Assembly: GCA_030537075.1 (NCBI GenBank)
Contig: JAUNOS010000001.1
Location: 218,079 to 282,078 of the forward strand
Direction: 5' to 3'
DNA: 64,000 nucleotides
Source of the DNA: Candidatus Saccharimonadota bacterium
GTDB lineage: Bacteria; Patescibacteriota; Saccharimonadia; Saccharimonadales; Saccharimonadaceae
Of this stretch, positions 1 through 64,000 are shown piece after piece. The stretch's first letter is position 1, and each line of letters opens with the position of its first letter. The notes beneath the pieces are model-generated. The model searched no databases. It saw only the letters and a program-made list of their open reading frames with translations, and was not told where the DNA came from. Position numbers and translations under genes: made by a program.

Positions 1-1
1 T

Positions 2-295
2 ATCGTCGGGGATGTATCATTTATTTCACTAAGAGATATCCTGCCGCATGTGGCAAAGCACCTGATGAGTTCTGAGACGCTGCTCATTGCCATGGTAAAG
101 CCGCAGTTTGAAGCGGGTCGCCACCAAACAAACAAGGGCGTTATCAAAAATGATAAGGTGCGGCGCCAGGTACTTGCAGACTTTGAAGCCTGGGCCAGGC
201 AGTACTTTGTCATCATCGATAAAAAAGACAGCGATGTTGCTGGGAGCAAGGGAAATTTAGAACGTTTCTACGTCCTGCGCCTCGTCACACGTTGA
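2..295 (+). CDS. tlyA: TlyA-family rRNA 2'-O-methyltransferase, C-terminal part (5' end outside window)
   Basis: Partial gene that enters the window already in frame at base 2. The first residues (GDVSFISL) followed by a KPQFEAGR motif and KGVIKND match the end of the FtsJ/RrmJ-like methyltransferase fold of TlyA, which 2'-O-methylates 16S and 23S rRNA cytidines using S-adenosylmethionine. The N-terminal S4 RNA-binding domain and SAM-binding loop would lie upstream of the window and cannot be checked. The TGA stop at 293-295 overlaps by 11 bases the stop region of ychF on the other strand, so the two genes converge without a terminator between them. Family assignment is secure from the C-terminal motifs; activity is inferred. 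Confidence 0.85.
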   Translation: MVGDVSFISLRDILPHVAKHLMSSETLLIAMVKPQFEAGRHQTNKGVIKNDKVRRQVLADFEAWARQYFVIIDKKDSDVAGSKGNLERFYVLRLVTR

Positions 296-1364
296 AGCGA
301 AATTCGACGACATCGCCTGGTTGCATGACGTAGGTTTTGCCCTCGGTGCGGAGTTTGCCGGCTTCGCGAGCCTTTGTTTCGGAGCCGGCTTTGACGAGTT
401 CGTCGTAGTCGATAATTTGTGCTGCGATAAACCCGCGTTCAAAATCTGAATGAATAACACCAGCCGCCTGCGGGGCAGTCCAGCCTTTTCGGATGGTCCA
501 GGCACGCACCTCCTTCTCGCCAGCGGTTAGATAACTTTGCAGGCCTAATATATCATAAGCGGTATAAATCAACTGCATCAGCCCAGTCTCCTTGACGCCG
601 TAGCTCTCCAGTAGCTCGGTGGCATCTTCGGGCGATAGGCCCTTGATCTCCTCCTCGAGCTTAGCGCAGATAAAGAGCGCGCGCGCTGGAGCAACGAGGC
701 TACTCAGCTGCGCCTGTAGGGCGCTGTCGGTGAGGCCGGCTTCATCGACATTAAAGGCATACATGACGGGCTTGGCAGTGAGAAGGTGCAGGTCGGCGAT
801 GGCGTCGGTATCGACTTGACTCATGGCAGAGATGGGGGTGCCGGCGCGCAGCTGCTCGGCGATCGCTTCGAGTGATGCGGCAGTCTGCCGCGCTTCGGGG
901 TTTGCCTTGGCTTCTTTAGCGAGGCGCGGCAGTCGCTGCTCGATGGTTTGCAAGTCGGCTAGAATAAGCTCGGTATTAATAATATCGATGTCCGCCTTCG
1001 GGTCAACCGGTGCTTCATCGTGCCGGAGAATATCACTATTTTCGAAAGCGCGCACTACATGGACGATGGCATTGCACTCGCGTATATTGTGCAGGAATTT
1101 ATTTCCCAGGCCTTCACCTTTGGACGCACCAGCAACGAGTCCGGCGATATCGACAAAGGTGACGGTAGCAGGGATGATTTTCTGGGCGCCATACAGCTTC
1201 GCCAAGACGGATAGTCGAGGGTCGGGCACGGGCACGATACCAGTATTTGGCTCAATAGTGGCGAACGGATAATTCGCCGCTAGAATGTCATTGTTTGTTA
1301 GGGCGTTAAATGTGGTGGACTTACCAACATTGGGTAGCCCGACGATACCGATAGATAAACTCAT
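285..1364 (-). CDS. ychF: YchF/OLA1-type ribosome-associated ATPase
   Basis: Full-length 359-residue Obg-like P-loop protein. The G1 loop GLPNVGKST is at residues 9-17, the G3 DIAG at 72-75, and the G4 position reads NVDE (205-208) instead of NKxD, which is the mark of the YchF branch that prefers ATP. The C-terminal TGS domain is present. It binds ribosomes and is linked to translation control and stress response in other bacteria. The start codon follows a TATAAT (1371-1376) by only six bases, so the mRNA should be leaderless. The gene converges on tlyA with an 11-base overlap. Confidence 0.95.
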   Translation of the reverse strand: MSLSIGIVGLPNVGKSTTFNALTNNDILAANYPFATIEPNTGIVPVPDPRLSVLAKLYGAQKIIPATVTFVDIAGLVAGASKGEGLGNKFLHNIRECNAIVHVVRAFENSDILRHDEAPVDPKADIDIINTELILADLQTIEQRLPRLAKEAKANPEARQTAASLEAIAEQLRAGTPISAMSQVDTDAIADLHLLTAKPVMYAFNVDEAGLTDSALQAQLSSLVAPARALFICAKLEEEIKGLSPEDATELLESYGVKETGLMQLIYTAYDILGLQSYLTAGEKEVRAWTIRKGWTAPQAAGVIHSDFERGFIAAQIIDYDELVKAGSETKAREAGKLRTEGKTYVMQPGDVVEFRFNV

Positions 1365-1433
1365 AGCTTTATTATACCAGGCGCTGGCGATGTGGCTTGC
1401 AAAAGAGGGGTGGAATATATTAGAATAAGCAAT

Positions 1434-1910
1434 ATGAAACGGTTGTGGGCAAAGCGAGTGATGATTATTGGCGGTATGTTAGTGTTGGCGGCCGCAGCGG
1501 GTCTGATGGGCTGGCTATGGTGGCAGGAAAGGCAGTTGCGCGAGGCGATGATGAATCAGGTGGATTATTCGCTTATCGCCCCTGATGCACTTCATCATTA
1601 CGTACAGCGTGATTTGGGAATTACCCTGGACGACTTGAAACAGAAGCATCCGCGTGACCTCCCGTTGGGCGGTTTTTCGCGTAGCTTTCTAGCGGGGCGC
1701 ATCCTCGTGTGGGCTGGGGAGGAGAAAAAAGCACTGGAGTACTATCAACATGCTGAGCAGCAACTTGGCCCGCACGCTGGAGATCAAGACCTGCGGACGG
1801 CATTTTATAGTCGCTATGTTCTGTTGTCGCCCCACATGGATGAGTCAATGCGCGAGCGGGTAGGGAAGGAATATGATGCGATTACTGGCGGGAGTATTGA
1901 GGAGAAATAG
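1434..1910 (+). CDS. Small single-pass membrane protein at head of pilus locus
   Basis: Codes for 158 residues if started at ATG 1434. I prefer this start to an upstream in-frame ATG at 1392 because TTGCAA (1397-1402), an 18-base spacer and TAGAAT (1421-1426) place the transcription start next to ATG 1434. A short basic N-terminus is followed by one membrane helix at about residues 8-30, ending in WLWW. A soluble part follows with an alanine/glutamate helical segment (EEKKALEYYQHAEQQLG) that resembles a single TPR unit. The 3' end overlaps the next gene by 38 bases, so the two are likely co-translated. No family was recognised. Position suggests a role with the secreted protein or pilus, but this is only inference. 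Confidence 0.7.
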   Translation: MKRLWAKRVMIIGGMLVLAAAAGLMGWLWWQERQLREAMMNQVDYSLIAPDALHHYVQRDLGITLDDLKQKHPRDLPLGGFSRSFLAGRILVWAGEEKKALEYYQHAEQQLGPHAGDQDLRTAFYSRYVLLSPHMDESMRERVGKEYDAITGGSIEEK

Positions 1911-4900
1911 GTTTCTTACGTATGGTATGCGGGGTGCTGCGGTGGCACTTCTGTTTCTCGGTATGCTATGGGCATCTCCTGTCGCCAGGGCGGATACGCA
2001 CGCTACCGGTATCAATACCTATAGCGGTGATCGGTTCTATTTTTCGCTGACAAGCAATCCAGGAGTAACGGAAATCCAAAATAATGCCATTGGTCTTTAC
2101 TATGACAGCCCTGGCCGAAAGGTCGTTTCGCTTGACTGGCCGGCGACGGGAAGTAATGATAGAAAGTGTAGCGGACGGTTTATTGTCGGAGTTGATTATA
2201 GTAACGCACACGGTCGTCATGAGATCTATAAGGCGACGCCTTGTCAGGCATATCGAACGTTTCCTATTGATGTGCCTGATGTGCGTGATGCAACAACGGG
2301 CAAATATAAGGTAGTCTTGTATACATATATTGATAGCGGACTGTATAACAAATCACATTTTCGCTTTGCGGTAACAACCGATGGCCTCGTTCGTTCGCTG
2401 GCCGGGCAGTCAATTGGGTTTGAGAGTACGGTATATCGTCGACCCAGCTACGGTAATTATGGCATACGATTTGGCTCAGAATGTAGCCTGACGGCCTCAC
2501 GAAAGGTAAAAATCGGTATTTATGATCCTGATAATTCAGGGCGAGATTCAGCGCAGCGCGGTCGGAGGTTTCAGGCGCAGCTATTTGGGAGTCCGAAGGG
2601 GGGCGGCTTGCGTCTGCTGTATAGCTGGACTCCTGGCAGCACTAATAATGGCTGGGAAGGGCAGGACATAACAGTTCACCCCGATTGGCAATATGAACTA
2701 CGCTTTATTAATCTCGATCATAATAACACTATTCAGGTGCTTTTGCCTTTTGATTCCATTTATTATGATGTGTCGTGTAACCAGTGGTCTGTGGCGGGAG
2801 TCTCGCGCGTGAAAGTGAATGGTGGGGCAGAGCAGCAGCGGGCAACTGCGAAGCCAGGCGATCGAGTTCGTTTTTTCCATGCGCTCAAGAATACTTCGGC
2901 GTATGATATTCCGGCAAATAAGCTGGAGATTGGACTGGATCAGACGGTGAATGGCGGTTCGCGAAGTTATCACCAGTGGGCGAATAAATATGACCGTGTT
3001 GCAAGTGCGGGTAGTACATTCTATACACCAGGTAATGTCGCTCCTTATAACAATGTGCTAGCTGGGGGCGATCGGATTGGTGATGATGATGTTGGTAAAG
3101 AACTGTGCCAGCAGATATCGTGGCGACCGCGCTCCTGGAATATTGCTGATTGGGGCGCTTCAGGCTCGGCTGGTGGGTGGGCTTGTGTGGTTGTGCCACA
3201 TGAGTACGATATGAGGCCAACTATCAGTGCGCCACGGACGATTGCGCAAGGACAGCCACGAGTTCCAGGTATATCTGCAGGTGTCACTAACCATGGACCT
3301 ACCAAGTCGAAGCCGGCAAATTATGCAGTGGCGCGCTTTGTAGTGCGTGGTGCACCGGCAGGTTATGTTGCACCGAGCGGTGAAGGGGTTGGTATACCGT
3401 ACGATCCGGCACGACCAGGCAGTTTGCGCAGCGACTGGAACTGCTATATCGCCAATGAGGTGATCGGTCGTAGCGGCGTATCGGTCTCTGATTGCACATC
3501 CCATGGGCTGGCCCAAAATGGTAGTGGCACCGAGTTTAGGAGGGGCACCTCATCACTCATCGCGGGAGTAAGTGATGATATTAGCCAGGTGAAGAACTTA
3601 ACTGCCGGTGATCAGGTCTGCTACATGACACTCGTAAGCGCCTACACACATCATGGTAATGCGGCAACATTTCGCTATGTGACCGCTTGCGCAAAATTAT
3701 CTGTCTTGCCAAAGGTGCAGTTTTGGGGCGCTGACGTAAGGACTTATGGCGATGGGGATATTCGCACGGGAAAGTCAGAAATCTATCGCGGCTCAAGCGA
3801 GGGATCGGTTGCAGATAAGCCAATTATCCATGGTCTGCATGGGACTGGATTTGATTATGCGGGTAATGCTGTGGCGTATGCTGCGGCAGATAAAGAGCCG
3901 AAATTTGATGCGCATTGGCGAGTGCAGACAATTCGGCCTGGAATAAATAATGCCAATCCATGCCAAGGTACAGCTGGGCCTGCATGGGGACTCCATAATC
4001 CAGCAACAGTTGTTCATCGGCGCTACCAGCATCAGTTCCCCGGTGCCATAAAGAATGACAACAACCAAGATGTTGGGCTGATTCGCGGCCCAGAGCTTGT
4101 CGATGCAAATCAGTGGTCAACTGCTGGCGCTGGCGGTGCGGCATGGATATCAAGCAATATTGCGGGATCAAACTACTACTACCAGGCGGCGACTCCGGGT
4201 GCGGGGTGTTCATTCCCTGCCTGGCAGGAGCCGGAGTATTTCAAGCAGGGAGACGCCTTCAATGGAGATAAGATTAGTAAGGAAGCGCCAGTCTGGTCTT
4301 TTGAGACATCCTTTCATATAAGTAATGCGCTGGACTGTGAAGTTGATCTTGCCTCCCTGAGGCTAGGACTGAAGTTAGGCGTTGATGATCAGGCAAGGAT
4401 TTTCATCAACGACACTGCAGTGACGGACTATCTCAACCCCGGTGTGCATGATGTTCGCACGGCAAGCTTCGTGGGTGGCTCTACGCCATACCGGCGAGGG
4501 CTGAATCGTATGCGCATCGAAGTGCGGTCATTCTCACAGTTTACTGGCCTTATGGTTGGTAAAGATATCAGTGTAGAGGGTGGATGTAAACCAAATGGAA
4601 CATACTCTACTTATGGTTCATGGGCTGAGTATGGACTGCTTGCACAACGCGACATCGTGTCAGCTTCGGGCGCGGGGTTGTCGGCTGCTCCGATCGGGCG
4701 GACGTCGGTGCAGGCACGAGAGTACAATGCACTTACGTTTCAAAACACTACTACATTTGGGCAATTTGGTACCATGGCTGCGCCGCGAGTGCCAGATAGC
4801 TACTTTGCAGTGACGGGAGCTGCGCCGTCGTTGAGCGGAGCGCCTCGAGTTGATGGATTAGCTGCAGGAAGATATCGTGCAGCTAATCTGACCCTTGGCG

Positions 4901-5379
4901 GAGTGGTCGCGAAAGGACGCCAAATTGTCATCAAGGCAAGTGGTACGGTAACGATTGACGCTGATATTACCTACGCACTTGGTCCATACGCTCATTCGGA
5001 AGAGTTGCCGCAACTGGTTATTATAGCTAAGGATATTATCATTCGCCCAGATGTTACTCGGGTTGATGCCTGGCTTATCGCCAGCAGCGGAACGGTCAAC
5101 ACGTGCGACACCATCGTCCGTCCAGCGCGAGAGTGGCTCAGCGGGCTAGACGTGCCTGCTTGCGGTAAGCAGTTGCAGATTAATGGTCCGGTCATCGCCC
5201 GTCACTTACAGTTGCGCCGTACGCATCACAAGCCTGGAATGACTGATGGTGATCATCCGGGTATCCCAGCGGAGATTATCAATCTGCGCCCCGATGCCTA
5301 CATGTGGGGGAGCGACTATTCTCGGCGCTCGGGTATTATCAAGACAATGTATCTGCGTGAGCTGCCGCCGCGCTACTAA
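1873..5379 (+). CDS. Large secreted protein of the pilus locus, possible tip adhesin
   Basis: Codes for 1168 residues. The N-terminus has a basic stretch, a hydrophobic core (AAVALLFLGMLWA) and a likely signal peptidase site near ASPVARA-D, so it should be exported by Sec. There is no C-terminal membrane helix or LPXTG motif. The body is rich in Tyr, Asn, Gly and Ser with scattered cysteines, as in extracellular beta-rich proteins. The last 160 residues contain a repetitive valine/isoleucine pattern (IVIKASGTVTIDADI) that looks like a beta-solenoid. A GGAAGG site precedes the ATG at 1873; ATG 1876 is the alternative. It lies directly upstream of pilM, where other systems place PilY1-like or other pilus tip proteins. 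I see no von Willebrand or PilY1 motif, so the adhesin role is inferred from location and size. Confidence 0.7.
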   Translation: MMRLLAGVLRRNRFLTYGMRGAAVALLFLGMLWASPVARADTHATGINTYSGDRFYFSLTSNPGVTEIQNNAIGLYYDSPGRKVVSLDWPATGSNDRKCSGRFIVGVDYSNAHGRHEIYKATPCQAYRTFPIDVPDVRDATTGKYKVVLYTYIDSGLYNKSHFRFAVTTDGLVRSLAGQSIGFESTVYRRPSYGNYGIRFGSECSLTASRKVKIGIYDPDNSGRDSAQRGRRFQAQLFGSPKGGGLRLLYSWTPGSTNNGWEGQDITVHPDWQYELRFINLDHNNTIQVLLPFDSIYYDVSCNQWSVAGVSRVKVNGGAEQQRATAKPGDRVRFFHALKNTSAYDIPANKLEIGLDQTVNGGSRSYHQWANKYDRVASAGSTFYTPGNVAPYNNVLAGGDRIGDDDVGKELCQQISWRPRSWNIADWGASGSAGGWACVVVPHEYDMRPTISAPRTIAQGQPRVPGISAGVTNHGPTKSKPANYAVARFVVRGAPAGYVAPSGEGVGIPYDPARPGSLRSDWNCYIANEVIGRSGVSVSDCTSHGLAQNGSGTEFRRGTSSLIAGVSDDISQVKNLTAGDQVCYMTLVSAYTHHGNAATFRYVTACAKLSVLPKVQFWGADVRTYGDGDIRTGKSEIYRGSSEGSVADKPIIHGLHGTGFDYAGNAVAYAAADKEPKFDAHWRVQTIRPGINNANPCQGTAGPAWGLHNPATVVHRRYQHQFPGAIKNDNNQDVGLIRGPELVDANQWSTAGAGGAAWISSNIAGSNYYYQAATPGAGCSFPAWQEPEYFKQGDAFNGDKISKEAPVWSFETSFHISNALDCEVDLASLRLGLKLGVDDQARIFINDTAVTDYLNPGVHDVRTASFVGGSTPYRRGLNRMRIEVRSFSQFTGLMVGKDISVEGGCKPNGTYSTYGSWAEYGLLAQRDIVSASGAGLSAAPIGRTSVQAREYNALTFQNTTTFGQFGTMAAPRVPDSYFAVTGAAPSLSGAPRVDGLAAGRYRAANLTLGGVVAKGRQIVIKASGTVTIDADITYALGPYAHSEELPQLVIIAKDIIIRPDVTRVDAWLIASSGTVNTCDTIVRPAREWLSGLDVPACGKQLQINGPVIARHLQLRRTHHKPGMTDGDHPGIPAEIINLRPDAYMWGSDYSRRSGIIKTMYLRELPPRY

Positions 5380-5384
5380 AGCCT

Positions 5385-5412
5385 TTTACAATTGATACCG
5401 CTCATGTATAAT
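5385..5412 (+). promoter_or_regulatory. Promoter of the pilM operon
   Basis: TTTACA at 5385-5390, a 16-base spacer and TATAAT at 5407-5412. The -10 box overlaps an upstream in-frame ATG (5411), so that ATG cannot be used, and it ends seven bases before ATG 5420. Confidence 0.75.
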
Positions 5413-5419
5413 GTGTAAT

Positions 5420-6469
5420 ATGAAATTAACAAAAGGGCTGGGCGATTTCTTTGGACTCGATATCGGTACAAACGCGATTCGGGTGGTTCAGTTGGCGCCG
5501 TCGGGTAATAGTTGGAACCTGGTGCACTATGGCTATGCACCGGTCGATCCGAAGATCTCTGGTAGCGACTCGCCAGAAGCGAAGCGTAAACTCGGCGAGA
5601 TCATTGTTTCCACCATCGGTCAGAGTGGTATTAAGACGCCAAATGTAGCAATCGGTCTGCCATCAAACAAGACATTTACAACCATCGCCGATGATGTGCC
5701 GAAGGTGTCAGAGCAGGAACTTAAGGCGACCATGAAATATCAGGCCGATAAGTATATTCCGATGGCGGCTGATGATGTGAAGGTTGACTGGGTGCTCCTA
5801 GGCGACAGCTTGCGTGAGCATGACAAGTACGCGGTGTTGGTCAGCAGCGCGGCGACGAGTTACGTTGAGGAGCGGCTAGAGTTCATCGAGGGACTGGGCT
5901 TTAATGTCATCGCCGAGGAGCCAGATCCTATCGCTATGATGCGGTCACTGGCGCCAGCCGATACGACAACGGCAAAGCTGCTATTTGATGTGGGCGAACA
6001 CACCACCGACCTTGTCATCGTGTATGACGGCATGCCGCGACTGGTGCGTACGGTGCTTCATGGGTTACAGACCTTGGTGCGGGCAGCAGTACAGAACCTG
6101 AATGTTCAGGAGGATCAAGCCAGGCAGTTTATCTTGAAGTTTGGTCTGGCGCCGGATCGATTGGATGGGCAAGTGCTGCGGGCCATCGATAGCTCGCTTG
6201 ATAGCTTTGCGTCAGAATTAACCAAATCGATCACCTTTTTCCAAACGCAGCATCCGAATATCGCAGTGACAGGTATCTTATTGTCGGGCTTTGGTGCAGG
6301 CATCCCGATGTTTGACCAGTATCTGACGACGAAGACTAGTGTACAAGCTATAGCAGCAAACCCTTGGCAGCACGTGACAATGTCGGAAGTGCACCGGCAG
6401 CAACTGGCGCCAGTGGCGACTGAGTTTGCGACAGCGATTGGCCTGGCGCAGCGGAGGAATGCGGCATGA
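5420..6469 (+). CDS. pilM: Type IV pilus inner-membrane assembly protein PilM
   Basis: Codes for 349 residues with an actin-like (FtsA/PilM) ATPase fold. The N-terminal phosphate-binding motif FFGLDIGTNAIR and a second DVGEHTTDLVIV motif mid-protein correspond to the two ATP phosphate loops. PilM is cytoplasmic and binds the short N-terminal tail of PilN to build the platform linking the assembly ATPases to the membrane parts. It is followed by pilN with a 4-base ATGA overlap, and pilO and pilB follow in the same operon. Start chosen at 5420 because the earlier ATG lies inside the -10 box. Confidence 0.95.
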   Translation: MKLTKGLGDFFGLDIGTNAIRVVQLAPSGNSWNLVHYGYAPVDPKISGSDSPEAKRKLGEIIVSTIGQSGIKTPNVAIGLPSNKTFTTIADDVPKVSEQELKATMKYQADKYIPMAADDVKVDWVLLGDSLREHDKYAVLVSSAATSYVEERLEFIEGLGFNVIAEEPDPIAMMRSLAPADTTTAKLLFDVGEHTTDLVIVYDGMPRLVRTVLHGLQTLVRAAVQNLNVQEDQARQFILKFGLAPDRLDGQVLRAIDSSLDSFASELTKSITFFQTQHPNIAVTGILLSGFGAGIPMFDQYLTTKTSVQAIAANPWQHVTMSEVHRQQLAPVATEFATAIGLAQRRNAA

Positions 6470-7206
6470 TTGAGCTCAACCTGATCCCAGATGTGAAGCG
6501 AGAGCTGCTTCGGGCGCGGATGATGCGCAATGCCGTGACGGCAATGTCGGTAACCATCGGCCTTATCAGTGTCGGTGCATTAGTCGTGCTTGGGCTGGTG
6601 CTGGGCGGACAGATTGCTTTAGAACGGCTGCATGATGGCACTATCAAACAAAAAGCGCAAGAATTGACCGCAGTGGAAGACCTGAATAAAACGGTCACCA
6701 TTCAACATCAAATGACGAAGATTAATGAGTTGGCAGCGCAGCGCAAGATGAATTCACGCCTGCTGGATGTGATTTCAGCCATCAATCCGCCGGCGCCAAA
6801 CAACATCAAATTGACCTCACTAAAGTTTAATCCAAGCGAGGCGTCAATCGCAATCGATGGCCTGGCTGAGAACGGCTATACAGCACTCGAGGTTTTCAAG
6901 AAGACTATTACCCATACCAAATTACAAGTGAAGACCGCTGATGGCGACCAGGAGTATGCCTTAGCCGATAATCTCCGCTCAAGTGATGCGAGCTTCGGTG
7001 AAGATGCGGCGGGCAAGAAAGTGCTTCGTTTCTCATTTACCTTCAATTATCCTCAAGAGTTATTTACCGCGGCGAGTGGATCGGTGCTTGTCGTGACACC
7101 AACTGGCAGGGTCAATGTCACTGATTCGAAGCTGGGGGTGCCAGATAGCCTGTTTGGTAGTGCGCAGCCAGAAAAAAAGAAGGAGGGTGAAGGTGCCAGA
7201 CAATAA
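6466..7206 (+). CDS. pilN: Type IV pilus assembly protein PilN
   Basis: Codes for 246 residues. The N-terminus INLIPDVKRE-like sequence (IELNLIPDVK) is the classic PilN tail that docks on PilM. One membrane helix follows at about residues 24-45 and then a periplasm-type coiled coil and ferredoxin-like domain, here facing the cell wall. The start ATG overlaps the pilM stop (ATGA) and the 3' end overlaps pilO by 14 bases. It forms the alignment subcomplex with PilO. No PilP lipoprotein or PilQ secretin is seen next to it, as expected if the cell has no outer membrane. Confidence 0.92.
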   Translation: MIELNLIPDVKRELLRARMMRNAVTAMSVTIGLISVGALVVLGLVLGGQIALERLHDGTIKQKAQELTAVEDLNKTVTIQHQMTKINELAAQRKMNSRLLDVISAINPPAPNNIKLTSLKFNPSEASIAIDGLAENGYTALEVFKKTITHTKLQVKTADGDQEYALADNLRSSDASFGEDAAGKKVLRFSFTFNYPQELFTAASGSVLVVTPTGRVNVTDSKLGVPDSLFGSAQPEKKKEGEGARQ

Positions 7207-7879
7207 AGACATCGCCCTGCGGAAGCGGCAGCAAATCGACTCATCAAAGAAGACTATGTTTTTGTTCGTGGCGGGCGCGGCTTTTGTGAGTGGCGTCGCA
7301 CTGGTAGTAGCGTTTTTCTTAGTGCAGCAGATTTTATTCCACGCCTCGGTCGTTTCCGAGAAGCAGAAAACTATCGCTACACTGGATCATAACAAGCGAT
7401 CTATTGATGAGCTGAAAAAGAATGTTCAGGCGCTGGAAGCAAATGATGCCTTGAATGCTGCAAAACTTAATGACAGGAGTGGCGGTTTACAGACTATCCT
7501 TGATGCTTTACCGGCTGGTGCAAACGCCGATGCCCTTGGTGCATCCTTGCAGCGAAAATTTGTCGAGGGAATTAATGGTATTGCACTCGAAAATCTGTCG
7601 GTCACGTACACCCCTGATGAATCGGGTGCTGATGGTGCTGAGGTCAGTGACGGCCAGGCGGTCAGCCCATCGGTCACTTTCGCGATGACGGTGTCAGGAA
7701 GCTCGTCAAGCATTAAGGAACTGCTGGTGCGATTTGAGCGTTCGATTCGCACCATCGAAGTTAATTCGATCGAAATTCAGTCTGGGGATGATGGACGCAT
7801 TACGATGAGCCTGAACGGTAAAGCGTATTTTGAGCCAGCCCAGACGATAAAGCTAGAAAAGAAGGTGGTAAAGCCATGA
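7193..7879 (+). CDS. pilO: Type IV pilus assembly protein PilO
   Basis: Codes for 228 residues from a GTG start at 7193. AGGAGG at 7181-7186, six bases upstream, fixes this start even though it lies inside the end of pilN. A basic N-terminus is followed by one membrane helix (about residues 19-44), a coiled coil rich in Lys, Leu and Asp, and a C-terminal ferredoxin-like fold ending in ITMSLNGKAYFEP. Sequence similarity to PilO is low, as is usual for this family, so the call rests mostly on gene order and domain architecture. The 3' end overlaps the next small gene by four bases. Confidence 0.85.
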   Translation: MPDNKDIALRKRQQIDSSKKTMFLFVAGAAFVSGVALVVAFFLVQQILFHASVVSEKQKTIATLDHNKRSIDELKKNVQALEANDALNAAKLNDRSGGLQTILDALPAGANADALGASLQRKFVEGINGIALENLSVTYTPDESGADGAEVSDGQAVSPSVTFAMTVSGSSSSIKELLVRFERSIRTIEVNSIEIQSGDDGRITMSLNGKAYFEPAQTIKLEKKVVKP

Positions 7880-8106
7880 AAAAGACTGATGTCGCGATGA
7901 TTATTTTGATCGCAGCTATTGGTATCGTCATCGCTTACTTTGTGGCAAGCAACTTGTCTTTCTTGCGCCTGCCAAGGAAGGGTATCGAGGTTCAGACAAT
8001 CCGCAAGCTTAGCTCAGAGGTGGCGCAGCCGGATGAGAAGATATTTAATAAAGATGCCATCAATCCAACTGTCGAGGCGATCGTTGGCAATTCGTCGGGA
8101 AACTAG
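7876..8106 (+). CDS. Small membrane protein between pilO and pilB
   Basis: Codes for 76 residues. One strong membrane helix (about residues 6-27, IILIAAIGIVIAYFVAS) is followed by about 45 polar residues. The start overlaps the pilO stop by ATGA, so it is translated within the pilus operon. It sits where pilP is found in Gram-negative clusters, but it has no lipobox cysteine and is too short for PilP. It may be a reduced replacement for PilP; this is inference from position only. Confidence 0.8.
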   Translation: MKKTDVAMIILIAAIGIVIAYFVASNLSFLRLPRKGIEVQTIRKLSSEVAQPDEKIFNKDAINPTVEAIVGNSSGN

Positions 8107-8121
8107 CGAAGAGGACGCACG

Positions 8122-9885
8122 ATGGCACTTCTCACCGATGACATGCAGCAAAAACTGATAGACCTCTTGACGAGCGAGGGGTTGATCGAGGCGTCGGTCA
8201 TCGAGGATGCCGAAAAACGAGCGGCTACCGCTGGTAAGTCGTTGATGACTCTGGTCGCAGAGGAGCATATCCTAGAAAATGAGTTGCTTGTTCACGCTGT
8301 GGCGCAGATTTCCGGGGTGCCCTATGTTAACCTTGCCAATAGTCTTATCGACCAGAACATTCTTAGTTTGCTGCCAGAGGATATCGCTGAGCGCTTCATG
8401 GCGGTACCGCTTGCGGAGGTGCAGGGTCGCCTCGCGGTGGCGATGATTGATGCCAATAATGTCCAGGCGGTGGACTACTTGGCAAATCACATTCAGCGGC
8501 CGCTTAAGGTATTTATGGCTTCGGAGGAGAGTATTCGTCATGTGCTCGGGCAGTACAAGACGGACTTGTCTTCGGTGAATGAGGCGGCCGAGACCTCTCA
8601 GCAGGAGAGTATCGACGAATCGGCCAGGAGTATCGTGACGATTGTGCAGGATTCGCCAATTTCGCGAGCTCTCTCGACCATTCTCGAGTATGCAGTGAAA
8701 AGCCACGCTTCGGATGTGCACATCGAGCCACTCGAAAAGGCACTGAAAATTCGTTGTCGAGTGGACGGGGTGCTGCGTGAGATTATGCAGCTGCCGAAGA
8801 GTATTGAGCCGGCACTCGTGAGTCGTATTAAGATTTTGTCAAACCTGAAGATCGACGAACATCGTATTCCGCAGGATGGGCAGTTTGCCGTCAATGTTGC
8901 CGGCAAAGAAGTGGACTTGCGTATCGCCATCTCGCCGGTTGTCTGGGGTGAGCAGGTGGTGATTCGCTTATTGGACAAGACCGGTAATTCGTTTGATCTG
9001 GCTGACATGGGCTACACGGGGCGTGCGCTCAGGATGATCAAGAAAGGTATTAAGCGGCCGAATGGTATGATTTTGACCTCGGGTCCGACCGGGTCTGGTA
9101 AGTCAACGAGCTTGTATGCACTCATCAAAGAGATTAAGGATGATTCTATCAATATCGTGACGCTGGAAGACCCAGTTGAGTATAAAATGGATGGCGTCAA
9201 TCAAATTCAAGTGCACCCAGAAGTGGGGCTTACCTTTGCCTCGGGCTTGCGCTCTATCTTGCGTCAGGACCCAGATGTGGTGATGGTGGGTGAGATTCGT
9301 GACAGCGAGACAGCAAATCTGGCGGTGCAGGCAGCGCTAACGGGGCATTTGGTATTCTCGACGCTTCACACCAACTCGGCGGCGGGTGTGTTGCCACGCC
9401 TGCTGGATATGGGAATTGAGCCATTTTTGATCGCCAGTACAGTGAACACCATCATCGGTCAGCGCCTGGTGCGCCGCGTGGCGACCCGACGTGACACCTA
9501 TCAGTCATCACCACTGGAGACGCAGATGATTCAGTCAACCGTCGGCCATTTACTGCCGAAAGCGCAGGGAGATATCGCGTCAGTGGCGCAGGATCTAGGA
9601 TATAAGACCTTGCCGCTAGCCTCACAGGCAGACTATACGCTTGTCAAGGGGCGCGACACACCTCAGACGCCGCGAGGATACTCAGGGCGAGCTGGACTGT
9701 ATGAGGTGATGGATGTGAATGAAGCGATTCAGGATTTGATCGTGAAGCGAGCGACCAGCGCCGAGATTCAGCGTGTTGCGATTCAGCAAGGAATGATCAC
9801 TATGCGCCAAGATGGTTACCTCAAGGCGCTGGCCGGGATCACTACATTAGAAGAAGTTAACCGCGTGGCAGCGGATACCGCATAA
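8122..9885 (+). CDS. pilB: Type IV pilus extension ATPase PilB (GspE family)
   Basis: Codes for 587 residues. The N-terminal MshEN/T2SSE-N domain covers about residues 1-140. The ATPase core has Walker A GPTGSGKST near residues 321-329, the Asp box (EDPVEYK), Walker B DPDVVMVGEIRD near 383-394 and the His box (STLHTNSA). It hydrolyses ATP to drive pilin assembly through PilC. The C-terminal CxxC...CxxC zinc site found in most PilB/GspE proteins is absent: the segment between RLVRRV and GYSGRAGLYEV contains no cysteine. The sequence GAAGAGGACGCACG before the ATG supplies a weak ribosome binding site. pilT follows 15 bases downstream. Confidence 0.97.
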   Translation: MALLTDDMQQKLIDLLTSEGLIEASVIEDAEKRAATAGKSLMTLVAEEHILENELLVHAVAQISGVPYVNLANSLIDQNILSLLPEDIAERFMAVPLAEVQGRLAVAMIDANNVQAVDYLANHIQRPLKVFMASEESIRHVLGQYKTDLSSVNEAAETSQQESIDESARSIVTIVQDSPISRALSTILEYAVKSHASDVHIEPLEKALKIRCRVDGVLREIMQLPKSIEPALVSRIKILSNLKIDEHRIPQDGQFAVNVAGKEVDLRIAISPVVWGEQVVIRLLDKTGNSFDLADMGYTGRALRMIKKGIKRPNGMILTSGPTGSGKSTSLYALIKEIKDDSINIVTLEDPVEYKMDGVNQIQVHPEVGLTFASGLRSILRQDPDVVMVGEIRDSETANLAVQAALTGHLVFSTLHTNSAAGVLPRLLDMGIEPFLIASTVNTIIGQRLVRRVATRRDTYQSSPLETQMIQSTVGHLLPKAQGDIASVAQDLGYKTLPLASQADYTLVKGRDTPQTPRGYSGRAGLYEVMDVNEAIQDLIVKRATSAEIQRVAIQQGMITMRQDGYLKALAGITTLEEVNRVAADTA

Positions 9886-9900
9886 AAGAAAGGGGAAGGT

Positions 9901-10971
9901 ATGAATAATCAAGAACTGCGCATCGAAATGTTACTGGAGGAAGTGGTCAAGAAGCGGGCCTCCGACCTGCACATTCAGGTTGGCTTGCCGCCAATGATTC
10001 GCGTCGATGGATCCTTGATGCCGTCTGCTGGGACACAGCCCCTTGATGAGGCAACGGTGGAGCGCTTGGTCTTTCAGATTTTGGATGAAGACCAGCGGCA
10101 AATCTTACTCAAAGACAAGGAGTTTGACTTTTCATTCGCCTTTGGAACCTTAGGGCGCTTCCGCGTGAACGCCTTTCATGAGCGGGGCAACCTGGCTGCG
10201 GCTTTGCGTCTGATTCCTAATGAAATAAAATCCGCCCAAGAGCTCGGCATGCCGCCTATCGTGAACACCTTTGCTGATTTTCCGCGCGGTCTCGTACTGG
10301 TGACCGGTCCGACAGGCTCGGGTAAGTCAACAACGCTGGCTTCGCTGGTGGATAAGATTAATACCGAGAAGTCGCATCATATCATTACCATCGAAGACCC
10401 GATCGAGTTTACTCACAGGTCGAAAAAATCAGTGGTGGTGCAGCGAGAAGTGCACTATGATACCTATTCATTTTCGGCGGCACTGCGTAGTTCGCTTCGT
10501 CAGGACCCGGACGTGGTGCTGATCGGTGAGATGCGCGACCTCGAGACTATTTCAGCGGCAATTACCATTGCTGAAACGGGACACTTGGTGTTCGCGACAC
10601 TGCACACCAACTCAGCGGCGCAGTCGATTGACCGTATGATCGACGTTTTCCCGCCACACCAGCAGCCGCAGATTCGCGCGCAGCTTTCCAATATTTTGAT
10701 GGCCATTTGTTCGCAGCGTCTGGTGCCGGCCATCGGGGGCGGTCGCGTGGTGGCGGCTGAAATTCTGGTGGCAAACCCAGCGGTGCGTAACATTATCCGC
10801 GAGGGTAAGAGTCATCAGCTGGACGCAGTGATTCAGACTGGTGCTGAGCAGGGGATGCAGACCATGGACCGCACATTGGCAAATCTAGTGCAGTCGGGTA
10901 CCATCACCTATGACAGCGCCCGTGAATATGCAGTCGATCTGACCGAATTTGAACGGTTGATGAGAGGGTAG
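9901..10971 (+). CDS. pilT: Type IV pilus retraction ATPase PilT
   Basis: Codes for 356 residues. Walker A GPTGSGKST is at residues 136-144, followed by the EDPIEF Asp box, Walker B DPDVVLIGEMRD and the His box ATLHTNSA. The C-terminal AVRNIIREGK stretch matches the AIRNLIRE signature that separates true PilT retraction motors from PilB. AAAGGGGAAGGT before the ATG gives a strong ribosome binding site. A retraction motor means the pilus is probably dynamic, which is needed for twitching and for DNA uptake. Confidence 0.97.
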   Translation: MNNQELRIEMLLEEVVKKRASDLHIQVGLPPMIRVDGSLMPSAGTQPLDEATVERLVFQILDEDQRQILLKDKEFDFSFAFGTLGRFRVNAFHERGNLAAALRLIPNEIKSAQELGMPPIVNTFADFPRGLVLVTGPTGSGKSTTLASLVDKINTEKSHHIITIEDPIEFTHRSKKSVVVQREVHYDTYSFSAALRSSLRQDPDVVLIGEMRDLETISAAITIAETGHLVFATLHTNSAAQSIDRMIDVFPPHQQPQIRAQLSNILMAICSQRLVPAIGGGRVVAAEILVANPAVRNIIREGKSHQLDAVIQTGAEQGMQTMDRTLANLVQSGTITYDSAREYAVDLTEFERLMRG

Positions 10972-10977
10972 TGGCCA

Positions 10978-12186
10978 ATGAAGCGATATGTCTATGAAGC
11001 GAGAGATAGTGCTAGCGACAAGATAGTCAAGTCGGCCATTCAAGCAGATAGCGAGAGTGCCGCGGCCAAGCTCTTGATGGCGCAAGGATTTGTACCGCTC
11101 CATATCACGCCAGCTGATGAGCGCGAGGGGTTCTTTCAGAAGTTGTCGAACAAGATTACAACTAAGGATAAAATCGTTTTCACTCGTCAGCTAGCTACCT
11201 TGATCGGCGCGGGGTTGCCGCTCGCGCAGAGTATGCGTACAGTGCTGGAGCAGACGCAAAATAAGAAGATGCAGGGTATCGTGCAGCAGATTATTTCTGA
11301 TGTCGAGGGCGGCAAGCAGCTCTCCAGCTCCTTCGAAAAGCATCCAGAGGTGTTTGATAATGTGTTTGTAGCGTTGGTTTCGGCTGGTGAGGCGTCAGGA
11401 ACTTTGGATGAGGCGCTGAAGCGTATCGCGGCACAACAGGAGAAAGACGCGGCCATGATGAGTAAGATTCGTGGCGCGATGATTTATCCCGCCATCGTGC
11501 TGTTTGTGATTATCGCGGTGGTGGTTTTTATGCTCATTATGGTGGTGCCGCAGGTGGCTGGACTCTATAAAGATCTGAACAAGGAGTTGCCACTTTTGAC
11601 GAAGTTATTGGTTGGCATGGCGGACATCTTGCGTCAGTTCTGGTGGTTGGCGGCTGTCTTGATAGGCGTGGCGGTATACTTCTCATTGCAGTACCTGAAA
11701 ACAGAGGCCGGTATCCGCTTGAAAGATACGATGAAGCTCAATGCGCCGGTATTTAAGGGGATGTTCCGCAAGCTTTACATGGCGCGGTTTACGCGTACTG
11801 GGCAGGTGTTATTGACAACGGGCGTGGCTATGCTTGATATGCTCACTATTACTTCACGGGCAGTGAATAATACCATTATCCAGGAGGGTATCTTGCGAGC
11901 CAGCGAGAAAGTGAAGGGTGGCAAGGCTCTTTCGGTAGCGCTGAAGAATGAAGAGTATATCTTAGCGATGGTGCCGCAGATGATAAAGATCGGCGAGCAG
12001 TCCGGCAAGATTGACGATATGATGGGTAAGTGTGCTCAGATTTACGAAGATGAGCTGGACGAGGAGATCAAGGCTATCACGACAGCAATTGAGCCGGTGC
12101 TTATGGTGGTTCTGGCGATAGTAGCCGGTAGCATGGTGGGAGCCATCATATTCCCGATCTACAGCTTGGTCGGCGATATGCGGTAA
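10978..12186 (+). CDS. pilC: Type IV pilus inner-membrane platform protein PilC (GspF family)
   Basis: Codes for 402 residues with the usual duplicated T2SSF domain: soluble helical bundle, membrane helix, second bundle, and two C-terminal membrane helices ending GSMVGAIIFPIYSL. The conserved TRQLATLIGAGLPL motif marks the first repeat. PilC is the membrane rotor or platform on which PilB and PilT act. It starts six bases after the pilT stop. No terminator is visible after it; a new promoter candidate lies downstream at 12191-12219. Confidence 0.95.
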   Translation: MKRYVYEARDSASDKIVKSAIQADSESAAAKLLMAQGFVPLHITPADEREGFFQKLSNKITTKDKIVFTRQLATLIGAGLPLAQSMRTVLEQTQNKKMQGIVQQIISDVEGGKQLSSSFEKHPEVFDNVFVALVSAGEASGTLDEALKRIAAQQEKDAAMMSKIRGAMIYPAIVLFVIIAVVVFMLIMVVPQVAGLYKDLNKELPLLTKLLVGMADILRQFWWLAAVLIGVAVYFSLQYLKTEAGIRLKDTMKLNAPVFKGMFRKLYMARFTRTGQVLLTTGVAMLDMLTITSRAVNNTIIQEGILRASEKVKGGKALSVALKNEEYILAMVPQMIKIGEQSGKIDDMMGKCAQIYEDELDEEIKAITTAIEPVLMVVLAIVAGSMVGAIIFPIYSLVGDMR

Positions 12187-12190
12187 GTGC

Positions 12191-12219
12191 TAGACAGAGA
12201 GCGTCATATAGGGTAGTAT
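12191..12219 (+). promoter_or_regulatory. Promoter candidate for the pilin gene
   Basis: TAGACA (12191-12196), 17-base spacer, TAGTAT (12214-12219). It would give the pilin its own stronger transcript with a leader of about 50 bases. The leader contains a short GCGT/ACGC hairpin and an AAAGGTGGGAG ribosome binding site. Confidence 0.45.
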
Positions 12220-12276
12220 AAGGGTAAGCGTTTTACGCGATAAATAATGAATAGTCACAGAAAGGTGGGAGCTTAG

Positions 12277-12744
12277 ATGACTCATCAAACCAAACATAAC
12301 GGCTTTACCATCATCGAGGTTGTGCTGGTCCTGGCTATCGCCGGCCTGATTTTCTTGATGGTGTTTATCGCTTGGCCAGCACTGCAGCGTAGTCAGCGTG
12401 ATGCTCAGCGCCGAGATGATGCAATTAAATTTGTCTCACAGGTCAGCAGCTATGCGACAAATAATAAGGGAAGCATCCCTTCGACCGACCCAACGTCGAT
12501 GAATAATTTCTTGAATGCCTATCTCAAGCGTAATGAGGGTGAATTCAAGGACCCGCAGACAGGTAATGACTACACCGTGAAGACCGGCATCTCGCAGACT
12601 GCTGGCACTGATCAGATGGTGTATGCTACATCAGCAAAATGCGATGGAGAGAATATTGTTGCTAACAGCAACGCGCCTCGCTCCTTTGCCGTCAAGATTC
12701 GCCTAGAGGGGAGTGGCTTCTTCTGCAAGGACAATCAAAGCTAG
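12277..12744 (+). CDS. Type IV prepilin, major pilin candidate
   Basis: Codes for 155 residues. A short basic leader ends in HNG, and the processed protein would start FTIIEVVLVLAIAG, with the essential Glu at +5 and a 20-residue hydrophobic helix. The C-terminal part has two cysteines (CDGEN and FFCKD) that could form the D-loop disulfide. It has its own promoter candidate, a strong ribosome binding site and its own terminator, which suggests a high-level single-gene transcript. That expression setup is why I favour it as the major subunit over the four other prepilin-like genes; abundance itself cannot be read from DNA. Confidence 0.9.
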   Translation: MTHQTKHNGFTIIEVVLVLAIAGLIFLMVFIAWPALQRSQRDAQRRDDAIKFVSQVSSYATNNKGSIPSTDPTSMNNFLNAYLKRNEGEFKDPQTGNDYTVKTGISQTAGTDQMVYATSAKCDGENIVANSNAPRSFAVKIRLEGSGFFCKDNQS

Positions 12745-12760
12745 GCCCTCGATAAAGTAG

Positions 12761-12789
12761 CAGCCCCTATCAAAAGGGGCTGTTTTTTT
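12761..12789 (+). terminator. Intrinsic terminator after the pilin gene
   Basis: Stem CAGCCCC / GGGGCTG with an 8-base loop, followed by seven T. Confidence 0.92.
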
Positions 12790-12816
12790 CGCTCCATCCT
12801 TGCTACCATAGTGATT

Positions 12817-13683
12817 ATGGTATGGTATGTCAGTGTTAGCATGGCCGTTATCGGTACAATAATCGGGAGCTTCATAGGGGCGCAAATTTGGCGGTTGCGT
12901 GCACGTCAACTGGTTGAGGATGCTGCTGCGGGTGAGTCAGTCAGCGCTGCTGAACTGAAACGGCTGCGGCCACTGCTCAAGTCTACGGTGCGCCAAGATC
13001 GTTCGCGCTGCTTATCTTGTCGCCATGAATTGGCATGGTATGACTTACTGCCAGTAGTCGGCTGGTTGATGGTCGGCGGTCGATGTCGCTACTGTCGTGC
13101 ACCGATTGGGTATATGGAGTTGGCTCTGGAAGTGGGCACTGGGTTGTTATTTGGCGTGGCAACCTGGCGGGCGCTGACGATGTATTCGGAGCAGTTTTTA
13201 TTTGCCAAGGTAGCCCTGCTGCTCGCAGCTATGGCCTGCCTAGTTTTTCTTTTCGCGTATGATCGGCGATGGTTTATTTTACCCGATGTAGTAAATCTGC
13301 CATTCATCTTCCTTGCGGCGGTACTGGCGGCGCTGCATCTCGCGACGGGTGACGCACCAGGTGGTTTCGCCTCGCTGGCGGGGGCGGTGCTGATATTGAG
13401 CGGGCTTTATCTGGTGCTATACGTGATGTCGAAGGGACAGTGGATTGGCTTTGGCGATGTCAAACTCAACCTTGGTCTCGCACTTCTCCTCATGGACTGG
13501 AGGCTGGCGTTTTTGGCGCTGTTTTTGGCGAATTTTCTCGGAACGCTGCTGGTGTTACCAGGAATGCTTCGGGGGACACTGAGTCGCACAACCCGCGTGC
13601 CATTTGGTCCGCTCTTGATCCTGGGCTTCCTCCTGGCATGGCTATGGGGTGAGTCAGTCGTCGCGTGGTTTGCCATCGTTTGA
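12817..13683 (+). CDS. pilD: Prepilin peptidase/N-methyltransferase PilD
   Basis: Codes for 288 residues from ATG 12817; a GTG at 12811 is in frame, but a TACCAT -10 box at 12804-12809 ends seven bases before the ATG and supports a leaderless start there. The cytoplasmic loop holds the zinc tetrad C65, C68, C90, C93 of the methyltransferase/bifunctional form. The aspartyl protease residues are D149 (AYDRRWFILPD) and D214 in the GFGD motif. Several membrane helices follow. It cleaves after the glycine of prepilin leaders and methylates the new N-terminus. All five prepilin-like proteins here are expected substrates. Confidence 0.95.
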   Translation: MVWYVSVSMAVIGTIIGSFIGAQIWRLRARQLVEDAAAGESVSAAELKRLRPLLKSTVRQDRSRCLSCRHELAWYDLLPVVGWLMVGGRCRYCRAPIGYMELALEVGTGLLFGVATWRALTMYSEQFLFAKVALLLAAMACLVFLFAYDRRWFILPDVVNLPFIFLAAVLAALHLATGDAPGGFASLAGAVLILSGLYLVLYVMSKGQWIGFGDVKLNLGLALLLMDWRLAFLALFLANFLGTLLVLPGMLRGTLSRTTRVPFGPLLILGFLLAWLWGESVVAWFAIV

Positions 13684-13710
13684 TGATGCTTATGCTATAA
13701 TAATAAGGAT

Positions 13711-14457
13711 ATGAAGCGCCAAAGGGATGGATTTACGATTATCGAAGTGATTTTATTTTTGGCCATTACAGGACTTATGGTGGCTGGTATGCTCGTGGGT
13801 GTTACTCTTGCACTTCGTCAGCAGCAGTATCGCGATACGGTGCAATCATTTGCACATTTTTTGAAGGATCAATATAGTCGTGTGATAAGTGTTGAGAATG
13901 ATCGTCCTGCAACGTCAACCTGTCCAATATCCGGTGCAAAGAATGATGGTGCCCGTGGTCAGTCGAGTTGTGTAATCGTTGGGCGGTATATCGCCTCTAC
14001 TGATGCGCGCACCTACGCAGTTTATCCACTCTATGCACTTAGGGTAGCGGATGGCTCTGGTTGGCGTTATGGCTATGCGGATGGTGAGCGAGTTAATTAT
14101 CAAGTCGGCTGGGGTGCGCAGGCACGCTTCGCTGGGCGTAGTGGTGCATTGACGCCTGTCATGTCATTAGTGCTTTATCGCCATCCTGATAACGGTAGCC
14201 TTGTGATACAAACAAATGATGTCACCTATACAAACACTGCAGTGACGCACTTTGTTGAGGGCAAGCGACCGAATGGTGCAACATACACTACCGATGAGGC
14301 GAGCTGGTTGACTGAGGCTCGCGAGTTTTGTGTATATGAGAATGGCTGGTCGGTAGGGCAGCGCTTATCGGTGTTCCTTGCGGTAAAGGCAGGCTCATCT
14401 GAGGCAGTTACAACTGGTCATGCAACAGAGAGGTGCCATAATGCGACAACTGCGTAA
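13711..14457 (+). CDS. Minor prepilin, GspH/PulG-like
   Basis: Codes for 248 residues. The leader MKRQRDG precedes FTIIEVILFLAITG with Glu at +5. The mature protein would be long for a pilin and has several cysteines. A TATAAT at 13696-13701 ends nine bases before the ATG, opening a new unit that also holds the next three pilin-like genes. The gene overlaps the next one by 17 bases. Sequential minor pseudopilins initiate the fibre and form its tip in related systems. Confidence 0.88.
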   Translation: MKRQRDGFTIIEVILFLAITGLMVAGMLVGVTLALRQQQYRDTVQSFAHFLKDQYSRVISVENDRPATSTCPISGAKNDGARGQSSCVIVGRYIASTDARTYAVYPLYALRVADGSGWRYGYADGERVNYQVGWGAQARFAGRSGALTPVMSLVLYRHPDNGSLVIQTNDVTYTNTAVTHFVEGKRPNGATYTTDEASWLTEAREFCVYENGWSVGQRLSVFLAVKAGSSEAVTTGHATERCHNATTA

Positions 14458-15004
14458 TGAGCGGGGTGATACCATTATTGAAGTGGTGATGGCGGTGACA
14501 CTGTTTAGTGCACTGGCGATGAGTATTATGGGGCTTATGAATAGCGGCATCGCTATGGCTCAGCGCTCCCTGGAGTTAACACTAGTCAGGGGGCAGGTGG
14601 ATACTCAGGCGGAGCTGTTGCGCTATGTCCGCGACCAAGCGTATCGCGGTGATGATACGTATGCCGATCTCTGGAAGGCGTTAACTGCTCGGGCTGTATC
14701 GCGAGCGGATTCTATGCTTAACATAGCGCGGTGCCCCGCTACGATGCCGAAACAGGGTTTTGTCTTGGCTGCTGCGGATGATACTGTCCGTATGTCGTCT
14801 GATGCCTATGAGGCATCACCAACCTACGCAAGGGTTGAGGCACGCCGTGGGACTACTGTTTCGCTTGGTGTGGCGATTCAGCTAGTCAAGGTAGAGCACG
14901 GCGGGGCCTATGATGCGTATATACAAGCGTGTTGGATGAGTGTTGGGTCCGACCGGCCGGTGACAACAGGGACAATTGTGAGGATATATGATGCAAAAGC
15001 ATAG
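14441..15004 (+). CDS. Minor prepilin, GspI-like
   Basis: Codes for 187 residues. An in-frame ATG exists at 14420, but AGAGAGG seven bases before ATG 14441 and the normal leader length (MRQLRNERG) favour the latter. The cleavage context is G-DTIIEVVMAVTLF, with Asp instead of Phe at +1 and Glu at +5. The start lies inside the end of the previous gene and the stop lies beyond the start of the next gene (14988), so translation is probably coupled. Assignment to the GspI position rests on order and leader type. Confidence 0.85.
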   Translation: MRQLRNERGDTIIEVVMAVTLFSALAMSIMGLMNSGIAMAQRSLELTLVRGQVDTQAELLRYVRDQAYRGDDTYADLWKALTARAVSRADSMLNIARCPATMPKQGFVLAAADDTVRMSSDAYEASPTYARVEARRGTTVSLGVAIQLVKVEHGGAYDAYIQACWMSVGSDRPVTTGTIVRIYDAKA

Positions 15005-15731
15005 AGGTGCTGGGTTTACACTGATTGAATTGATGCTGGCAATGTCATTTGTTGCGATGCTTCTACTTGCCATCGCTATGATCCTGATTCATTCGGGTAA
15101 TTTATACAACAGAGGACTGACACTGAAGGCGATCAATCAGGCCGGGCGGGATATCACTGATACTCTGAGGCGAGATTTTTTGCAGGCGAATGCGGGGAAG
15201 GTGAGTCGTCAAGTGGCAGACGAGAAACAAGCGGTAATTTGGGCAAGGGCAGGTGGTGAGGTGCGGAGCGGTCGTTTTTGTCTTGGTGATTATTCGTATG
15301 TTTGGAATGTGCCGAAAGTGATTGCTGGAGAGGTAACGGGAGGTCCTGGCGTTATTGTCGAGTCAGGGGGGGTGCGTGCTGGCAGGCCAGTTAATTTTGC
15401 TCGTGTAATAGACCCAGATGGAGCCCTCTGCAAGGTGCATCCAGTAACAGGTAAATTACCTGACACTATTGATCATACATCACTTAGTCACCTCTTAAAA
15501 CCCGCCCAAGCCGGCGATGTTATTTTGGCGGTACACTCTTTGGGCGTAAAACTACTTGCCCACGACGGTGTGTCGAGCGGCCTTTTTGCGGTAAATATAA
15601 CTCTTGGCACAAGTCAGCTGGAGAGTATTGACACGGCAAATGGTAGCTGTAAACCGCCCGCTGATGGGCAAGCAAATATTGATTTCTGCGCTATCAACAA
15701 CTTTGATATGATAATGAGGACGAATGGGTAA
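14988..15731 (+). CDS. Minor prepilin, GspJ-like
   Basis: Codes for 247 residues; two consecutive ATG codons (14988 and 14991) leave the start uncertain by one residue. The leader ends GAG and the mature protein begins FTLIELMLAMSFVAM with Glu at +5. The first 60 mature residues include a helix with NQAGRDITDTLRRDFLQA, typical of GspJ/PulJ proteins. It overlaps the previous gene by 17 bases and the next by eight. Confidence 0.87.
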   Translation: MMQKHRGAGFTLIELMLAMSFVAMLLLAIAMILIHSGNLYNRGLTLKAINQAGRDITDTLRRDFLQANAGKVSRQVADEKQAVIWARAGGEVRSGRFCLGDYSYVWNVPKVIAGEVTGGPGVIVESGGVRAGRPVNFARVIDPDGALCKVHPVTGKLPDTIDHTSLSHLLKPAQAGDVILAVHSLGVKLLAHDGVSSGLFAVNITLGTSQLESIDTANGSCKPPADGQANIDFCAINNFDMIMRTNG

Positions 15732-16893
15732 GATAAGATATCTGGAAGCTGGTGCTGTTTCGCTGTTTGCGGTAGTGTTCTCGACGCTGCTATTGACGGT
15801 GCTTGTCGTTGGTTTTATGAAATTAATGGTCATTGACCAGCAGCAGGCGCTGAACAATGAACTCTCGCAAAGTGCATATGATGCGGCATTGGCCGGAGTC
15901 GAAGACGCAAAGCGTGTTGTACGCGCCTGTCAGCAGGGCAATGCTCTCGCTTGTCGGTCGCTCCAGCAGCCTCACGATTGCAAGGTCGTGCAGCGCTCCG
16001 GGGTGACTGGTCGAGCAAACACTGATGAGGTTGTGATACAATCTCAATCCTCGGGAGATGGCAAAGAATTTAATCAGGCCTATACTTGTGCTAACGTGAC
16101 AATGGACACTGAAGATTTTTTGACCATGATACCAGAGGGGCGTTCTCGTATCATTCCGCTGAAGTCGAAAAGTGAATTCCGTACCATCGTGGTGGAGTGG
16201 TTTACGAAAGATGATGCCGGTGGCAGTGACACGGCGGGCAGGCTACATAATCGCTATGCGGCGTTTCGCTCACTTCCGCCTCGTGATAAATGGGATGAGG
16301 GGGCGTCAGGTGGCCCGGTCCCTTCACTGATGCGAGCACAGATTATAACGCCGAAACAGTCGTTTCAGCTCCAGGATTTTGACATAAGCAACGGAACACA
16401 TGCGGCATCAAGTACCCTATTTCTATATCCTCAGACAATGGCAGTGGCCGGTCCGACGAATTCTTCTCTTGTGGCGGCGCAGCCGCGCGCCGGCAGCTCT
16501 CTCAATCAGCAACTTGACCATGGGCTTGAGCTTGTGAATTGCTCAAAAGACTTTGCAAACAGTGGCTATGCGTGCCGAGCAGAGATCTCAGTTGAGCCAG
16601 TATCGCTGGCGGCAAGCACGAACGCCTATATCCGACTGACGCCACTCTATAGACTTTCGCACGTCAAAGTAACCTTGAAAGGGGGGGCGGCAGAGACGGT
16701 CCGCTTTGACGGTGTACAGCCAGCGGTTGATGTGACCGGGCGAGCCAGCGATCTCTTTCGTCGTGTCGAAGCGCGCCTGCAGATTGGCGACGATTTTCCA
16801 TATCCAGAAAATGTAGCGGATATTGAAAATAGCCTATGTAAGGATTTTCTCGTGACTGATAGTACGGTGACGCCTGGATTATGTCGTCCGTAG
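15724..16893 (+). CDS. Minor pilin, GspK/PilX-like
   Basis: Codes for 389 residues, the largest of the set, as is usual for GspK. The short leader ends EAG and the hydrophobic helix AVSLFAVVFSTLLLTVLVVGFM follows without Glu at +5, the known difference of GspK from other pseudopilins. The helical segment SQSAYDAALAGVEDAKRVVRAC after the membrane helix is PilX-like. In GspIJK complexes GspK caps the tip. The gene ends nine bases from the convergent recombinase gene, and no terminator is visible in that gap. Confidence 0.85.
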   Translation: MGKIRYLEAGAVSLFAVVFSTLLLTVLVVGFMKLMVIDQQQALNNELSQSAYDAALAGVEDAKRVVRACQQGNALACRSLQQPHDCKVVQRSGVTGRANTDEVVIQSQSSGDGKEFNQAYTCANVTMDTEDFLTMIPEGRSRIIPLKSKSEFRTIVVEWFTKDDAGGSDTAGRLHNRYAAFRSLPPRDKWDEGASGGPVPSLMRAQIITPKQSFQLQDFDISNGTHAASSTLFLYPQTMAVAGPTNSSLVAAQPRAGSSLNQQLDHGLELVNCSKDFANSGYACRAEISVEPVSLAASTNAYIRLTPLYRLSHVKVTLKGGAAETVRFDGVQPAVDVTGRASDLFRRVEARLQIGDDFPYPENVADIENSLCKDFLVTDSTVTPGLCRP

Positions 16894-16901
16894 CGCAGTG
16901 A

Positions 16902-17834
16902 TTATGCGGCATCGATGTGGGTGTCGCTGTGAAACCTTTCGTAAATATCTTTCAGGTGCTGATCGGTGACATGAGTGTAGATTTGCGTAGTGGATATATT
17001 GCTATGACCCAGCATTGACTGTACAGAGCGCAGGTCAGCACCATTCATCAGCAGGTCTGTTGCGAAGCTATGGCGCATCGTGTGAGGGCTGACGTGCTTT
17101 GTGATGCCGGCAAGGCGTGCATAATGCGAGACCATGCGCTGGATAGAGCGAGCGCCAAGGCGACGGAAATCTCCCGATGTGTCCGGCGCTGCCCCACGCC
17201 TACTGTAGCTCAGGAAAAGTGCAGGGAGGCTGTCGTGGCGCTCGGTGAGGTAGTTTTCGACATGCTGAGCAGCCGATGATGAAACAAAAACAGGCCGGTC
17301 CTTTTGCCCCTTTCCGCGTACCATAAACTCACGCCGTGTTAGGTTGATATGGTCACGGTTGAGATTAACCAGCTCGGAAACGCGTAGGCCACTTGAAAAG
17401 AGCAGCTCCACGATGGCTCGGTCGCGCAGGCCGATTTCGCTATTGAGCGGAATCTGATCGATGAGCTTAAGCACCTCGTCGTAGTGGAGGAATGTTACTT
17501 GCTTGCGGACTGTTTTAGGTAAGATGATTTTGTCTGCGGCCAGAGTCGGAACGTCTCTTCGCGAAAGGTAGGTGAGGAGTCCGCGCAGGGCGATGAGGTG
17601 GTAGGATTGTGTTATTAACAACAGCTCCTCTCCTGTGTTGTCATTTTTATAACGGTTGAGCCATATCCGATACTTTCGTACCACCTCTGATGTTATTTTT
17701 ACAACTTCTATATCACCGGTAAAAGCCACGAATCTCTCGAGGTAGAGTTTGTAGTTTTCGATAGTTCGCATACTGCGACCACCCTCTACTTCGAGGTGTT
17801 CCAGAAAGTCGGCAATGGCTTCTGATAGATACAT
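16902..17834 (-). CDS. xerC: Tyrosine recombinase, XerC/XerD type
   Basis: Codes for 310 residues: N-terminal SAM-like core-binding domain (about 1-95) and a C-terminal catalytic domain with R151, K175, H251, R254, H277 and nucleophile Y286. This is the length and layout of chromosome-dimer resolvases and not of phage integrases. No attachment site, prophage or repeat is seen beside it, so a housekeeping role at dif is likely. In many CPR genomes a single Xer protein is present; whether this is the only one cannot be seen here. A TAAAAT box ends six bases before the ATG, so the mRNA is probably leaderless. Confidence 0.9.
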   Translation of the reverse strand: MYLSEAIADFLEHLEVEGGRSMRTIENYKLYLERFVAFTGDIEVVKITSEVVRKYRIWLNRYKNDNTGEELLLITQSYHLIALRGLLTYLSRRDVPTLAADKIILPKTVRKQVTFLHYDEVLKLIDQIPLNSEIGLRDRAIVELLFSSGLRVSELVNLNRDHINLTRREFMVRGKGQKDRPVFVSSSAAQHVENYLTERHDSLPALFLSYSRRGAAPDTSGDFRRLGARSIQRMVSHYARLAGITKHVSPHTMRHSFATDLLMNGADLRSVQSMLGHSNISTTQIYTHVTDQHLKDIYERFHSDTHIDAA

Positions 17835-17920
17835 AGTTTTATTTTACAACACCCCTCGTGTTTATCAAAAGCGCCCAGTTTGGTATGATGAAGAAAATAA
17901 TCAGTCACAAGGAGGCATAT

Positions 17921-18448
17921 ATGTCTGACACGAATGAGAAAAATTTTTGCGGCATTGAGCGAACACTCATTGTATTCAAGCCTGATGCTGTGCAGCGGGG
18001 TATCGTTGGTGAGATTCTGCAGCGCTTCGAGCGGGTTGGCCTTAAGATGGTTGGTGTCAAAATGGTCGCACCAGATCGAGACCATTACTACGCTCACTAT
18101 GAGGATATCGGCAAACTTGCGTCGCGCCGTGGCGAGGATACGTTGAACATCACGCTAAACATGATGCTTGAAGGTCCAGTCATCGCCATGGTGCTTGAGG
18201 GTGTTGAAGCAGTTGCTGTTGTGCGCAAGATCGTTGGTCCAACTGAGCCAAAATCAGCTGATATGGGAACCATTCGCGGCGACTACTCGCACGTCAGCTT
18301 TGGCTATGCTGACTCATGCCAGAAGGGTATTCCAAACTTGATTCACGCGTCTGGTGATTCAGAGGAGGCCGCGCAGGAGATTGCACACTGGTTCAAGGAT
18401 GAGGAACTAGTGAGCTATGCAACCTTGAGCGAGAAGTTTACGCGCTAG
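17921..18448 (+). CDS. ndk: Nucleoside diphosphate kinase
   Basis: Codes for 175 residues. The start at 17921 is fixed by AAGGAGG (17909-17915). The catalytic histidine is H142 in NLIHASGDSEEAAQEI, a variant of the normal HGSDS motif with Ala and an extra Gly. Other conserved parts are TLIVFKPDAVQRG and GTIRGDYS. It moves the gamma-phosphate between NTPs and NDPs, which matters in an organism with poor nucleotide synthesis. It is longer than most bacterial Ndk proteins (about 140-150), mainly through an inserted segment around residues 66-74. A strong terminator follows. Confidence 0.95.
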   Translation: MSDTNEKNFCGIERTLIVFKPDAVQRGIVGEILQRFERVGLKMVGVKMVAPDRDHYYAHYEDIGKLASRRGEDTLNITLNMMLEGPVIAMVLEGVEAVAVVRKIVGPTEPKSADMGTIRGDYSHVSFGYADSCQKGIPNLIHASGDSEEAAQEIAHWFKDEELVSYATLSEKFTR

Positions 18449-18467
18449 GGAGTGTCTATCTCAGTAT

Positions 18468-18503
18468 CGCCCGTGCTATAATACATAGTGCGGGCGGTTT
18501 TTT
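18468..18503 (+). terminator. Terminator of ndk, with the next -10 box in its hairpin
   Basis: A 12-base-pair stem (18468-18479 with 18485-18496, two G-T pairs), five-base loop and a T-tract at 18498-18503. The TATAAT at 18477-18482 sits in the top of the stem and loop and is the best -10 box for tRNA-Arg, whose mature 5' end is at 18509. Confidence 0.85.
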
Positions 18504-18508
18504 ACTGT

Positions 18509-18585
18509 GCCTCGGTAGCTCAACTGGATAGAGCAGATCCGTCCTAAGGATAAGGTTGTAGGTTCGACTCCTGCCCGGGGTACCA
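18509..18585 (+). tRNA. tRNA-Arg (anticodon CCT)
   Basis: 77 nt cloverleaf with CCA encoded. Acceptor GCCTCGG pairs with CCGGGGT including G-T pairs, and the T-arm is GTAGG-TTCGACT-CCTGC. The anticodon loop GTCCTAA gives CCT, reading AGG. The 27-43 pair of the anticodon stem is a G-A mismatch. The next gene starts only eight bases after the CCA. Confidence 0.95.
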
Positions 18586-18593
18586 AATAGAGT

Positions 18594-19127
18594 ATGAAAA
18601 AGCAGACAACACCCGCACAACAATTCGACGGCCAGCGTGATGGCGAGGCTTTGTTATTCGTATTTCGGCGTCATATTATCGCCATGCGCAAGGGCTTCTA
18701 TCTGCTGCTAATTCCGATGTGTATCGGTGCCCTGCCGTACCTCATCTGGCAGACCAATCTGAACCTCCTTTGGGTGTTTTTGGGGAGTTTCGTGCTTGGA
18801 CTGGTGCTTTTTGGGTATCATTTTTTGATGTGGTTCTACACCTACTACATCGTCACTGATCAGCGCATACGTCAGATCACGCAGCGAGGCTTCTTTGGCA
18901 AGGACGTCATCGAGCTCAAGTTGTCAAAGGTGCAGAGCATCAGTTATAATGTGCCGGGCTTTACCGGCGAGGTATTTGGCTTTGGCACCATCGTTATTCG
19001 TACATTTGTCGGTGACCTAGTCATAAAGAATGTCGAACACCCAGATGAGGTATATAATAAACTGCAGGACGCTGTTGATATAGCGACCGAAAGGAAAGAT
19101 GATGATCAAGAAATTAGCGAAGCGTAA
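18594..19127 (+). CDS. PH-like domain membrane protein
   Basis: Codes for 177 residues. Two membrane helices lie at about residues 35-55 and 58-82, and after them comes a beta-rich bacterial PH (YdbS/bPH2-like) segment: YYIVTDQRIRQITQRGFFGKDVIELKLSKVQSIS. Such proteins are membrane-bound and poorly characterised. The ATG lies eight bases after the tRNA-Arg CCA, with no promoter or clear ribosome binding site between, so it is probably made from the tRNA transcript. It overlaps the next gene by 29 bases. Confidence 0.8.
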   Translation: MKKQTTPAQQFDGQRDGEALLFVFRRHIIAMRKGFYLLLIPMCIGALPYLIWQTNLNLLWVFLGSFVLGLVLFGYHFLMWFYTYYIVTDQRIRQITQRGFFGKDVIELKLSKVQSISYNVPGFTGEVFGFGTIVIRTFVGDLVIKNVEHPDEVYNKLQDAVDIATERKDDDQEISEA

Positions 19128-20115
19128 ACGCACAAAGAAAGAGTTGCCAGTACGTATCACTAATGATACTGTGGCAGAGCATCGTGAGCGGGTGCTTGCT
19201 GGTGGCCGTCGCCACAAATATCCGGTTCAGTATACAAAACATAAACTGGTGTGGAATACATTGATCATATCAGCACTTGGGGTTGTAGTGGCAGGTGTCT
19301 TGGTGTATCTACAGCTGTATGTTTGGAGAGATGGTAGTGATGTTGCGTACCGCATCGTCAAGCTGCTTCCGTTGCCGGTTGCCTCTGTCGATGGCGCCAG
19401 CGTACCATATAGCGACTACCTCTTCTATCAACGCGGCAATATGGCGGTATTGAAGCAGCAAGGCCAGGATGGGGATGCTGACCGAGTGAATTTCCAGCGC
19501 CAGCGTGCGATGGACCAAGCAGTTCAGGATGCCTATGTGCGAAAAATTGCCCGAGAGCGCCAGATAAGCGTTAGCGATGAGCAGGTCGAGGCAGAGATGC
19601 GCCGGAAGCAGCAAGAGTCCGGTATGTCAGAGGAGGCTTACCGCTCGACCATTCAGGATCAGCTTAACTGGTCCATTGAGGATGTCCGTCATGGGGTGCG
19701 GGCGTCGCTTCTTCGCTGGCAAGTAATGTTTACCGTCGATACGGAGGCGACAAGGCGCGTAGAGACTGTTCAGCAGCGATTAAGTGAGGGAAAGAAGCTG
19801 GCAGATATTGCACAGGAGCTTGGGACTGAGGCGGTTCAGTTTGCCCCAGCAGTAACGGTTGATCGCGGGAACCAGGATGGCGGTATTACTGCGACTGCCG
19901 TGGCCCTTGAAGACGGCAAGGTGTCATCACCGGTGAAGGCGCTGGCTGCCGATGGCTACTATTTCGTGCAGCCGACTGGTCGCGATGAGGGAACAGTGAC
20001 CTATGCATATCTTAAGGTCCCGCTGTCGGCGTTTCGTCGGGAATTTGACAAAGTTATCACGGAGAATCGAGTACATTACTATATAAAACTTGACCGACCA
20101 TCGACCGAGCAGTAG
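19099..20115 (+). CDS. SurA-like extracytoplasmic foldase with one membrane anchor
   Basis: Codes for 338 residues (ATG 19099 or 19102). A very basic N-terminus is followed by one membrane helix at about residues 52-74. After it comes a SurA-N/trigger-factor-like helical domain (VASVDGASVPYSDYL ... AMDQAVQDAYVRKIARERQISVSDEQVEAEM). The C-terminal part could hold a reduced PpiC-like rotamase fold, but the usual histidine motif is not obvious. It probably acts as an anchored chaperone for exported proteins such as the surface proteins in this window. It overlaps the PH-like gene upstream. Confidence 0.75.
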   Translation: MMIKKLAKRKRTKKELPVRITNDTVAEHRERVLAGGRRHKYPVQYTKHKLVWNTLIISALGVVVAGVLVYLQLYVWRDGSDVAYRIVKLLPLPVASVDGASVPYSDYLFYQRGNMAVLKQQGQDGDADRVNFQRQRAMDQAVQDAYVRKIARERQISVSDEQVEAEMRRKQQESGMSEEAYRSTIQDQLNWSIEDVRHGVRASLLRWQVMFTVDTEATRRVETVQQRLSEGKKLADIAQELGTEAVQFAPAVTVDRGNQDGGITATAVALEDGKVSSPVKALAADGYYFVQPTGRDEGTVTYAYLKVPLSAFRREFDKVITENRVHYYIKLDRPSTEQ

Positions 20116-20127
20116 TCGTAGGTCTCT

Positions 20128-20155
20128 TTGCGCAAGTGGCAGACTCTGGTATAAT
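20128..20155 (+). promoter_or_regulatory. Promoter of tRNA-Thr
   Basis: TTGCGC (20128-20133), 16-base spacer, TATAAT (20150-20155); the tRNA begins 15 bases later. Confidence 0.7.
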
Positions 20156-20169
20156 AGCTCAGGGAGTTT

Positions 20170-20245
20170 GCCGCTGTAGCTCAGTTGGTAGAGCGGCGCT
20201 TTCGTAAAGCGTAGGTCACCGGTTCAAGTCCGGTCAGCGGCTCCA
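20170..20245 (+). tRNA. tRNA-Thr (anticodon CGT)
   Basis: 76 nt with encoded CCA. Acceptor GCCGCTG pairs with CAGCGGC; anticodon stem GCGCT/AGCGT with loop TTCGTAA gives CGT, reading ACG. The start codon of the next gene is seven bases after the CCA. Confidence 0.96.
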
Positions 20246-20252
20246 TGGTAGT

Positions 20253-20633
20253 ATGAAAAAGCAACTCAAGACACTTACTCAGTCAGTATTAGGCGACCGC
20301 TGGTTGCTTGGTCTTATCGTTCTTAACGCATTTATTACACTCGGTATATTGATTTGGCTTGTGGCCGTTATTCGTCCAAGCGAAACACAGGTGATCGTTC
20401 AGCAAAGCTCGTTTAGTGTCGCAGGGCTATACAATGGTTATTGGTATACTCATTGGACATATGGAGCACTGCAGCTTTTGCTCCTTACTGGGCACGTGGT
20501 GCTCGCTATAAAGCTACGCCAGGCTGGTCTGCGCGATCTTGCGTTGAGTCTTCTCTGGGTCACAGTTCTACTTTCGGTTATTTTGGTATTGTTTGCTCAT
20601 TCAATCATACGCATCGCGTCAGTGGGGTATTAG
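20253..20633 (+). CDS. Small integral membrane protein next to glycosyltransferase
   Basis: Codes for 126 residues with three hydrophobic helices (about 18-40, 70-88 and 97-118) and an extracytoplasmic loop rich in aromatic residues (NGYWYTHWTYG). No family was recognised. Its stop is immediately followed by the ATG of the GT2 gene, so the two proteins likely work together, perhaps as an accessory subunit of the transferase. It is read from the tRNA-Thr transcript unless there is an unseen promoter. Confidence 0.75.
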   Translation: MKKQLKTLTQSVLGDRWLLGLIVLNAFITLGILIWLVAVIRPSETQVIVQQSSFSVAGLYNGYWYTHWTYGALQLLLLTGHVVLAIKLRQAGLRDLALSLLWVTVLLSVILVLFAHSIIRIASVGY

Positions 20634-22286
20634 ATGAAAAGTATTGAAATTCCCCTCGGCAAGCGCACGCCACTATATCGATTCCTGGAGGTATTGCCGG
20701 GCTTATTGAGTTATGGAGCGATCATTCTGCTAATCGTTCTTTCGATCGTCAATCCCGTATGGGCGTCAGTGTACTTACTTATTATTATTCTCAGCATGTT
20801 TGTAAAGGTGGTGGGTATTACGTTCCATATGGTCTATGGACGGAAGCGAATGGACCAAGCGAGCCGTATTGACTGGAGGGGGCGTCTTGCTGATCTTGAA
20901 GATCCAGCCCAGGCATATGCACGACTGCGAGACGAGCGTTCTAGTGAACTCGGTTTTTCTGAACATCAGGAAAATCTGCGCCTCATCTCAGCGGCTCAAC
21001 CTGGCTTTTTCCCGAAACCGTCTGAGATTTATAACGCCGTCATTATGCCGGCCTACAACGAGAGTATCGAAGTGATTGAGCCAGCGCTACAGTCGGTTAT
21101 TGATACAACCTATGATAAAAAGCAGATGATTCTCTTGTTTGCCTATGAGGAACGGGGTGGGAAAGGCATCGAACAGACCGCTAAAACGCTTCAAAAGCGC
21201 TACCAGAAGCATTTTGGCGCCTTTCTTATCGTGAAGCACCCTAAGGATATCCCAAACGAGGTGATCGGAAAGGGCGGAAATATCACCTATGCTGGTCGCC
21301 AGCTGCAGCAGTATCTTGAGAAGGAGCAAATCCCTCTTGGTAATGTGATCGTGACGACGATGGACTGCGACAATAAGCCTCACGCAACCTACTTTGACTA
21401 CCTTACGTATGAGTATATTGTTCGCGAAGACCGTAAGCATTGCTCATATCAGCCAGTTTGTTTGTTCACGAACAATATTTGGGACGTTCCAGCGCCAATG
21501 CGTGTCGTGGCGACCGGTAACTCATTTTGGAATATCATCAGCTCCATGCGTCCCCATTCGCTGCGCAATTTTGCTTCTCACGCCCAGCCGATGGACGCGC
21601 TTGTTGAGATGGATTTTTGGAGTGTCAGGACTATCGTTGAGGACGGGCACCAGTATTGGCGCAGCTACTTCCACTTTGGCGGTAACTATGATGTGGTGCC
21701 GCTCCATGTCCCGATTTATCAGGATGCCGTGTTAGCGGGTACGTATACGAAGACATTAAAGGCGCAGTTCGTGCAGCTCCGTCGTTGGGCATACGGTGCC
21801 TCCGACGTAGCATATGTCGGGAGTCATCTCTTCAGTCGAGACCGTAATGTACCTTTTTTGCCAGGACTTGCTCGGTTTATACGCCTCCTCGATGGTCACG
21901 TCACGTTGGCATGTATGTCAATTCTCATCGCCTTTGGCGGCTGGATACCATTGATATTGAACGGCGAGGCGGCACGCAGCGTGGCGGCGCACCAGTTGCC
22001 TGATACGGTGAGTATTTTGCAGCAAATTGCGCTTATCGGTATGGTGGTGGCTATCTTTACCTCCTTCAAGCTTCTTCCGCCGCGTCCAGTGCGTTACACC
22101 AGGCGACGGAACTTTCTGATGCTCATCCAATGGGTGCTTATGCCGGTGACGGCCATTGTGTATAGCTCCATGGCCGCGTTTAACTCACAAACTCGCTTGA
22201 TGCTCGGTCGCTATCTTGATAAGTTCGATGTTACCGAAAAATCTACGGCCGCCCTTAACGACCGGAATAAGGCCGCTCGTAGCTAG
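20634..22286 (+). CDS. Membrane family 2 glycosyltransferase
   Basis: Codes for 550 residues: two N-terminal membrane helices, a cytoplasmic GT-A domain and two or three C-terminal helices. The GT-A core shows PAYNE, the metal-binding D-C-D near residue 243 (TTMDCDNKPH), a VEDGHQYW acid motif near residue 335 and QLRRWAYG near 380. This is the D, DxD, (E/D)D, QxxRW signature of processive GT2 enzymes such as cellulose and hyaluronan synthases. It probably makes or exports a surface polysaccharide. Its 3' end overlaps nrdR on the other strand by 32 bases. Confidence 0.88.
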   Translation: MKSIEIPLGKRTPLYRFLEVLPGLLSYGAIILLIVLSIVNPVWASVYLLIIILSMFVKVVGITFHMVYGRKRMDQASRIDWRGRLADLEDPAQAYARLRDERSSELGFSEHQENLRLISAAQPGFFPKPSEIYNAVIMPAYNESIEVIEPALQSVIDTTYDKKQMILLFAYEERGGKGIEQTAKTLQKRYQKHFGAFLIVKHPKDIPNEVIGKGGNITYAGRQLQQYLEKEQIPLGNVIVTTMDCDNKPHATYFDYLTYEYIVREDRKHCSYQPVCLFTNNIWDVPAPMRVVATGNSFWNIISSMRPHSLRNFASHAQPMDALVEMDFWSVRTIVEDGHQYWRSYFHFGGNYDVVPLHVPIYQDAVLAGTYTKTLKAQFVQLRRWAYGASDVAYVGSHLFSRDRNVPFLPGLARFIRLLDGHVTLACMSILIAFGGWIPLILNGEAARSVAAHQLPDTVSILQQIALIGMVVAIFTSFKLLPPRPVRYTRRRNFLMLIQWVLMPVTAIVYSSMAAFNSQTRLMLGRYLDKFDVTEKSTAALNDRNKAARS

Positions 22287-22719
22287 TCGATGGACGGCCG
22301 CGTCGCCGCTTTGTCGTGATCAGGTCGTGCTGCGCAGCGTATTGCATGGCTGCGACAGGGTCGTAGCACTCCAAGGTATGATGGGTGACGGCTAGGATGT
22401 CTTCTGAGGAGATTTCTCGATGTTGAATAAGCAGCTTCTCTTGTACTGTCTGCGCGAGCGCTAGGCTGGCCGACGCTCCCTCATCGGTGTCGTGTTGAAA
22501 GCTGTGTGCGATACTAATGATAAGCTTTCCGAGGTTAAAAGGGCGCTGCTGTCCATCATTCCCAAGAACGCAGCTGCCATCAAGTGTTGGCTGTTCGTAG
22601 GTCGTGAAAGTGGTTTGACACTGAGGGCAGCGATGGCGCCGCCATGTACTGGGGTGCTTTTTGTGTCCGCGCGAATTGATAATGTTGGTTTTGTCATGAA
22701 AACAATTTATACATATCAT
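22255..22719 (-). CDS. nrdR: NrdR-type repressor of ribonucleotide reductase
   Basis: Codes for 154 residues, the normal NrdR length. An N-terminal zinc ribbon (C3, C6 and a CPQC pair) is followed by the TTFTTYE sequence typical of NrdR and then an ATP-cone domain. NrdR senses ATP/dATP and represses nrd genes at NrdR boxes. The ATP-cone is more divergent than usual (FNLGKLIISIAHSF where most have FDREKL). No ribonucleotide reductase gene is in this window. Confidence 0.85.
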   Translation of the reverse strand: MICINCFHDKTNIINSRGHKKHPSTWRRHRCPQCQTTFTTYEQPTLDGSCVLGNDGQQRPFNLGKLIISIAHSFQHDTDEGASASLALAQTVQEKLLIQHREISSEDILAVTHHTLECYDPVAAMQYAAQHDLITTKRRRGRPSTSYERPYSGR

Positions 22720-22779
22720 ATCAATATATTGACATACCTCTAGAAAAAAATCTAGTGGAAAACTGTGGAACGGCTGAGG

Positions 22780-22812
22780 AAAACCCCGAAAGGATCATTC
22801 TTTCGGGGTTTT
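22780..22812 (-). terminator. Terminator of the 47-codon minus-strand gene
   Basis: Perfect 13-base-pair stem AAAACCCCGAAAG / CTTTCGGGGTTTT with a 7-base loop; a T-run follows on both strands. On the minus strand it lies 30 bases after the stop at 22843. Confidence 0.75.
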
Positions 22813-22842
22813 ATGTGCCTGCTGATGCGGTATCGAGAAGGG

Positions 22843-22986
22843 TTACTTGGCAGTTTTACGTGCTAGTGAGCTTCGCTCTTCTCGAATTGTTTTGTTGTAT
22901 TCAAAGTGGATCATCGTCTTGGCGAGCAAGGATGTATCCGCTTTCGGTGACTTGGTGGACACCTGAGTGGAAGGGAGTTTACCCAT
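22843..22986 (-). CDS. New small basic protein, 47 residues, leaderless
   Basis: Found by reading the minus strand between nrdR and tRNA-Val. The frame starts MGKLPSTQVSTKSPK and ends SLARKTAK, with 11 Lys/Arg and no cysteine. Support is structural: TTGACT (23017-23022), exactly 17 bases, TACCAT (22994-22999), then seven bases to the ATG, and a 13-bp terminator hairpin soon after the stop. That is a complete promoter-gene-terminator unit of just over 200 bases. No family was recognised; the basic, partly helical sequence would suit a ribosome- or nucleic-acid-associated protein, but that is a guess. Confidence 0.65.
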   Translation of the reverse strand: MGKLPSTQVSTKSPKADTSLLAKTMIHFEYNKTIREERSSLARKTAK

Positions 22987-22993
22987 ACTACTT

Positions 22994-23022
22994 ATGGTAG
23001 CATACTATGATAAAAAAGTCAA
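22994..23022 (-). promoter_or_regulatory. Promoter of the 47-codon gene
   Basis: Minus strand TTGACT, 17-base spacer, TACCAT; the predicted transcription start is at or one base before the A of the start codon. Confidence 0.75.
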
Positions 23023-23084
23023 GAGAACAAGTAGCTCCGTTTTATATCACAGGGCGGATATTGCCGTAGTCGCTGCAGAAAAAA

Positions 23085-23105
23085 AGACCTCCCGTGGGGA
23101 GGTCT
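23085..23105 (-). terminator. Terminator of tRNA-Val(GAC)
   Basis: Minus-strand stem AGACCTCCC / GGGAGGTCT with a 3-base loop, followed by seven T. Confidence 0.88.
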
Positions 23106-23118
23106 GGTTATTCGAGTG

Positions 23119-23195
23119 TGGTGGGCGATAGAGGATTCGAACCTCTCACCTTCGCAACGTCAATGCGACGCTCTAGCCAAATGAGCTAATCGCCC
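23119..23195 (-). tRNA. tRNA-Val (anticodon GAC)
   Basis: 77 nt on the minus strand with CCA encoded. Acceptor GGGCGAT pairs with ATCGCCC; the anticodon stem TCGCA/TGCGA encloses loop TTGACGT, giving GAC, reading GTC. It has its own promoter and terminator. Confidence 0.95.
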
Positions 23196-23208
23196 GTAAA
23201 CCTTTTTT

Positions 23209-23237
23209 ATTGTACCAAGAACAGAGGAGGATTGCAA
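23209..23237 (-). promoter_or_regulatory. Promoter of tRNA-Val(GAC), divergent from thrS
   Basis: Minus strand TTGCAA (23232-23237), 17-base spacer, TACAAT (23209-23214). Confidence 0.75.
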
Positions 23238-23244
23238 CATTCGT

Positions 23245-23252
23245 GCTATAAT
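23245..23252 (+). promoter_or_regulatory. Extended -10 promoter of thrS
   Basis: TGCTATAAT-type box with the hexamer at 23247-23252 and no good -35. It ends six bases before ATG 23259. Confidence 0.7.
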
Positions 23253-23258
23253 AACCTC

Positions 23259-25070
23259 ATGAATGATGAACAACTATATGCGATGCGTCATAGCCTGGCG
23301 CATATTACGGCAGCTGCCGTTCAGCGACTCTGGCCGGATGCCAAGTTTGGTGTGGGGCCGGTGGTGGATAATGGCTTTTACTATGACATTGACCTTGGCG
23401 ACACGAAGATCAGCGAGCAGCAGTTTGGCAAAATCGAAAAGACCATGCGGCGGATTATTTCTGAGGGGCAGGACTTTGTCTGCACCAAGTGTCATATTGA
23501 TGAAGCGATTGCCTGGGCCAAGGAAACAGGCCAGCCATACAAGGAAGAGCTGCTGAACGACCTAAAGCGTGCCGGTACGACTGCCGCCAAAGATTTGGAT
23601 GCGGCCGAAATGGGCACCATTGCTGATGGTGATGCGGCATTGGATGAAGTGTCGTTTTATGCCAATGGCACGTTTAAGGATCTGTGCCGTGGTCCGCACG
23701 TGGCAAATACTCGTGAAGTTGGCGCCTTTAAGTTACTTCGGGTGGCGGGTGCTTACTGGCGGGGCAATGAAAAAAATCCGCAAATGCAGCGGCTGTATGG
23801 CGTGGCCTTTGCCACGCAAGAGGAGCTCGATGCCTACCTGGAGCGACTGGAGTTAGCAAAACAACGCGATCACCGTAAACTTGGCAAGGAGCTGGATTTG
23901 TATACGACGTCGCAGCTGGTCGGTGTGGGATTGCCGCTGTTTACACCGCGGGGAACGATTGTGCGTGATATTGTTGCCCAGTATTCAAATCAGCTGCGCC
24001 AAGCGTATGGCTTTCAAAAAGTGTGGACACCACACATTACAAAAAAAGACCTGTACGAAAAGAGCGGGCACTGGGCAAAGTTTGGTGATGAGTTGTTCCT
24101 GGTGAAAAGCCAGGAAACGAGCGACGAGATGGCTTTGAAGCCGATGAACTGTCCGCACCACACGCAGATTTTTGCCTCGCGTCCGCGTAGCTATCGCGAT
24201 ATGCCCGTGCGCTATCTGGAAACGACGACTGACTATCGGGATGAGAAGACTGGTGAGCTGGGCGGGCTGAGCCGGGTGCGTTCACTAACACAGGATGATA
24301 GTCATGTGTTTTGTCGACCAGACCAAATTGAGCAGGAAATAAATAATTTACTGGCGGCGGCGCGTGAATTGTATATGACCATTGACATGAAACTCAGGGT
24401 GCGGTTGAGCTACCGGGATGACTCGGATGCGTATTTGGGCGATCCTGCATTGTGGACGTCGGCGCAAAACCAGTTGAAGTCGGCGGTTGAAAAAGTCGGA
24501 CTAGAGTATTTTGAGCAGGAAGGTGAAGCCGCCTTTTATGGTCCGAAAATTGATTTTATGGCGACGGACGCGATTGGTCGTGAACACCAGGTGGCGACGG
24601 TGCAGCTCGACTTTGTGCAGCCACAGCGCTTCGGTCTGGAATATGCTGAAAGTGATGGAAAATTTACAACACCCGTGATGATTCACTGCGCTTTGCTCGG
24701 CTCGATTGAGCGCTTTATGAGCGTCTTTATCGAACATACGGGCGGGTGGTTTCCATTCTGGGCGGCACCAGAGCAGGTGCGTATTTTGAGCATCAATGAT
24801 GAGGTTTCAGAGTATGTAGATAAAATTACAACGATTTTATCAGGGGTCGTGCTGGATACGCCAGTCAAGTATAATGAAGTAAGATTTACAACGGACGATC
24901 GTAACGAATCACTCGGTAAGAAAATTCGTGAAGCGACCGCGGCCAAAATTCCGGTCCAACTCATCGTTGGTCCGAAGGATGCTGCGGCGGGTGAAGTGAG
25001 CGTGCGCACTCAGTCTGGCGAAGAAAAAGTGTTGTTAGAAAAACTCTCCGAGTACTTGAAGGGGCTGTGA
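23259..25070 (+). CDS. thrS: Threonyl-tRNA synthetase lacking the N-terminal TGS domain
   Basis: Codes for 603 residues. The start at 23259 is set by a TATAAT six bases upstream. The protein begins almost at once with the editing domain: HSLAH (H11, H15) is the zinc-like HxxxH of the N2 domain. The class II catalytic core follows with MNCPHH and the motif 2 region (TTDYRDEKTGELGGLSRVRSLTQDD), then the anticodon-binding domain. Compared with the 642-residue E. coli enzyme, the N1 TGS-like domain of about 60 residues is missing. The HAD gene overlaps its stop codon. Confidence 0.97.
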   Translation: MNDEQLYAMRHSLAHITAAAVQRLWPDAKFGVGPVVDNGFYYDIDLGDTKISEQQFGKIEKTMRRIISEGQDFVCTKCHIDEAIAWAKETGQPYKEELLNDLKRAGTTAAKDLDAAEMGTIADGDAALDEVSFYANGTFKDLCRGPHVANTREVGAFKLLRVAGAYWRGNEKNPQMQRLYGVAFATQEELDAYLERLELAKQRDHRKLGKELDLYTTSQLVGVGLPLFTPRGTIVRDIVAQYSNQLRQAYGFQKVWTPHITKKDLYEKSGHWAKFGDELFLVKSQETSDEMALKPMNCPHHTQIFASRPRSYRDMPVRYLETTTDYRDEKTGELGGLSRVRSLTQDDSHVFCRPDQIEQEINNLLAAARELYMTIDMKLRVRLSYRDDSDAYLGDPALWTSAQNQLKSAVEKVGLEYFEQEGEAAFYGPKIDFMATDAIGREHQVATVQLDFVQPQRFGLEYAESDGKFTTPVMIHCALLGSIERFMSVFIEHTGGWFPFWAAPEQVRILSINDEVSEYVDKITTILSGVVLDTPVKYNEVRFTTDDRNESLGKKIREATAAKIPVQLIVGPKDAAAGEVSVRTQSGEEKVLLEKLSEYLKGL

Positions 25071-25690
25071 AAATAATGCGACGACTGCGCATCGCGATTG
25101 ATATTGATGATGTTCTGGCGGAGAATGCCGCAGGGTTTGTGGCATTCAGTAACCAGCGCTGGGGAACAAAGTTGACAGTTGATGACTATGATGAACACTG
25201 GGCGAAAATGTGGCGTGTCGATCAAGTGGAGACGGAGCGCCGAGCAGCAGAGTACTTCCGTTCGCCAGCAGCTCGGCAGTATGGACATGTAGGGGGGGCG
25301 TTTGACGTGTTGGAGCGCCTATCAAATGAACATCATGTGATGATCGCGACGTCGCGACGTTTGCAGATGAAGTATGATACTTTGGCATGGATGGAGGAGC
25401 ATTTTCCTGGTATTTTTGCTAGCACCGCGGTGTATTTTGCTGGTATCTGGGACGACGCTCAGGATGGCTCTCATAAGATGACCAAAGCCGAGCTGGTAAA
25501 TCAAATCGGGGCAGACGTGTTGATTGATGATCAGCTGAAACACTGCACGGCGGTGGCCGGAGAGGGGCGCCATGCGATTCTTTTTGGCGACTATGCGTGG
25601 AATCAGGCTGATGAGTTGCCCGATTTGGTTGAGCGGTGCACTAGCTGGACGGAAGTGGAGGCGGCCATTGATCGAATTGCCAACCAGTAG
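25067..25690 (+). CDS. HAD-family phosphatase, 5'-nucleotidase-like (NT5C type)
   Basis: Codes for 207 residues from GTG 25067, or 204 from ATG 25076; the first overlaps the thrS stop. Motif I is DIDDVLAENA, with the two catalytic aspartates in the D-x-D form. Motif II is ATSRR, and ADVLIDDQ near the C-terminus gives the acidic motif IV. The layout matches 5'(3')-deoxyribonucleotidase-like HAD proteins. The substrate is not known from sequence. The ATL gene starts inside its end. Confidence 0.8.
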   Translation: MKIMRRLRIAIDIDDVLAENAAGFVAFSNQRWGTKLTVDDYDEHWAKMWRVDQVETERRAAEYFRSPAARQYGHVGGAFDVLERLSNEHHVMIATSRRLQMKYDTLAWMEEHFPGIFASTAVYFAGIWDDAQDGSHKMTKAELVNQIGADVLIDDQLKHCTAVAGEGRHAILFGDYAWNQADELPDLVERCTSWTEVEAAIDRIANQ

Positions 25691-25991
25691 TTTTCGCGAC
25701 CGGGTGTATGCGCTGATGGCGTCACTGCCTGAGGGCAGGATAACAACCTATGGCGACCTGGCCGCGATGGCGGGGCATCCATATGCAGCGCGCCAGGTTG
25801 GGGCTATCGCACATGGCAGTCCGATCGATTTACCGTGGCATCGGCTGGTGAATGCGCGCGGTGGGCTGGCGGTTGGTTTCCCGGGCGGCCAGGAAGTGCA
25901 GCGACAGCTTCTGGCGCAGGACGGTATCCAGTGTGATGATGAGTGGCGAGTGGTGGACTTTGAGGAGCGACGATGGCGTCCGGATCGGTAG
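25668..25991 (+). CDS. Alkyltransferase-like (ATL) DNA-binding protein, cysteine replaced by Trp
   Basis: Codes for 107 residues from a TTG start at 25668. GGAGG at 25657-25661 with a 6-base spacer supports this start; the only in-frame ATG codons are far upstream or cut into the domain. It matches the MGMT DNA-binding domain with the helix-turn-helix residues (GRITTYGDLAAMAG). The active-site PCHR is replaced by PWHR (residues 56-59), which defines ATL proteins: they bind O6-alkylguanine, flip it out and pass the lesion to nucleotide excision repair instead of repairing it. It overlaps the genes on both sides. Confidence 0.88.
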   Translation: MIELPTSSFRDRVYALMASLPEGRITTYGDLAAMAGHPYAARQVGAIAHGSPIDLPWHRLVNARGGLAVGFPGGQEVQRQLLAQDGIQCDDEWRVVDFEERRWRPDR

Positions 25992-26857
25992 CACCGCTGA
26001 TCGTTATTGCGGGGCCGACGGCGAGCGGGAAGACGTCGCTGGCTATTGACCTGGCTGAGCGGTATGGCGGAGAAATTATCTGCGCCGATAGCCGGACGAT
26101 TTACCAGGGCATGGACATTGGCACCGCCAAGCCAACGGTCGAAGAACGACGCGGAGTGCCACACTGGGGACTGGATTTAGTTGAGCCAGGCGAGGCGTTT
26201 TCGGCCACTCAGTTTAAGACGTACGCTCAGCAGAAAATAGCCGAAATCCGCCAGCGCGGCAATGTGCCGTTTTTGGTTGGCGGTACTGGTCTGTATATCG
26301 ATGCGGTGGTGTTTGATTTTCAGTTTGGCCCCCGGGCTGATGACGAGTTACGTCGGGCATTGGCAGATATGTCTGTTGAGGAGCTGCAGAGATATTGTCA
26401 TAAAAACAACATAAAGCTTCCTGAAAATAATAAAAATAGACGCTATTTGATGCGGGCTATTGAGCGAAAAGGGGATCCTATAAGAGGTGATAGTACGCCG
26501 ATAGATAACTCTATTATTGTTGGAATTACAACGAAAAGAAAAGAACTTCGAACAAGAATTGAGTTCAGAGCTGAACAAATTTTTGAAAATAATGTTGTAA
26601 AAGAAGCAATATGGTTGGGCAAAAAATATGGCTGGGAAAGTGAGGCCATGACAGGGAATATCTACCCCATCGTACATCGGTATATACGAGGTGATATAGA
26701 TGAGGCGGAACTTAAGCGGCAGTTTATCGTGAGTGACTGGCATCTTGCAAAGCGACAGCTCACATGGTTACGTCGTAATCCGCATCTCCTCTGGGGCGAT
26801 AGACGATCAGCTGAACACTATTTGTCACAGTTTTTGGCGCAGACGTACATCTTGTGA
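25973..26857 (+). CDS. miaA: tRNA dimethylallyltransferase MiaA
   Basis: Codes for 294 residues. The P-loop GPTASGKT is at 14-21, followed by ADSRTIYQGMDIGTAKP and the VGGTGLYIDA motif. It transfers dimethylallyl to A37 of tRNAs that read UNN codons. The gene starts inside the ATL gene. Codons from about 141 to 226 (bases 26396-26650) are clearly AT-rich compared with both flanks and use rare-looking A/T-ending codons, while the frame stays open and the protein remains MiaA-like. This suggests a recombined segment. Confidence 0.93.
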   Translation: MASGSVAPLIVIAGPTASGKTSLAIDLAERYGGEIICADSRTIYQGMDIGTAKPTVEERRGVPHWGLDLVEPGEAFSATQFKTYAQQKIAEIRQRGNVPFLVGGTGLYIDAVVFDFQFGPRADDELRRALADMSVEELQRYCHKNNIKLPENNKNRRYLMRAIERKGDPIRGDSTPIDNSIIVGITTKRKELRTRIEFRAEQIFENNVVKEAIWLGKKYGWESEAMTGNIYPIVHRYIRGDIDEAELKRQFIVSDWHLAKRQLTWLRRNPHLLWGDRRSAEHYLSQFLAQTYIL

Positions 26858-26871
26858 TACAATTTTTATTG

Positions 26872-27465
26872 ATGATTGACGCATTGTTTGGTTCAAAAAC
26901 GAGGGTAAAGCTGCTGCAGCTTTTTTTGAACAATCCCGAAAAGTCATTTTATGTGCGGGAGATTACTCGTCTTATTGATGAACAGATCAACTCGGTGCGG
27001 CGTGAGCTCTCAAATATGCTCAACGTCGGCATCATCGTGTCTGATACTGCCGAAAATAAGCTCTACTACGCAGCGAACCAACGCTATATGCACTATAAGC
27101 CCCTGCGCGAAATTTTTGCTGAAAGTGAGCGGAAGAGTGAGCCTACGGCAAAGTCAAAAAGTACAATCAAGCCTTGGATGAATGATCTGGAGAAGCTGCC
27201 CGGGCTGCGACTTGCGGTTGCGGCAGGCTCGCTCGTCAGGGGCTCAGCAAGCCGTATCGATATGCTACTGGTCGGTAACATACCTGCAGCCAAGCTAAAT
27301 ACGGTAATGAAGAAGATTGAAAAATACGAAGGTCGTGAGCTGAATTATGCTGTGCTCAGTTACGATGATTTTTACTACCGGCTTAGCGTCCGAGATAAGT
27401 TTATTACAGAGATCATTGGCGGCACCTGCACGGTGTTGGTTGATACGGAAAATATACTGAAGTAA
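26872..27465 (+). CDS. Winged-helix protein fused to a degenerate nucleotidyltransferase-like domain
   Basis: Codes for 197 residues from ATG 26872. TACAAT at 26858-26863 ends eight bases before it and rules out the upstream GTG. Residues 1-75 form a winged helix (LFGSKTRVKLLQLFLNNPEKSFYVREITRLI ... SVRRELSNMLNVGII). The second half (RLAVAAGSLVRGSASRIDMLLVG) resembles a nucleotidyltransferase GS motif followed by the D-x-L strand, but most acidic metal ligands appear lost. It may be a DNA-binding regulator that kept the fold as a sensor. Function unknown. Confidence 0.75.
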   Translation: MIDALFGSKTRVKLLQLFLNNPEKSFYVREITRLIDEQINSVRRELSNMLNVGIIVSDTAENKLYYAANQRYMHYKPLREIFAESERKSEPTAKSKSTIKPWMNDLEKLPGLRLAVAAGSLVRGSASRIDMLLVGNIPAAKLNTVMKKIEKYEGRELNYAVLSYDDFYYRLSVRDKFITEIIGGTCTVLVDTENILK

Positions 27466-27475
27466 GGAGGAAAAT

Positions 27476-28111
27476 ATGTTTGACGTAGAATATAAAGGTG
27501 CAAATGCTGTTGTTTTTACAACGAAAAATACTCGCGTAGTGTTTGATCCTGCGTTATCACTCGTAGGCCTCAAGGACGTCACCGGGGCTCAGGATGTGCA
27601 GGTAGTAACTGAAGAGCGATTTGCTGTAAAAAATACAACGAATCTTACCTTTGATGGCCCTGGAGAGTACGAAGTTGGGGATATCTCGCTAAAAGGTTTG
27701 CCGGCGCAGCGCCATATAGACGCAGATAATGATGTTAAAAATGCAACAATATACCGCCTGGCTATTGGCGATGTGCGATGTGCAGTGCTCGGCAATATCG
27801 CACCGAAACTTTCGGATGAGCAGCTGGAAGGGCTTGGCGTTGTTGACATTGTGGTGGTGCCAGTTGGTGGACATGGCTATACACTTGATGCGACAGCTGC
27901 AGCTACGGTGGTGCGGCAGCTGGAGCCGAAGGTGGTTATTCCAGTACACTACGCGGATGTGGCCCTCCAGTATGAAGTGCCACAGGATGAGTTGAGCGTC
28001 TTTGTATCAGAGATGGGCGCCGCAGAGATTGAGGCTGGCCATAAATGGAAGGTAAAAAATGCCGCCTCACTTCCCGAGCAGCTGTCTATCGTAAAAATTA
28101 CGCGTAGCTAG
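27476..28111 (+). CDS. Metallo-beta-lactamase-fold protein without the metal motif
   Basis: Codes for 211 residues, with TAAGGAGG ten bases before the ATG. The strand order and the motifs FDGPGEYEVGDI, a VDIVVVPVGG strand and IPVHYAD match UlaG-like MBL-fold proteins common in CPR genomes. The HxHxDH metal-binding motif is missing: the matching region reads VVTEERFAVKN. The protein is probably not a hydrolase, or it uses another site. It sits ten bases after the winged-helix gene and shares its transcript. Confidence 0.75.
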   Translation: MFDVEYKGANAVVFTTKNTRVVFDPALSLVGLKDVTGAQDVQVVTEERFAVKNTTNLTFDGPGEYEVGDISLKGLPAQRHIDADNDVKNATIYRLAIGDVRCAVLGNIAPKLSDEQLEGLGVVDIVVVPVGGHGYTLDATAAATVVRQLEPKVVIPVHYADVALQYEVPQDELSVFVSEMGAAEIEAGHKWKVKNAASLPEQLSIVKITRS

Positions 28112-28142
28112 ACGCCTGCTGAGTTCGGAGAAGACCCGCAAG

Positions 28143-28178
28143 ACAAATCCCCCTCCTGGTAACAGAAGGGGGATTTGT
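28143..28178. terminator. Bidirectional terminator between the MBL gene and rpmB
   Basis: 12-base-pair stem ACAAATCCCCCT / AGGGGGATTTGT with a 12-base loop between two convergent genes. The T-runs are short on both sides. Confidence 0.65.
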
Positions 28179-28189
28179 TGACGGATTTA

Positions 28190-28408
28190 CTAAGCGCTCT
28201 TTGTAGTATCCGCAGGCTGCAGAAGACCTTTCTTCTTGAGTGTGCGGATCGCCTGAGTGCTGAGTACCATGCTTACTTTCTGGCCGCCTACAATGATAGT
28301 CTTTTTCTGCAGGTTAGGTTTGAAAGTACGCTTGGTGCGGCGGAGGGAGAAGCTAACGTTATGACCGTATTGCTTGCCCTTGCCGGTGAGTTCGCATCGT
28401 GATGCCAT
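28190..28408 (-). CDS. rpmB: 50S ribosomal protein L28
   Basis: Codes for 72 residues. It begins with the L28 signature MASRCELTGKGKQYGHNVSFS and continues TKRTFKPNLQKKTI. The zinc-binding CxxC pairs of some L28 proteins are absent (one Cys at position 5). An AGGTTGGA site lies just before the start. The C-terminal tail LLQPADTTKSA is a short extension. It converges with the MBL gene through a shared terminator. Confidence 0.95.
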   Translation of the reverse strand: MASRCELTGKGKQYGHNVSFSLRRTKRTFKPNLQKKTIIVGGQKVSMVLSTQAIRTLKKKGLLQPADTTKSA

Positions 28409-28491
28409 TCCAACCTCGCTTTACTTTATATAGCAATCCTTTGTATTGTAGCGGTATTTGCTCAATTAGTCAAGATGGTATAATAGAAAGG

Positions 28492-29145
28492 ATGGACGTG
28501 ATACATATCGTACTTATTTTAGGTGTTATTTTAGTATCGATGACACTGCATGAAGCGATGCATGCCTTTATGGGCTACTTCCTCGGTGACGACACGGCAA
28601 AGGTAGAGGGGCGCCTAACGCTCAACCCCCTGAAGCACATCGATCCATTTATGACCATTCTATTACCCTTGCTGCTGGCCGTGTCGGGCTTGCCGATATT
28701 TGGCGGGGCAAAACCTGTGCCATTTAACCCCTACAGAGTTCGGCATGGAGACTGGGGCGCGGCGTTGGTGGCACTTGCCGGTCCGCTCACCAATCTACTA
28801 ATAGCATTTTTGGCGTTTGGTGTTGGTGTACTGAGCGGGCTCATCGTCGAGGGTGGCTTCATACAGAAGACTATTGGCGGCGACATCATTGCTACGATAA
28901 TTTTTGTGAATCTTGGCTTTTTCGTATTCAACATGCTGCCTATCCCACCGCTAGATGGATCGCGGGTTGTGTATGCAGTGGCGCCAGATCCAGTTCGCCG
29001 TGGTATGGAGTTTGTCGAACAATACGGCGTAATGCTGGTGTTTGCTCTGGTTCTTGTCGCGAGCGGAAGCGGTCTTCTGGGTAGTCTCATGACAGGCGGT
29101 ATGGATAGTATTATTCACGGCTTTCGTTTCATTTTTGGTGTATAA
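28492..29145 (+). CDS. Site-2-type membrane metalloprotease (M50 family)
   Basis: Codes for 217 residues. The zinc motif HEAMH (H20, E21, H24) lies in the first membrane helix, and the second ligand motif NMLPIPPLDGSR lies in a later helix. Several more membrane helices are present and no PDZ domain. This is the small M50 rhomboid-adjacent type that is widespread in CPR and thermophiles; the substrate is unknown. TATAAT at 28479-28484 ends seven bases before the ATG, so an upstream ATG at 28399 is rejected. Confidence 0.93.
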   Translation: MDVIHIVLILGVILVSMTLHEAMHAFMGYFLGDDTAKVEGRLTLNPLKHIDPFMTILLPLLLAVSGLPIFGGAKPVPFNPYRVRHGDWGAALVALAGPLTNLLIAFLAFGVGVLSGLIVEGGFIQKTIGGDIIATIIFVNLGFFVFNMLPIPPLDGSRVVYAVAPDPVRRGMEFVEQYGVMLVFALVLVASGSGLLGSLMTGGMDSIIHGFRFIFGV

Positions 29146-29146
29146 T
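29141..29146 (+). promoter_or_regulatory. -10 box of the 6S-like RNA
   Basis: TATAAT that lies across the stop codon of the M50 gene; transcription would start at about 29153, exactly where the terminal stem of the RNA begins. Confidence 0.7.
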
Positions 29147-29152
29147 AGAAGT

Positions 29153-29302
29153 AGCCCCGAAACCAGTCCGTGGGCACATATGATTTTCCTAACATCATAC
29201 GATAGGGAGCTTTAATGATTAGTCACCGTGGTGGCTAGTTGCGAGCACCCACCTTGCATATATGCGGGGGAATATCACGTGTTTGCGGCATCGGGGCTTT
29301 TT
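29153..29302 (+). ncRNA. ssrS: 6S-like RNA candidate
   Basis: A 150-nt unit. AGCCCCGA (29153-29160) at the predicted 5' end pairs perfectly with TCGGGGCT (29291-29298) next to a five-T run. An inner stem pairs TGATTTTCC with GGAATATCA with one mismatch, and CAC/GTG extends it. The apical hairpin TTAGTCAC-CGTG-GTGGCTAG (29219-29238) lies at the exact centre, so the RNA is one long rod with a central unpaired bubble. This is the shape of 6S RNA, which binds sigma70-type RNA polymerase. Short pieces also resemble E. coli 6S (CCAGTCC near the 5' end, GCGGCATC near the 3' end). Covariation was not tested; another rod-like regulatory RNA is possible. Confidence 0.6.
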
Positions 29303-29307
29303 GTGCT

Positions 29308-30168
29308 ATGATACAGCGTATTTCAGTAAGGGTAGTGCTGCGCCATCGCGAATCTTGCCTCCTTGTGCGTCGAGCAGATGGCCGTAGTTCAATTTTAGGA
29401 AAATATGAATTACCTGGTGGCAGGGTGGTTGCTGGTGAGCAGCCAGAGGATGCAGCGGGGCGGTTCCTGCGAGAAGATATCGGTATGCCAGATGCGCCAG
29501 AGCTTCGGCTAGAGGACGTGCTCACCTATGAAGATGCTGATGATCGTGAGATACAGTACGTAGTCGTGGTGTATAGTGGTGAGATGTCAGAAGTGTCGAG
29601 GATGGTATCGCTCAGCAGTCATTACGATAAGTTTGTATGGTATCAGGCAGGGAAGCTTGACCCTGGGCAGATAACGGAGCTTGGGCAGCTACTTCTTGGC
29701 GTGGTGCCGCCAGTGACTGATGGTGCGCAAAGGGCAGACACTGGGCGTATTGAGATGCGGCCGACGGTATATAGTGATGGAGGCTCTCGGGGTAATCCCG
29801 GCCCCTCGGCAACTGGTTATGTACTTGTAGACGCGGAGGGTATGGTCATCGATGAGGGAGGCGAATATCTAGGCATCACCACAAATAACCAGGCCGAATA
29901 CCAGGGGGTGAAGCTGGGATTAGAGAAAGCGCTTGCGATGGGTTGGCGAGATTTTGATTTTAAGGTCGATAGTATGCTGGTGGCAAACCAGCTGAACGGG
30001 GTTTATAAGGTGAAGAATCGCGAGCTGTGGCCGATTCATGATCATATAAAAGAGTTACTGTCGCAGTTTGACCGAGTGAGATTTATCCATGTGCCCCGTG
30101 AGCTAAATCAATTGGCCGATGGTATGGTAAATAAAATACTTAACCAGCATATTCGTAAAGAAAAGTGA
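29308..30168 (+). CDS. Fusion of Nudix-like domain and ribonuclease H
   Basis: Codes for 286 residues. Residues 1-130 are a Nudix fold whose box (38-60) reads GRVVAGEQPEDAAGRFLREDIGM. It keeps the first Gly and Glu, but the RE of the core became RF and the final EE became ED, so pyrophosphatase activity is doubtful. Residues 151-286 are an RNase H1-like domain with D157 (SDGGSRGNPG), E197 (NNQAEY), D221 and D271, a complete catalytic set. RNase H removes RNA from RNA-DNA hybrids. The start at 29308 overlaps a TATGAT; earlier codons would run into the 6S-like RNA. rnpB follows directly. Confidence 0.85.
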   Translation: MIQRISVRVVLRHRESCLLVRRADGRSSILGKYELPGGRVVAGEQPEDAAGRFLREDIGMPDAPELRLEDVLTYEDADDREIQYVVVVYSGEMSEVSRMVSLSSHYDKFVWYQAGKLDPGQITELGQLLLGVVPPVTDGAQRADTGRIEMRPTVYSDGGSRGNPGPSATGYVLVDAEGMVIDEGGEYLGITTNNQAEYQGVKLGLEKALAMGWRDFDFKVDSMLVANQLNGVYKVKNRELWPIHDHIKELLSQFDRVRFIHVPRELNQLADGMVNKILNQHIRKEK

Positions 30169-30174
30169 TATAAT
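30169..30174 (+). promoter_or_regulatory. -10 box of rnpB
   Basis: TATAAT overlapping the end of the Nudix-RNase H gene, about seven bases before the RNA 5' end. Confidence 0.75.
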
Positions 30175-30179
30175 AGTGG

Positions 30180-30520
30180 GGCAGTTCACTAGGCAATCGC
30201 TTGGTGCTTTGCGCTAAGAGGAAAGTCCGGGCAGTGAAGGACGCCAACAGTCGCTAACGGCGACCGGGGGAAACCCTAGGGAAAGTGCCACAGAAACGAA
30301 ACTACCCATGCGTTACGGCGCGCGGGAAAAGGTGAAACGAGTAAGGTAAGAGCTTACAGTCGGTTATGGTGACATAGCGGAGAGGTAAACCCTGTTGACT
30401 GCAAGGAGATCTGCATAGGAGTGGTCCGCTCGCAGGTCGATAACCGCTTGATTCGTCTGGCAACAGATGAACTAGATAGATGATTGCCCACGACAGAACC
30501 CGGCTTATCGGTGGACTGTA
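30180..30520 (+). ncRNA. rnpB: RNase P RNA (class A)
   Basis: About 340 nt. P1 is formed by CAGTTCAC near the 5' end and GTGGACTG at the 3' end. The conserved CR-I segment GAGGAAAGTCCGGGC, the GGGAAAGTGCCACAGAAA segment, GGTAAACCC, and the 3' CCCACGACAGAACCCGGCTTA block are all present. It is the catalytic RNA that removes 5' leaders from tRNA precursors. Confidence 0.96.
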
Positions 30521-30562
30521 CTACAAAAACCTCCCGTGGTCTGGGAGGTTTTTGTAGTACAG
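30516..30562. terminator. Very long bidirectional terminator between rnpB and rplT
   Basis: A perfect 20-base-pair stem (30516-30535 with 30543-30562) and a 7-base loop. An internal A5/T5 run gives a U-tract in either direction. The left arm begins inside the 3' strand of RNase P helix P1. Confidence 0.85.
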
Positions 30563-30572
30563 GGCCGAACGG

Positions 30573-30917
30573 CTATTTAGTAGCTGCCTTAACAATTGTC
30601 TTAAAGGCGGCTGGGTCACTAACCGCAATCTCAGCTAGCATCTTGCGGTTCAGCTCGATATTGTTGGCTTTCATGCCGGCGATGAGCTTGCCATAGGTTG
30701 TACCTTCTTGGCGAGCGGCTGCATTAATGCGGGTGATCCACAGGGCGCGTAGGTCGCGCTTTTTATTGCGGCGGTCGCGGTAAGCATACTGCAGAGCGCG
30801 GATTACACCTTGCTTTGCTAGGCGGAAGCTACGGGTGCGGTTGTGCTGCATACCTTTGGCAGCTTTGAGAATCTTCTTGTGCTTAGCGCGTGCGGGAACT
30901 CCTCGTTTAACTCGCAT
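30573..30917 (-). CDS. rplT: 50S ribosomal protein L20
   Basis: Codes for 114 residues, starting [18 protein letters not shown] and containing the [11 protein letters not shown] motif of L20. It is an early assembly protein that binds 23S domain I. It is last in the infC-rpmI-rplT operon, the usual order, with a two-base gap after rpmI, and ends at the strong terminator shared with rnpB. Confidence 0.97.
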
Positions 30918-30919
30918 GA

Positions 30920-31114
30920 TTATACTCCCATTGCTCGGCGAGCGTTCTTCGCCATTGAGCCCTTAACGATTGCTGTTTGGTTGATGGCGCGCTTGCGACT
31001 CTTAGACTTTTTTGCCAAGAGGTGCCCGCCGAATGCGCGCTGGCGGGTCAGTTTGCCGGTACTGGTTAGCTTAATGCGCTTAGCAGTGCCCTTATGGGTC
31101 TTGAGTTTTGGCAT
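30920..31114 (-). CDS. rpmI: 50S ribosomal protein L35
   Basis: Codes for 64 residues, starting [17 protein letters not shown], the standard L35 start. The stop of infC and its first base touch at 31114, so translation is coupled. AAGGAGTAAGT lies just upstream of the ATG. Confidence 0.97.
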
Positions 31115-31623
31115 TACTTACTCCTTATTACTACGCTCAGATTGCGACCAGCCATCTGAGGCTTTTGCTCTAACACCGCCTCATCTTCGAGTTGTGCCAT
31201 GATCTTCTCAATCAATTCGTAACCAATTTCTCGATGTGCCATCTCGCGCCCCTTATAGACAACTTGGATGCGCACCTTATGGCCATCAGCCAAAAACGCT
31301 TTGATTTTACGAAGCTTGACATCAAGGTCACCAGCGCCAATCTTCAGACCGAAACGCATCTGCTTTAAGTCGCTCGCTTTTGCGGCGCGCTTATTGCGCT
31401 GCTGATCCTTCATTTTTTGGTACTGGAATTTCCCCCAGTCGATGATTTTTGCCACCGGCGGATTGGCGTTTGGTGAAATTTCCACCAAGTCCAGTCCCGC
31501 ATCTTCTGCCGCTTGCAGGGCGTCACGTAGTGACATGATCCCTAGTTGCTCACCGTCTGAACCGACGACTCGCAGTTCTCGGGCACGGATTGCTCCGTTG
31601 ATACGAATTGATTTGTTGTTAAT
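31114..31623 (-). CDS. infC: Translation initiation factor IF-3 with ATT start
   Basis: Codes for 169 residues if started at the ATT at 31621-31623. The first ATG (31536) would remove the whole conserved N-terminus (INGAIRARELRVVGSDGEQLGI), which is clearly coded upstream. There is no ATG, GTG or TTG in frame in that stretch, while AAGGAGAG lies seven bases before the ATT. An AUU start is the known basis of IF-3 autoregulation in E. coli. N- and C-terminal domains are both complete (LVEISPNANPPVAKIIDWGKF; GREMAHREIG). It is the first gene of the infC-rpmI-rplT operon. Confidence 0.93.
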   Translation of the reverse strand: MNNKSIRINGAIRARELRVVGSDGEQLGIMSLRDALQAAEDAGLDLVEISPNANPPVAKIIDWGKFQYQKMKDQQRNKRAAKASDLKQMRFGLKIGAGDLDVKLRKIKAFLADGHKVRIQVVYKGREMAHREIGYELIEKIMAQLEDEAVLEQKPQMAGRNLSVVIRSK

Positions 31624-31670
31624 CCTAGCTCTCCTTTTGAAGCAATGATTAGAATTAATCTCCAGGAGTA

Positions 31671-31699
31671 ATTGTAACAGATAAGGATAGGTTTTTCAA
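31671..31699 (-). promoter_or_regulatory. Promoter of infC-rpmI-rplT
   Basis: Minus strand TTGAAA (31694-31699), 17-base spacer, TACAAT (31671-31676). The leader of about 40 bases includes CTCCT, complementary to the infC AGGAG, so it could fold over the ribosome binding site. Confidence 0.75.
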
Positions 31700-31721
31700 T
31701 GATTTTGAGACAATGGTAGAT

Positions 31722-33242
31722 TTAACGAGGAATGACTTGGCGATACTGGAGACTCTCGGCTATATGGGGGATGGTGATATCGGGCGCCCCTTCAAGGTCG
31801 GCGATAGTGCGCGCGACCTTAATGACTTTGAAGTAGCTGCGAGCACTAAGGTCGAGTTTTTTTGCTGCAGCGAGAAGGAAGTTCTTAGCTTCATCACTGA
31901 GTGGTGTAAAAATATCAACGTCCTTACTGCTCAAATTACCGTTGTACTTTTTACTACTTCTGTATCTGTTATTTTGAGCATCTACAGCATTTTTTATCAT
32001 TTTGCTTATGGTTTTATGTTGTGTTTTTTGCATCGACTTTGCCGAGGAGAGGAGCGATTCATGGGGGACTCGGGTAACATTTATAGTCAAGTCGATGCGA
32101 TCAAGGAGTGGTCCAGAGAGACGCTTTTGGTATTGTAAAATTTGCGTTGAGGAGCATCGACAGGCCTTCTCGGTGTCGCCTAGATAGCCACAGGGGCAGG
32201 GGTTCATAGTGGCAACTAAAATGAAATCTGCTGGATAATAATATTTTCCTTGAGCGCGAGAAATAGTGACTTGCTTGTCTTCAAGCGGCTGCCTGAGTGA
32301 CTCAAGTGTGGTGCGCGGATACTCTAGTAGCTCATCTAGGAAGAGGGTGCCGTGATGGGCGAGACTAATTTCTCCCGGTGTCGCCTTGCTTCCACCACCA
32401 ATCATGGAGACGCGACTGGCGGTGTGGTGCGGGGCTCGAAAGGGTCTGGTGGTCACAATATCCCCGGTACTATGGTGGTCGCTGAGGTTGTGTAATTTAG
32501 TGACCTCGATGATCTCTTCATCTGAAAGTGGCGGCAGGAGCGAGGTGAGTGCCTGGGCTAGCATGGTTTTGCCGGAGCCTGGTGGGCCAGAGAGAAGGAT
32601 ATTGTGGCGCCCGGCGACTGCAATGGCGATGGCGCGCTTGGCTTGTTCTTGCCCCTTTACGTCATCAATCATGACGTCCTGCTTCCTTGTCCTGGTGTGG
32701 CTGGTTGAGCCAGCAAATGGACTGATGAGGCGCTCTCTCTTGAGATGAAGAAATAGTTCTTTAAGGTCGTGTACTGGGAAGACGGTGACGTCGGGGATAA
32801 GATGAGCCTGGTCGGCATTAGCCGTGGGGAGAAATACCCGTGTAATGCGGTGCTCGCGAGCAGTCTCGGCTAAGGTGATAGCCGAGCGAATAGGACGAAG
32901 CGTCCCGTCAAGTGCTAGTTCGCCAGCAAATAGTGCATCGGATAACGATGCCTGAGGAAGCTGCTTGCCGATACAGAGGACGGCAAGGGCGATGGGAAGG
33001 TCAAATTGAGCACCGTCCTTGGGGAGTTCAGCTGGTGCGAGGTTGATCGTGATCTTGCCTTTTGGAAAGTCGAGCAGTGAGTTCTTGATGGCGCTGCGGA
33101 CGCGGTCGCGAGCTTCATCGATGGCTTTATTGCCGAGGCCGACGATTTGTAGTCCAGGCAGACCCTGGGCCATGTCGCCCTCGACTTCAATGAGCTGACC
33201 ATTGAATCCGTATGGGGTCGCCGAGAAGACTTTGCTTACCAT
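31722..33242 (-). CDS. comM: ComM/YifB-like AAA+ helicase (Mg-chelatase-like)
   Basis: Codes for 506 residues from ATG 33242. The N-terminal ChlI-like domain starts MVSKVFSATPYGFNGQLIEVEGD. Walker A GPPGSGKT and Walker B LFLDELLEYPR follow, then the CPCGYLGD cysteine motif and the C-terminal Mg-chelatase domain. ComM is a branch-migration helicase that helps integrate DNA taken up by transformation. Its presence with a retractable type IV pilus in the same region supports natural competence. It is divergent from the tmRNA gene with 65 bases between. Confidence 0.95.
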   Translation of the reverse strand: MVSKVFSATPYGFNGQLIEVEGDMAQGLPGLQIVGLGNKAIDEARDRVRSAIKNSLLDFPKGKITINLAPAELPKDGAQFDLPIALAVLCIGKQLPQASLSDALFAGELALDGTLRPIRSAITLAETAREHRITRVFLPTANADQAHLIPDVTVFPVHDLKELFLHLKRERLISPFAGSTSHTRTRKQDVMIDDVKGQEQAKRAIAIAVAGRHNILLSGPPGSGKTMLAQALTSLLPPLSDEEIIEVTKLHNLSDHHSTGDIVTTRPFRAPHHTASRVSMIGGGSKATPGEISLAHHGTLFLDELLEYPRTTLESLRQPLEDKQVTISRAQGKYYYPADFILVATMNPCPCGYLGDTEKACRCSSTQILQYQKRLSGPLLDRIDLTINVTRVPHESLLSSAKSMQKTQHKTISKMIKNAVDAQNNRYRSSKKYNGNLSSKDVDIFTPLSDEAKNFLLAAAKKLDLSARSYFKVIKVARTIADLEGAPDITIPHIAESLQYRQVIPR

Positions 33243-33265
33243 GACTATATTTAACCATAAGAGTG

Positions 33266-33294
33266 TCGACAAAGAAAGGATTTTTTAGTATACT
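33266..33294 (+). promoter_or_regulatory. Promoter of tmRNA
   Basis: TCGACA (33266-33271), 17-base spacer, TATACT (33289-33294). Confidence 0.75.
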
Positions 33295-33307
33295 AGGGCA
33301 GATGGAC

Positions 33308-33701
33308 GGGGCTGAAATAGCTTTCGACAATTGGACCTTATCAGGATATTTTGCGAACCGAATGTGCACGTTAAGCATGATGTTAATTGCAAACTTTACT
33401 GCAAAAGCAAAGGCATTCTTTGCGAGCTTGTCTCCAAAAATGGCCTTCGCACCAATCGCTGCTTAATTTAGCGATCGTCTCCTCGTTTAGGCAACATAGA
33501 GCGGGCGAGGTGTCATACGTATGTTGCTAGCTGTGTGTTCGGGCAGCGGCGAATGCGCGGGACTTTTTCCGCGTAACCTCCCACGTTTTTTCGACTTATT
33601 TTTGAGCGGCGGGTGGTTATAAATTTTTAAATAAGTCTATGTTCGTAGACGAATATCATGATACCAGTTGGACCCGGGGGCGGTACCCGGCAGCTCCACC
33701 A
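33308..33701 (+). ncRNA. ssrA: tmRNA with a 25-residue tag and a divergent T-loop
   Basis: 394 nt. The 5' GGGGCTG pairs with CAGCTCC before the encoded ACCA end, forming the tRNA-like acceptor. The tag frame resumes at GCA 33389 and ends at TAA 33464-33466, giving a 25-residue tag that begins ANFTAKAKAFF and ends FAPIAA; the Ala-Ala end is what tail-specific proteases recognise. Most tags are about 10-15 residues. The T-arm stem CCGGG/CCCGG is intact, but the 7-base loop reads GGCGGTA where nearly all tmRNAs have TTCRANN. A good terminator follows at 33714. Confidence 0.93.
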
Positions 33702-33713
33702 TGCGATAAAGAG

Positions 33714-33735
33714 ACCAGCCATAAGGCTGGTTTTT
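33714..33735 (+). terminator. Terminator of tmRNA
   Basis: Stem ACCAGCC / GGCTGGT with loop ATAA and a T5 run. Confidence 0.92.
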
Positions 33736-33763
33736 AGATTAAATTTGCGTGGGTGATATCAGA

Positions 33764-33796
33764 AAAAACAGCCACCTGCGAGTAGTGGCTGTTTTT
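33764..33796. terminator. Bidirectional terminator, end of a minus-strand small RNA unit
   Basis: 12-base-pair stem AAAAACAGCCAC / GTGGCTGTTTTT with a 9-base loop; T-run on both strands. Confidence 0.85.
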
Positions 33797-33858
33797 AAGT
33801 GGAGTTTTATGTGTTCTGTTTATTTTTGGCCTCTGTATAATTTTTTTATTCAGAAGCT
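33764..33858 (-). ncRNA. Orphan small RNA candidate
   Basis: A minus-strand unit of about 95 nt between a near-consensus promoter (33865-33893) and the terminator at 33764-33796. The body is A-rich and single-stranded before the hairpin and contains no ATG-initiated frame of any length. That combination is typical of a trans-acting small RNA. It could instead be a remnant leader. Expression data would decide. Confidence 0.45.
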
Positions 33859-33864
33859 ACCCCT

Positions 33865-33893
33865 ATAATATAGTACGAAAAAGCTTATGTCAA
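33865..33893 (-). promoter_or_regulatory. Near-consensus minus-strand promoter
   Basis: TTGACA (33888-33893), exactly 17 bases, TATTAT (33865-33870). A TATAAT on the plus strand overlaps the same bases, and a second one lies at 33836-33841. Confidence 0.7.
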
Positions 33894-34649
33894 CGCTTTT
33901 TGCGAAAAATCTTTAGGTAAAAAATACCACAGCATATGCCCTAATGAGTTACTGGGTTGCGACTCGTCTTTGAGTAATGAAACTGCGGTGCTGGGCGGAC
34001 GATATGTATTTGGGCGTGAAGTTGACTCTACTGTAGCGTGAGGTAGGTTCTTGCCGAGTAGCGATGTTATTGATCTTGCCAGCGGGTGGTGGGTTGCGAG
34101 AGGGCTAGTTGTGTTGTTGTCAGTATGTAAAAAGAAGCTTGCCATGTGGGTGATGTACTTGTAGCGCATGCCTCTTTGCTCCAGGCTCCCTAGACTGTTG
34201 GGCGGGTGATGAAAGTCCATTGATGCTTTGGGATGCTGTTCCATGGGCGGTGACTGCGACTGCGGCATTGGACTTGTTGCAGTCATGTTTTTTCTGTCCA
34301 GCATTGGGTAGGGGCTTGGAGCTATGCTATCTATGCAGATTTCCTTGTATTGGGCACGCGGTAGAGATCCCTCAAGCGCCCCTGCGCGTGAGAGTGATTT
34401 TGGGCCTGCTTGGGTTCGCTCCTGGCGGGGGCGGGGTACCTTTGGGTGGTCCCGTGGCGCAGACGATTAATCGCTCTTTCATGCGATGCTTCCGTGACCC
34501 TAAGCTAGCTGTAATATTGTGAATTGGTGCGAGTTACGTGTATTACTTACATCATTGTAATTTATACAATATTTAGTAAATAACAGATATAGATAAAGTC
34601 TGTAGCTACGTATAATGTAAAAATAACAATGCATTTTTTATAAAATTGA
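33894..34649. other. Stretch without a convincing gene
   Basis: About 750 bases. A minus-strand frame is open from 34466 to 33885 and a plus-strand frame from 34220 to 34522. Neither has a ribosome binding site, a promoter at the right distance, or a sequence I recognise, and both have protein composition that looks random (many His, Pro, Ser or Cys). The last 130 bases are very AT-rich. It could hold a decayed gene. I see no insertion sequence ends or target duplications. Confidence 0.4.
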
Positions 34650-34678
34650 TTGACTTTTTAACGTGAGCGTGATACCAT
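34650..34678 (+). promoter_or_regulatory. Promoter in front of the structured region
   Basis: TTGACT (34650-34655), 17-base spacer, TACCAT (34673-34678), the same two hexamers and spacing as the promoter of the 47-codon gene. Start expected near 34685. Confidence 0.65.
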
Positions 34679-34684
34679 TAGGAC

Positions 34685-35090
34685 AAGCTTTTACAAAAAC
34701 AAAAAGCAATAAAAAAATAATCACCTTAACAATCCCTTACGATGCACACGGCAGCTCACTCACTGGCGTACAGTCGGCCGCAGCATGGAATCTCCATGGT
34801 GCTGCCGATGCTCCGCCAAGCCCCGCCTTAGGGCGGTACGCGATGAGCGTTGAGCGCGCGCGATTAGTACCGCGCATATATCCAGTTAATCCCTGTGATA
34901 GGAAATTGTAGTGATACTACTGGATATATGCGCAGAGGAACTTTGCGCAAGGACATGCTCCTTACATAAGGAGCGGTCAGTTGCCCTCGAGCGACGACTT
35001 TCGGTTAGGACACCCGCGCCCATATAGTTATTGAAAAGCGGCGGATGGTTGTGTTCCACCACCCAATTGTAGTTGTCGCTCGGGCTCTCT
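34685..35090 (+). ncRNA. Candidate large structured RNA of unknown type
   Basis: About 400 nt downstream of a good promoter with no credible protein frame. It contains a 15-bp perfect inverted repeat (34872-34886 with 34919-34933, 32-base loop), a hairpin GCTCCTT-ACAT-AAGGAGC (34957-34974), a CATGG/CCATG hairpin (34784-34798) flanked by GCAG/CTGC pairing, GGCAGC (34750-34755) with GCTGCC (34801-34806), and a 10-bp long-range pairing GAGCGACGAC (34989-34998) with GTTGTCGCTC (35072-35081). The next gene has its own leaderless promoter, so this is not just its leader. No known RNA class was recognised. Confidence 0.4.
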
Positions 35091-35131
35091 TGATATCTCT
35101 CGTTATGTGTGAATGTGGTATAGTTAAGCAT

Positions 35132-35515
35132 ATGAAGTATGGATATACCGTAGCGTTATGTCTTATTGCCTGCTTATCTGCAGTCGCTATTTTGCACGTA
35201 ACATCGCCAAGTAGTGCTGGCCCTCTCATGGTGCTAGTATTTTTTATTTGCATATACGCGGCATCGGCATCGGCGCTATATATGGTAATGCTAGGGCTAA
35301 GAATGCTCGGCATGAGATTGCTTCCTGAGGGGGTGCATCGCAGGGCTCTGGGGGAGTTGCGCCCATTGAAATTATATTATTATGCGAGTGTTGCCGGCTT
35401 GGTGCCGGTTATTTTACTGGGAATGCAATCGATAGGCGGTGCGCGTGTATGGGATATCGTGTTATTGTTCCTGTTTGTCGGGCTGGGGTGGTTTTATATC
35501 GCCAAGCGCTTTTAA
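35132..35515 (+). CDS. Small membrane protein, four helices
   Basis: Codes for 127 residues with four hydrophobic segments (about 6-22, 30-52, 84-100 and 108-124) and a short basic loop between the second and third. TATAGT at 35119-35124 ends seven bases before ATG 35132, so the in-frame upstream start at 35045 is rejected. No family recognised. The following gene has its own promoter. Confidence 0.75.
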   Translation: MKYGYTVALCLIACLSAVAILHVTSPSSAGPLMVLVFFICIYAASASALYMVMLGLRMLGMRLLPEGVHRRALGELRPLKLYYYASVAGLVPVILLGMQSIGGARVWDIVLLFLFVGLGWFYIAKRF

Positions 35516-35556
35516 TACCGTAGTCACTATAGCGCTAACATGATACAATATAAGGT

Positions 35557-35961
35557 ATGAATCCAGAACTGCCACAGGCACAGCCGTCAGTTGAATCCCT
35601 GCCGTTAGCTCCGAGTGGGCCAGAGGTGTCAGTTGGGCGTGTCGAACATGAGCAGCCTCGCATGGAACAGCAGGCGACGGCTGGCGAGCCAGCCCCGCAA
35701 GCATCACTACCAGCGATTCCGCAGGCCGCCGTGAACGTTGCAGTGCCAGCGCCCGCAGCGCCACCACAAACAATGGCGAGCGACGCACCTGCTATTGCTG
35801 GGGATGACGATCTCATCGAGAAGGAATGGGTTGATAAGCTGAAGCGTATCATTTCGCTGACAAGAGATGATCCTTATGAGCGGGCACGAGTGATCGCGCA
35901 GTTGCAGGCTGACTATCTAAAGAAGCGTTACAATAGGGAAATGGGGCAACCAAAAGGGTAG
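35557..35961 (+). CDS. Disordered Pro/Ala/Gln-rich protein with a helical C-terminus
   Basis: Codes for 134 residues. Residues 1-85 are low complexity (Pro, Ala, Gln, Glu) and probably disordered. Residues 86-134 form a charged amphipathic helix region (DLIEKEWVDKLKRIISLTRDDPYERARVIAQL). There is no signal peptide. TACAAT at 35544-35549 ends seven bases before the ATG. Three bases separate its stop from the TraG-like ATPase gene, so it may be a cytoplasmic partner or adaptor of that ATPase. No named family recognised. Confidence 0.75.
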   Translation: MNPELPQAQPSVESLPLAPSGPEVSVGRVEHEQPRMEQQATAGEPAPQASLPAIPQAAVNVAVPAPAAPPQTMASDAPAIAGDDDLIEKEWVDKLKRIISLTRDDPYERARVIAQLQADYLKKRYNREMGQPKG

Positions 35962-35964
35962 GTA

Positions 35965-38904
35965 ATGAATAGCGGTCCGATCATCACTGGATTTGTCGTC
36001 GTTGTCGTTTTGGGTATCGGTGCGACTATTGTTGCATTACAATATCGCAAAATGCTAAGAGAGGCAAAAAACTATGAGCGCGGTCTTAAGATGGTGCCGC
36101 TGCTTATCCATCTTCCGCCGAGCAGTGAGGATATCGAGGGTGCAAGTCGCGACCAGCGGGATCTAACGGAGGAAATCTTAAGCCAGGCGCAGGTGATGTA
36201 TAATATCATCTCGAGTACGGCAACGCGTGGCTTTAAGAGTAAGATTTACGGCCAGCGACATATCTCCTTTGAAATTTTATCACGTGGCGGCCTGGTGCAT
36301 TATTATGCAGTCGTCCCGACGGTCTTAGTGGATGTTATCCAACAGGCGATAGCTGCGGCATATCCATCGGCTCGCCTTGAGGAAGTGACGGATACGAATA
36401 TTTTTAGCCAGGTTGGTAAAATGAGCGGGACGATTGGCGGTGAGTTCTCGCTGCGCAAGTCGTTCGTTTTTCCTATCGCGACGTTCCAGGAGTCGAAGCG
36501 TGATGCTTCGCGGGCGGTTTTGAATGCAATGTCTGCTGCGACGAAAGAGGATGGCATCGGCATCCAGTTTTTGATTCGTCCAGCCCAGGAGGGATGGTCG
36601 CGCAAATCAGAAGAGCATATAGAGAAGCTGAAAAAGAGTAAAGGAAAAAAGCCATCGGCGAAAATAGGTGGTGTCGATGTCTCCATCGTGGGGGATTTGT
36701 TCGAGGCCTTATGGAAGCCGCCTCAGTCTAAGGATAAGGAGACTGAGGCAAAGCCAGAAGATAAGCAGCTTAGTTCACTTGAGCAGGCGGAGGTAGACGC
36801 GATCAGCGAGAAGACGCGCTATCCTGCCTATGAAGTCCTTGTGCGGGTGGTGATTTCTTCCAATACCGCCGCTCGGTCACAAGTGCTGCTAAAGAATATT
36901 ATCGCAGCATTCGCGATGTTTGACTCGCCTCGAAACAATGGATTTAAGTTCTCGCTTACTCATAATATTGAGGAGCTTACGACAGCCTTTATCATGCGTT
37001 TCTTCCCGCAGCATGTACGTAGCACCGTGCTCAATAGCGTCGAGATGGCGACGCTGTTTCACTTGCCGGGCAGCAATGCCATCCCGACATCGCAGGTGAA
37101 GCGACAGATGTCAAAGCAAGTGGATGGGCCGACTGATGTGATGGACGAGGGGCTGCTCATAGGGTATAACGAATTTCGCGGCACCAAAAAACCGATTCGT
37201 ATCGGCACGAAAGATCGCCGTCGTCACGTGTACATCATCGGTCAGACGGGCGTCGGTAAGTCGGTACTGCAGGAGAATATGGCTTACCAAGACATGATGG
37301 ATGGTCGAGGGTTTGCGCTCATTGACCCGCATGGCGACCTTGTCGAGTCGTTGATGGGCAAGGTGCCTAAGGAGCGTGTGGAGGACATTATTTACTTCAA
37401 CCCGGCGGATATGGAAAATCCTATCGGCCTCAATATGTTTGAGTTTGATCACCCTGACCAGAAGGACTTTTTGGTTCAGGAGGCGATTAATATGCTGTAT
37501 GGCCTTTACGATCCAGGGCATACGGGTATCGTCGGTCCACGCTTGGAGCATATTTTCCGTAACTGCGCATTGCTGTTAATGTCGGATCCAGCTGGCGGCA
37601 CCTTTATCGACGTGCCAAAGTGTTTGATTGACCCCGAGTTTGTGAAGTCGAAGTTGAAGTACGTGACTGATCAGCAGGTGATCGACTTTTGGACGAAGGA
37701 ATTTCCGGCGTCACAGCGCTCAAACGAGGCGGGAGAGGTGATTTCATGGGTGGTCTCGAAATTTGGCCCGTTCATCTCAAATGACTCAATGCGTAATATC
37801 ATCGGACAGACGAAGTCTGGTTTCAATATTCGCGAAATCATGGACAATAAAAAGATTCTGCTGGTGAACCTCTCAAAGGGAAAGATGGGTGAGCTGAACG
37901 CCAAGCTGCTCGGTATTATCTTTATCATGAAGTTTCAAGCTGCCGCTATGTCAAGGGCCGACATCCCCGAAGATCAGCGTGAAGATTTTTCACTTTATGT
38001 TGATGAGGTGCAGAACTTCGCAACCGATAGCTTCGAGTCAATCCTATCTGAGGCGCGAAAGTATAAACTGAGTCTTATCATGGGAAACCAGTTTATGACG
38101 CAGCTGACGGAGAAGATTCGCGAGGCGATCATCGGTAATATTGGTACGGTTATCTCCGGGCGCATCGGTATCACCGACGCTGAGCTGATGGTGAAGAAAT
38201 TTCAACCGACCTTTGATATTGACGATCTTTCGAAGCTGCCAAACTTCCAGTCCATCGCCTCGGTAATGATCAATAACGTGCCTTCGGCTCCTTTTAGTAT
38301 GAATTGGGTGCCGCCGATGGGTCAAGTGAATACGCAGCTGCGCGATGCGCTCGTCCGCCTGTCTGCGGCAAAATACGGCAAGCCGCGCGCGGTCGTTGAG
38401 CGTGAGATATTCGAACGGCTTGGCCGTAATAAAAAGGCAGCAACGGCAACACCTCTAGGTAATGGTTCTCGCACGGGTGGCGCTGCGGGTGGTTCGTCCT
38501 TTCTTGATGAGTGGCTGGCGAAGCGTCAACAGCTCGGTGGCGGGAAGCCTGGTGCCACTCCGGTATCGCCCATCCGTCCCGCTGGTTCAGGGCATGCAGT
38601 TGTCGCTGGTAATGGTGGTTCGGTCGCTCCGGCATCACCGCCGCTTGCACCTGGCGTAGCTGCAACGGGCCCAGCCGGTCCGCTGAATATGCCGGCGGTC
38701 AAACAGTCGCTATCGGTGCCCGAAGATTCATCACGGGGCGCGAGTGGTGTGGTAGTACCCCCTATGAGCACGCCTCCTGCGCCACCGGCTGCCCCAGGCT
38801 CTATCGCCGAGCAGATGGCGACTGAGCTGAAGGCTGCAGAAGAAAAGAACCACCTCGACTTGCGAGGTGGTGATGATGGCGAGGTGTCGATTAAGCTGCG
38901 CTAG
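35965..38904 (+). CDS. VirD4/TraG/HerA-like membrane ATPase of a type IV secretion-like system
   Basis: Codes for 979 residues. One N-terminal membrane helix (about 5-25) is followed by a long alpha/beta region. The RecA-like core has Walker A GQTGVGKS (426-433), GFALIDPHGDLVES, and Walker B LYVDEVQNFA (D680, E681). The last 170 residues are Gly/Pro/Ala-rich and probably disordered. It matches the conjugative coupling or VirB4-like ATPases often annotated in Saccharibacteria. No relaxase, pilin or channel genes are nearby, so it may pump DNA or protein with parts coded elsewhere, or have been adopted for another role. Confidence 0.88.
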   Translation: MNSGPIITGFVVVVVLGIGATIVALQYRKMLREAKNYERGLKMVPLLIHLPPSSEDIEGASRDQRDLTEEILSQAQVMYNIISSTATRGFKSKIYGQRHISFEILSRGGLVHYYAVVPTVLVDVIQQAIAAAYPSARLEEVTDTNIFSQVGKMSGTIGGEFSLRKSFVFPIATFQESKRDASRAVLNAMSAATKEDGIGIQFLIRPAQEGWSRKSEEHIEKLKKSKGKKPSAKIGGVDVSIVGDLFEALWKPPQSKDKETEAKPEDKQLSSLEQAEVDAISEKTRYPAYEVLVRVVISSNTAARSQVLLKNIIAAFAMFDSPRNNGFKFSLTHNIEELTTAFIMRFFPQHVRSTVLNSVEMATLFHLPGSNAIPTSQVKRQMSKQVDGPTDVMDEGLLIGYNEFRGTKKPIRIGTKDRRRHVYIIGQTGVGKSVLQENMAYQDMMDGRGFALIDPHGDLVESLMGKVPKERVEDIIYFNPADMENPIGLNMFEFDHPDQKDFLVQEAINMLYGLYDPGHTGIVGPRLEHIFRNCALLLMSDPAGGTFIDVPKCLIDPEFVKSKLKYVTDQQVIDFWTKEFPASQRSNEAGEVISWVVSKFGPFISNDSMRNIIGQTKSGFNIREIMDNKKILLVNLSKGKMGELNAKLLGIIFIMKFQAAAMSRADIPEDQREDFSLYVDEVQNFATDSFESILSEARKYKLSLIMGNQFMTQLTEKIREAIIGNIGTVISGRIGITDAELMVKKFQPTFDIDDLSKLPNFQSIASVMINNVPSAPFSMNWVPPMGQVNTQLRDALVRLSAAKYGKPRAVVEREIFERLGRNKKAATATPLGNGSRTGGAAGGSSFLDEWLAKRQQLGGGKPGATPVSPIRPAGSGHAVVAGNGGSVAPASPPLAPGVAATGPAGPLNMPAVKQSLSVPEDSSRGASGVVVPPMSTPPAPPAAPGSIAEQMATELKAAEEKNHLDLRGGDDGEVSIKLR

Positions 38905-38912
38905 AACGGGTG

Positions 38913-39485
38913 CTAGGTATTTTTCCTTCCGCTAAAGCCGACACGCACGTACTCAAATAGGGCACCGACGATCCAGCCACACACAAAGAGGATGATCGTT
39001 TCCGACCCTGACAGGACGTAGCCGTAACGTTTCGCGATAAAATACACTATGACTGATAAGATGGCGCCGAGCGCACCAGCGATGATGAGGTTTGGACGGG
39101 CGACGGTATTCCCGACAATATCACTTGTCTTTTCGACAACTGGGTTATGAATGACTTTGCTAAATGCGCGAGACGACGGGGAGAGCTTGGTGCGCATCTG
39201 TTTCATGGTATGCTGATAGCTCGCCTCGCGGTCGGCTTTGGTGAATTGCTTGTGCTCTGCTGGTGTCTCTACTGCCACCACCTCTGTTTCTTGCGATGAA
39301 TGAGCTTGCTCAAGTGCTTCATGACGCGCAGTATCGACACGCTCCGGGCTGTGCTCTGCGGTAGCCGTTTCGGCTCTCTTTTCAAGTTGTTCTGCAGCGG
39401 CCCGTTCGACTTCGCTGCGCGCTTGCTCGAGCTCACCCGCTTGCTTGGCAAGCTCAGGACTCGTCCCATTGATCTTCTCTGACAT
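38913..39485 (-). CDS. Coiled-coil membrane protein
   Basis: Codes for 190 residues. The first half is highly charged (Glu, Ala, Arg) with heptad patterns (EQARSEVERAAAEQLEKRAET). Two membrane helices lie near residues 131-150 and 158-178, and the basic tail RVGFSGRKNT follows. GGGGGG before the start and an 8-base gap after the LPXTG protein gene indicate a two-gene operon. No family recognised. It may organise the surface protein or its sorting. Confidence 0.72.
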   Translation of the reverse strand: MSEKINGTSPELAKQAGELEQARSEVERAAAEQLEKRAETATAEHSPERVDTARHEALEQAHSSQETEVVAVETPAEHKQFTKADREASYQHTMKQMRTKLSPSSRAFSKVIHNPVVEKTSDIVGNTVARPNLIIAGALGAILSVIVYFIAKRYGYVLSGSETIILFVCGWIVGALFEYVRVGFSGRKNT

Positions 39486-39493
39486 ATACCCCC

Positions 39494-41440
39494 CTATATA
39501 GTTCCTGCTGTAGCTTCTTGGCGAATAATCCGCACCTCTTTATTTAGTTGGCGAGAACGGAAGTAGAAATAGGTGACAACCGCTGCCAGAATACCAGCGA
39601 AGGTCATGTTCTCCCCCGGGCCTGTCTTTGGTAGTTGTGCGACAGTTTGCTCAACGACCTTTGGCGCTGGGCAGTCGACAACAACCTCGATGCTGTTACC
39701 GAAAACATTAGTGATGCGACAGTCGTATGAGGATGGATCACTTGAGCCGCGTGCCATGGCGGAAAGCTGTGGTTTCATTTTGACGACATAGATAATGCTG
39801 CGCTTTTCGCCGGGTTTTAGTTCAAACTGTGGCCATGATAGCACCTTCGTTTCTTTGTTGAGTGAGCCGCCGCCATTGTCATATAGTTCAGCATATTCGA
39901 GAACGTCTGACAGGTCATCCGTTGGCGTTATTGTTGCAGGCGCCTTGCCGTCATTGCGTGCAGTGAGGGTGTATTCGATGCGGTCGCTTGATTTTGCCTT
40001 TTGGGCGGTTGCGTCAGTGTTTGAAGTAAGGTTGCGTGCTGATTTATTGCGAACAATTTGCGCGGCACACTTTTCATCCTTCACCCAGATGGTAGCATCG
40101 CCTGGACATGGTTGGCAGTCGGGGTGGTTAATCGGTAGCGCTGGATTGAGCGGACATTTCTTTTCCGCCTCTATCATGAGTGGCGACTCGCAGGCGGTGC
40201 TGGTCTTGTCGCCAAGGCTCGTATGGACGATAGCTGACGTAGTATATGCTCCTGGCTCGGCGATGGTGTGAGTGACAGTAGCGGTTGCTGCACGAGAGGC
40301 GATTTTTTTACGCAAAACCTCTTTGCCTGCCGAATTTTTAATGATAAAGGTATAGCCTGATACGGTTGCGCCGTGCTGCACCTGGGAAGTTGCAGTGAGG
40401 GTGACTGAGGTGCGGTTACTGATTTTATGGGCAATACCTGTACATGTTGCAATGGGTTGTGGCTTAGGCTTCTCAAGCTCAATCGTTGCATTATCGCATC
40501 CATCCGGGCCACCAGGTATTTCATGGGCATCGACACAGGCAGTATTTACAATGGCGCCATCTTTATAGGACGGAGCTCGGGCGGTAATGGTGACGAGGAA
40601 AACATCACCAACGTTTAGTTGCGGTATGGCATAACTCCAGCGATTGTTGGTAATAGCGCCATGGCTGGCGCGTACGAAGCTAACGCCCGCTGGTGCGTTA
40701 TCGCTCACCATAGTATTTTTCAGAACAGTATCCCCAACGTTTGAGATACGTAGTTGGTAATTAAAATCAACCCCGGGCTTAACGACTACATGCTTTACTT
40801 CATTGACTCGCTTATCAATTTTCACTTTTGGGTACTTTGGCGCTGGCGGCTGCTTTGGCGGTTCCTTGATCATGATGTTCGCGCAGGCTTTCATAATGGC
40901 AAAGGGTTTACCATCTGCCTTAGTGCCGACGAATGATGGGTACCACGAACCAGATCCGCTGCGATTGCGACCGGTGTCAAACTCGGCGAGTGGGCGAGAG
41001 TAGAGTGTCGTGCTGCCGACTTTGAATTCAACCTCACCACGCTGCAAGCCAAAGCGAGCGGTACGATTCCATGACTGCCACCCAGCGTCCTTGCCGCCTT
41101 GTCGTGTATGGACCTTTGTGTCGCGTGCACTCACAAGATTCTCTCGGGTGATGCCGGCGTGCTGCAGCATGTCACGGAAATTCTGCTTATTACCATCCCA
41201 AGCAGCGAAGAGTTGGCTGCGGGTATGGATGCCGCCATAGACTAAATCTGATGAGCTCGCGGCATTTGCGGACTCTGGCGCCTGAAAGACAGCAAATGAC
41301 TGAACGACAAGTGCCAATGCGGTCAAGATAAGACCAGTTTTGCGAGTAATTTCCTCTTTGCGGAGGCGCTTGGCGTAGAAGCCAAGTTCCTGAATAAGAG
41401 CTGGGCTGAACGCAAGGTGTGAGACAATTTTCTTAAACAT
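39494..41440 (-). CDS. Surface protein with DUF11-type repeats and LPXTG anchor
   Basis: Codes for 648 residues. A basic N-terminus of about 33 residues precedes a signal helix (TGLILTALALVVQSFAVFQA), with cleavage likely near ANAASS. The ectodomain has DUF11/isopeptide-like domains (KIDKRVNEVKHVVVKPG; YTLTARNDGKAPATITPTDDLSD), common in Gram-positive adhesins. LPKTG begins at residue 603, followed by PGEN, a membrane helix and a 22-residue charged tail, longer than most sortase substrates. It is probably linked to the cell wall by a sortase coded elsewhere. An AAAGGAA site precedes the start. Confidence 0.88.
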   Translation of the reverse strand: MFKKIVSHLAFSPALIQELGFYAKRLRKEEITRKTGLILTALALVVQSFAVFQAPESANAASSSDLVYGGIHTRSQLFAAWDGNKQNFRDMLQHAGITRENLVSARDTKVHTRQGGKDAGWQSWNRTARFGLQRGEVEFKVGSTTLYSRPLAEFDTGRNRSGSGSWYPSFVGTKADGKPFAIMKACANIMIKEPPKQPPAPKYPKVKIDKRVNEVKHVVVKPGVDFNYQLRISNVGDTVLKNTMVSDNAPAGVSFVRASHGAITNNRWSYAIPQLNVGDVFLVTITARAPSYKDGAIVNTACVDAHEIPGGPDGCDNATIELEKPKPQPIATCTGIAHKISNRTSVTLTATSQVQHGATVSGYTFIIKNSAGKEVLRKKIASRAATATVTHTIAEPGAYTTSAIVHTSLGDKTSTACESPLMIEAEKKCPLNPALPINHPDCQPCPGDATIWVKDEKCAAQIVRNKSARNLTSNTDATAQKAKSSDRIEYTLTARNDGKAPATITPTDDLSDVLEYAELYDNGGGSLNKETKVLSWPQFELKPGEKRSIIYVVKMKPQLSAMARGSSDPSSYDCRITNVFGNSIEVVVDCPAPKVVEQTVAQLPKTGPGENMTFAGILAAVVTYFYFRSRQLNKEVRIIRQEATAGTI

Positions 41441-41549
41441 GCCGTTCCTTTTGTGTTTTAACTTTTTATACTTTTACGTAAAATGATAAAAATCCTGCGT
41501 TAATTATAGCATAAGAAATATGTTCAAGGCAACAACTTGAGTGAACACT

Positions 41550-41555
41550 TTTTTT
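41550..41555 (+). promoter_or_regulatory. -10 box of gyrB-gyrA
   Basis: TATAAT giving a leader of about 50 bases; the leader ends in GAGGGAGAG before ATG 41612. No good -35 is visible. Confidence 0.6.
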
Positions 41556-41578
41556 GCGTTATAATGAAGAGGTTGTAA

Positions 41579-43588
<2,010 letters not shown>

Positions 43589-43589
43589 T

Positions 43590-46100
43590 ATGAGTGATCT
43601 ATCCCATGAAAATAACGATACAGTAACGAATCGTGACGATGACATGATCATTGAACAGTCGCCAGGTCTCGAAAAGCGCAAACTTGAGAATGTGATGAAG
43701 GATAATTTCTTCCGCTATTCAATGAGCGTGATCGTTGAGCGTGCCCTGCCGGACGTGCGCGATGGCCTCAAGCCAGTACACCGCCGTATTTTGTACTCGA
43801 TGAACCAGAACGGCAACCGCAGCACGGCGAAATTTGTGAAGTCAGCGCGTATCATCGGTGACGTGATGGGTAAATACCACCCGCACGGTGACGGCGCCAT
43901 TTATGATTCGATGGTGCGTTTGGCGCAGGATTGGAATATGCGCTATACACTGGTGCAAGGGCAGGGTAACTTTGGCTCTATGGACGGCGACCCGCCAGCG
44001 GCACACCGTTACACTGAGGCTCGCCTGGATAAGCCGGCCGAGGAGCTTTTGGCCGATATCGAAAAAGATACGGTTGATTTTCGTGATAACTTTGATGGAT
44101 CTGAGCAGGAGCCAATTGTGCTGCCGGCTAAGGTGCCAAATCTGCTACTGAATGGGCAGATCGGTATCGCGGTCGGTATGGCGACAAGCATCCCGACGCA
44201 CAATCTCGGTGAGTTGGTTGACGCGACAGTTCACTTGATCGACCATCCAGAGGCGACTGTTGATGACTTACTGGAGCATGTGAAGGGTCCTGATTTTCCG
44301 ACAGGGGCGGTAGTCTATGGCGGCGCCTCGATGCGTCAGGCATATCAAACTGGTCGCGGGAGCGTGACCATGCGTGCAGTGGCGGAGATTGAAGAGACGA
44401 AGCGCGGCCGCCATCAGATCGTGGTGACCGAAATACCATATGGGGTTAACAAGGCAACCTTGATTGAAAAAATCGGCGAACTATATCGTGAAAAGAAGAT
44501 CCCGCTCGCTGATCTGCGCGACGAAAGCTCACGTGGGCAGGTGCGAATTGTGATTGAGCTCAAGAAGGATTCATATCCGAAGAAGGTATTGAACCAGCTC
44601 TACAAGATGACGGCGCTGCAGACGAGTTTTAATTACAACATGCTGTCGCTGGTTGATGGCATTCAGCCGCGCATCATGGGCCTGCAGGAAATGCTGAGTG
44701 AGTTCGTGAAGCACCGTCAGAAGGTAGTGCGTCGCCGCACTGAGTTTGAACTGAAAAAGGCCAAGGCGCGGGCGCATATTCTCGAGGGCTATAAGATTGC
44801 GCTGGATCATATCGATGAAGTCATCAAGACGATTCGTGCCTCAAAGACTCAGGAAGAGGCCGAGAAAAACCTGCGCGAGAAGTTTGGGTTGAGTGAAATC
44901 CAAGCAAAAGCTATTTTGGCGATGCAGCTGCGCCGATTGACCGGGCTGGAGCGTGAGGCGATTGAGAATGAGCTAAGGGAACTGCTGGCCTTGATCGCGA
45001 AGCTGGAAGGGATTCTGGCGGATGAGCAGGAAATCTTGAATATCATCAAGACAGAGCTGCTGGAAATGAAAGAAAAATATGGCGATGAGCGTCGTAGCAA
45101 GATCATCAACCACGAACTTGGGAAATTCTCCGATGAGGAGCTCATCCCTGAGGAAGATGCCGTTGTTCTTTTAACAACAGAGAACTACATCAAACGGACT
45201 CTGCTCAGTGATTACCGCAAGCAGCATCGTGGTGGTAAGGGGAAGCGCGGCATGACAACTAAGGAAGAGGATATCATCGACCAGGTGGTGCCAGCTTCGA
45301 CACATGATTATCTGCTGTTCTTCACTAATCGCGGTCGTATTTTCCGCCTGAAGGCGTATGAGGTGCCAGCAGCATCCCTGAGTGCGAAGGGGGTAGCGGC
45401 GGTCAATCTCTTGCAGCTACAGCCAGAAGAGAAGATCACGGCCATTATTCGTCATGAGAAGGGCGCAAATGATGCGGGCTACCTCTTTATGGCTACTAAG
45501 AAGGGAACGGTCAAGAAAACGCCGCTCGGTGACTATGCAAATATTCGTACTAATGGGCTTATCGCCATTAAACTTGATGACGGGGATGAGCTGCGCTGGA
45601 TTAGCAAGACTGATGGCAAGAGTGACGTGATCATCTCGACCTCTGCCGGTCAGGCGATTCGCTTCAATGAGGCTGATGCGCGGCCAATGGGTCGGGCGGC
45701 TCGCGGCGTGCGCGGCGTGCGGCTGCGCCCAAATGACTGTGTAGTTGGCATGGATATCGTGACGAATGATGACCAGACACTGCTTGTCATGAGCGAGAAG
45801 GGCTTCGGAAAGCGCACCAAGGTAACGAACTTCCCGAGTCATAAGCGCGGTGGCGTCGGCATCAAGGCTGCGGTTGTCACTGCAAAGACTGGCCCGATTA
45901 TATCCGTCCGGACTATCGATCCGTCCATGACCGATGCGCTCCTTGTGTCACGTAATGGTCAGACGATCCGATTAAGTCTCGATGACATTAAGCTGCTTGG
46001 TCGCACGACACAAGGGGTAACTGTGATGCGCCTGAGTGAGGGTGACGCAGTATCAACTATTGGGCTGATGGAAGAGCGGCCTGAAGGGGCGGAGGAGTAG
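43590..46100 (+). CDS. gyrA: DNA gyrase subunit A
   Basis: Codes for 836 residues. The catalytic tyrosine is Y141 ([10 protein letters not shown]). The C-terminal beta-pinwheel carries a GyrA box ([10 protein letters not shown]), which separates gyrase from topoisomerase IV. An N-terminal extension of about 20 acidic residues is unusual. In the quinolone region the sequence reads [12 protein letters not shown], so the position of E. coli Ser83 is Gly and Asp87 is kept. Replacement of Ser83 is associated with lower quinolone sensitivity in other bacteria. Confidence 0.97.
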
Positions 46101-46104
46101 GCTG

Positions 46105-46536
46105 ATGCGCCACCTGCTCGTTGCCGGACTCGCATGGCTGGTGGCGCAAAGCCTTAAACATGCATTTCGTCTTTTTGGGCGCAATCGGCGCGTCTTTCAG
46201 CAGAACCCAATTGCACCGCTTCTTGTATCTGGTGGCATGCCGAGTGGCCATAGTGCGGTGGTAACGGCTCTTGCAATTTCCGTAGGGGCTGCAGAGGGGT
46301 GGTCTGGGGCTGCATTTGCCGTTGCGGTGGTTGTTGCGGTTATCGTGATGTATGATGCGATGATGGTGCGATTGTCGTCCGGCAAGCAGGGTGAGGCGTT
46401 AAACGAGTTAATTCGGCGGAGCTATCCAGAGATGAGGCAGGTCAAGATCGCGCACGGCCACACCTCTGTTGAGGTGCTGGCTGGTGCATTGATTGGCGCA
46501 GTTATTGCCGTTGTTGTAATTTTCGCAACAAAATAA
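46105..46536 (+). CDS. Divergent PAP2-family (DUF212-like) membrane protein
   Basis: Codes for 143 residues with about three membrane helices. The motifs SGGMPSGHSA, YDAMMVR and GHTSVEVLAG match the divergent PAP2 group related to acid phosphatases and vanadium haloperoxidases. Substrates in this group are unproven; lipid phosphates are likely. It starts four bases after gyrA and probably shares its transcript. The rRNA promoter lies just downstream. Confidence 0.88.
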   Translation: MRHLLVAGLAWLVAQSLKHAFRLFGRNRRVFQQNPIAPLLVSGGMPSGHSAVVTALAISVGAAEGWSGAAFAVAVVVAVIVMYDAMMVRLSSGKQGEALNELIRRSYPEMRQVKIAHGHTSVEVLAGALIGAVIAVVVIFATK

Positions 46537-46549
46537 TTACAAATAACCC

Positions 46550-46578
46550 TTGACCTGGCGGAAAAAATCAGATAAGAT
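46550..46578 (+). promoter_or_regulatory. Promoter of the 16S rRNA unit
   Basis: TTGACC (46550-46555), 17-base spacer, TAAGAT (46573-46578). Confidence 0.8.
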
Positions 46579-46671
46579 GGGTATCAGTCTGGTGGCTGGA
46601 GTGCGAGACCAAGCCGCAATTACATCGGTAAGTGCAGGAGTCAATCGCAAAGGCGACATCAGGCCTGAACG

Positions 46672-46692
46672 TTAACAATTTGATTGTGCAAT
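46672..46692 (+). promoter_or_regulatory. boxA-like site and 5' arm of the 16S processing stem
   Basis: TTAACAATTTGA (46672-46683) resembles the boxA antitermination element and occurs again before 23S at 50517-50528. TTGATTGTGCAAT (46680-46692) pairs perfectly with 48460-48472 after the 16S gene, a typical RNase III stem. Confidence 0.7.
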
Positions 46693-46742
46693 ATCATCGT
46701 CAGTTTATATTTTTGTAGAGCCTTTTACTTTTTGATAAGTAA

Positions 46743-48319
<1,577 letters not shown>

Positions 48320-48459
48320 GGGAGAATAGATGCCAACTTGTCGAGCAATCACAAGTTGAGCTAGGTCGGTCTCGTAAATATGCTGAGCTTACATATTTAC
48401 TGCTACCCTTCGGGGTGAGACAAAGTTCAACAACCTTCTCTACGATAAACCAGCGATGG

Positions 48460-48518
48460 ATTGCACAATCAAGTTGTTATACAAATGAAAAATACCCCTC
48501 ACAGCGAGGGATATTTTT
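48460..48518 (+). terminator. 3' processing arm and terminator of the 16S unit
   Basis: 48460-48472 is the 3' arm of the 16S processing stem. Sixteen bases later a hairpin at 48488-48518 (AAAAATA, one mismatch, CCCTC / GAGGG, TATTTTT) ends the unit; it also serves the minus-strand gene at 48541. Confidence 0.8.
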
Positions 48519-48540
48519 GTATTTTGGGGCTGTGGTGGCG

Positions 48541-48777
48541 CTAGATGCCACCAAACAGAGAGCGACTGAGCCAGTTTAGCGGAATGCTATGCAGGCTGAG
48601 CATAATAGCGACTCCAACACCGCAGGTGACGAGCCCCCAGAAGCGAAAACGATCATAGCTGCTGACGCCGCTGCCGAGATTGTCGGCGAGTTTTTGATGA
48701 TAGCCAACGATAAGAGCGCCGACTGCAAGGATGAGCATGCCCAAAAAAAGAGCACCTATACTAAATTCATACAACAT
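48541..48777 (-). CDS. Small two-helix membrane protein in the rRNA spacer
   Basis: Codes for 78 residues: MLYEFSIGALFLGMLILAVGALIVGYHQ, a polar loop with SSYDRFRFWGL, and a second helix, ending SRSLFGGI. The minus-strand TATAAT ends seven bases before this ATG, so longer upstream reading through tRNA-Ala is rejected. It resembles SecG-like or DUF-type two-helix proteins only in layout. It runs against the rRNA direction between 16S and the tRNA cluster. Confidence 0.7.
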   Translation of the reverse strand: MLYEFSIGALFLGMLILAVGALIVGYHQKLADNLGSGVSSYDRFRFWGLVTCGVGVAIMLSLHSIPLNWLSRSLFGGI

Positions 48778-48793
48778 AATTACCATTATACTC

Positions 48794-48822
48794 TTGTCAG
48801 AATGAAAAAGATACGGTACAAT
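48794..48822 (+). promoter_or_regulatory. Promoter of the tRNA-Ala-Ile-Val cluster
   Basis: TTGTCA (48794-48799), 17-base spacer, TACAAT (48817-48822). It partly overlaps the minus-strand promoter of the 78-residue gene. Confidence 0.75.
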
Positions 48823-48840
48823 GGTAAAGTCTTGGCAAAT

Positions 48841-48917
48841 GGGGGCATAGCTCAGTTGGCTAGAGCACCTGCTTTGCAAGCAGGGGGTCCAGGGTTCGAG
48901 TCCCTGTGCCTCCACCA
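48841..48917 (+). tRNA. tRNA-Ala (anticodon TGC)
   Basis: 77 nt with encoded CCA; acceptor GGGGGCA/TGCCTCC, anticodon stem CCTGC/GCAGG with loop TTTGCAA. Confidence 0.97.
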
Positions 48918-48968
48918 TTATGGGGTGAAGTAGGCTTGTGTCTACGACACTCCACCAAGACTGCGTGA

Positions 48969-49045
48969 GGGCGATTAGCTCAGCTGGTTAGAGCGCGTCA
49001 CTGATAATGACGAGGTCGGAGGTTCAAGTCCCTCATCGCCCACCA
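48969..49045 (+). tRNA. tRNA-Ile (anticodon GAT)
   Basis: 77 nt with encoded CCA; acceptor GGGCGAT/ATCGCCC, anticodon stem CGTCA/TGACG with loop CTGATAA. Confidence 0.97.
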
Positions 49046-49055
49046 CACCTGCTAC

Positions 49056-49132
49056 GGGCGCTTAGCTCAGTTGGCTAGAGCATCTCGTTTACACCGAGAG
49101 GGTCGGGGGTTCGAGCCCCTCAGCGCCCACCA
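49056..49132 (+). tRNA. tRNA-Val (anticodon TAC)
   Basis: 77 nt with encoded CCA; acceptor GGGCGCT/AGCGCCC, anticodon stem TCTCG/CGAGA with loop TTTACAC. Confidence 0.97.
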
Positions 49133-49144
49133 TAAATGAATCAT

Positions 49145-49166
49145 CACCGAAAGGTGATTTTTTATT
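49145..49166 (+). terminator. Terminator of the tRNA cluster
   Basis: Stem ATCACC / GGTGAT with a GAAA tetraloop followed by a T6-rich run. Confidence 0.85.
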
Positions 49167-49192
49167 TTATCCGGATAGGCTATACTGAGGAT

Positions 49193-50332
49193 ATGTATAA
49201 GCACATCTTCAAGCCAATTCTTTTTTTATTTTCGCCTGATGGGGTGCATCGCTGTATCGTGTGGTGTGGGAAACTAGTGCAGGTCATGCCGCCAGCGCGC
49301 TGGCTACTGAGGCGTTTATGGCAGGTCAAGGACCCAGTTTTGGCACAGACCATTGATGGTGTGAAGTTTAATAATCCCGTTGGTCTTTCCGCCGGCTTCG
49401 ATAAAAATGTGCAACTTACGCCGCTCATGGAGTCGGTGGGCTTTGGGTTTGCGACGGGTGGCTCGGTGACCTATGAGCCGCGCGTGGGCAACCCTCGACC
49501 ATGGTTTCATCGGTTGCCGAAGACAAAGTCGGTCGTTGTTTTTGCGGGCATGCCAAACCACGGGCTGACTCGCATCGGACAGTACATACAGCGCAATCGT
49601 CGCCGGCGTGTCGCTATGCCTGCGGTCGTATCGGTAGCGGTTATCGCAGACAAGACAACGCGCGAACGCTTTGCCGGCGGCGTCCCAGAGGAGGCAATCA
49701 TAAATGATGTAAAAAAAGCAACAGAGTATATTTTACAACATAAACTTGCGGAAGTGATCGAGCTCAATATCTCTTGCCCAAATGCCGGTAAGGAGCCATT
49801 TATTGAGCCGGGGCCGCTGGAGGAGCTACTGACGGTGCTTGATACCGTTCCGCGTCAGGTGCCGTTTTGGGTGAAGATGCCGCATTTGTATGATATGGGG
49901 CAGTTTGACGCACTACTTGATGTGATCGCCCGCCATAATATCCAAGGAGTGACGGTGGCAAATCTTGTGAAAGAGCGCGACCGTGTTGCGCTACACGACC
50001 CGCTAACGGATGATATTCGGGGTGGCCTGAGCGGTGCGCCGACTCAGCAGCAGAGCATAGCGCTGATCCGGCGGGCCTATGAGCGGCACGGCGACCGCCT
50101 GACGATCATAGGTGTGGGTGGCGTGTTCTCGGCCGACGACGCCTATGCAAAGGTGCGGGCCGGAGCGAGCCTTGTCGGTCTTATCACTGGGATGTTGTTT
50201 GAGGGGCCGGGGCTGATAGCGCGGATCAATCGGGAGCTTATTGTGCTGCTGCAGCGCGATGGATTTACGCAGTTATCAGAGGCGGTTGGGGTGGATTGTC
50301 GAAAAAAGCCAAAAAAGTCGAAAAATCTTTGA
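49193..50332 (+). CDS. pyrD: Dihydroorotate dehydrogenase (quinone-type, class 2)
   Basis: Codes for 379 residues from ATG 49193; TATACT (49181-49186) ends six bases before it. Class 2 features are the N-terminal helical extension, GLSAGFDKN, and ELNISCPN. It binds FMN (GVGGVFSADDAY; GASLVGLITGMLFEGP). It oxidises dihydroorotate in pyrimidine synthesis and would pass electrons to a quinone. At the catalytic base position of class 2 enzymes (Ser after NxSxPN region) assignment by eye is not safe. It sits between the tRNA cluster and 23S with its own promoter. Other pyr genes are not in the window. Confidence 0.93.
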   Translation: MYKHIFKPILFLFSPDGVHRCIVWCGKLVQVMPPARWLLRRLWQVKDPVLAQTIDGVKFNNPVGLSAGFDKNVQLTPLMESVGFGFATGGSVTYEPRVGNPRPWFHRLPKTKSVVVFAGMPNHGLTRIGQYIQRNRRRRVAMPAVVSVAVIADKTTRERFAGGVPEEAIINDVKKATEYILQHKLAEVIELNISCPNAGKEPFIEPGPLEELLTVLDTVPRQVPFWVKMPHLYDMGQFDALLDVIARHNIQGVTVANLVKERDRVALHDPLTDDIRGGLSGAPTQQQSIALIRRAYERHGDRLTIIGVGGVFSADDAYAKVRAGASLVGLITGMLFEGPGLIARINRELIVLLQRDGFTQLSEAVGVDCRKKPKKSKNL

Positions 50333-50340
50333 AAAAACTA

Positions 50341-50369
50341 TTGCAAAACCAAACTGAGTGCTGTATAGT
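50341..50369 (+). promoter_or_regulatory. Promoter of the 23S-5S unit
   Basis: TTGCAA (50341-50346), 17-base spacer, TATAGT (50364-50369), starting eight bases after the pyrD stop. The leader has a boxA-like TTAACAATTTGA at 50517-50528 and two processing arms, 50547-50555 and 50579-50594, that pair with 53810-53818 and 53774-53789. Confidence 0.82.
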
Positions 50370-50596
50370 TGATAAACAGTTACGCGAATGTTCAAAGGAA
50401 CCTCTGGCAATACACTGCAAATGTGCGAGGGCAGTGGAAAATGTACTTGAGTGTAGACCAGATACGTGATTTCTTGACGGATCAAGTGTGCACTCAATCG
50501 TGTGAGGCACTGATCATTAACAATTTGAAGAGAAGAAATTGAGTTTTTAATTGACGGTAGCAGTAGTTGCAAGGTAGCAATTACTAGTTAAGTCAA

Positions 50597-53727
<3,131 letters not shown>

Positions 53728-53908
53728 CTTGTCTGCTAGCGGTTATGCTTGCATAACGCTCGCGGATAAGGTAGACTTAACTAGTAATTGGTGCTTTTCA
53801 TAAGTACCGGTCAATTAACAATCAATTTCCGTGACTAGATGGACGTCGAAGAAAGGGGTTTGGCCCACCGTGCGAGTATATACGGGACCAAGCGCTTTAA
53901 ACCCCCTC
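53728..53908 (+). other. 23S-5S spacer
   Basis: Holds the 3' arms of the 23S processing stem (a 16-bp perfect match at 53774-53789 and a 9-bp match at 53810-53818) and a GGGGTTT/AAACCCC pairing flanking the 5S side. No gene. Confidence 0.8.
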
Positions 53909-54018
<110 letters not shown>

Positions 54019-54021
54019 TAT

Positions 54022-54052
54022 AAAAAAGACTTCCGAATAGGAGGTCTTTTTT
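54022..54052 (+). terminator. Terminator of the 23S-5S unit
   Basis: 13-base-pair stem AAAAAAGACTTCC / GGAGGTCTTTTTT (one G-T pair), loop GAATA, with a six-T end. Confidence 0.92.
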
Positions 54053-54103
54053 CGTATAAGTAAGCTTTTATTTTTCATTGTGCTTGTGGTATAATGATGG
54101 AAA

Positions 54104-55954
54104 ATGAAAAAACAGACAGAGAAAATAACTATCCGCGAACGCCTCAAAAAACCAAAAACCTGGTATGTCCTTATAGGCGTCCTTCTCCTTGCCTTCCTCC
54201 TGGCGTGGGGCATCGCTTTCCTATTGACAACCCGGGGACCAGTGGAGGCCCGTATTCAGGGTGACCAAGGGCAACATGAGGTTGATCGACCACTGGTGGT
54301 CAAGCTAAATCGTCAGCTCGGTAGCGTGCGGCCGAGCTTGTCGCCAGCTGTAGAGGGTGTGTGGAAGGAAAAGCGACGGCTCTTCGGTGTTGCCGAGCTG
54401 GAGTTTACGCCAACACGGAGCCTGGATGCCGATACGGAATACACACTACATTTTCATGATGTGCGACGCGCGCTTTTCGGCGGGGCACAGCTGGTGCCCC
54501 AGCGTTTTCGTACGCAAAAAGCACCGCGAGTTGAGCGTTGGTCTCTTGATAATAAACAAGTGATTGCGATGGATGAGACGCTATCGGTGACACTGGCGTC
54601 GCGCGCGGGAAAGCTGCGACAACTGGAGCTAAGCGTCGAACCGCACCTGGAGCTTAAGCGACATTCGAGTGACGATACGACCTTCACATGGTCATATGAC
54701 GGCGTCTTGTCGGCTGATGCTGAGTACACGTTTGTTTTAAAAGATACGGTGCAGCGCGAGGAACTACGGCGTATGGCTATCAAAACTGCGCCGCTACCAA
54801 CGCTTCAGTCTTCAGCCAAGGAGCATTCAGTTGCGCCATCTGATGAGCTGAAGCTGGTATTTAGTGAGGCGATATTATCTGAGGGGCGGCCGAATATTAG
54901 CTTTACGGCGCAGGGCGAGGGGGCATGGCGAAATGATACTGACTATGTGTTCAAGCCCCGCAGTCTGGAGCCTGGCAAGACATACACCTATACCATCCCG
55001 AAGGGGCTGCGGACGGCTCGAGGCGGTATCTTGCAGGAGCCACTTCAGAAGTCATTTGCAACCAATGGTCGAGTCGCTGCAGTCGGTATTTGGCCACGAA
55101 ATAAAGTGGTCAATCAGGCCGCTCAAGATGTTAGCGTGACATTTAACCAAGAAGTTGACCATAAGAGTGTAGAGCAGCGCTTTCGGGTGTCTGCTGGCGA
55201 ACTGCGAGGTTTCTCGTGGCGCGGAACAACACTGACCGCCCGAGTGGTTAATATGGGGTACCAGCGATATGTCCAGGCCTGGGTCGAGCCAGGAGTGGTG
55301 CCAGTGTTCGGGCTTCCAAATAGTGAAAAGATAGTCACCTCTTTCACGACCGATTCTCGAGTGGTGAAACTCAATGTGCCGTATTACAAACAGGTATTTG
55401 CGCAAAGTTGCGAGGCTGCTTCGCTCAGGATGGCATTGGCGTATCGGGGCATCCATGACAGTGACTGGAATATTTTACAAAAATTTGGCTACAATCCTCG
55501 CCCGCGCGATCATGTGCGCAATGTATGGGATGATCCAAATCAACAGTTCGTAGGCGACGTGAAGGGCAACCAGGGCGCTGGAACTGGCTGGGGTGTATAT
55601 GCAGGTCCCGTCGCGCGTGCCGCTGGTCAGTATGGGCGTGGTACTAATGTAGCATATGGGGCTGATGCGCACTTTGTGGCGCGGCAGATTCATGCCGGCA
55701 ATCCAGTCATCGCATGGGGCGTATGGCGCTTGGGGGCAAAGATTGATAGTTGGACAACTCCCGGAGGCCGAACAGTCAGCGGTCCTATTCCGATGCACGT
55801 GCGTCTTATCGTCGGTGTGCGTGGCGAGCCGCATGATCCGATAGGGTTTTATGTGTACGACCCTATCGTGGGGCAGCTTTACTGGACGCGATCGCACTTC
55901 ACTGCCATGACGGCGGGTGCAGGGCCTGCGGCGCAGCTTCTTGCGGTGCAGTAG
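54104..55954 (+). CDS. Membrane-anchored Ig-like protein with C39-like peptidase domain
   Basis: Codes for 616 residues. A basic N-terminus and one membrane helix (about 20-43) anchor it with the rest outside. Three bacterial Ig-like (Big_5-type) modules follow (PSLSPAVEGVW...LEFTPTRSLDADTEYTL is one). The last 180 residues match the Peptidase_C39_2 fold: PYYKQVFAQSCEAASLRMAL with C436, H565 in PMHVRLIVGV and the YDP motif with Asp near 586. It may cut peptides or surface proteins of the cell or its host. The TATAAT ends eight bases before the ATG. Confidence 0.88.
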   Translation: MKKQTEKITIRERLKKPKTWYVLIGVLLLAFLLAWGIAFLLTTRGPVEARIQGDQGQHEVDRPLVVKLNRQLGSVRPSLSPAVEGVWKEKRRLFGVAELEFTPTRSLDADTEYTLHFHDVRRALFGGAQLVPQRFRTQKAPRVERWSLDNKQVIAMDETLSVTLASRAGKLRQLELSVEPHLELKRHSSDDTTFTWSYDGVLSADAEYTFVLKDTVQREELRRMAIKTAPLPTLQSSAKEHSVAPSDELKLVFSEAILSEGRPNISFTAQGEGAWRNDTDYVFKPRSLEPGKTYTYTIPKGLRTARGGILQEPLQKSFATNGRVAAVGIWPRNKVVNQAAQDVSVTFNQEVDHKSVEQRFRVSAGELRGFSWRGTTLTARVVNMGYQRYVQAWVEPGVVPVFGLPNSEKIVTSFTTDSRVVKLNVPYYKQVFAQSCEAASLRMALAYRGIHDSDWNILQKFGYNPRPRDHVRNVWDDPNQQFVGDVKGNQGAGTGWGVYAGPVARAAGQYGRGTNVAYGADAHFVARQIHAGNPVIAWGVWRLGAKIDSWTTPGGRTVSGPIPMHVRLIVGVRGEPHDPIGFYVYDPIVGQLYWTRSHFTAMTAGAGPAAQLLAVQ

Positions 55955-55999
55955 GGGGCTCAGTGCTGCTTTCAGAGTACGCTTTGGTATACTAGAACT

Positions 56000-56656
56000 A
56001 TGACATTTGATGACTATCGCCAGGTGGGTGAGCGTCTCATGGGTGAGGCGGACGAGCTGTATGTTTCGATAGATGTTGAAGGGGATGGCCCCGCGGGATA
56101 TGGCTCTCTAGCATCGATCGGTGCAGTAGCGGCGACAGGTGAGGAGTTCTATGCTGAAGTGGCGCCGCAGAGGCAGACGTATTTTCCAGAGTGTCGGTCT
56201 TTCATTGATAGCCTGGGGATGAGTCGGGAGTACCTTGCGAAAAATGGGCGAGCGCTCGAGGAGGTGGGACGGCAGATGAGGCGATGGGCGGACGAGTTGC
56301 GGGAGCGGTATGGGAAGCCTCTTGTCGCGATGATGTTTAATGCGGGATATGACTGGGCGCATATCGATCTGATGTTTGCCAGGGCGGCCGATGCGTATCC
56401 TGAAGCTTTCCCGAGCAGGGGGATTGATGGACAGCCACACTGTAATCCGTTCGGTATCTCACCCCTCGATAGCAAGTCGTTAGCGCTATGTCTTGATGAA
56501 AAAGCGTGGTCGTGGCGTGCGACAGAGCGTCGGCATTTGCCGGACTTCGTCGTGCCGCCTATAGATGTGACGCACCACGCCCTTGAGGATGCGAGACGTC
56601 AGTTGCAGCAGTGCTATGCCATGGTTGGATATCTTTCCGCACGATCATCGCGCTAA
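56000..56656 (+). CDS. DEDDh-type 3'-5' exonuclease
   Basis: Codes for 218 residues. Exo I is SIDVEGDGP (D25, E27), Exo II is NAGYDWAHID (D118 or D123), and Exo III is THHALEDAR with His192 and D197. This is the RNase T/DnaQ superfamily, but the sequence is closer to orphan exonucleases than to the polymerase proofreading subunit. TATACT ends six bases before the ATG. A terminator follows 13 bases after the stop. Confidence 0.85.
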   Translation: MTFDDYRQVGERLMGEADELYVSIDVEGDGPAGYGSLASIGAVAATGEEFYAEVAPQRQTYFPECRSFIDSLGMSREYLAKNGRALEEVGRQMRRWADELRERYGKPLVAMMFNAGYDWAHIDLMFARAADAYPEAFPSRGIDGQPHCNPFGISPLDSKSLALCLDEKAWSWRATERRHLPDFVVPPIDVTHHALEDARRQLQQCYAMVGYLSARSSR

Positions 56657-56668
56657 TCTCCAGGCAAT

Positions 56669-56702
56669 AAAAACCGCCCATCTCGCAGAAAGGGCGGTTT
56701 TT
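56669..56702. terminator. Bidirectional terminator
   Basis: 11-base-pair stem AAAAACCGCCC / GGGCGGTTTTT with a 12-base loop. It ends the exonuclease gene on the plus strand and the small RNA candidate on the minus strand. Confidence 0.9.
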
Positions 56703-56757
56703 CGTGTGGTGGAACTTCATCATTTCAAAGCCCCAACAGGTGCCGTCACAGAGTGAC
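56669..56757 (-). ncRNA. Orphan small RNA candidate with strong promoter
   Basis: Minus-strand unit of about 89 nt between a promoter (56764-56792) and the terminator at 56669-56702. The 5' part forms GTCAC-TCT-GTGAC, and the middle, with GCACCTGTTGGGGC, is mostly unpaired. No initiation codon with a useful frame ends before the terminator. No known RNA class was recognised. Confidence 0.5.
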
Positions 56758-56763
56758 CTTTCT

Positions 56764-56792
56764 AGTATAGCGAACCCCAGAGGGAATTGCAA
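56764..56792 (-). promoter_or_regulatory. Promoter of the minus-strand small RNA
   Basis: Minus strand TTGCAA (56787-56792), 17-base spacer, TATACT (56764-56769). Confidence 0.75.
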
Positions 56793-56827
56793 TATTTTAT
56801 TCACAATAAAAAATGTTTATGTAAATA

Positions 56828-56856
56828 TTGACAAAGTATGAGCAGTATGATAAAAT
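56828..56856 (+). promoter_or_regulatory. Promoter of the KGG-repeat gene
   Basis: TTGACA (56828-56833), 17-base spacer, TAAAAT (56851-56856). The 85-base leader contains a TTTCCAC/GTGGAAA hairpin (about 56899-56921) and GGAGG before the ATG, unlike the leaderless genes. Confidence 0.8.
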
Positions 56857-56947
56857 GAAATCATACACATATCATGTGTGAGATATAAAGGTGAGGGTTT
56901 CCACGAATATTTTGGTGGAAATCTTTTAAATAGCGGAGGAAAAGTCT

Positions 56948-57181
56948 ATGGCAGGCACCAAAGAGGGCGGCAAAAAAGCTGCAGCAAAAAACTTAGCACG
57001 TGATCCCCAGTTCTACGCCAAGATTGGCGCAAAGGGTGGCAAAAACGGCCGTACTGGCGGCTTTGCAGCAAATCCAGAGCTGGCACGTATCGCTGGCGCA
57101 AAGGGTGGCCGCATTTCGCGTCGCCGTAAAGCAAGCGAGACAGCAGTAACGACCCAGAATGACGTTACGCTAGCAGCGTAA
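56948..57181 (+). CDS. KGG-repeat general stress protein
   Basis: Codes for 77 residues. Two IGAKGG/AGAKGG units (IGAKGGKNGRTGGF and IAGAKGGRISRRRK) match the KGG stress-induced family (GsiB/con-10-like). The protein is small, basic, glycine-rich and likely hydrophilic in the stressed state. It has a consensus promoter, structured leader, strong GGAGG and its own terminator, all signs of high or controlled expression. Confidence 0.88.
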   Translation: MAGTKEGGKKAAAKNLARDPQFYAKIGAKGGKNGRTGGFAANPELARIAGAKGGRISRRRKASETAVTTQNDVTLAA

Positions 57182-57198
57182 TGCTTAGACGCAGAAAG

Positions 57199-57229
57199 AT
57201 ATAACCCCCTGAAAGCCAGGGGGTTATAT
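57199..57229. terminator. Bidirectional terminator after the KGG gene
   Basis: 13-base-pair stem ATATAACCCCCTG / CAGGGGGTTATAT with a 5-base loop; it overlaps the stop of the minus-strand gene. Confidence 0.85.
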
Positions 57230-57700
57230 TGTGTAGCGGCGAAGTTGGCAGGTTCGCGCGTCATTGACGCGCCAGGTTGTATGGCAATGAAGGCAGTGGT
57301 AATGCTGGGATTTTGTCTCTATGCCGGCGGCTCCGCACGCAGGGCAGACGCTGCGAGCATGTAGCCAGTCACGATATGTATCCAGCGCATCCTGGACAAC
57401 TTGATCCTCCATAGAAAGCGTGACGCCATAGCGTGGTGCTAGTTGATGTACGGCGTATTCCCATGCCTGACGCTCCATGGTGAGTAGCTCGATGCCCCTT
57501 GCGTAAGTTGCGTGCTGAAGTATGCCATGAGAAGCTTCGTGAAGCAGCTCCGCGATGGCTTTTAGAGAGGGTTCTGAGCGATACGATACAGACCGATCTG
57601 TCGGTGACCAGGCGCAGACGTCACCCGGTATAAAGGTTATCTCTGGGAAGTCACGCGCGAGGCGCTGAACGATGCTGGCGAGCGTTGTCGTAGCAACCAT
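57224..57700 (-). CDS. HExxH metallopeptidase-like protein with zinc ribbon
   Basis: Codes for 158 residues from ATG 57700, with GAGGAG ten bases upstream. HEASH (54-58) in LKAIAELLHEASHGIL resembles the ImmA/IrrE active-site helix, and E77 or E81 could be the third ligand. The C-terminal zinc ribbon has C119, C122, C136 and C139. It overlaps the end of the ROK kinase gene by 50 bases. No prophage or toxin gene is near, so the usual ImmA role is not supported. Function unknown. Confidence 0.75.
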   Translation of the reverse strand: MVATTTLASIVQRLARDFPEITFIPGDVCAWSPTDRSVSYRSEPSLKAIAELLHEASHGILQHATYARGIELLTMERQAWEYAVHQLAPRYGVTLSMEDQVVQDALDTYRDWLHARSVCPACGAAGIETKSQHYHCLHCHTTWRVNDARTCQLRRYTI

Positions 57701-58469
57701 AAAGCACAATCTCCTCGGCATGCGGCGCACTGATAATGGATGGCGGGGTGATGAAGGGTGGTAGGGTGTCGGCAAGGGTCTCGGTGAGCAGTGGGGTGAA
57801 ATGCTTAGCATGCGGGCCGAGACCACCACCGATCACGATACAGTCTGGCTGTATCGTCACGATGAGTGGCTGAAGTCCAACTGCCATCCGTTCAGCGACG
57901 TCGCGCCATACTCGCGGACTTGTCGTAGCCCCAAGTGCGCCCAGTGACTGTTGCAGTGCCCGGCCAGAGGCTACATCCTCCCAGGCAGCAGTATGGCCAC
58001 GATAAGTAACTCTCATGTGTCCCGCCTCTGACTGGTTAAGGGCCGGGTGGATAACGCCATCCAGAATGATACTGCTACCAATGCCAGTGCCGATAGTGAG
58101 ACACAGCCCGCAGCGTGGCATCTGAGGGAGTCGCCGCATGCTGGCGAGGCCTGCGAGGTTGGCGTCATTATCCAGCAGGATGGTTGTTTCGGGGAAGCTT
58201 GTAGCGAACATGTCGCGAAGTGGTACATTGTGCCAGTTGAGATTAGTGCAAGTGAGGGCTACGCCATCACGGACGATACCAGGAAGGCCGATGGACAGAT
58301 GAGTGACGATATTCATACCGGCCATATCAACAATATATTCGCAGACAGTCTCGGTGTAAATCGTTGGATCGCTTGGGGTCGGGATACGTGCGACCTTTTC
58401 TAGGGCGCCATCATCGCTAAAACGGCCGATGAGAGTTTTTGTCCCTCCAGTATCAACAGCTATAATCAT
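57651..58469 (-). CDS. ROK-family sugar kinase
   Basis: Codes for 272 residues. The ATP phosphate loop is AVDTGGTKTLIGRF, the catalytic Asp is in LLDNDANLAG, and the second phosphate motif is LTIGTGIGSSIIL. The zinc motif CxCGxxGCxE of most ROK kinases is absent; the same place reads GHTAAWEDVASG after AGHM. The substrate is probably glucose or a related sugar. TATACT on the minus strand ends seven bases before the ATG. Confidence 0.88.
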   Translation of the reverse strand: MIIAVDTGGTKTLIGRFSDDGALEKVARIPTPSDPTIYTETVCEYIVDMAGMNIVTHLSIGLPGIVRDGVALTCTNLNWHNVPLRDMFATSFPETTILLDNDANLAGLASMRRLPQMPRCGLCLTIGTGIGSSIILDGVIHPALNQSEAGHMRVTYRGHTAAWEDVASGRALQQSLGALGATTSPRVWRDVAERMAVGLQPLIVTIQPDCIVIGGGLGPHAKHFTPLLTETLADTLPPFITPPSIISAPHAEEIVLYGCYDNARQHRSAPRA

Positions 58470-58526
58470 AGATACTAGTATACCTCTTTACCTATCTGGC
58501 GACAATATGATATAATAACTACTATT

Positions 58527-59009
58527 ATGAATCAGCAGAGTGGACAGCGCAAATATACCATCACTTATATTATCGTGGCAGCGGTGCTTGTTGCATTGGC
58601 CCTAGTGGCGCTCTATGGTGTGCGCCAGGCAACAACCAGCCAGACCGAGCCGCCAATTTCTTCCGAATCTCTCGCTGAGCACCAAGATGGATCAAAGCCG
58701 CACACTGAAGCATCTCCTGCAACACCGAAGCAAAACACTCAGCAAGAGAAGAAAGATAAGCAAGAAGACAAGAAGCAGGCAGCTCCTTCGGGGCAGCCAG
58801 CACCAGACCATCAGGCATCGAGTACACAGCCGACTACCCCTCGGCAGTCGCGTCCGCAGGAGTCTCGTACGGCGACGGGTTCGTCTGAGTCGTCAGCCAC
58901 TAGCCTTCCGACAACTGGTCCAGCGGAAGATGGCATCATTCCTGGCATTGCATTGGCAGTTCTCACGAGCGTGGCTCTGGCGTATCGTCGCTCGTCGCTC
59001 CTTGTCTAG
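58527..59009 (+). CDS. Small LPXTG-anchored, disordered surface protein
   Basis: Codes for 160 residues. An N-terminal signal or anchor helix (about 11-30) is followed by about 95 residues of Gln/Lys/Pro/Ser/Thr-rich linker. The end is SLPTTGPAEDG, a membrane helix and YRRSSLLV, a standard sortase signal with LPTTG at 127. The residues after LPXTG (PAE) resemble those of the 648-residue protein (PGE). It has no folded domain, so it may be a stalk or a pilus-like subunit. TATAAT lies ten bases before the ATG. Confidence 0.8.
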   Translation: MNQQSGQRKYTITYIIVAAVLVALALVALYGVRQATTSQTEPPISSESLAEHQDGSKPHTEASPATPKQNTQQEKKDKQEDKKQAAPSGQPAPDHQASSTQPTTPRQSRPQESRTATGSSESSATSLPTTGPAEDGIIPGIALAVLTSVALAYRRSSLLV

Positions 59010-59012
59010 CCC

Positions 59013-59041
59013 TTTACTCTTTCGGGTATCTCCTGTATAAT
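59013..59041 (+). promoter_or_regulatory. Promoter of rpsA-infB
   Basis: TTTACT (59013-59018), 17-base spacer, TATAAT (59036-59041). The leader of about 80 bases holds a four-codon upstream frame (ATG GCG CGC TGA, start 59069). Confidence 0.75.
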
Positions 59042-59126
59042 AAAAAGAGATTTTCGAGAGGTGTGTTCATGGCGCGCTGATTGAAATAAGTAATAGCAAC
59101 CATAATAAGAGGAGTCTTTGGGGTTT

Positions 59127-60197
59127 ATGACACAGCCATTGACAATGGATGACCTGCTGGCACAAGCAGGCGACTCGGTGAAGCAGCTCACGCTTGGTGA
59201 GGTGGTTCACGGGACAATTTTATCAGTAAAGAAGCACGAAGTATTGATCGATCTAGGGCCACTAGGTGTTGGTTTGGTGCCGCGCCGTGAGGTTGGTTTT
59301 TCGAAGAATTGCGCTGTTGGTGATGAGGTAACTGCGAGTGTTGTCGAGACGGAACTGGACAACGGCTACTCACTGCTGAGTATGCGTAAGGCTGCGAAGG
59401 ATCGCGGTTGGGACGAGGTGCTCGTTAAGCTTGAGTCGGGTGAGATCATCACTGTGACGCCGTACGACGCAAACCGCGGTGGTCTGCTGGCTGAGTACGA
59501 AGGTGTGCGCGGTTTCTTGCCAGTGTCGCAGCTGTCGGCCGAGCATTACCCACGTGTTGGTTCAAGCGACAAGGAAGAAATTTTGCAGCGCTTGAATGTA
59601 CTCGTCAACAAGGAGATTCGTGTTCGTATCCTGGACGCTGATCGCAAGGCGAACAAGCTGATCTTCTCTGAGAAGGAAGCGATCAAGGAAGGCCTGGCGG
59701 AGCGCTTTGAGAAGCTGTCAGTCGGTGATACCGTGAAGGGTGTGGTTACTGGCGTGGTAGACTTCGGTGTCTTCGTGAATGTTGAAGGTATCGAGGGCCT
59801 GATTCACATCTCAGAAATTAGCTGGGAGCGGGTGAACAATCCGGGCGATTACGTCAAGGTCGGCCAGACGGTTGAGGCAAAGATCATTGCTATCGATAAG
59901 GAGCGCTTGAGCTTGAGTATGAAGCAGCTGACCAAGGACCCTTGGCTGGATGAAGTTGAGCAGTTCAAGCCTGGCGATGACGTTGAGGGTACGGTGACCC
60001 GCATCACGCCGTTCGGTGCGTTTGTACAGCTAAGCTCAAGTGTCGAGGCGTTGGTGCATGTCTCAGAGTTGGGCGGTGATGGCACCGATCCTGAAAAGGT
60101 CTTTACGCTGAATGAGCGCAAGAGCTTTACGATCCTTGATATCGATAAAGATAATCGCAAAATCTCACTGTCGCTGGTCGGCGGTAAGAAAAAATAA
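59127..60197 (+). CDS. rpsA: 30S ribosomal protein S1
   Basis: Codes for 356 residues with four S1 OB-fold repeats (about 22-92, 108-178, 193-262 and 278-350). The third, VKGVVTGVVDFGVFVNVEGIEGLIHISEISW, and the fourth are the best conserved. Four repeats are fewer than the six of E. coli and match the shorter S1 of many CPR and Gram-positive bacteria. An in-frame TTG at 59118 lies close behind GAGGAG and is a possible start. It probably forms an operon with infB 64 bases downstream. Confidence 0.93.
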   Translation: MTQPLTMDDLLAQAGDSVKQLTLGEVVHGTILSVKKHEVLIDLGPLGVGLVPRREVGFSKNCAVGDEVTASVVETELDNGYSLLSMRKAAKDRGWDEVLVKLESGEIITVTPYDANRGGLLAEYEGVRGFLPVSQLSAEHYPRVGSSDKEEILQRLNVLVNKEIRVRILDADRKANKLIFSEKEAIKEGLAERFEKLSVGDTVKGVVTGVVDFGVFVNVEGIEGLIHISEISWERVNNPGDYVKVGQTVEAKIIAIDKERLSLSMKQLTKDPWLDEVEQFKPGDDVEGTVTRITPFGAFVQLSSSVEALVHVSELGGDGTDPEKVFTLNERKSFTILDIDKDNRKISLSLVGGKKK

Positions 60198-60261
60198 GCC
60201 TATACGACAATAACTAAACAGTTCGCCGAGTGTGTCAGGGGCGAGGAAAGGAAACGAGCAG

Positions 60262-62031
60262 ATGACAGAGAAGGTTGTCGCAATTGCAGATTCAGTAACC
60301 GTCGGAGAGCTCGCTACTACGCTTAACCTCCCCGTGACAACGCTCATTGGCGAACTGTTTAAAAATGGTATCGCGGCGACGATAAATCAGCGGCTGGATT
60401 TCGAGACGGCTTCTATCATCGTTGAGGAGCTGGGGTTGGACGTGACACTTGAAAAAAAGGCGCAGGCGGCTGGTCCGGCGCGTTCGGTTCACCAGCTGAC
60501 TGATAAGGCGGTGCCACGGCCACCTATCGTGGCGGTGATGGGCCATGTCGATCACGGTAAGACGAGTCTACTGGACGCCATCCTCGACAAGAAGACGGCT
60601 GAAGGTGAAGCGGGCGGAATTACCCAGCACATTAGCGCTTATCAGACAGAGCGCAAGGGTCGGATGGTCACGCTGCTGGACACTCCAGGTCACGAGGCCT
60701 TCGCGGCACTGCGCCAGCACGGTGCGGTGCTGACTGACGTCGTGATCATCGTGGTGGCGGCGGATGATGGCGTCAAGCCACAGACTGTCGAGGCAATTCG
60801 CTTCGCGCGCTCAGCCAACGCCAAGATTGTAGTGGCTATCAACAAGATCGACAAAGACACCGCTAACCCTCAACTAGTGAAGACGCAGTTGGCGTCAGAG
60901 CACGGCCTCAACCCAGAGGAATGGGGCGGCGACACCGTGATGGTCGAAGTCAGTGCCAAGACGGGGCAGAACCTCGATACTCTGCTGGACATGGTGCTGC
61001 TAGTAGCTGACATGGAGGACCTGAAAGCAGACGAAGAGACGCCGGCCGAAGGGCTGGTTATCGAGGCGCACATGGAAACTGGCCGTGGCGCGGTGGTGGG
61101 ACTGCTGGTGGAGCACGGCCAGCTGAAACCGTCACACTATCTGGTGGCGGGCACGGCGTATGGTCGGGTGCGCACCATGACGGACTTTCGTGGGCAGGCT
61201 ATGAAGCTGGCTGGCCCGTCGACACCAGTGAACGTGACGGGGTTCAAGGAGCTGCCGCAGTTCGGTGATAGCTTCTGTATCGTGAAGAGCGAGAAGGAAG
61301 CTCGGCATATGGCGCATCAGGCTCGCCTGGAGCAGGAAAAGATGGCGGCCAGTACCAATGTGACCAGTTCTGACATCCTAAAAATGATGAGCCAAAAGCA
61401 TGATGCTGAGGCATTTAATGTTCTTATCAAGGCTGATGTTCAGGGGTCGCTTACGTCGGTGATCGACAGTCTGAAGCTGATAGACACCGGTGGCCTGGTC
61501 AACCTTCACGTCATCGGCAGCGGCGTGGGTAATATTTCAGAAAATGATATCAACCTCGCAGTGGGCGAGCACACCGTAGTCTATGGCTTTAACGTCGAGC
61601 TGCCCCCTGCGGTGAAGCGACTGGCGGCGCGCGAGAAGGTGGAGGTGCGACTGTACCGCGTGATCTACGAATTACTAGACGACGCGAAGAGCTCGATGGA
61701 AGCGCTGCTGGCGCCAGAAGTCGTCGAGACGGAAATTGGCGCCTTGATGGTGAAGGGCGTGTTCCGCACCATGCGCGAGGAGGTTATCGCTGGTGGTGAA
61801 GTGATGAGCGGTAAGGTGTACAAGGGCCTGTTGGCGCGCTTAAAGCGGGGCGGTGAGCAGATCGCTGAGGTTGAGGTATCGAGTGTACAGCGTCAGCAAT
61901 CTGAAGCGAAAGAAGTGTTCGAAGGCGACATGTGCGGCCTCAGTCTGAAGACAGCGAAGAAGCTAGTCGTCGAGGAGGGGGATACGCTGGAGTTCTTTAC
62001 GAGGGAGTTGGTGAAGAAGACATTGTCTTGA
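60262..62031 (+). CDS. infB: Translation initiation factor IF-2
   Basis: Codes for 589 residues. A short N-terminal IF2-N domain is followed by the G domain: G1 GHVDHGKTS (94-102), G2 [11 protein letters not shown]3 DTPGHEAF, G4 NKID. Domains II-IV follow and bind fMet-tRNA. The long disordered N-terminus of other IF-2 proteins is missing. The start at 60262 is behind AAAGGAAACGAGCAG; an upstream ATG at 60232 is in frame but has no site. Confidence 0.96.
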
Positions 62032-62046
62032 CGTGGTCTCCTGCTA

Positions 62047-62075
62047 TTGACTTTTTTAGTAACTTGTGCTAAAAT
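62047..62075 (+). promoter_or_regulatory. Promoter of the 509-residue protein gene
   Basis: TTGACT (62047-62052), 17-base spacer, TAAAAT (62070-62075). The leader of about 70 bases contains a TAGGAG/CTCCTA stem and is longer than normal here. Confidence 0.75.
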
Positions 62076-62148
62076 CATATCCAGTAGGAGTGGTATACCT
62101 TCCGTATCAGCCTGCTCCTAATAATAGAAAGGATAGTAACTAGTACAT

Positions 62149-63678
62149 ATGCCAGAAATACAGGACCTAGTACGGAGATCAAAGAATATTACTCCAGGGG
62201 GCTTTATTGAAGGAGCCCTTGACTCTCAGTCTCAAGAGGAGAATGTGGCACCCAGGCGTCCATTACGTAAACGGCTTGGTCGATTTGCAGTCCGTACGGC
62301 ACTTGGCATGCGCAGGGCGCGAGCGCGGGTCGAGGTGTATGGTGCTGGAGGGGCCACTCGACAGTGGCTTGGTATGGCAAAAAATAAGCTATATAGCGAG
62401 CCCGCGCAATCTCTGGGCAACTGGTTTGCTGCCCGCAGGTCACGCAAGTCGTCCGAGCAGGAATCCAGTCGGAAGCGCTCAATTCGAGAGCGCATTGGCC
62501 AGCGCGCGGTTGGTGCTGCCCTCGCAAGTCGGGCTGGCTTGACGTGGGTTGGTAACCGTGCGACAAAGGCGTTTGGAGCTGCTGGTCGGGGGTTTAGCGC
62601 CGCTAAGGAATTCGCATACGATAAGCCGGGCCGATTTATTGGGTCATGGTTTGCTTCAAGGGGGCTCCAGCGATCGGGAGAGACGAGCGAGGAATATCGT
62701 AGCCGCATGGAGCGGCGCGGTAAGATGCTAACGGGAGCTGTGTATGTATCACTGGGGGCGATAGCGGTGAGTAAAGTGATTGGTATGATGACGGGTATGT
62801 CTGGAGGCGGTTCACACACGAGCGAGTTCGCCAGTATGACGACCACGCCAACTGCCTCTGAGGGTCTAGCCCCTGTAGAGCCGCTGCCCCCTGTTGATAC
62901 GCAGGTTGGCTTAGATGCAGCTGGGAGCGGTGTTGATGTACAGAATGATGTGGTCAGTGCGCCAGTGGATAGTGGTATCGATTTAAGCAGTTCTGTTGAG
63001 ATTGATAAAAATATACACGGCCCAGAGCATGTTATTCAGGACGTTCTTGATAAAAACCCTGAAGAGGCCGATAAGGTGTTCGCCCAATTGATGGATGAAC
63101 TTGGCTCTGAAGGAATCTTGCAGAATGAAGAGGGAGAGCCAGTTCAACTTGTGGAATATGACAAGATTGGCTGGGGCTTTAGCGGCGAGGGGTCTGAAAC
63201 CGTTTCACTCTCTGACGAGGCGCAAGAGTTTCTCGGAGGCTCAGTTGCTGAGGGTGATGTTGATGGTCGTGCTATCGATGTCGCCGCGGATGCAGCGCTT
63301 CCAGAGACCGGTGCGGTTGATGCTGCGCCGTACGATGTGGCGTCAGAGCCAGCAATTTTAGAATATGGCGGTACAGGCAGCACGGTTTCTATTGATGCAT
63401 CTGGCGCCTATTCATTTGGCTATACGACATCGCCGGAGGAGTTGATGGGCCAGATCGTAAAACATGAGTTTAACAAGGAGCTGTCTGACGGCGAAGTGCA
63501 CAGGCTCATTAATGATTTGTATCGTGCTACTGATGGCAAGCTATTTGAAGGTGTGACGACGATGCGTGTTGGTGCTGGAAATGTCTGGATTATGGAGGCG
63601 GGTGGCACAACCAATGGACTGACGGCGCAGGCTAAGGGTGCCTTGGAAGAGTTGGCGTCTCAGAATTGGCGTTCATAG
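62149..63678 (+). CDS. Large membrane protein with duplicated basic N-terminal unit
   Basis: Codes for 509 residues. Residues 38-105 and 112-183 look like two copies of one basic unit: LRKRLGRFAVRTALG ... SLGNWFAARRSR and IRERIGQRAVGAALA ... FIGSWFASRGLQ. One membrane helix lies near 193-213. The remaining 290 residues are acidic (ASP/Glu/Gly rich) and end in a small folded-looking part (SPEELMGQIVKHEFNKELSDGEVHRLINDLYRATDGK). So a basic half, a helix and an acidic half follow in order. No family recognised. The orientation could put either half outside. Confidence 0.7.
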   Translation: MPEIQDLVRRSKNITPGGFIEGALDSQSQEENVAPRRPLRKRLGRFAVRTALGMRRARARVEVYGAGGATRQWLGMAKNKLYSEPAQSLGNWFAARRSRKSSEQESSRKRSIRERIGQRAVGAALASRAGLTWVGNRATKAFGAAGRGFSAAKEFAYDKPGRFIGSWFASRGLQRSGETSEEYRSRMERRGKMLTGAVYVSLGAIAVSKVIGMMTGMSGGGSHTSEFASMTTTPTASEGLAPVEPLPPVDTQVGLDAAGSGVDVQNDVVSAPVDSGIDLSSSVEIDKNIHGPEHVIQDVLDKNPEEADKVFAQLMDELGSEGILQNEEGEPVQLVEYDKIGWGFSGEGSETVSLSDEAQEFLGGSVAEGDVDGRAIDVAADAALPETGAVDAAPYDVASEPAILEYGGTGSTVSIDASGAYSFGYTTSPEELMGQIVKHEFNKELSDGEVHRLINDLYRATDGKLFEGVTTMRVGAGNVWIMEAGGTTNGLTAQAKGALEELASQNWRS

Positions 63679-63698
63679 ACGGGTCGTAGTCCAGTCTG

Positions 63699-63704
63699 GT
63701 ATAA
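63699..63704 (+). promoter_or_regulatory. -10 box of the last gene
   Basis: TATAAT giving a short leader with AAAGGAGA before ATG 63741. Confidence 0.6.
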
Positions 63705-63740
63705 TAGAAGCAATAGTGGTCTATCAGCAAAGGAGACGAT

Positions 63741-64000
63741 ATGTTCCAGTTAGATGAAAATTTCCTAAAAGAAATCGGACTTGATCAGTTGCCATATGAG
63801 CAGAAGAAGCCGTTTTTGCAGCATATTTACAGCGAGCTGGAGCTGCGGGTCGGTGAGCGTCTCAGTCAGGGCATGAGTGATGCGCAGCTGGATGAGTTCG
63901 CGACTATCATCGACAAGGCGCCTGGTGCGGTGGATGCGTTTTTAGCAAAGCACGCGCCAAATTATACGCAGGAGCCGATGTTTCAGCGTCTGGTGCAGGC
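63741..64000 (+). CDS. DUF5663-like protein, 5' part (runs off window)
   Basis: The first 86 codons are in the window. The sequence MFQLDENFLKEIGLDQLPYEQKKPFLQHIYSELELRVG matches the pattern of the DUF5663 domain found in CPR genomes: a short helix, a LP turn and a long helix with ExxxRV. AAGGAGA lies six bases before the ATG. A family call from memory of the pattern is moderately safe; the function is unknown. Confidence 0.7.
   Translation, partial: MFQLDENFLKEIGLDQLPYEQKKPFLQHIYSELELRVGERLSQGMSDAQLDEFATIIDKAPGAVDAFLAKHAPNYTQEPMFQRLVQ

Follow-up and report, generated by a model that had tools for sequence, protein, structure and literature searches.

To our knowledge, few large structured non-coding RNAs (ncRNAs) are shared by a whole bacterial class, and those that are usually prove to be important machines. 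For one particular type, i.e. a large structured ncRNA encoded beside a membrane-protein gene, the precedent is OLE (ornate, large, extremophilic) RNA. The adjacency of ole to the gene of a membrane protein, whose function was then unassigned, led to the discovery that OLE RNA is bound by this protein, OapA, which has four transmembrane helices (PMC11332333). GOLLD and ROOL are described as further large, ornate bacterial ncRNAs (PMC12286853).

The window (the whole stretch of 64,000 nucleotides of Saccharimonadota DNA that was analysed) contains a candidate RNA that resembles OLE RNA in being large, structured and encoded beside the gene of a membrane protein with four transmembrane segments (4-TM protein). 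The two differ in size and host (~600 nt in Bacillota for OLE RNA, ~140–640 nt in Patescibacteria for the candidate) and in the neighbouring protein, since OapA is CNNM/DUF21-like, whereas the 127-aa neighbour of the candidate is without Pfam family or fold match. Moreover, the Rfam model of OLE RNA gave no match in any scan of the window or of the homologs. From GOLLD and ROOL the candidate is distinguished by being single-copy, chromosomal and placed in a conserved locus, as well as by the lack of an Rfam match. The first-pass annotation of this DNA, which was made from the letters alone, had proposed a new large structured RNA, and this reading is borne out by the homologs, by covariation, and by the lack of both a matching Rfam family and a conserved reading frame. 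The object is almost certainly a real structured RNA.

The candidate RNA and its promoter

The RNA and the elements that precede it are as follows:

34520-34649, plus strand: AT-rich control region ahead of the promoter, carrying operator-like boxes (TACAAC/TACATC) and their complements (GC content of 0.20–0.27, box enrichment)
34650-34678, plus strand: promoter TTGACT-17-(TG)TACCAT (direct reading, conservation in homologs)
34685-35089, plus strand: RNA of ~405 nt (fold z-score of -5.5, homologs, covariance-model match)

Direct reading places TTGACT at 34650-34655 and, behind a 17-nt spacer, TACCAT at 34673-34678, exactly the promoter annotated at first, to which a TG extension before the -10 box can be added. 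The arrangement TTGNNN-17-TANNNT with the TG extension is present in 34 of the 35 homologs in the window's family, with the 5' hairpin just downstream, and the consensus across homologs is TTGACN-17-TG-TANNNT. It is this conservation of the promoter that suggests that the locus is transcribed. The ends of the RNA are predicted, with the 5' start placed ~7 nt after the -10 box (TGCTANNNT) and the 3' end after the closing stem P7 (see below).

The upstream flank, previously described as very AT-rich, has a GC content of 20–28% across 34550-34699. TACAAC/TACATC boxes occur 66 times in 43 homologous upstream regions, compared with 10.3 ± 3.0 in a control of simple dinucleotide-block shuffles, and this approximately six-fold enrichment suggests regulation of RNA transcription, with a regulator probably binding the boxes upstream of the RNA promoter.

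No conserved reading frame was found, as the longest frames vary in length and position among the homologs, and tblastn searches with the open reading frames of the window gave only scattered, weak and strand-inconsistent matches. This agrees with the initial statement that these ~400 bases hold no credible protein frame.

Homologs and their distribution

BLASTn searches of 61 relatives detected the element within the genus (E-values down to 5e-37), while in other genera of the family it appeared as three short collinear blocks. A DNA pattern describing one conserved hairpin, applied to 84,980 species, gave ~33 loci in records of Saccharibacteria/Patescibacteria, and the remaining matches were scattered and of about chance number. 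Two covariance models were then used, both of which cover only the 3' part of the RNA and yield rough E-values (short calibration). R1, a model of the 3' domain built from 32 sequences, matched 81 of 198 genomes of the order. R2, built only from short forms (16 sequences, none from the window's family), matched 102 of 295 genomes of the class, and in a phylum-wide set 12 of 380 genomes, 11 of these 12 lying inside the class. The window itself is matched by R1 at 34951-35091 (E-value of 3.7e-22, with the window sequence included in the training set), and the best R2 match in the whole 64 kb is the candidate, at 34954-35067 (the region of hairpin P8; E-value of 0.13). There is one copy of the RNA per matching genome, except for a weak second match in G155. 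A phage collection contained no match to the candidate.

Outside the window's family the RNA is shorter (~140–320 nt). The promoter, the A-rich 5' hairpin and the final hairpin are retained in these short forms, as is a GCUC/GAGC hairpin with GGUCAGUCA behind it. For 15 genomes of the order that were missed by the models, the locus was found via the neighbouring ATPase gene and the RNA was judged by eye; it was recognisable in 12 (G009, G019, G036, G037, G038, G040, G045, G049, G060, G148, G160 and G165), divergent in two (G017, and G048 with an R2 E-value of 1e-4) and unseen in one (G055). In the rest of the class, R2 matches families f39 and f46, and an RNA-like stretch in the same position, with a terminal hairpin of the same design, is present in families f41, f42, f44, f45, f47 and f38, all called by eye save f42 (R2 E-value of 0.011). 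The model matches, the loci located through the ATPase gene and the stretches in other families together indicate that nearly every genome of the order has the RNA, and that the same probably holds for the class.

Comparative evidence shows a predicted structured RNA (~405 nt in the window) whose base pairs are conserved and that occurs once per genome throughout the class, with its own conserved promoter and no reading frame. It has survived genome reduction in nearly all of the genomes examined, which belong to tiny, parasitic epibionts and are mostly of 0.5–1.7 Mb, and it probably has a basic cellular role. Some relatives (Nanosynbacter) have been cultured.

Secondary structure and covariation

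The RNA at 34690-35110 folds with -154.9 kcal/mol, compared with -123.9 ± 5.7 kcal/mol for 100 dinucleotide shuffles, none of which folded as stably (z = -5.5). Among the strong pairings reported by the first-pass annotation, the perfect inverted repeat was confirmed over all 15 bp (34872-34886, GCGCATATATCCAGT, and 34919-34933, ACTGGATATATGCGC), the long-range stem closing over 93 bases was found at 34989-34999/35071-35081 and comprises 11 bp (annotated as 10 bp), and several hairpins are present in addition. The following elements were recognised:

34687-34707, plus strand: 5' hairpin P1, GCUUUU/AAAAGC, with an A-rich loop (covarying relatives)
34775-34807, plus strand: hairpin P3 (pairing compared with arm-exchange shuffles)
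34810-34855, plus strand: hairpin P4, GCUC-CGC/GCG-UU-GAGC, with the inner hairpin CCGCC/GGCGG (exchanges in relatives)
34866-34940, plus strand: arm P5, an AGUA/GGAA internal loop plus the 15-bp stem 34872-34886/34919-34933 (direct reading, relatives)
34957-34981, plus strand: hairpin P6, GCUCCUU/AAGGAGC, with the nearly invariant strand GGUCAGU behind it (covariation)
34983-35085, plus strand: closing stem P7, 34983-34999/35071-35085 (covariation)
35014-35048, plus strand: hairpin P8, CC-G-CGCC/GGCG-GAU-GG, with a AAUAGUUAUU-type loop (short-form covariation, R2 match)

Covarying homologs in other Saccharibacteria, which had been named as the evidence to look for, were found, and their scores lie above those of shuffled controls. 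The 3' domain has 93.6% of its cells paired, 12 of 21 pairs that have changed on both sides, and a covariation score of 0.441, compared with 0.197 ± 0.014 for shuffled alignments (0 of 500, although kinship among sequences alone can beat such shuffles without any structure) and at most 0.118 for slid structures. The short-form model, which is independent and based on distant relatives, gave 97.6% pairing, two-sided changes at 8 of 18 pairs, and a score of 0.279 compared with 0.117 ± 0.015 (0 of 500). Given the slid controls and the count of pairs changed on both sides, kinship alone is an unlikely account of the covariation.

P1 reads GCUUUU/AAAAGC, GGUUUU/AAAACC or GGUUU/AAACC in relatives and GUAAG/CUUAC in other families of the order, and P4 displays exchanges of C-G to U-A and of G-C to A-U; since the arms of P1 and P4 were picked for complementarity, their covariation counts are biased towards pairing. 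For P3, whose arms were located at a fixed offset from a GACGG motif, 166 of 176 pairs are formed, compared with 150.5 ± 2.4 when the arms are exchanged between species (0 of 2000). In P5, the flanks AGUACC...GRGGAA enclose a stem whose sequence differs among relatives, and the conserved AGUA/GGAA internal loop, as read from the sequence, resembles the loop-E motif. Two-sided changes were counted at 3 of 7 pairs of P6 (alignment A1) and at 9 of 14 pairs of P7, and in the short-form equivalent of P8 the outer stem covaries (7 of 12 pairs). A pairing of UCCGCC (P4) with GGCGGA (P8) was considered and rejected, as covariation favours the P4 hairpin. In several long homologs (L011, L016, L018, L046 and others) the 5' hairpin is followed by ACUGACC, the reverse complement of GGUCAGU, so a long-range helix is possible there, one that the window's genus lacks.

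The fold of the minus strand is almost as good (z = -5.0), as inverted repeats lead one to expect, so the fold by itself does not reveal which strand is the RNA. The same observation would suit a locus that acts as DNA, namely a palindromic recombination, replication or attachment site whose inverted repeats happen to fold. We regard this as very improbable. In the stems, G-U pairs are far commoner than A-C (69 versus 21, of which 15 at one position, and 22 versus 4), and this excess marks the plus strand as the structured RNA; furthermore, the promoter keeps its fixed 17-nt spacing just ahead of the 5' hairpin and the conserved internal loops are asymmetric.

Two segments of the RNA hardly vary and are predicted to be unpaired, namely the A-rich loop (CAAAAACAAAAAC in short forms) and GGUCAGU(CA). 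Along with the regulated transcription suggested by the operator-like boxes, this would fit a regulator that pairs with target mRNAs through one of them. However, the size, the number of conserved helices and the loop-E-like motif go beyond what is usual for pairing small RNAs, GGUCAGU could pair within the RNA in the many long forms that have the upstream ACUGACC, and no mRNA target was identified, so that a role of this kind seems rather doubtful.

Relation to known RNA families

Scans against Rfam 15 at permissive thresholds, performed for the window and for short and long homologs, gave chance matches only; the Rfam check recommended at the outset thus placed the candidate in no family. 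A search of the open-access literature found no report of an ncRNA of such kind in Saccharibacteria. The RNA is new as a family, with the reservation that absence from Rfam 15 and from the open-access literature is no proof that it has never been described, and if its function were OLE-like, it would be a new member of the OLE-like kind rather than a new type.

Three housekeeping RNAs bear a likeness to the candidate. 6S RNA is comparable in being single-copy, moderately long and driven by its own promoter, but RF00013 has no match at the candidate locus and none elsewhere in its own genome. SRP (4.5S) RNA is comparable in its universality within its group and in view of the membrane-linked neighbour of the candidate. 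The candidate, however, is without the helix-8 core; RF00169 matched none of 31 relatives (positive control 11 of 14), and the 61 genomes sampled from the class all lack the Ffh M domain PF02978, which the control detected in 14 of 14. tmRNA is a neighbour of the candidate in the window's family, but a separate and complete tmRNA lies at 33308-33701 (RF00023, 88.5 bits; missed by ARAGORN), ~950 bases upstream of the RNA, and RF00023 does not match the candidate.

As neither SRP RNA nor 6S RNA was found by Rfam in the genomes examined, it is conceivable that the candidate is a hidden, diverged copy of a housekeeping RNA (SRP RNA, 6S, RNase P or tmRNA). There is hardly any likelihood of this, given that RNase P and tmRNA are present separately, the RNA-binding domain of the SRP protein is absent from the class sample, the candidate has neither a 4.5S core (GGAA-capped helix 8) nor a long 6S-type rod with a central bubble, and no form tested matched Rfam. 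A 6S-like RNA with a sub-threshold score of 32 bits was observed in G038 (L160:1501-1654, minus strand), where RNase P and a ribosomal-protein gene (rpmB-like) flank it. Possibly this is what 6S RNA has diverged into in the group; as a homolog of the candidate it was rejected, being at a different locus.

Gene neighbourhood and the downstream membrane protein

The constant neighbour of the RNA is the small membrane-protein gene downstream:

35116-35124, plus strand: extended -10 TGG-TATAGT of the next gene, leaderless (conserved in relatives)
35132-35515, plus strand: 4-TM membrane protein of 127 aa, candidate partner, no Pfam family (homologs adjoining the RNA in two orders of the class)

The window's order has the arrangement comM (minus strand), RNA, 4-TM protein, proline-rich protein and VirD4/TraG-like ATPase, with tmRNA between comM and the RNA in the window's family. 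The first description of the RNA as lying downstream of tmRNA is therefore correct for this family, but incidental, because elsewhere in the order there is no tmRNA at this place. In other orders the sequence is trpS, RNA, 4-TM protein, pheS and pheT (trpS and pheST were named from their sequences, not by family search), and in G238 one gene is inserted between the RNA and the 4-TM protein. The RNA and the 4-TM gene thus keep a stable link although their other neighbours change.

The 4-TM protein matched no Pfam family (0 hits). Its AlphaFold model is helical and confident (mean pLDDT 90.7), and a Foldseek search of the PDB with this model returned nothing at E ≤ 0.001 (best E-value of 0.59). 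The protein is homologous across the class: an HMM of the window's family detects it in f39 with an E-value of about 1e-8, and in other families of the order with values from 1e-12 to marginal.

Throughout the class the RNA directly precedes the same gene and shares its strand, a position that would also suit a cis-acting leader, i.e. a riboswitch or attenuator that controls read-through at a terminator into the membrane-protein operon. The 4-TM gene is indeed separated from the RNA by an intrinsic terminator in 5 of 14 loci of other families and, for other families of the class, in 10 of 11 loci (in the window's own family, only 3 of the 42 loci show a classical terminator after the RNA), and some short-form species have no evident separate promoter for the next gene. 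On the other hand, the ATG of this gene is at 35132, and TGG-TATAGT implies a leaderless start, in line with the separate leaderless promoter initially assigned to it. An extended -10 within 28 nt of the ATG is present in 28 of 42 loci of the family, and such a box of the gene's own precedes the ATG in several other families. In addition, a whole gene intervenes in G238, 350–450 nt separate terminator and gene in one family, and no alternative terminator/antiterminator pairing was seen. A leader is accordingly unlikely. The promoter of the next gene and the terminators in between indicate that the RNA is most likely its own gene, and we infer with high confidence that it acts in trans, although the separate-gene reading may be less settled for some short-form species.

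Beyond the class, a profile of the 4-TM protein has weak matches in other Patescibacteria, and in four of the five loci read these adjoin pheS. Three loci from other Patescibacteria families (L221, L223 and L224) have an RNA-like stretch upstream of 4-TM/pheS, all with a C-rich-loop hairpin (e.g. GATTAGAAGTA-CCCCCCT-TATTTCTAATC) closely like one in the Saccharimonadia families f41 and f47. Family f46 has both the C-rich-loop hairpin and the R2-type final hairpin. In L222, from another class, the 4-TM gene stands beside pheS with no space for an RNA, which means that the 4-TM protein can exist without it. From these sequences, a phylum-wide RNA family is plausible.

Possible function

The explanation that we judge best overall, and consider likely, combines a structured RNA, a separate gene acting in trans and a ribonucleoprotein with the 4-TM protein. 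The precedent of the OLE–OapA adjacency, and the same outward form of the locus without homology, underlie our proposal of a membrane-linked ribonucleoprotein. Taken by itself, the idea that the RNA works in this way, as OLE RNA does with OapA, is an analogy and is put forward as a tentative possibility; of the single mechanisms considered it is nonetheless the likeliest, its main rivals being the pairing regulator and the leader. The RNA would fold into a stable protein-binding scaffold and, together with the 4-TM protein from the adjacent gene, would form a particle acting at or near the membrane; the A-rich 5' loop, the GGUCAGU strand, the AGUA/GAA internal loop and the AAUAGU..U-rich loop of P8 could be the contact sites.

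A broader version can be envisaged, in which a housekeeping RNA found across Patescibacteria forms a membrane ribonucleoprotein with the 4-TM protein, convergent with OLE–OapA and possibly concerned with membrane-protein handling without SRP. The lack of the Ffh M domain, the class-wide linkage and the stretches with C-rich loops in three genomes of other families are compatible with it, and we nevertheless consider it improbable. The locus also connects the RNA with an uncharacterised membrane protein, and with the question of how SRP-less cells manage their membranes.

A second, divergent element

Between the tmRNA and the RNA, a further conserved element is encoded in the opposite direction:

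33763-33893, minus strand: second conserved small RNA or leader, divergent (sequence conservation)

The stretch from 33932 to 34520, between this divergent small RNA and the AT-rich region, is a GC-rich spacer that is not conserved within the genus and holds no credible gene. The second element matches no Rfam family. Its promoter (TTGACA, 33893-33888, and TATTAT, 33870-33865) is followed by a 5' hairpin and an A-rich stretch. The complementarity of the A-rich loop CAAAAACAAAAAC of the candidate RNA to upstream GTTTTTGTTTTTG was rejected as evidence of a target, as the latter is the reverse strand of this second RNA or leader, which has the same 5' design. A hairpin, AACAGCCAC-TACTCGCA-GGTGGCTGTT followed by T's, is common to the second element and tmRNA, as a terminator. 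The element is 76–85% identical within the genus, and of 20 loci read from the order, 15 have a homolog upstream of comM.
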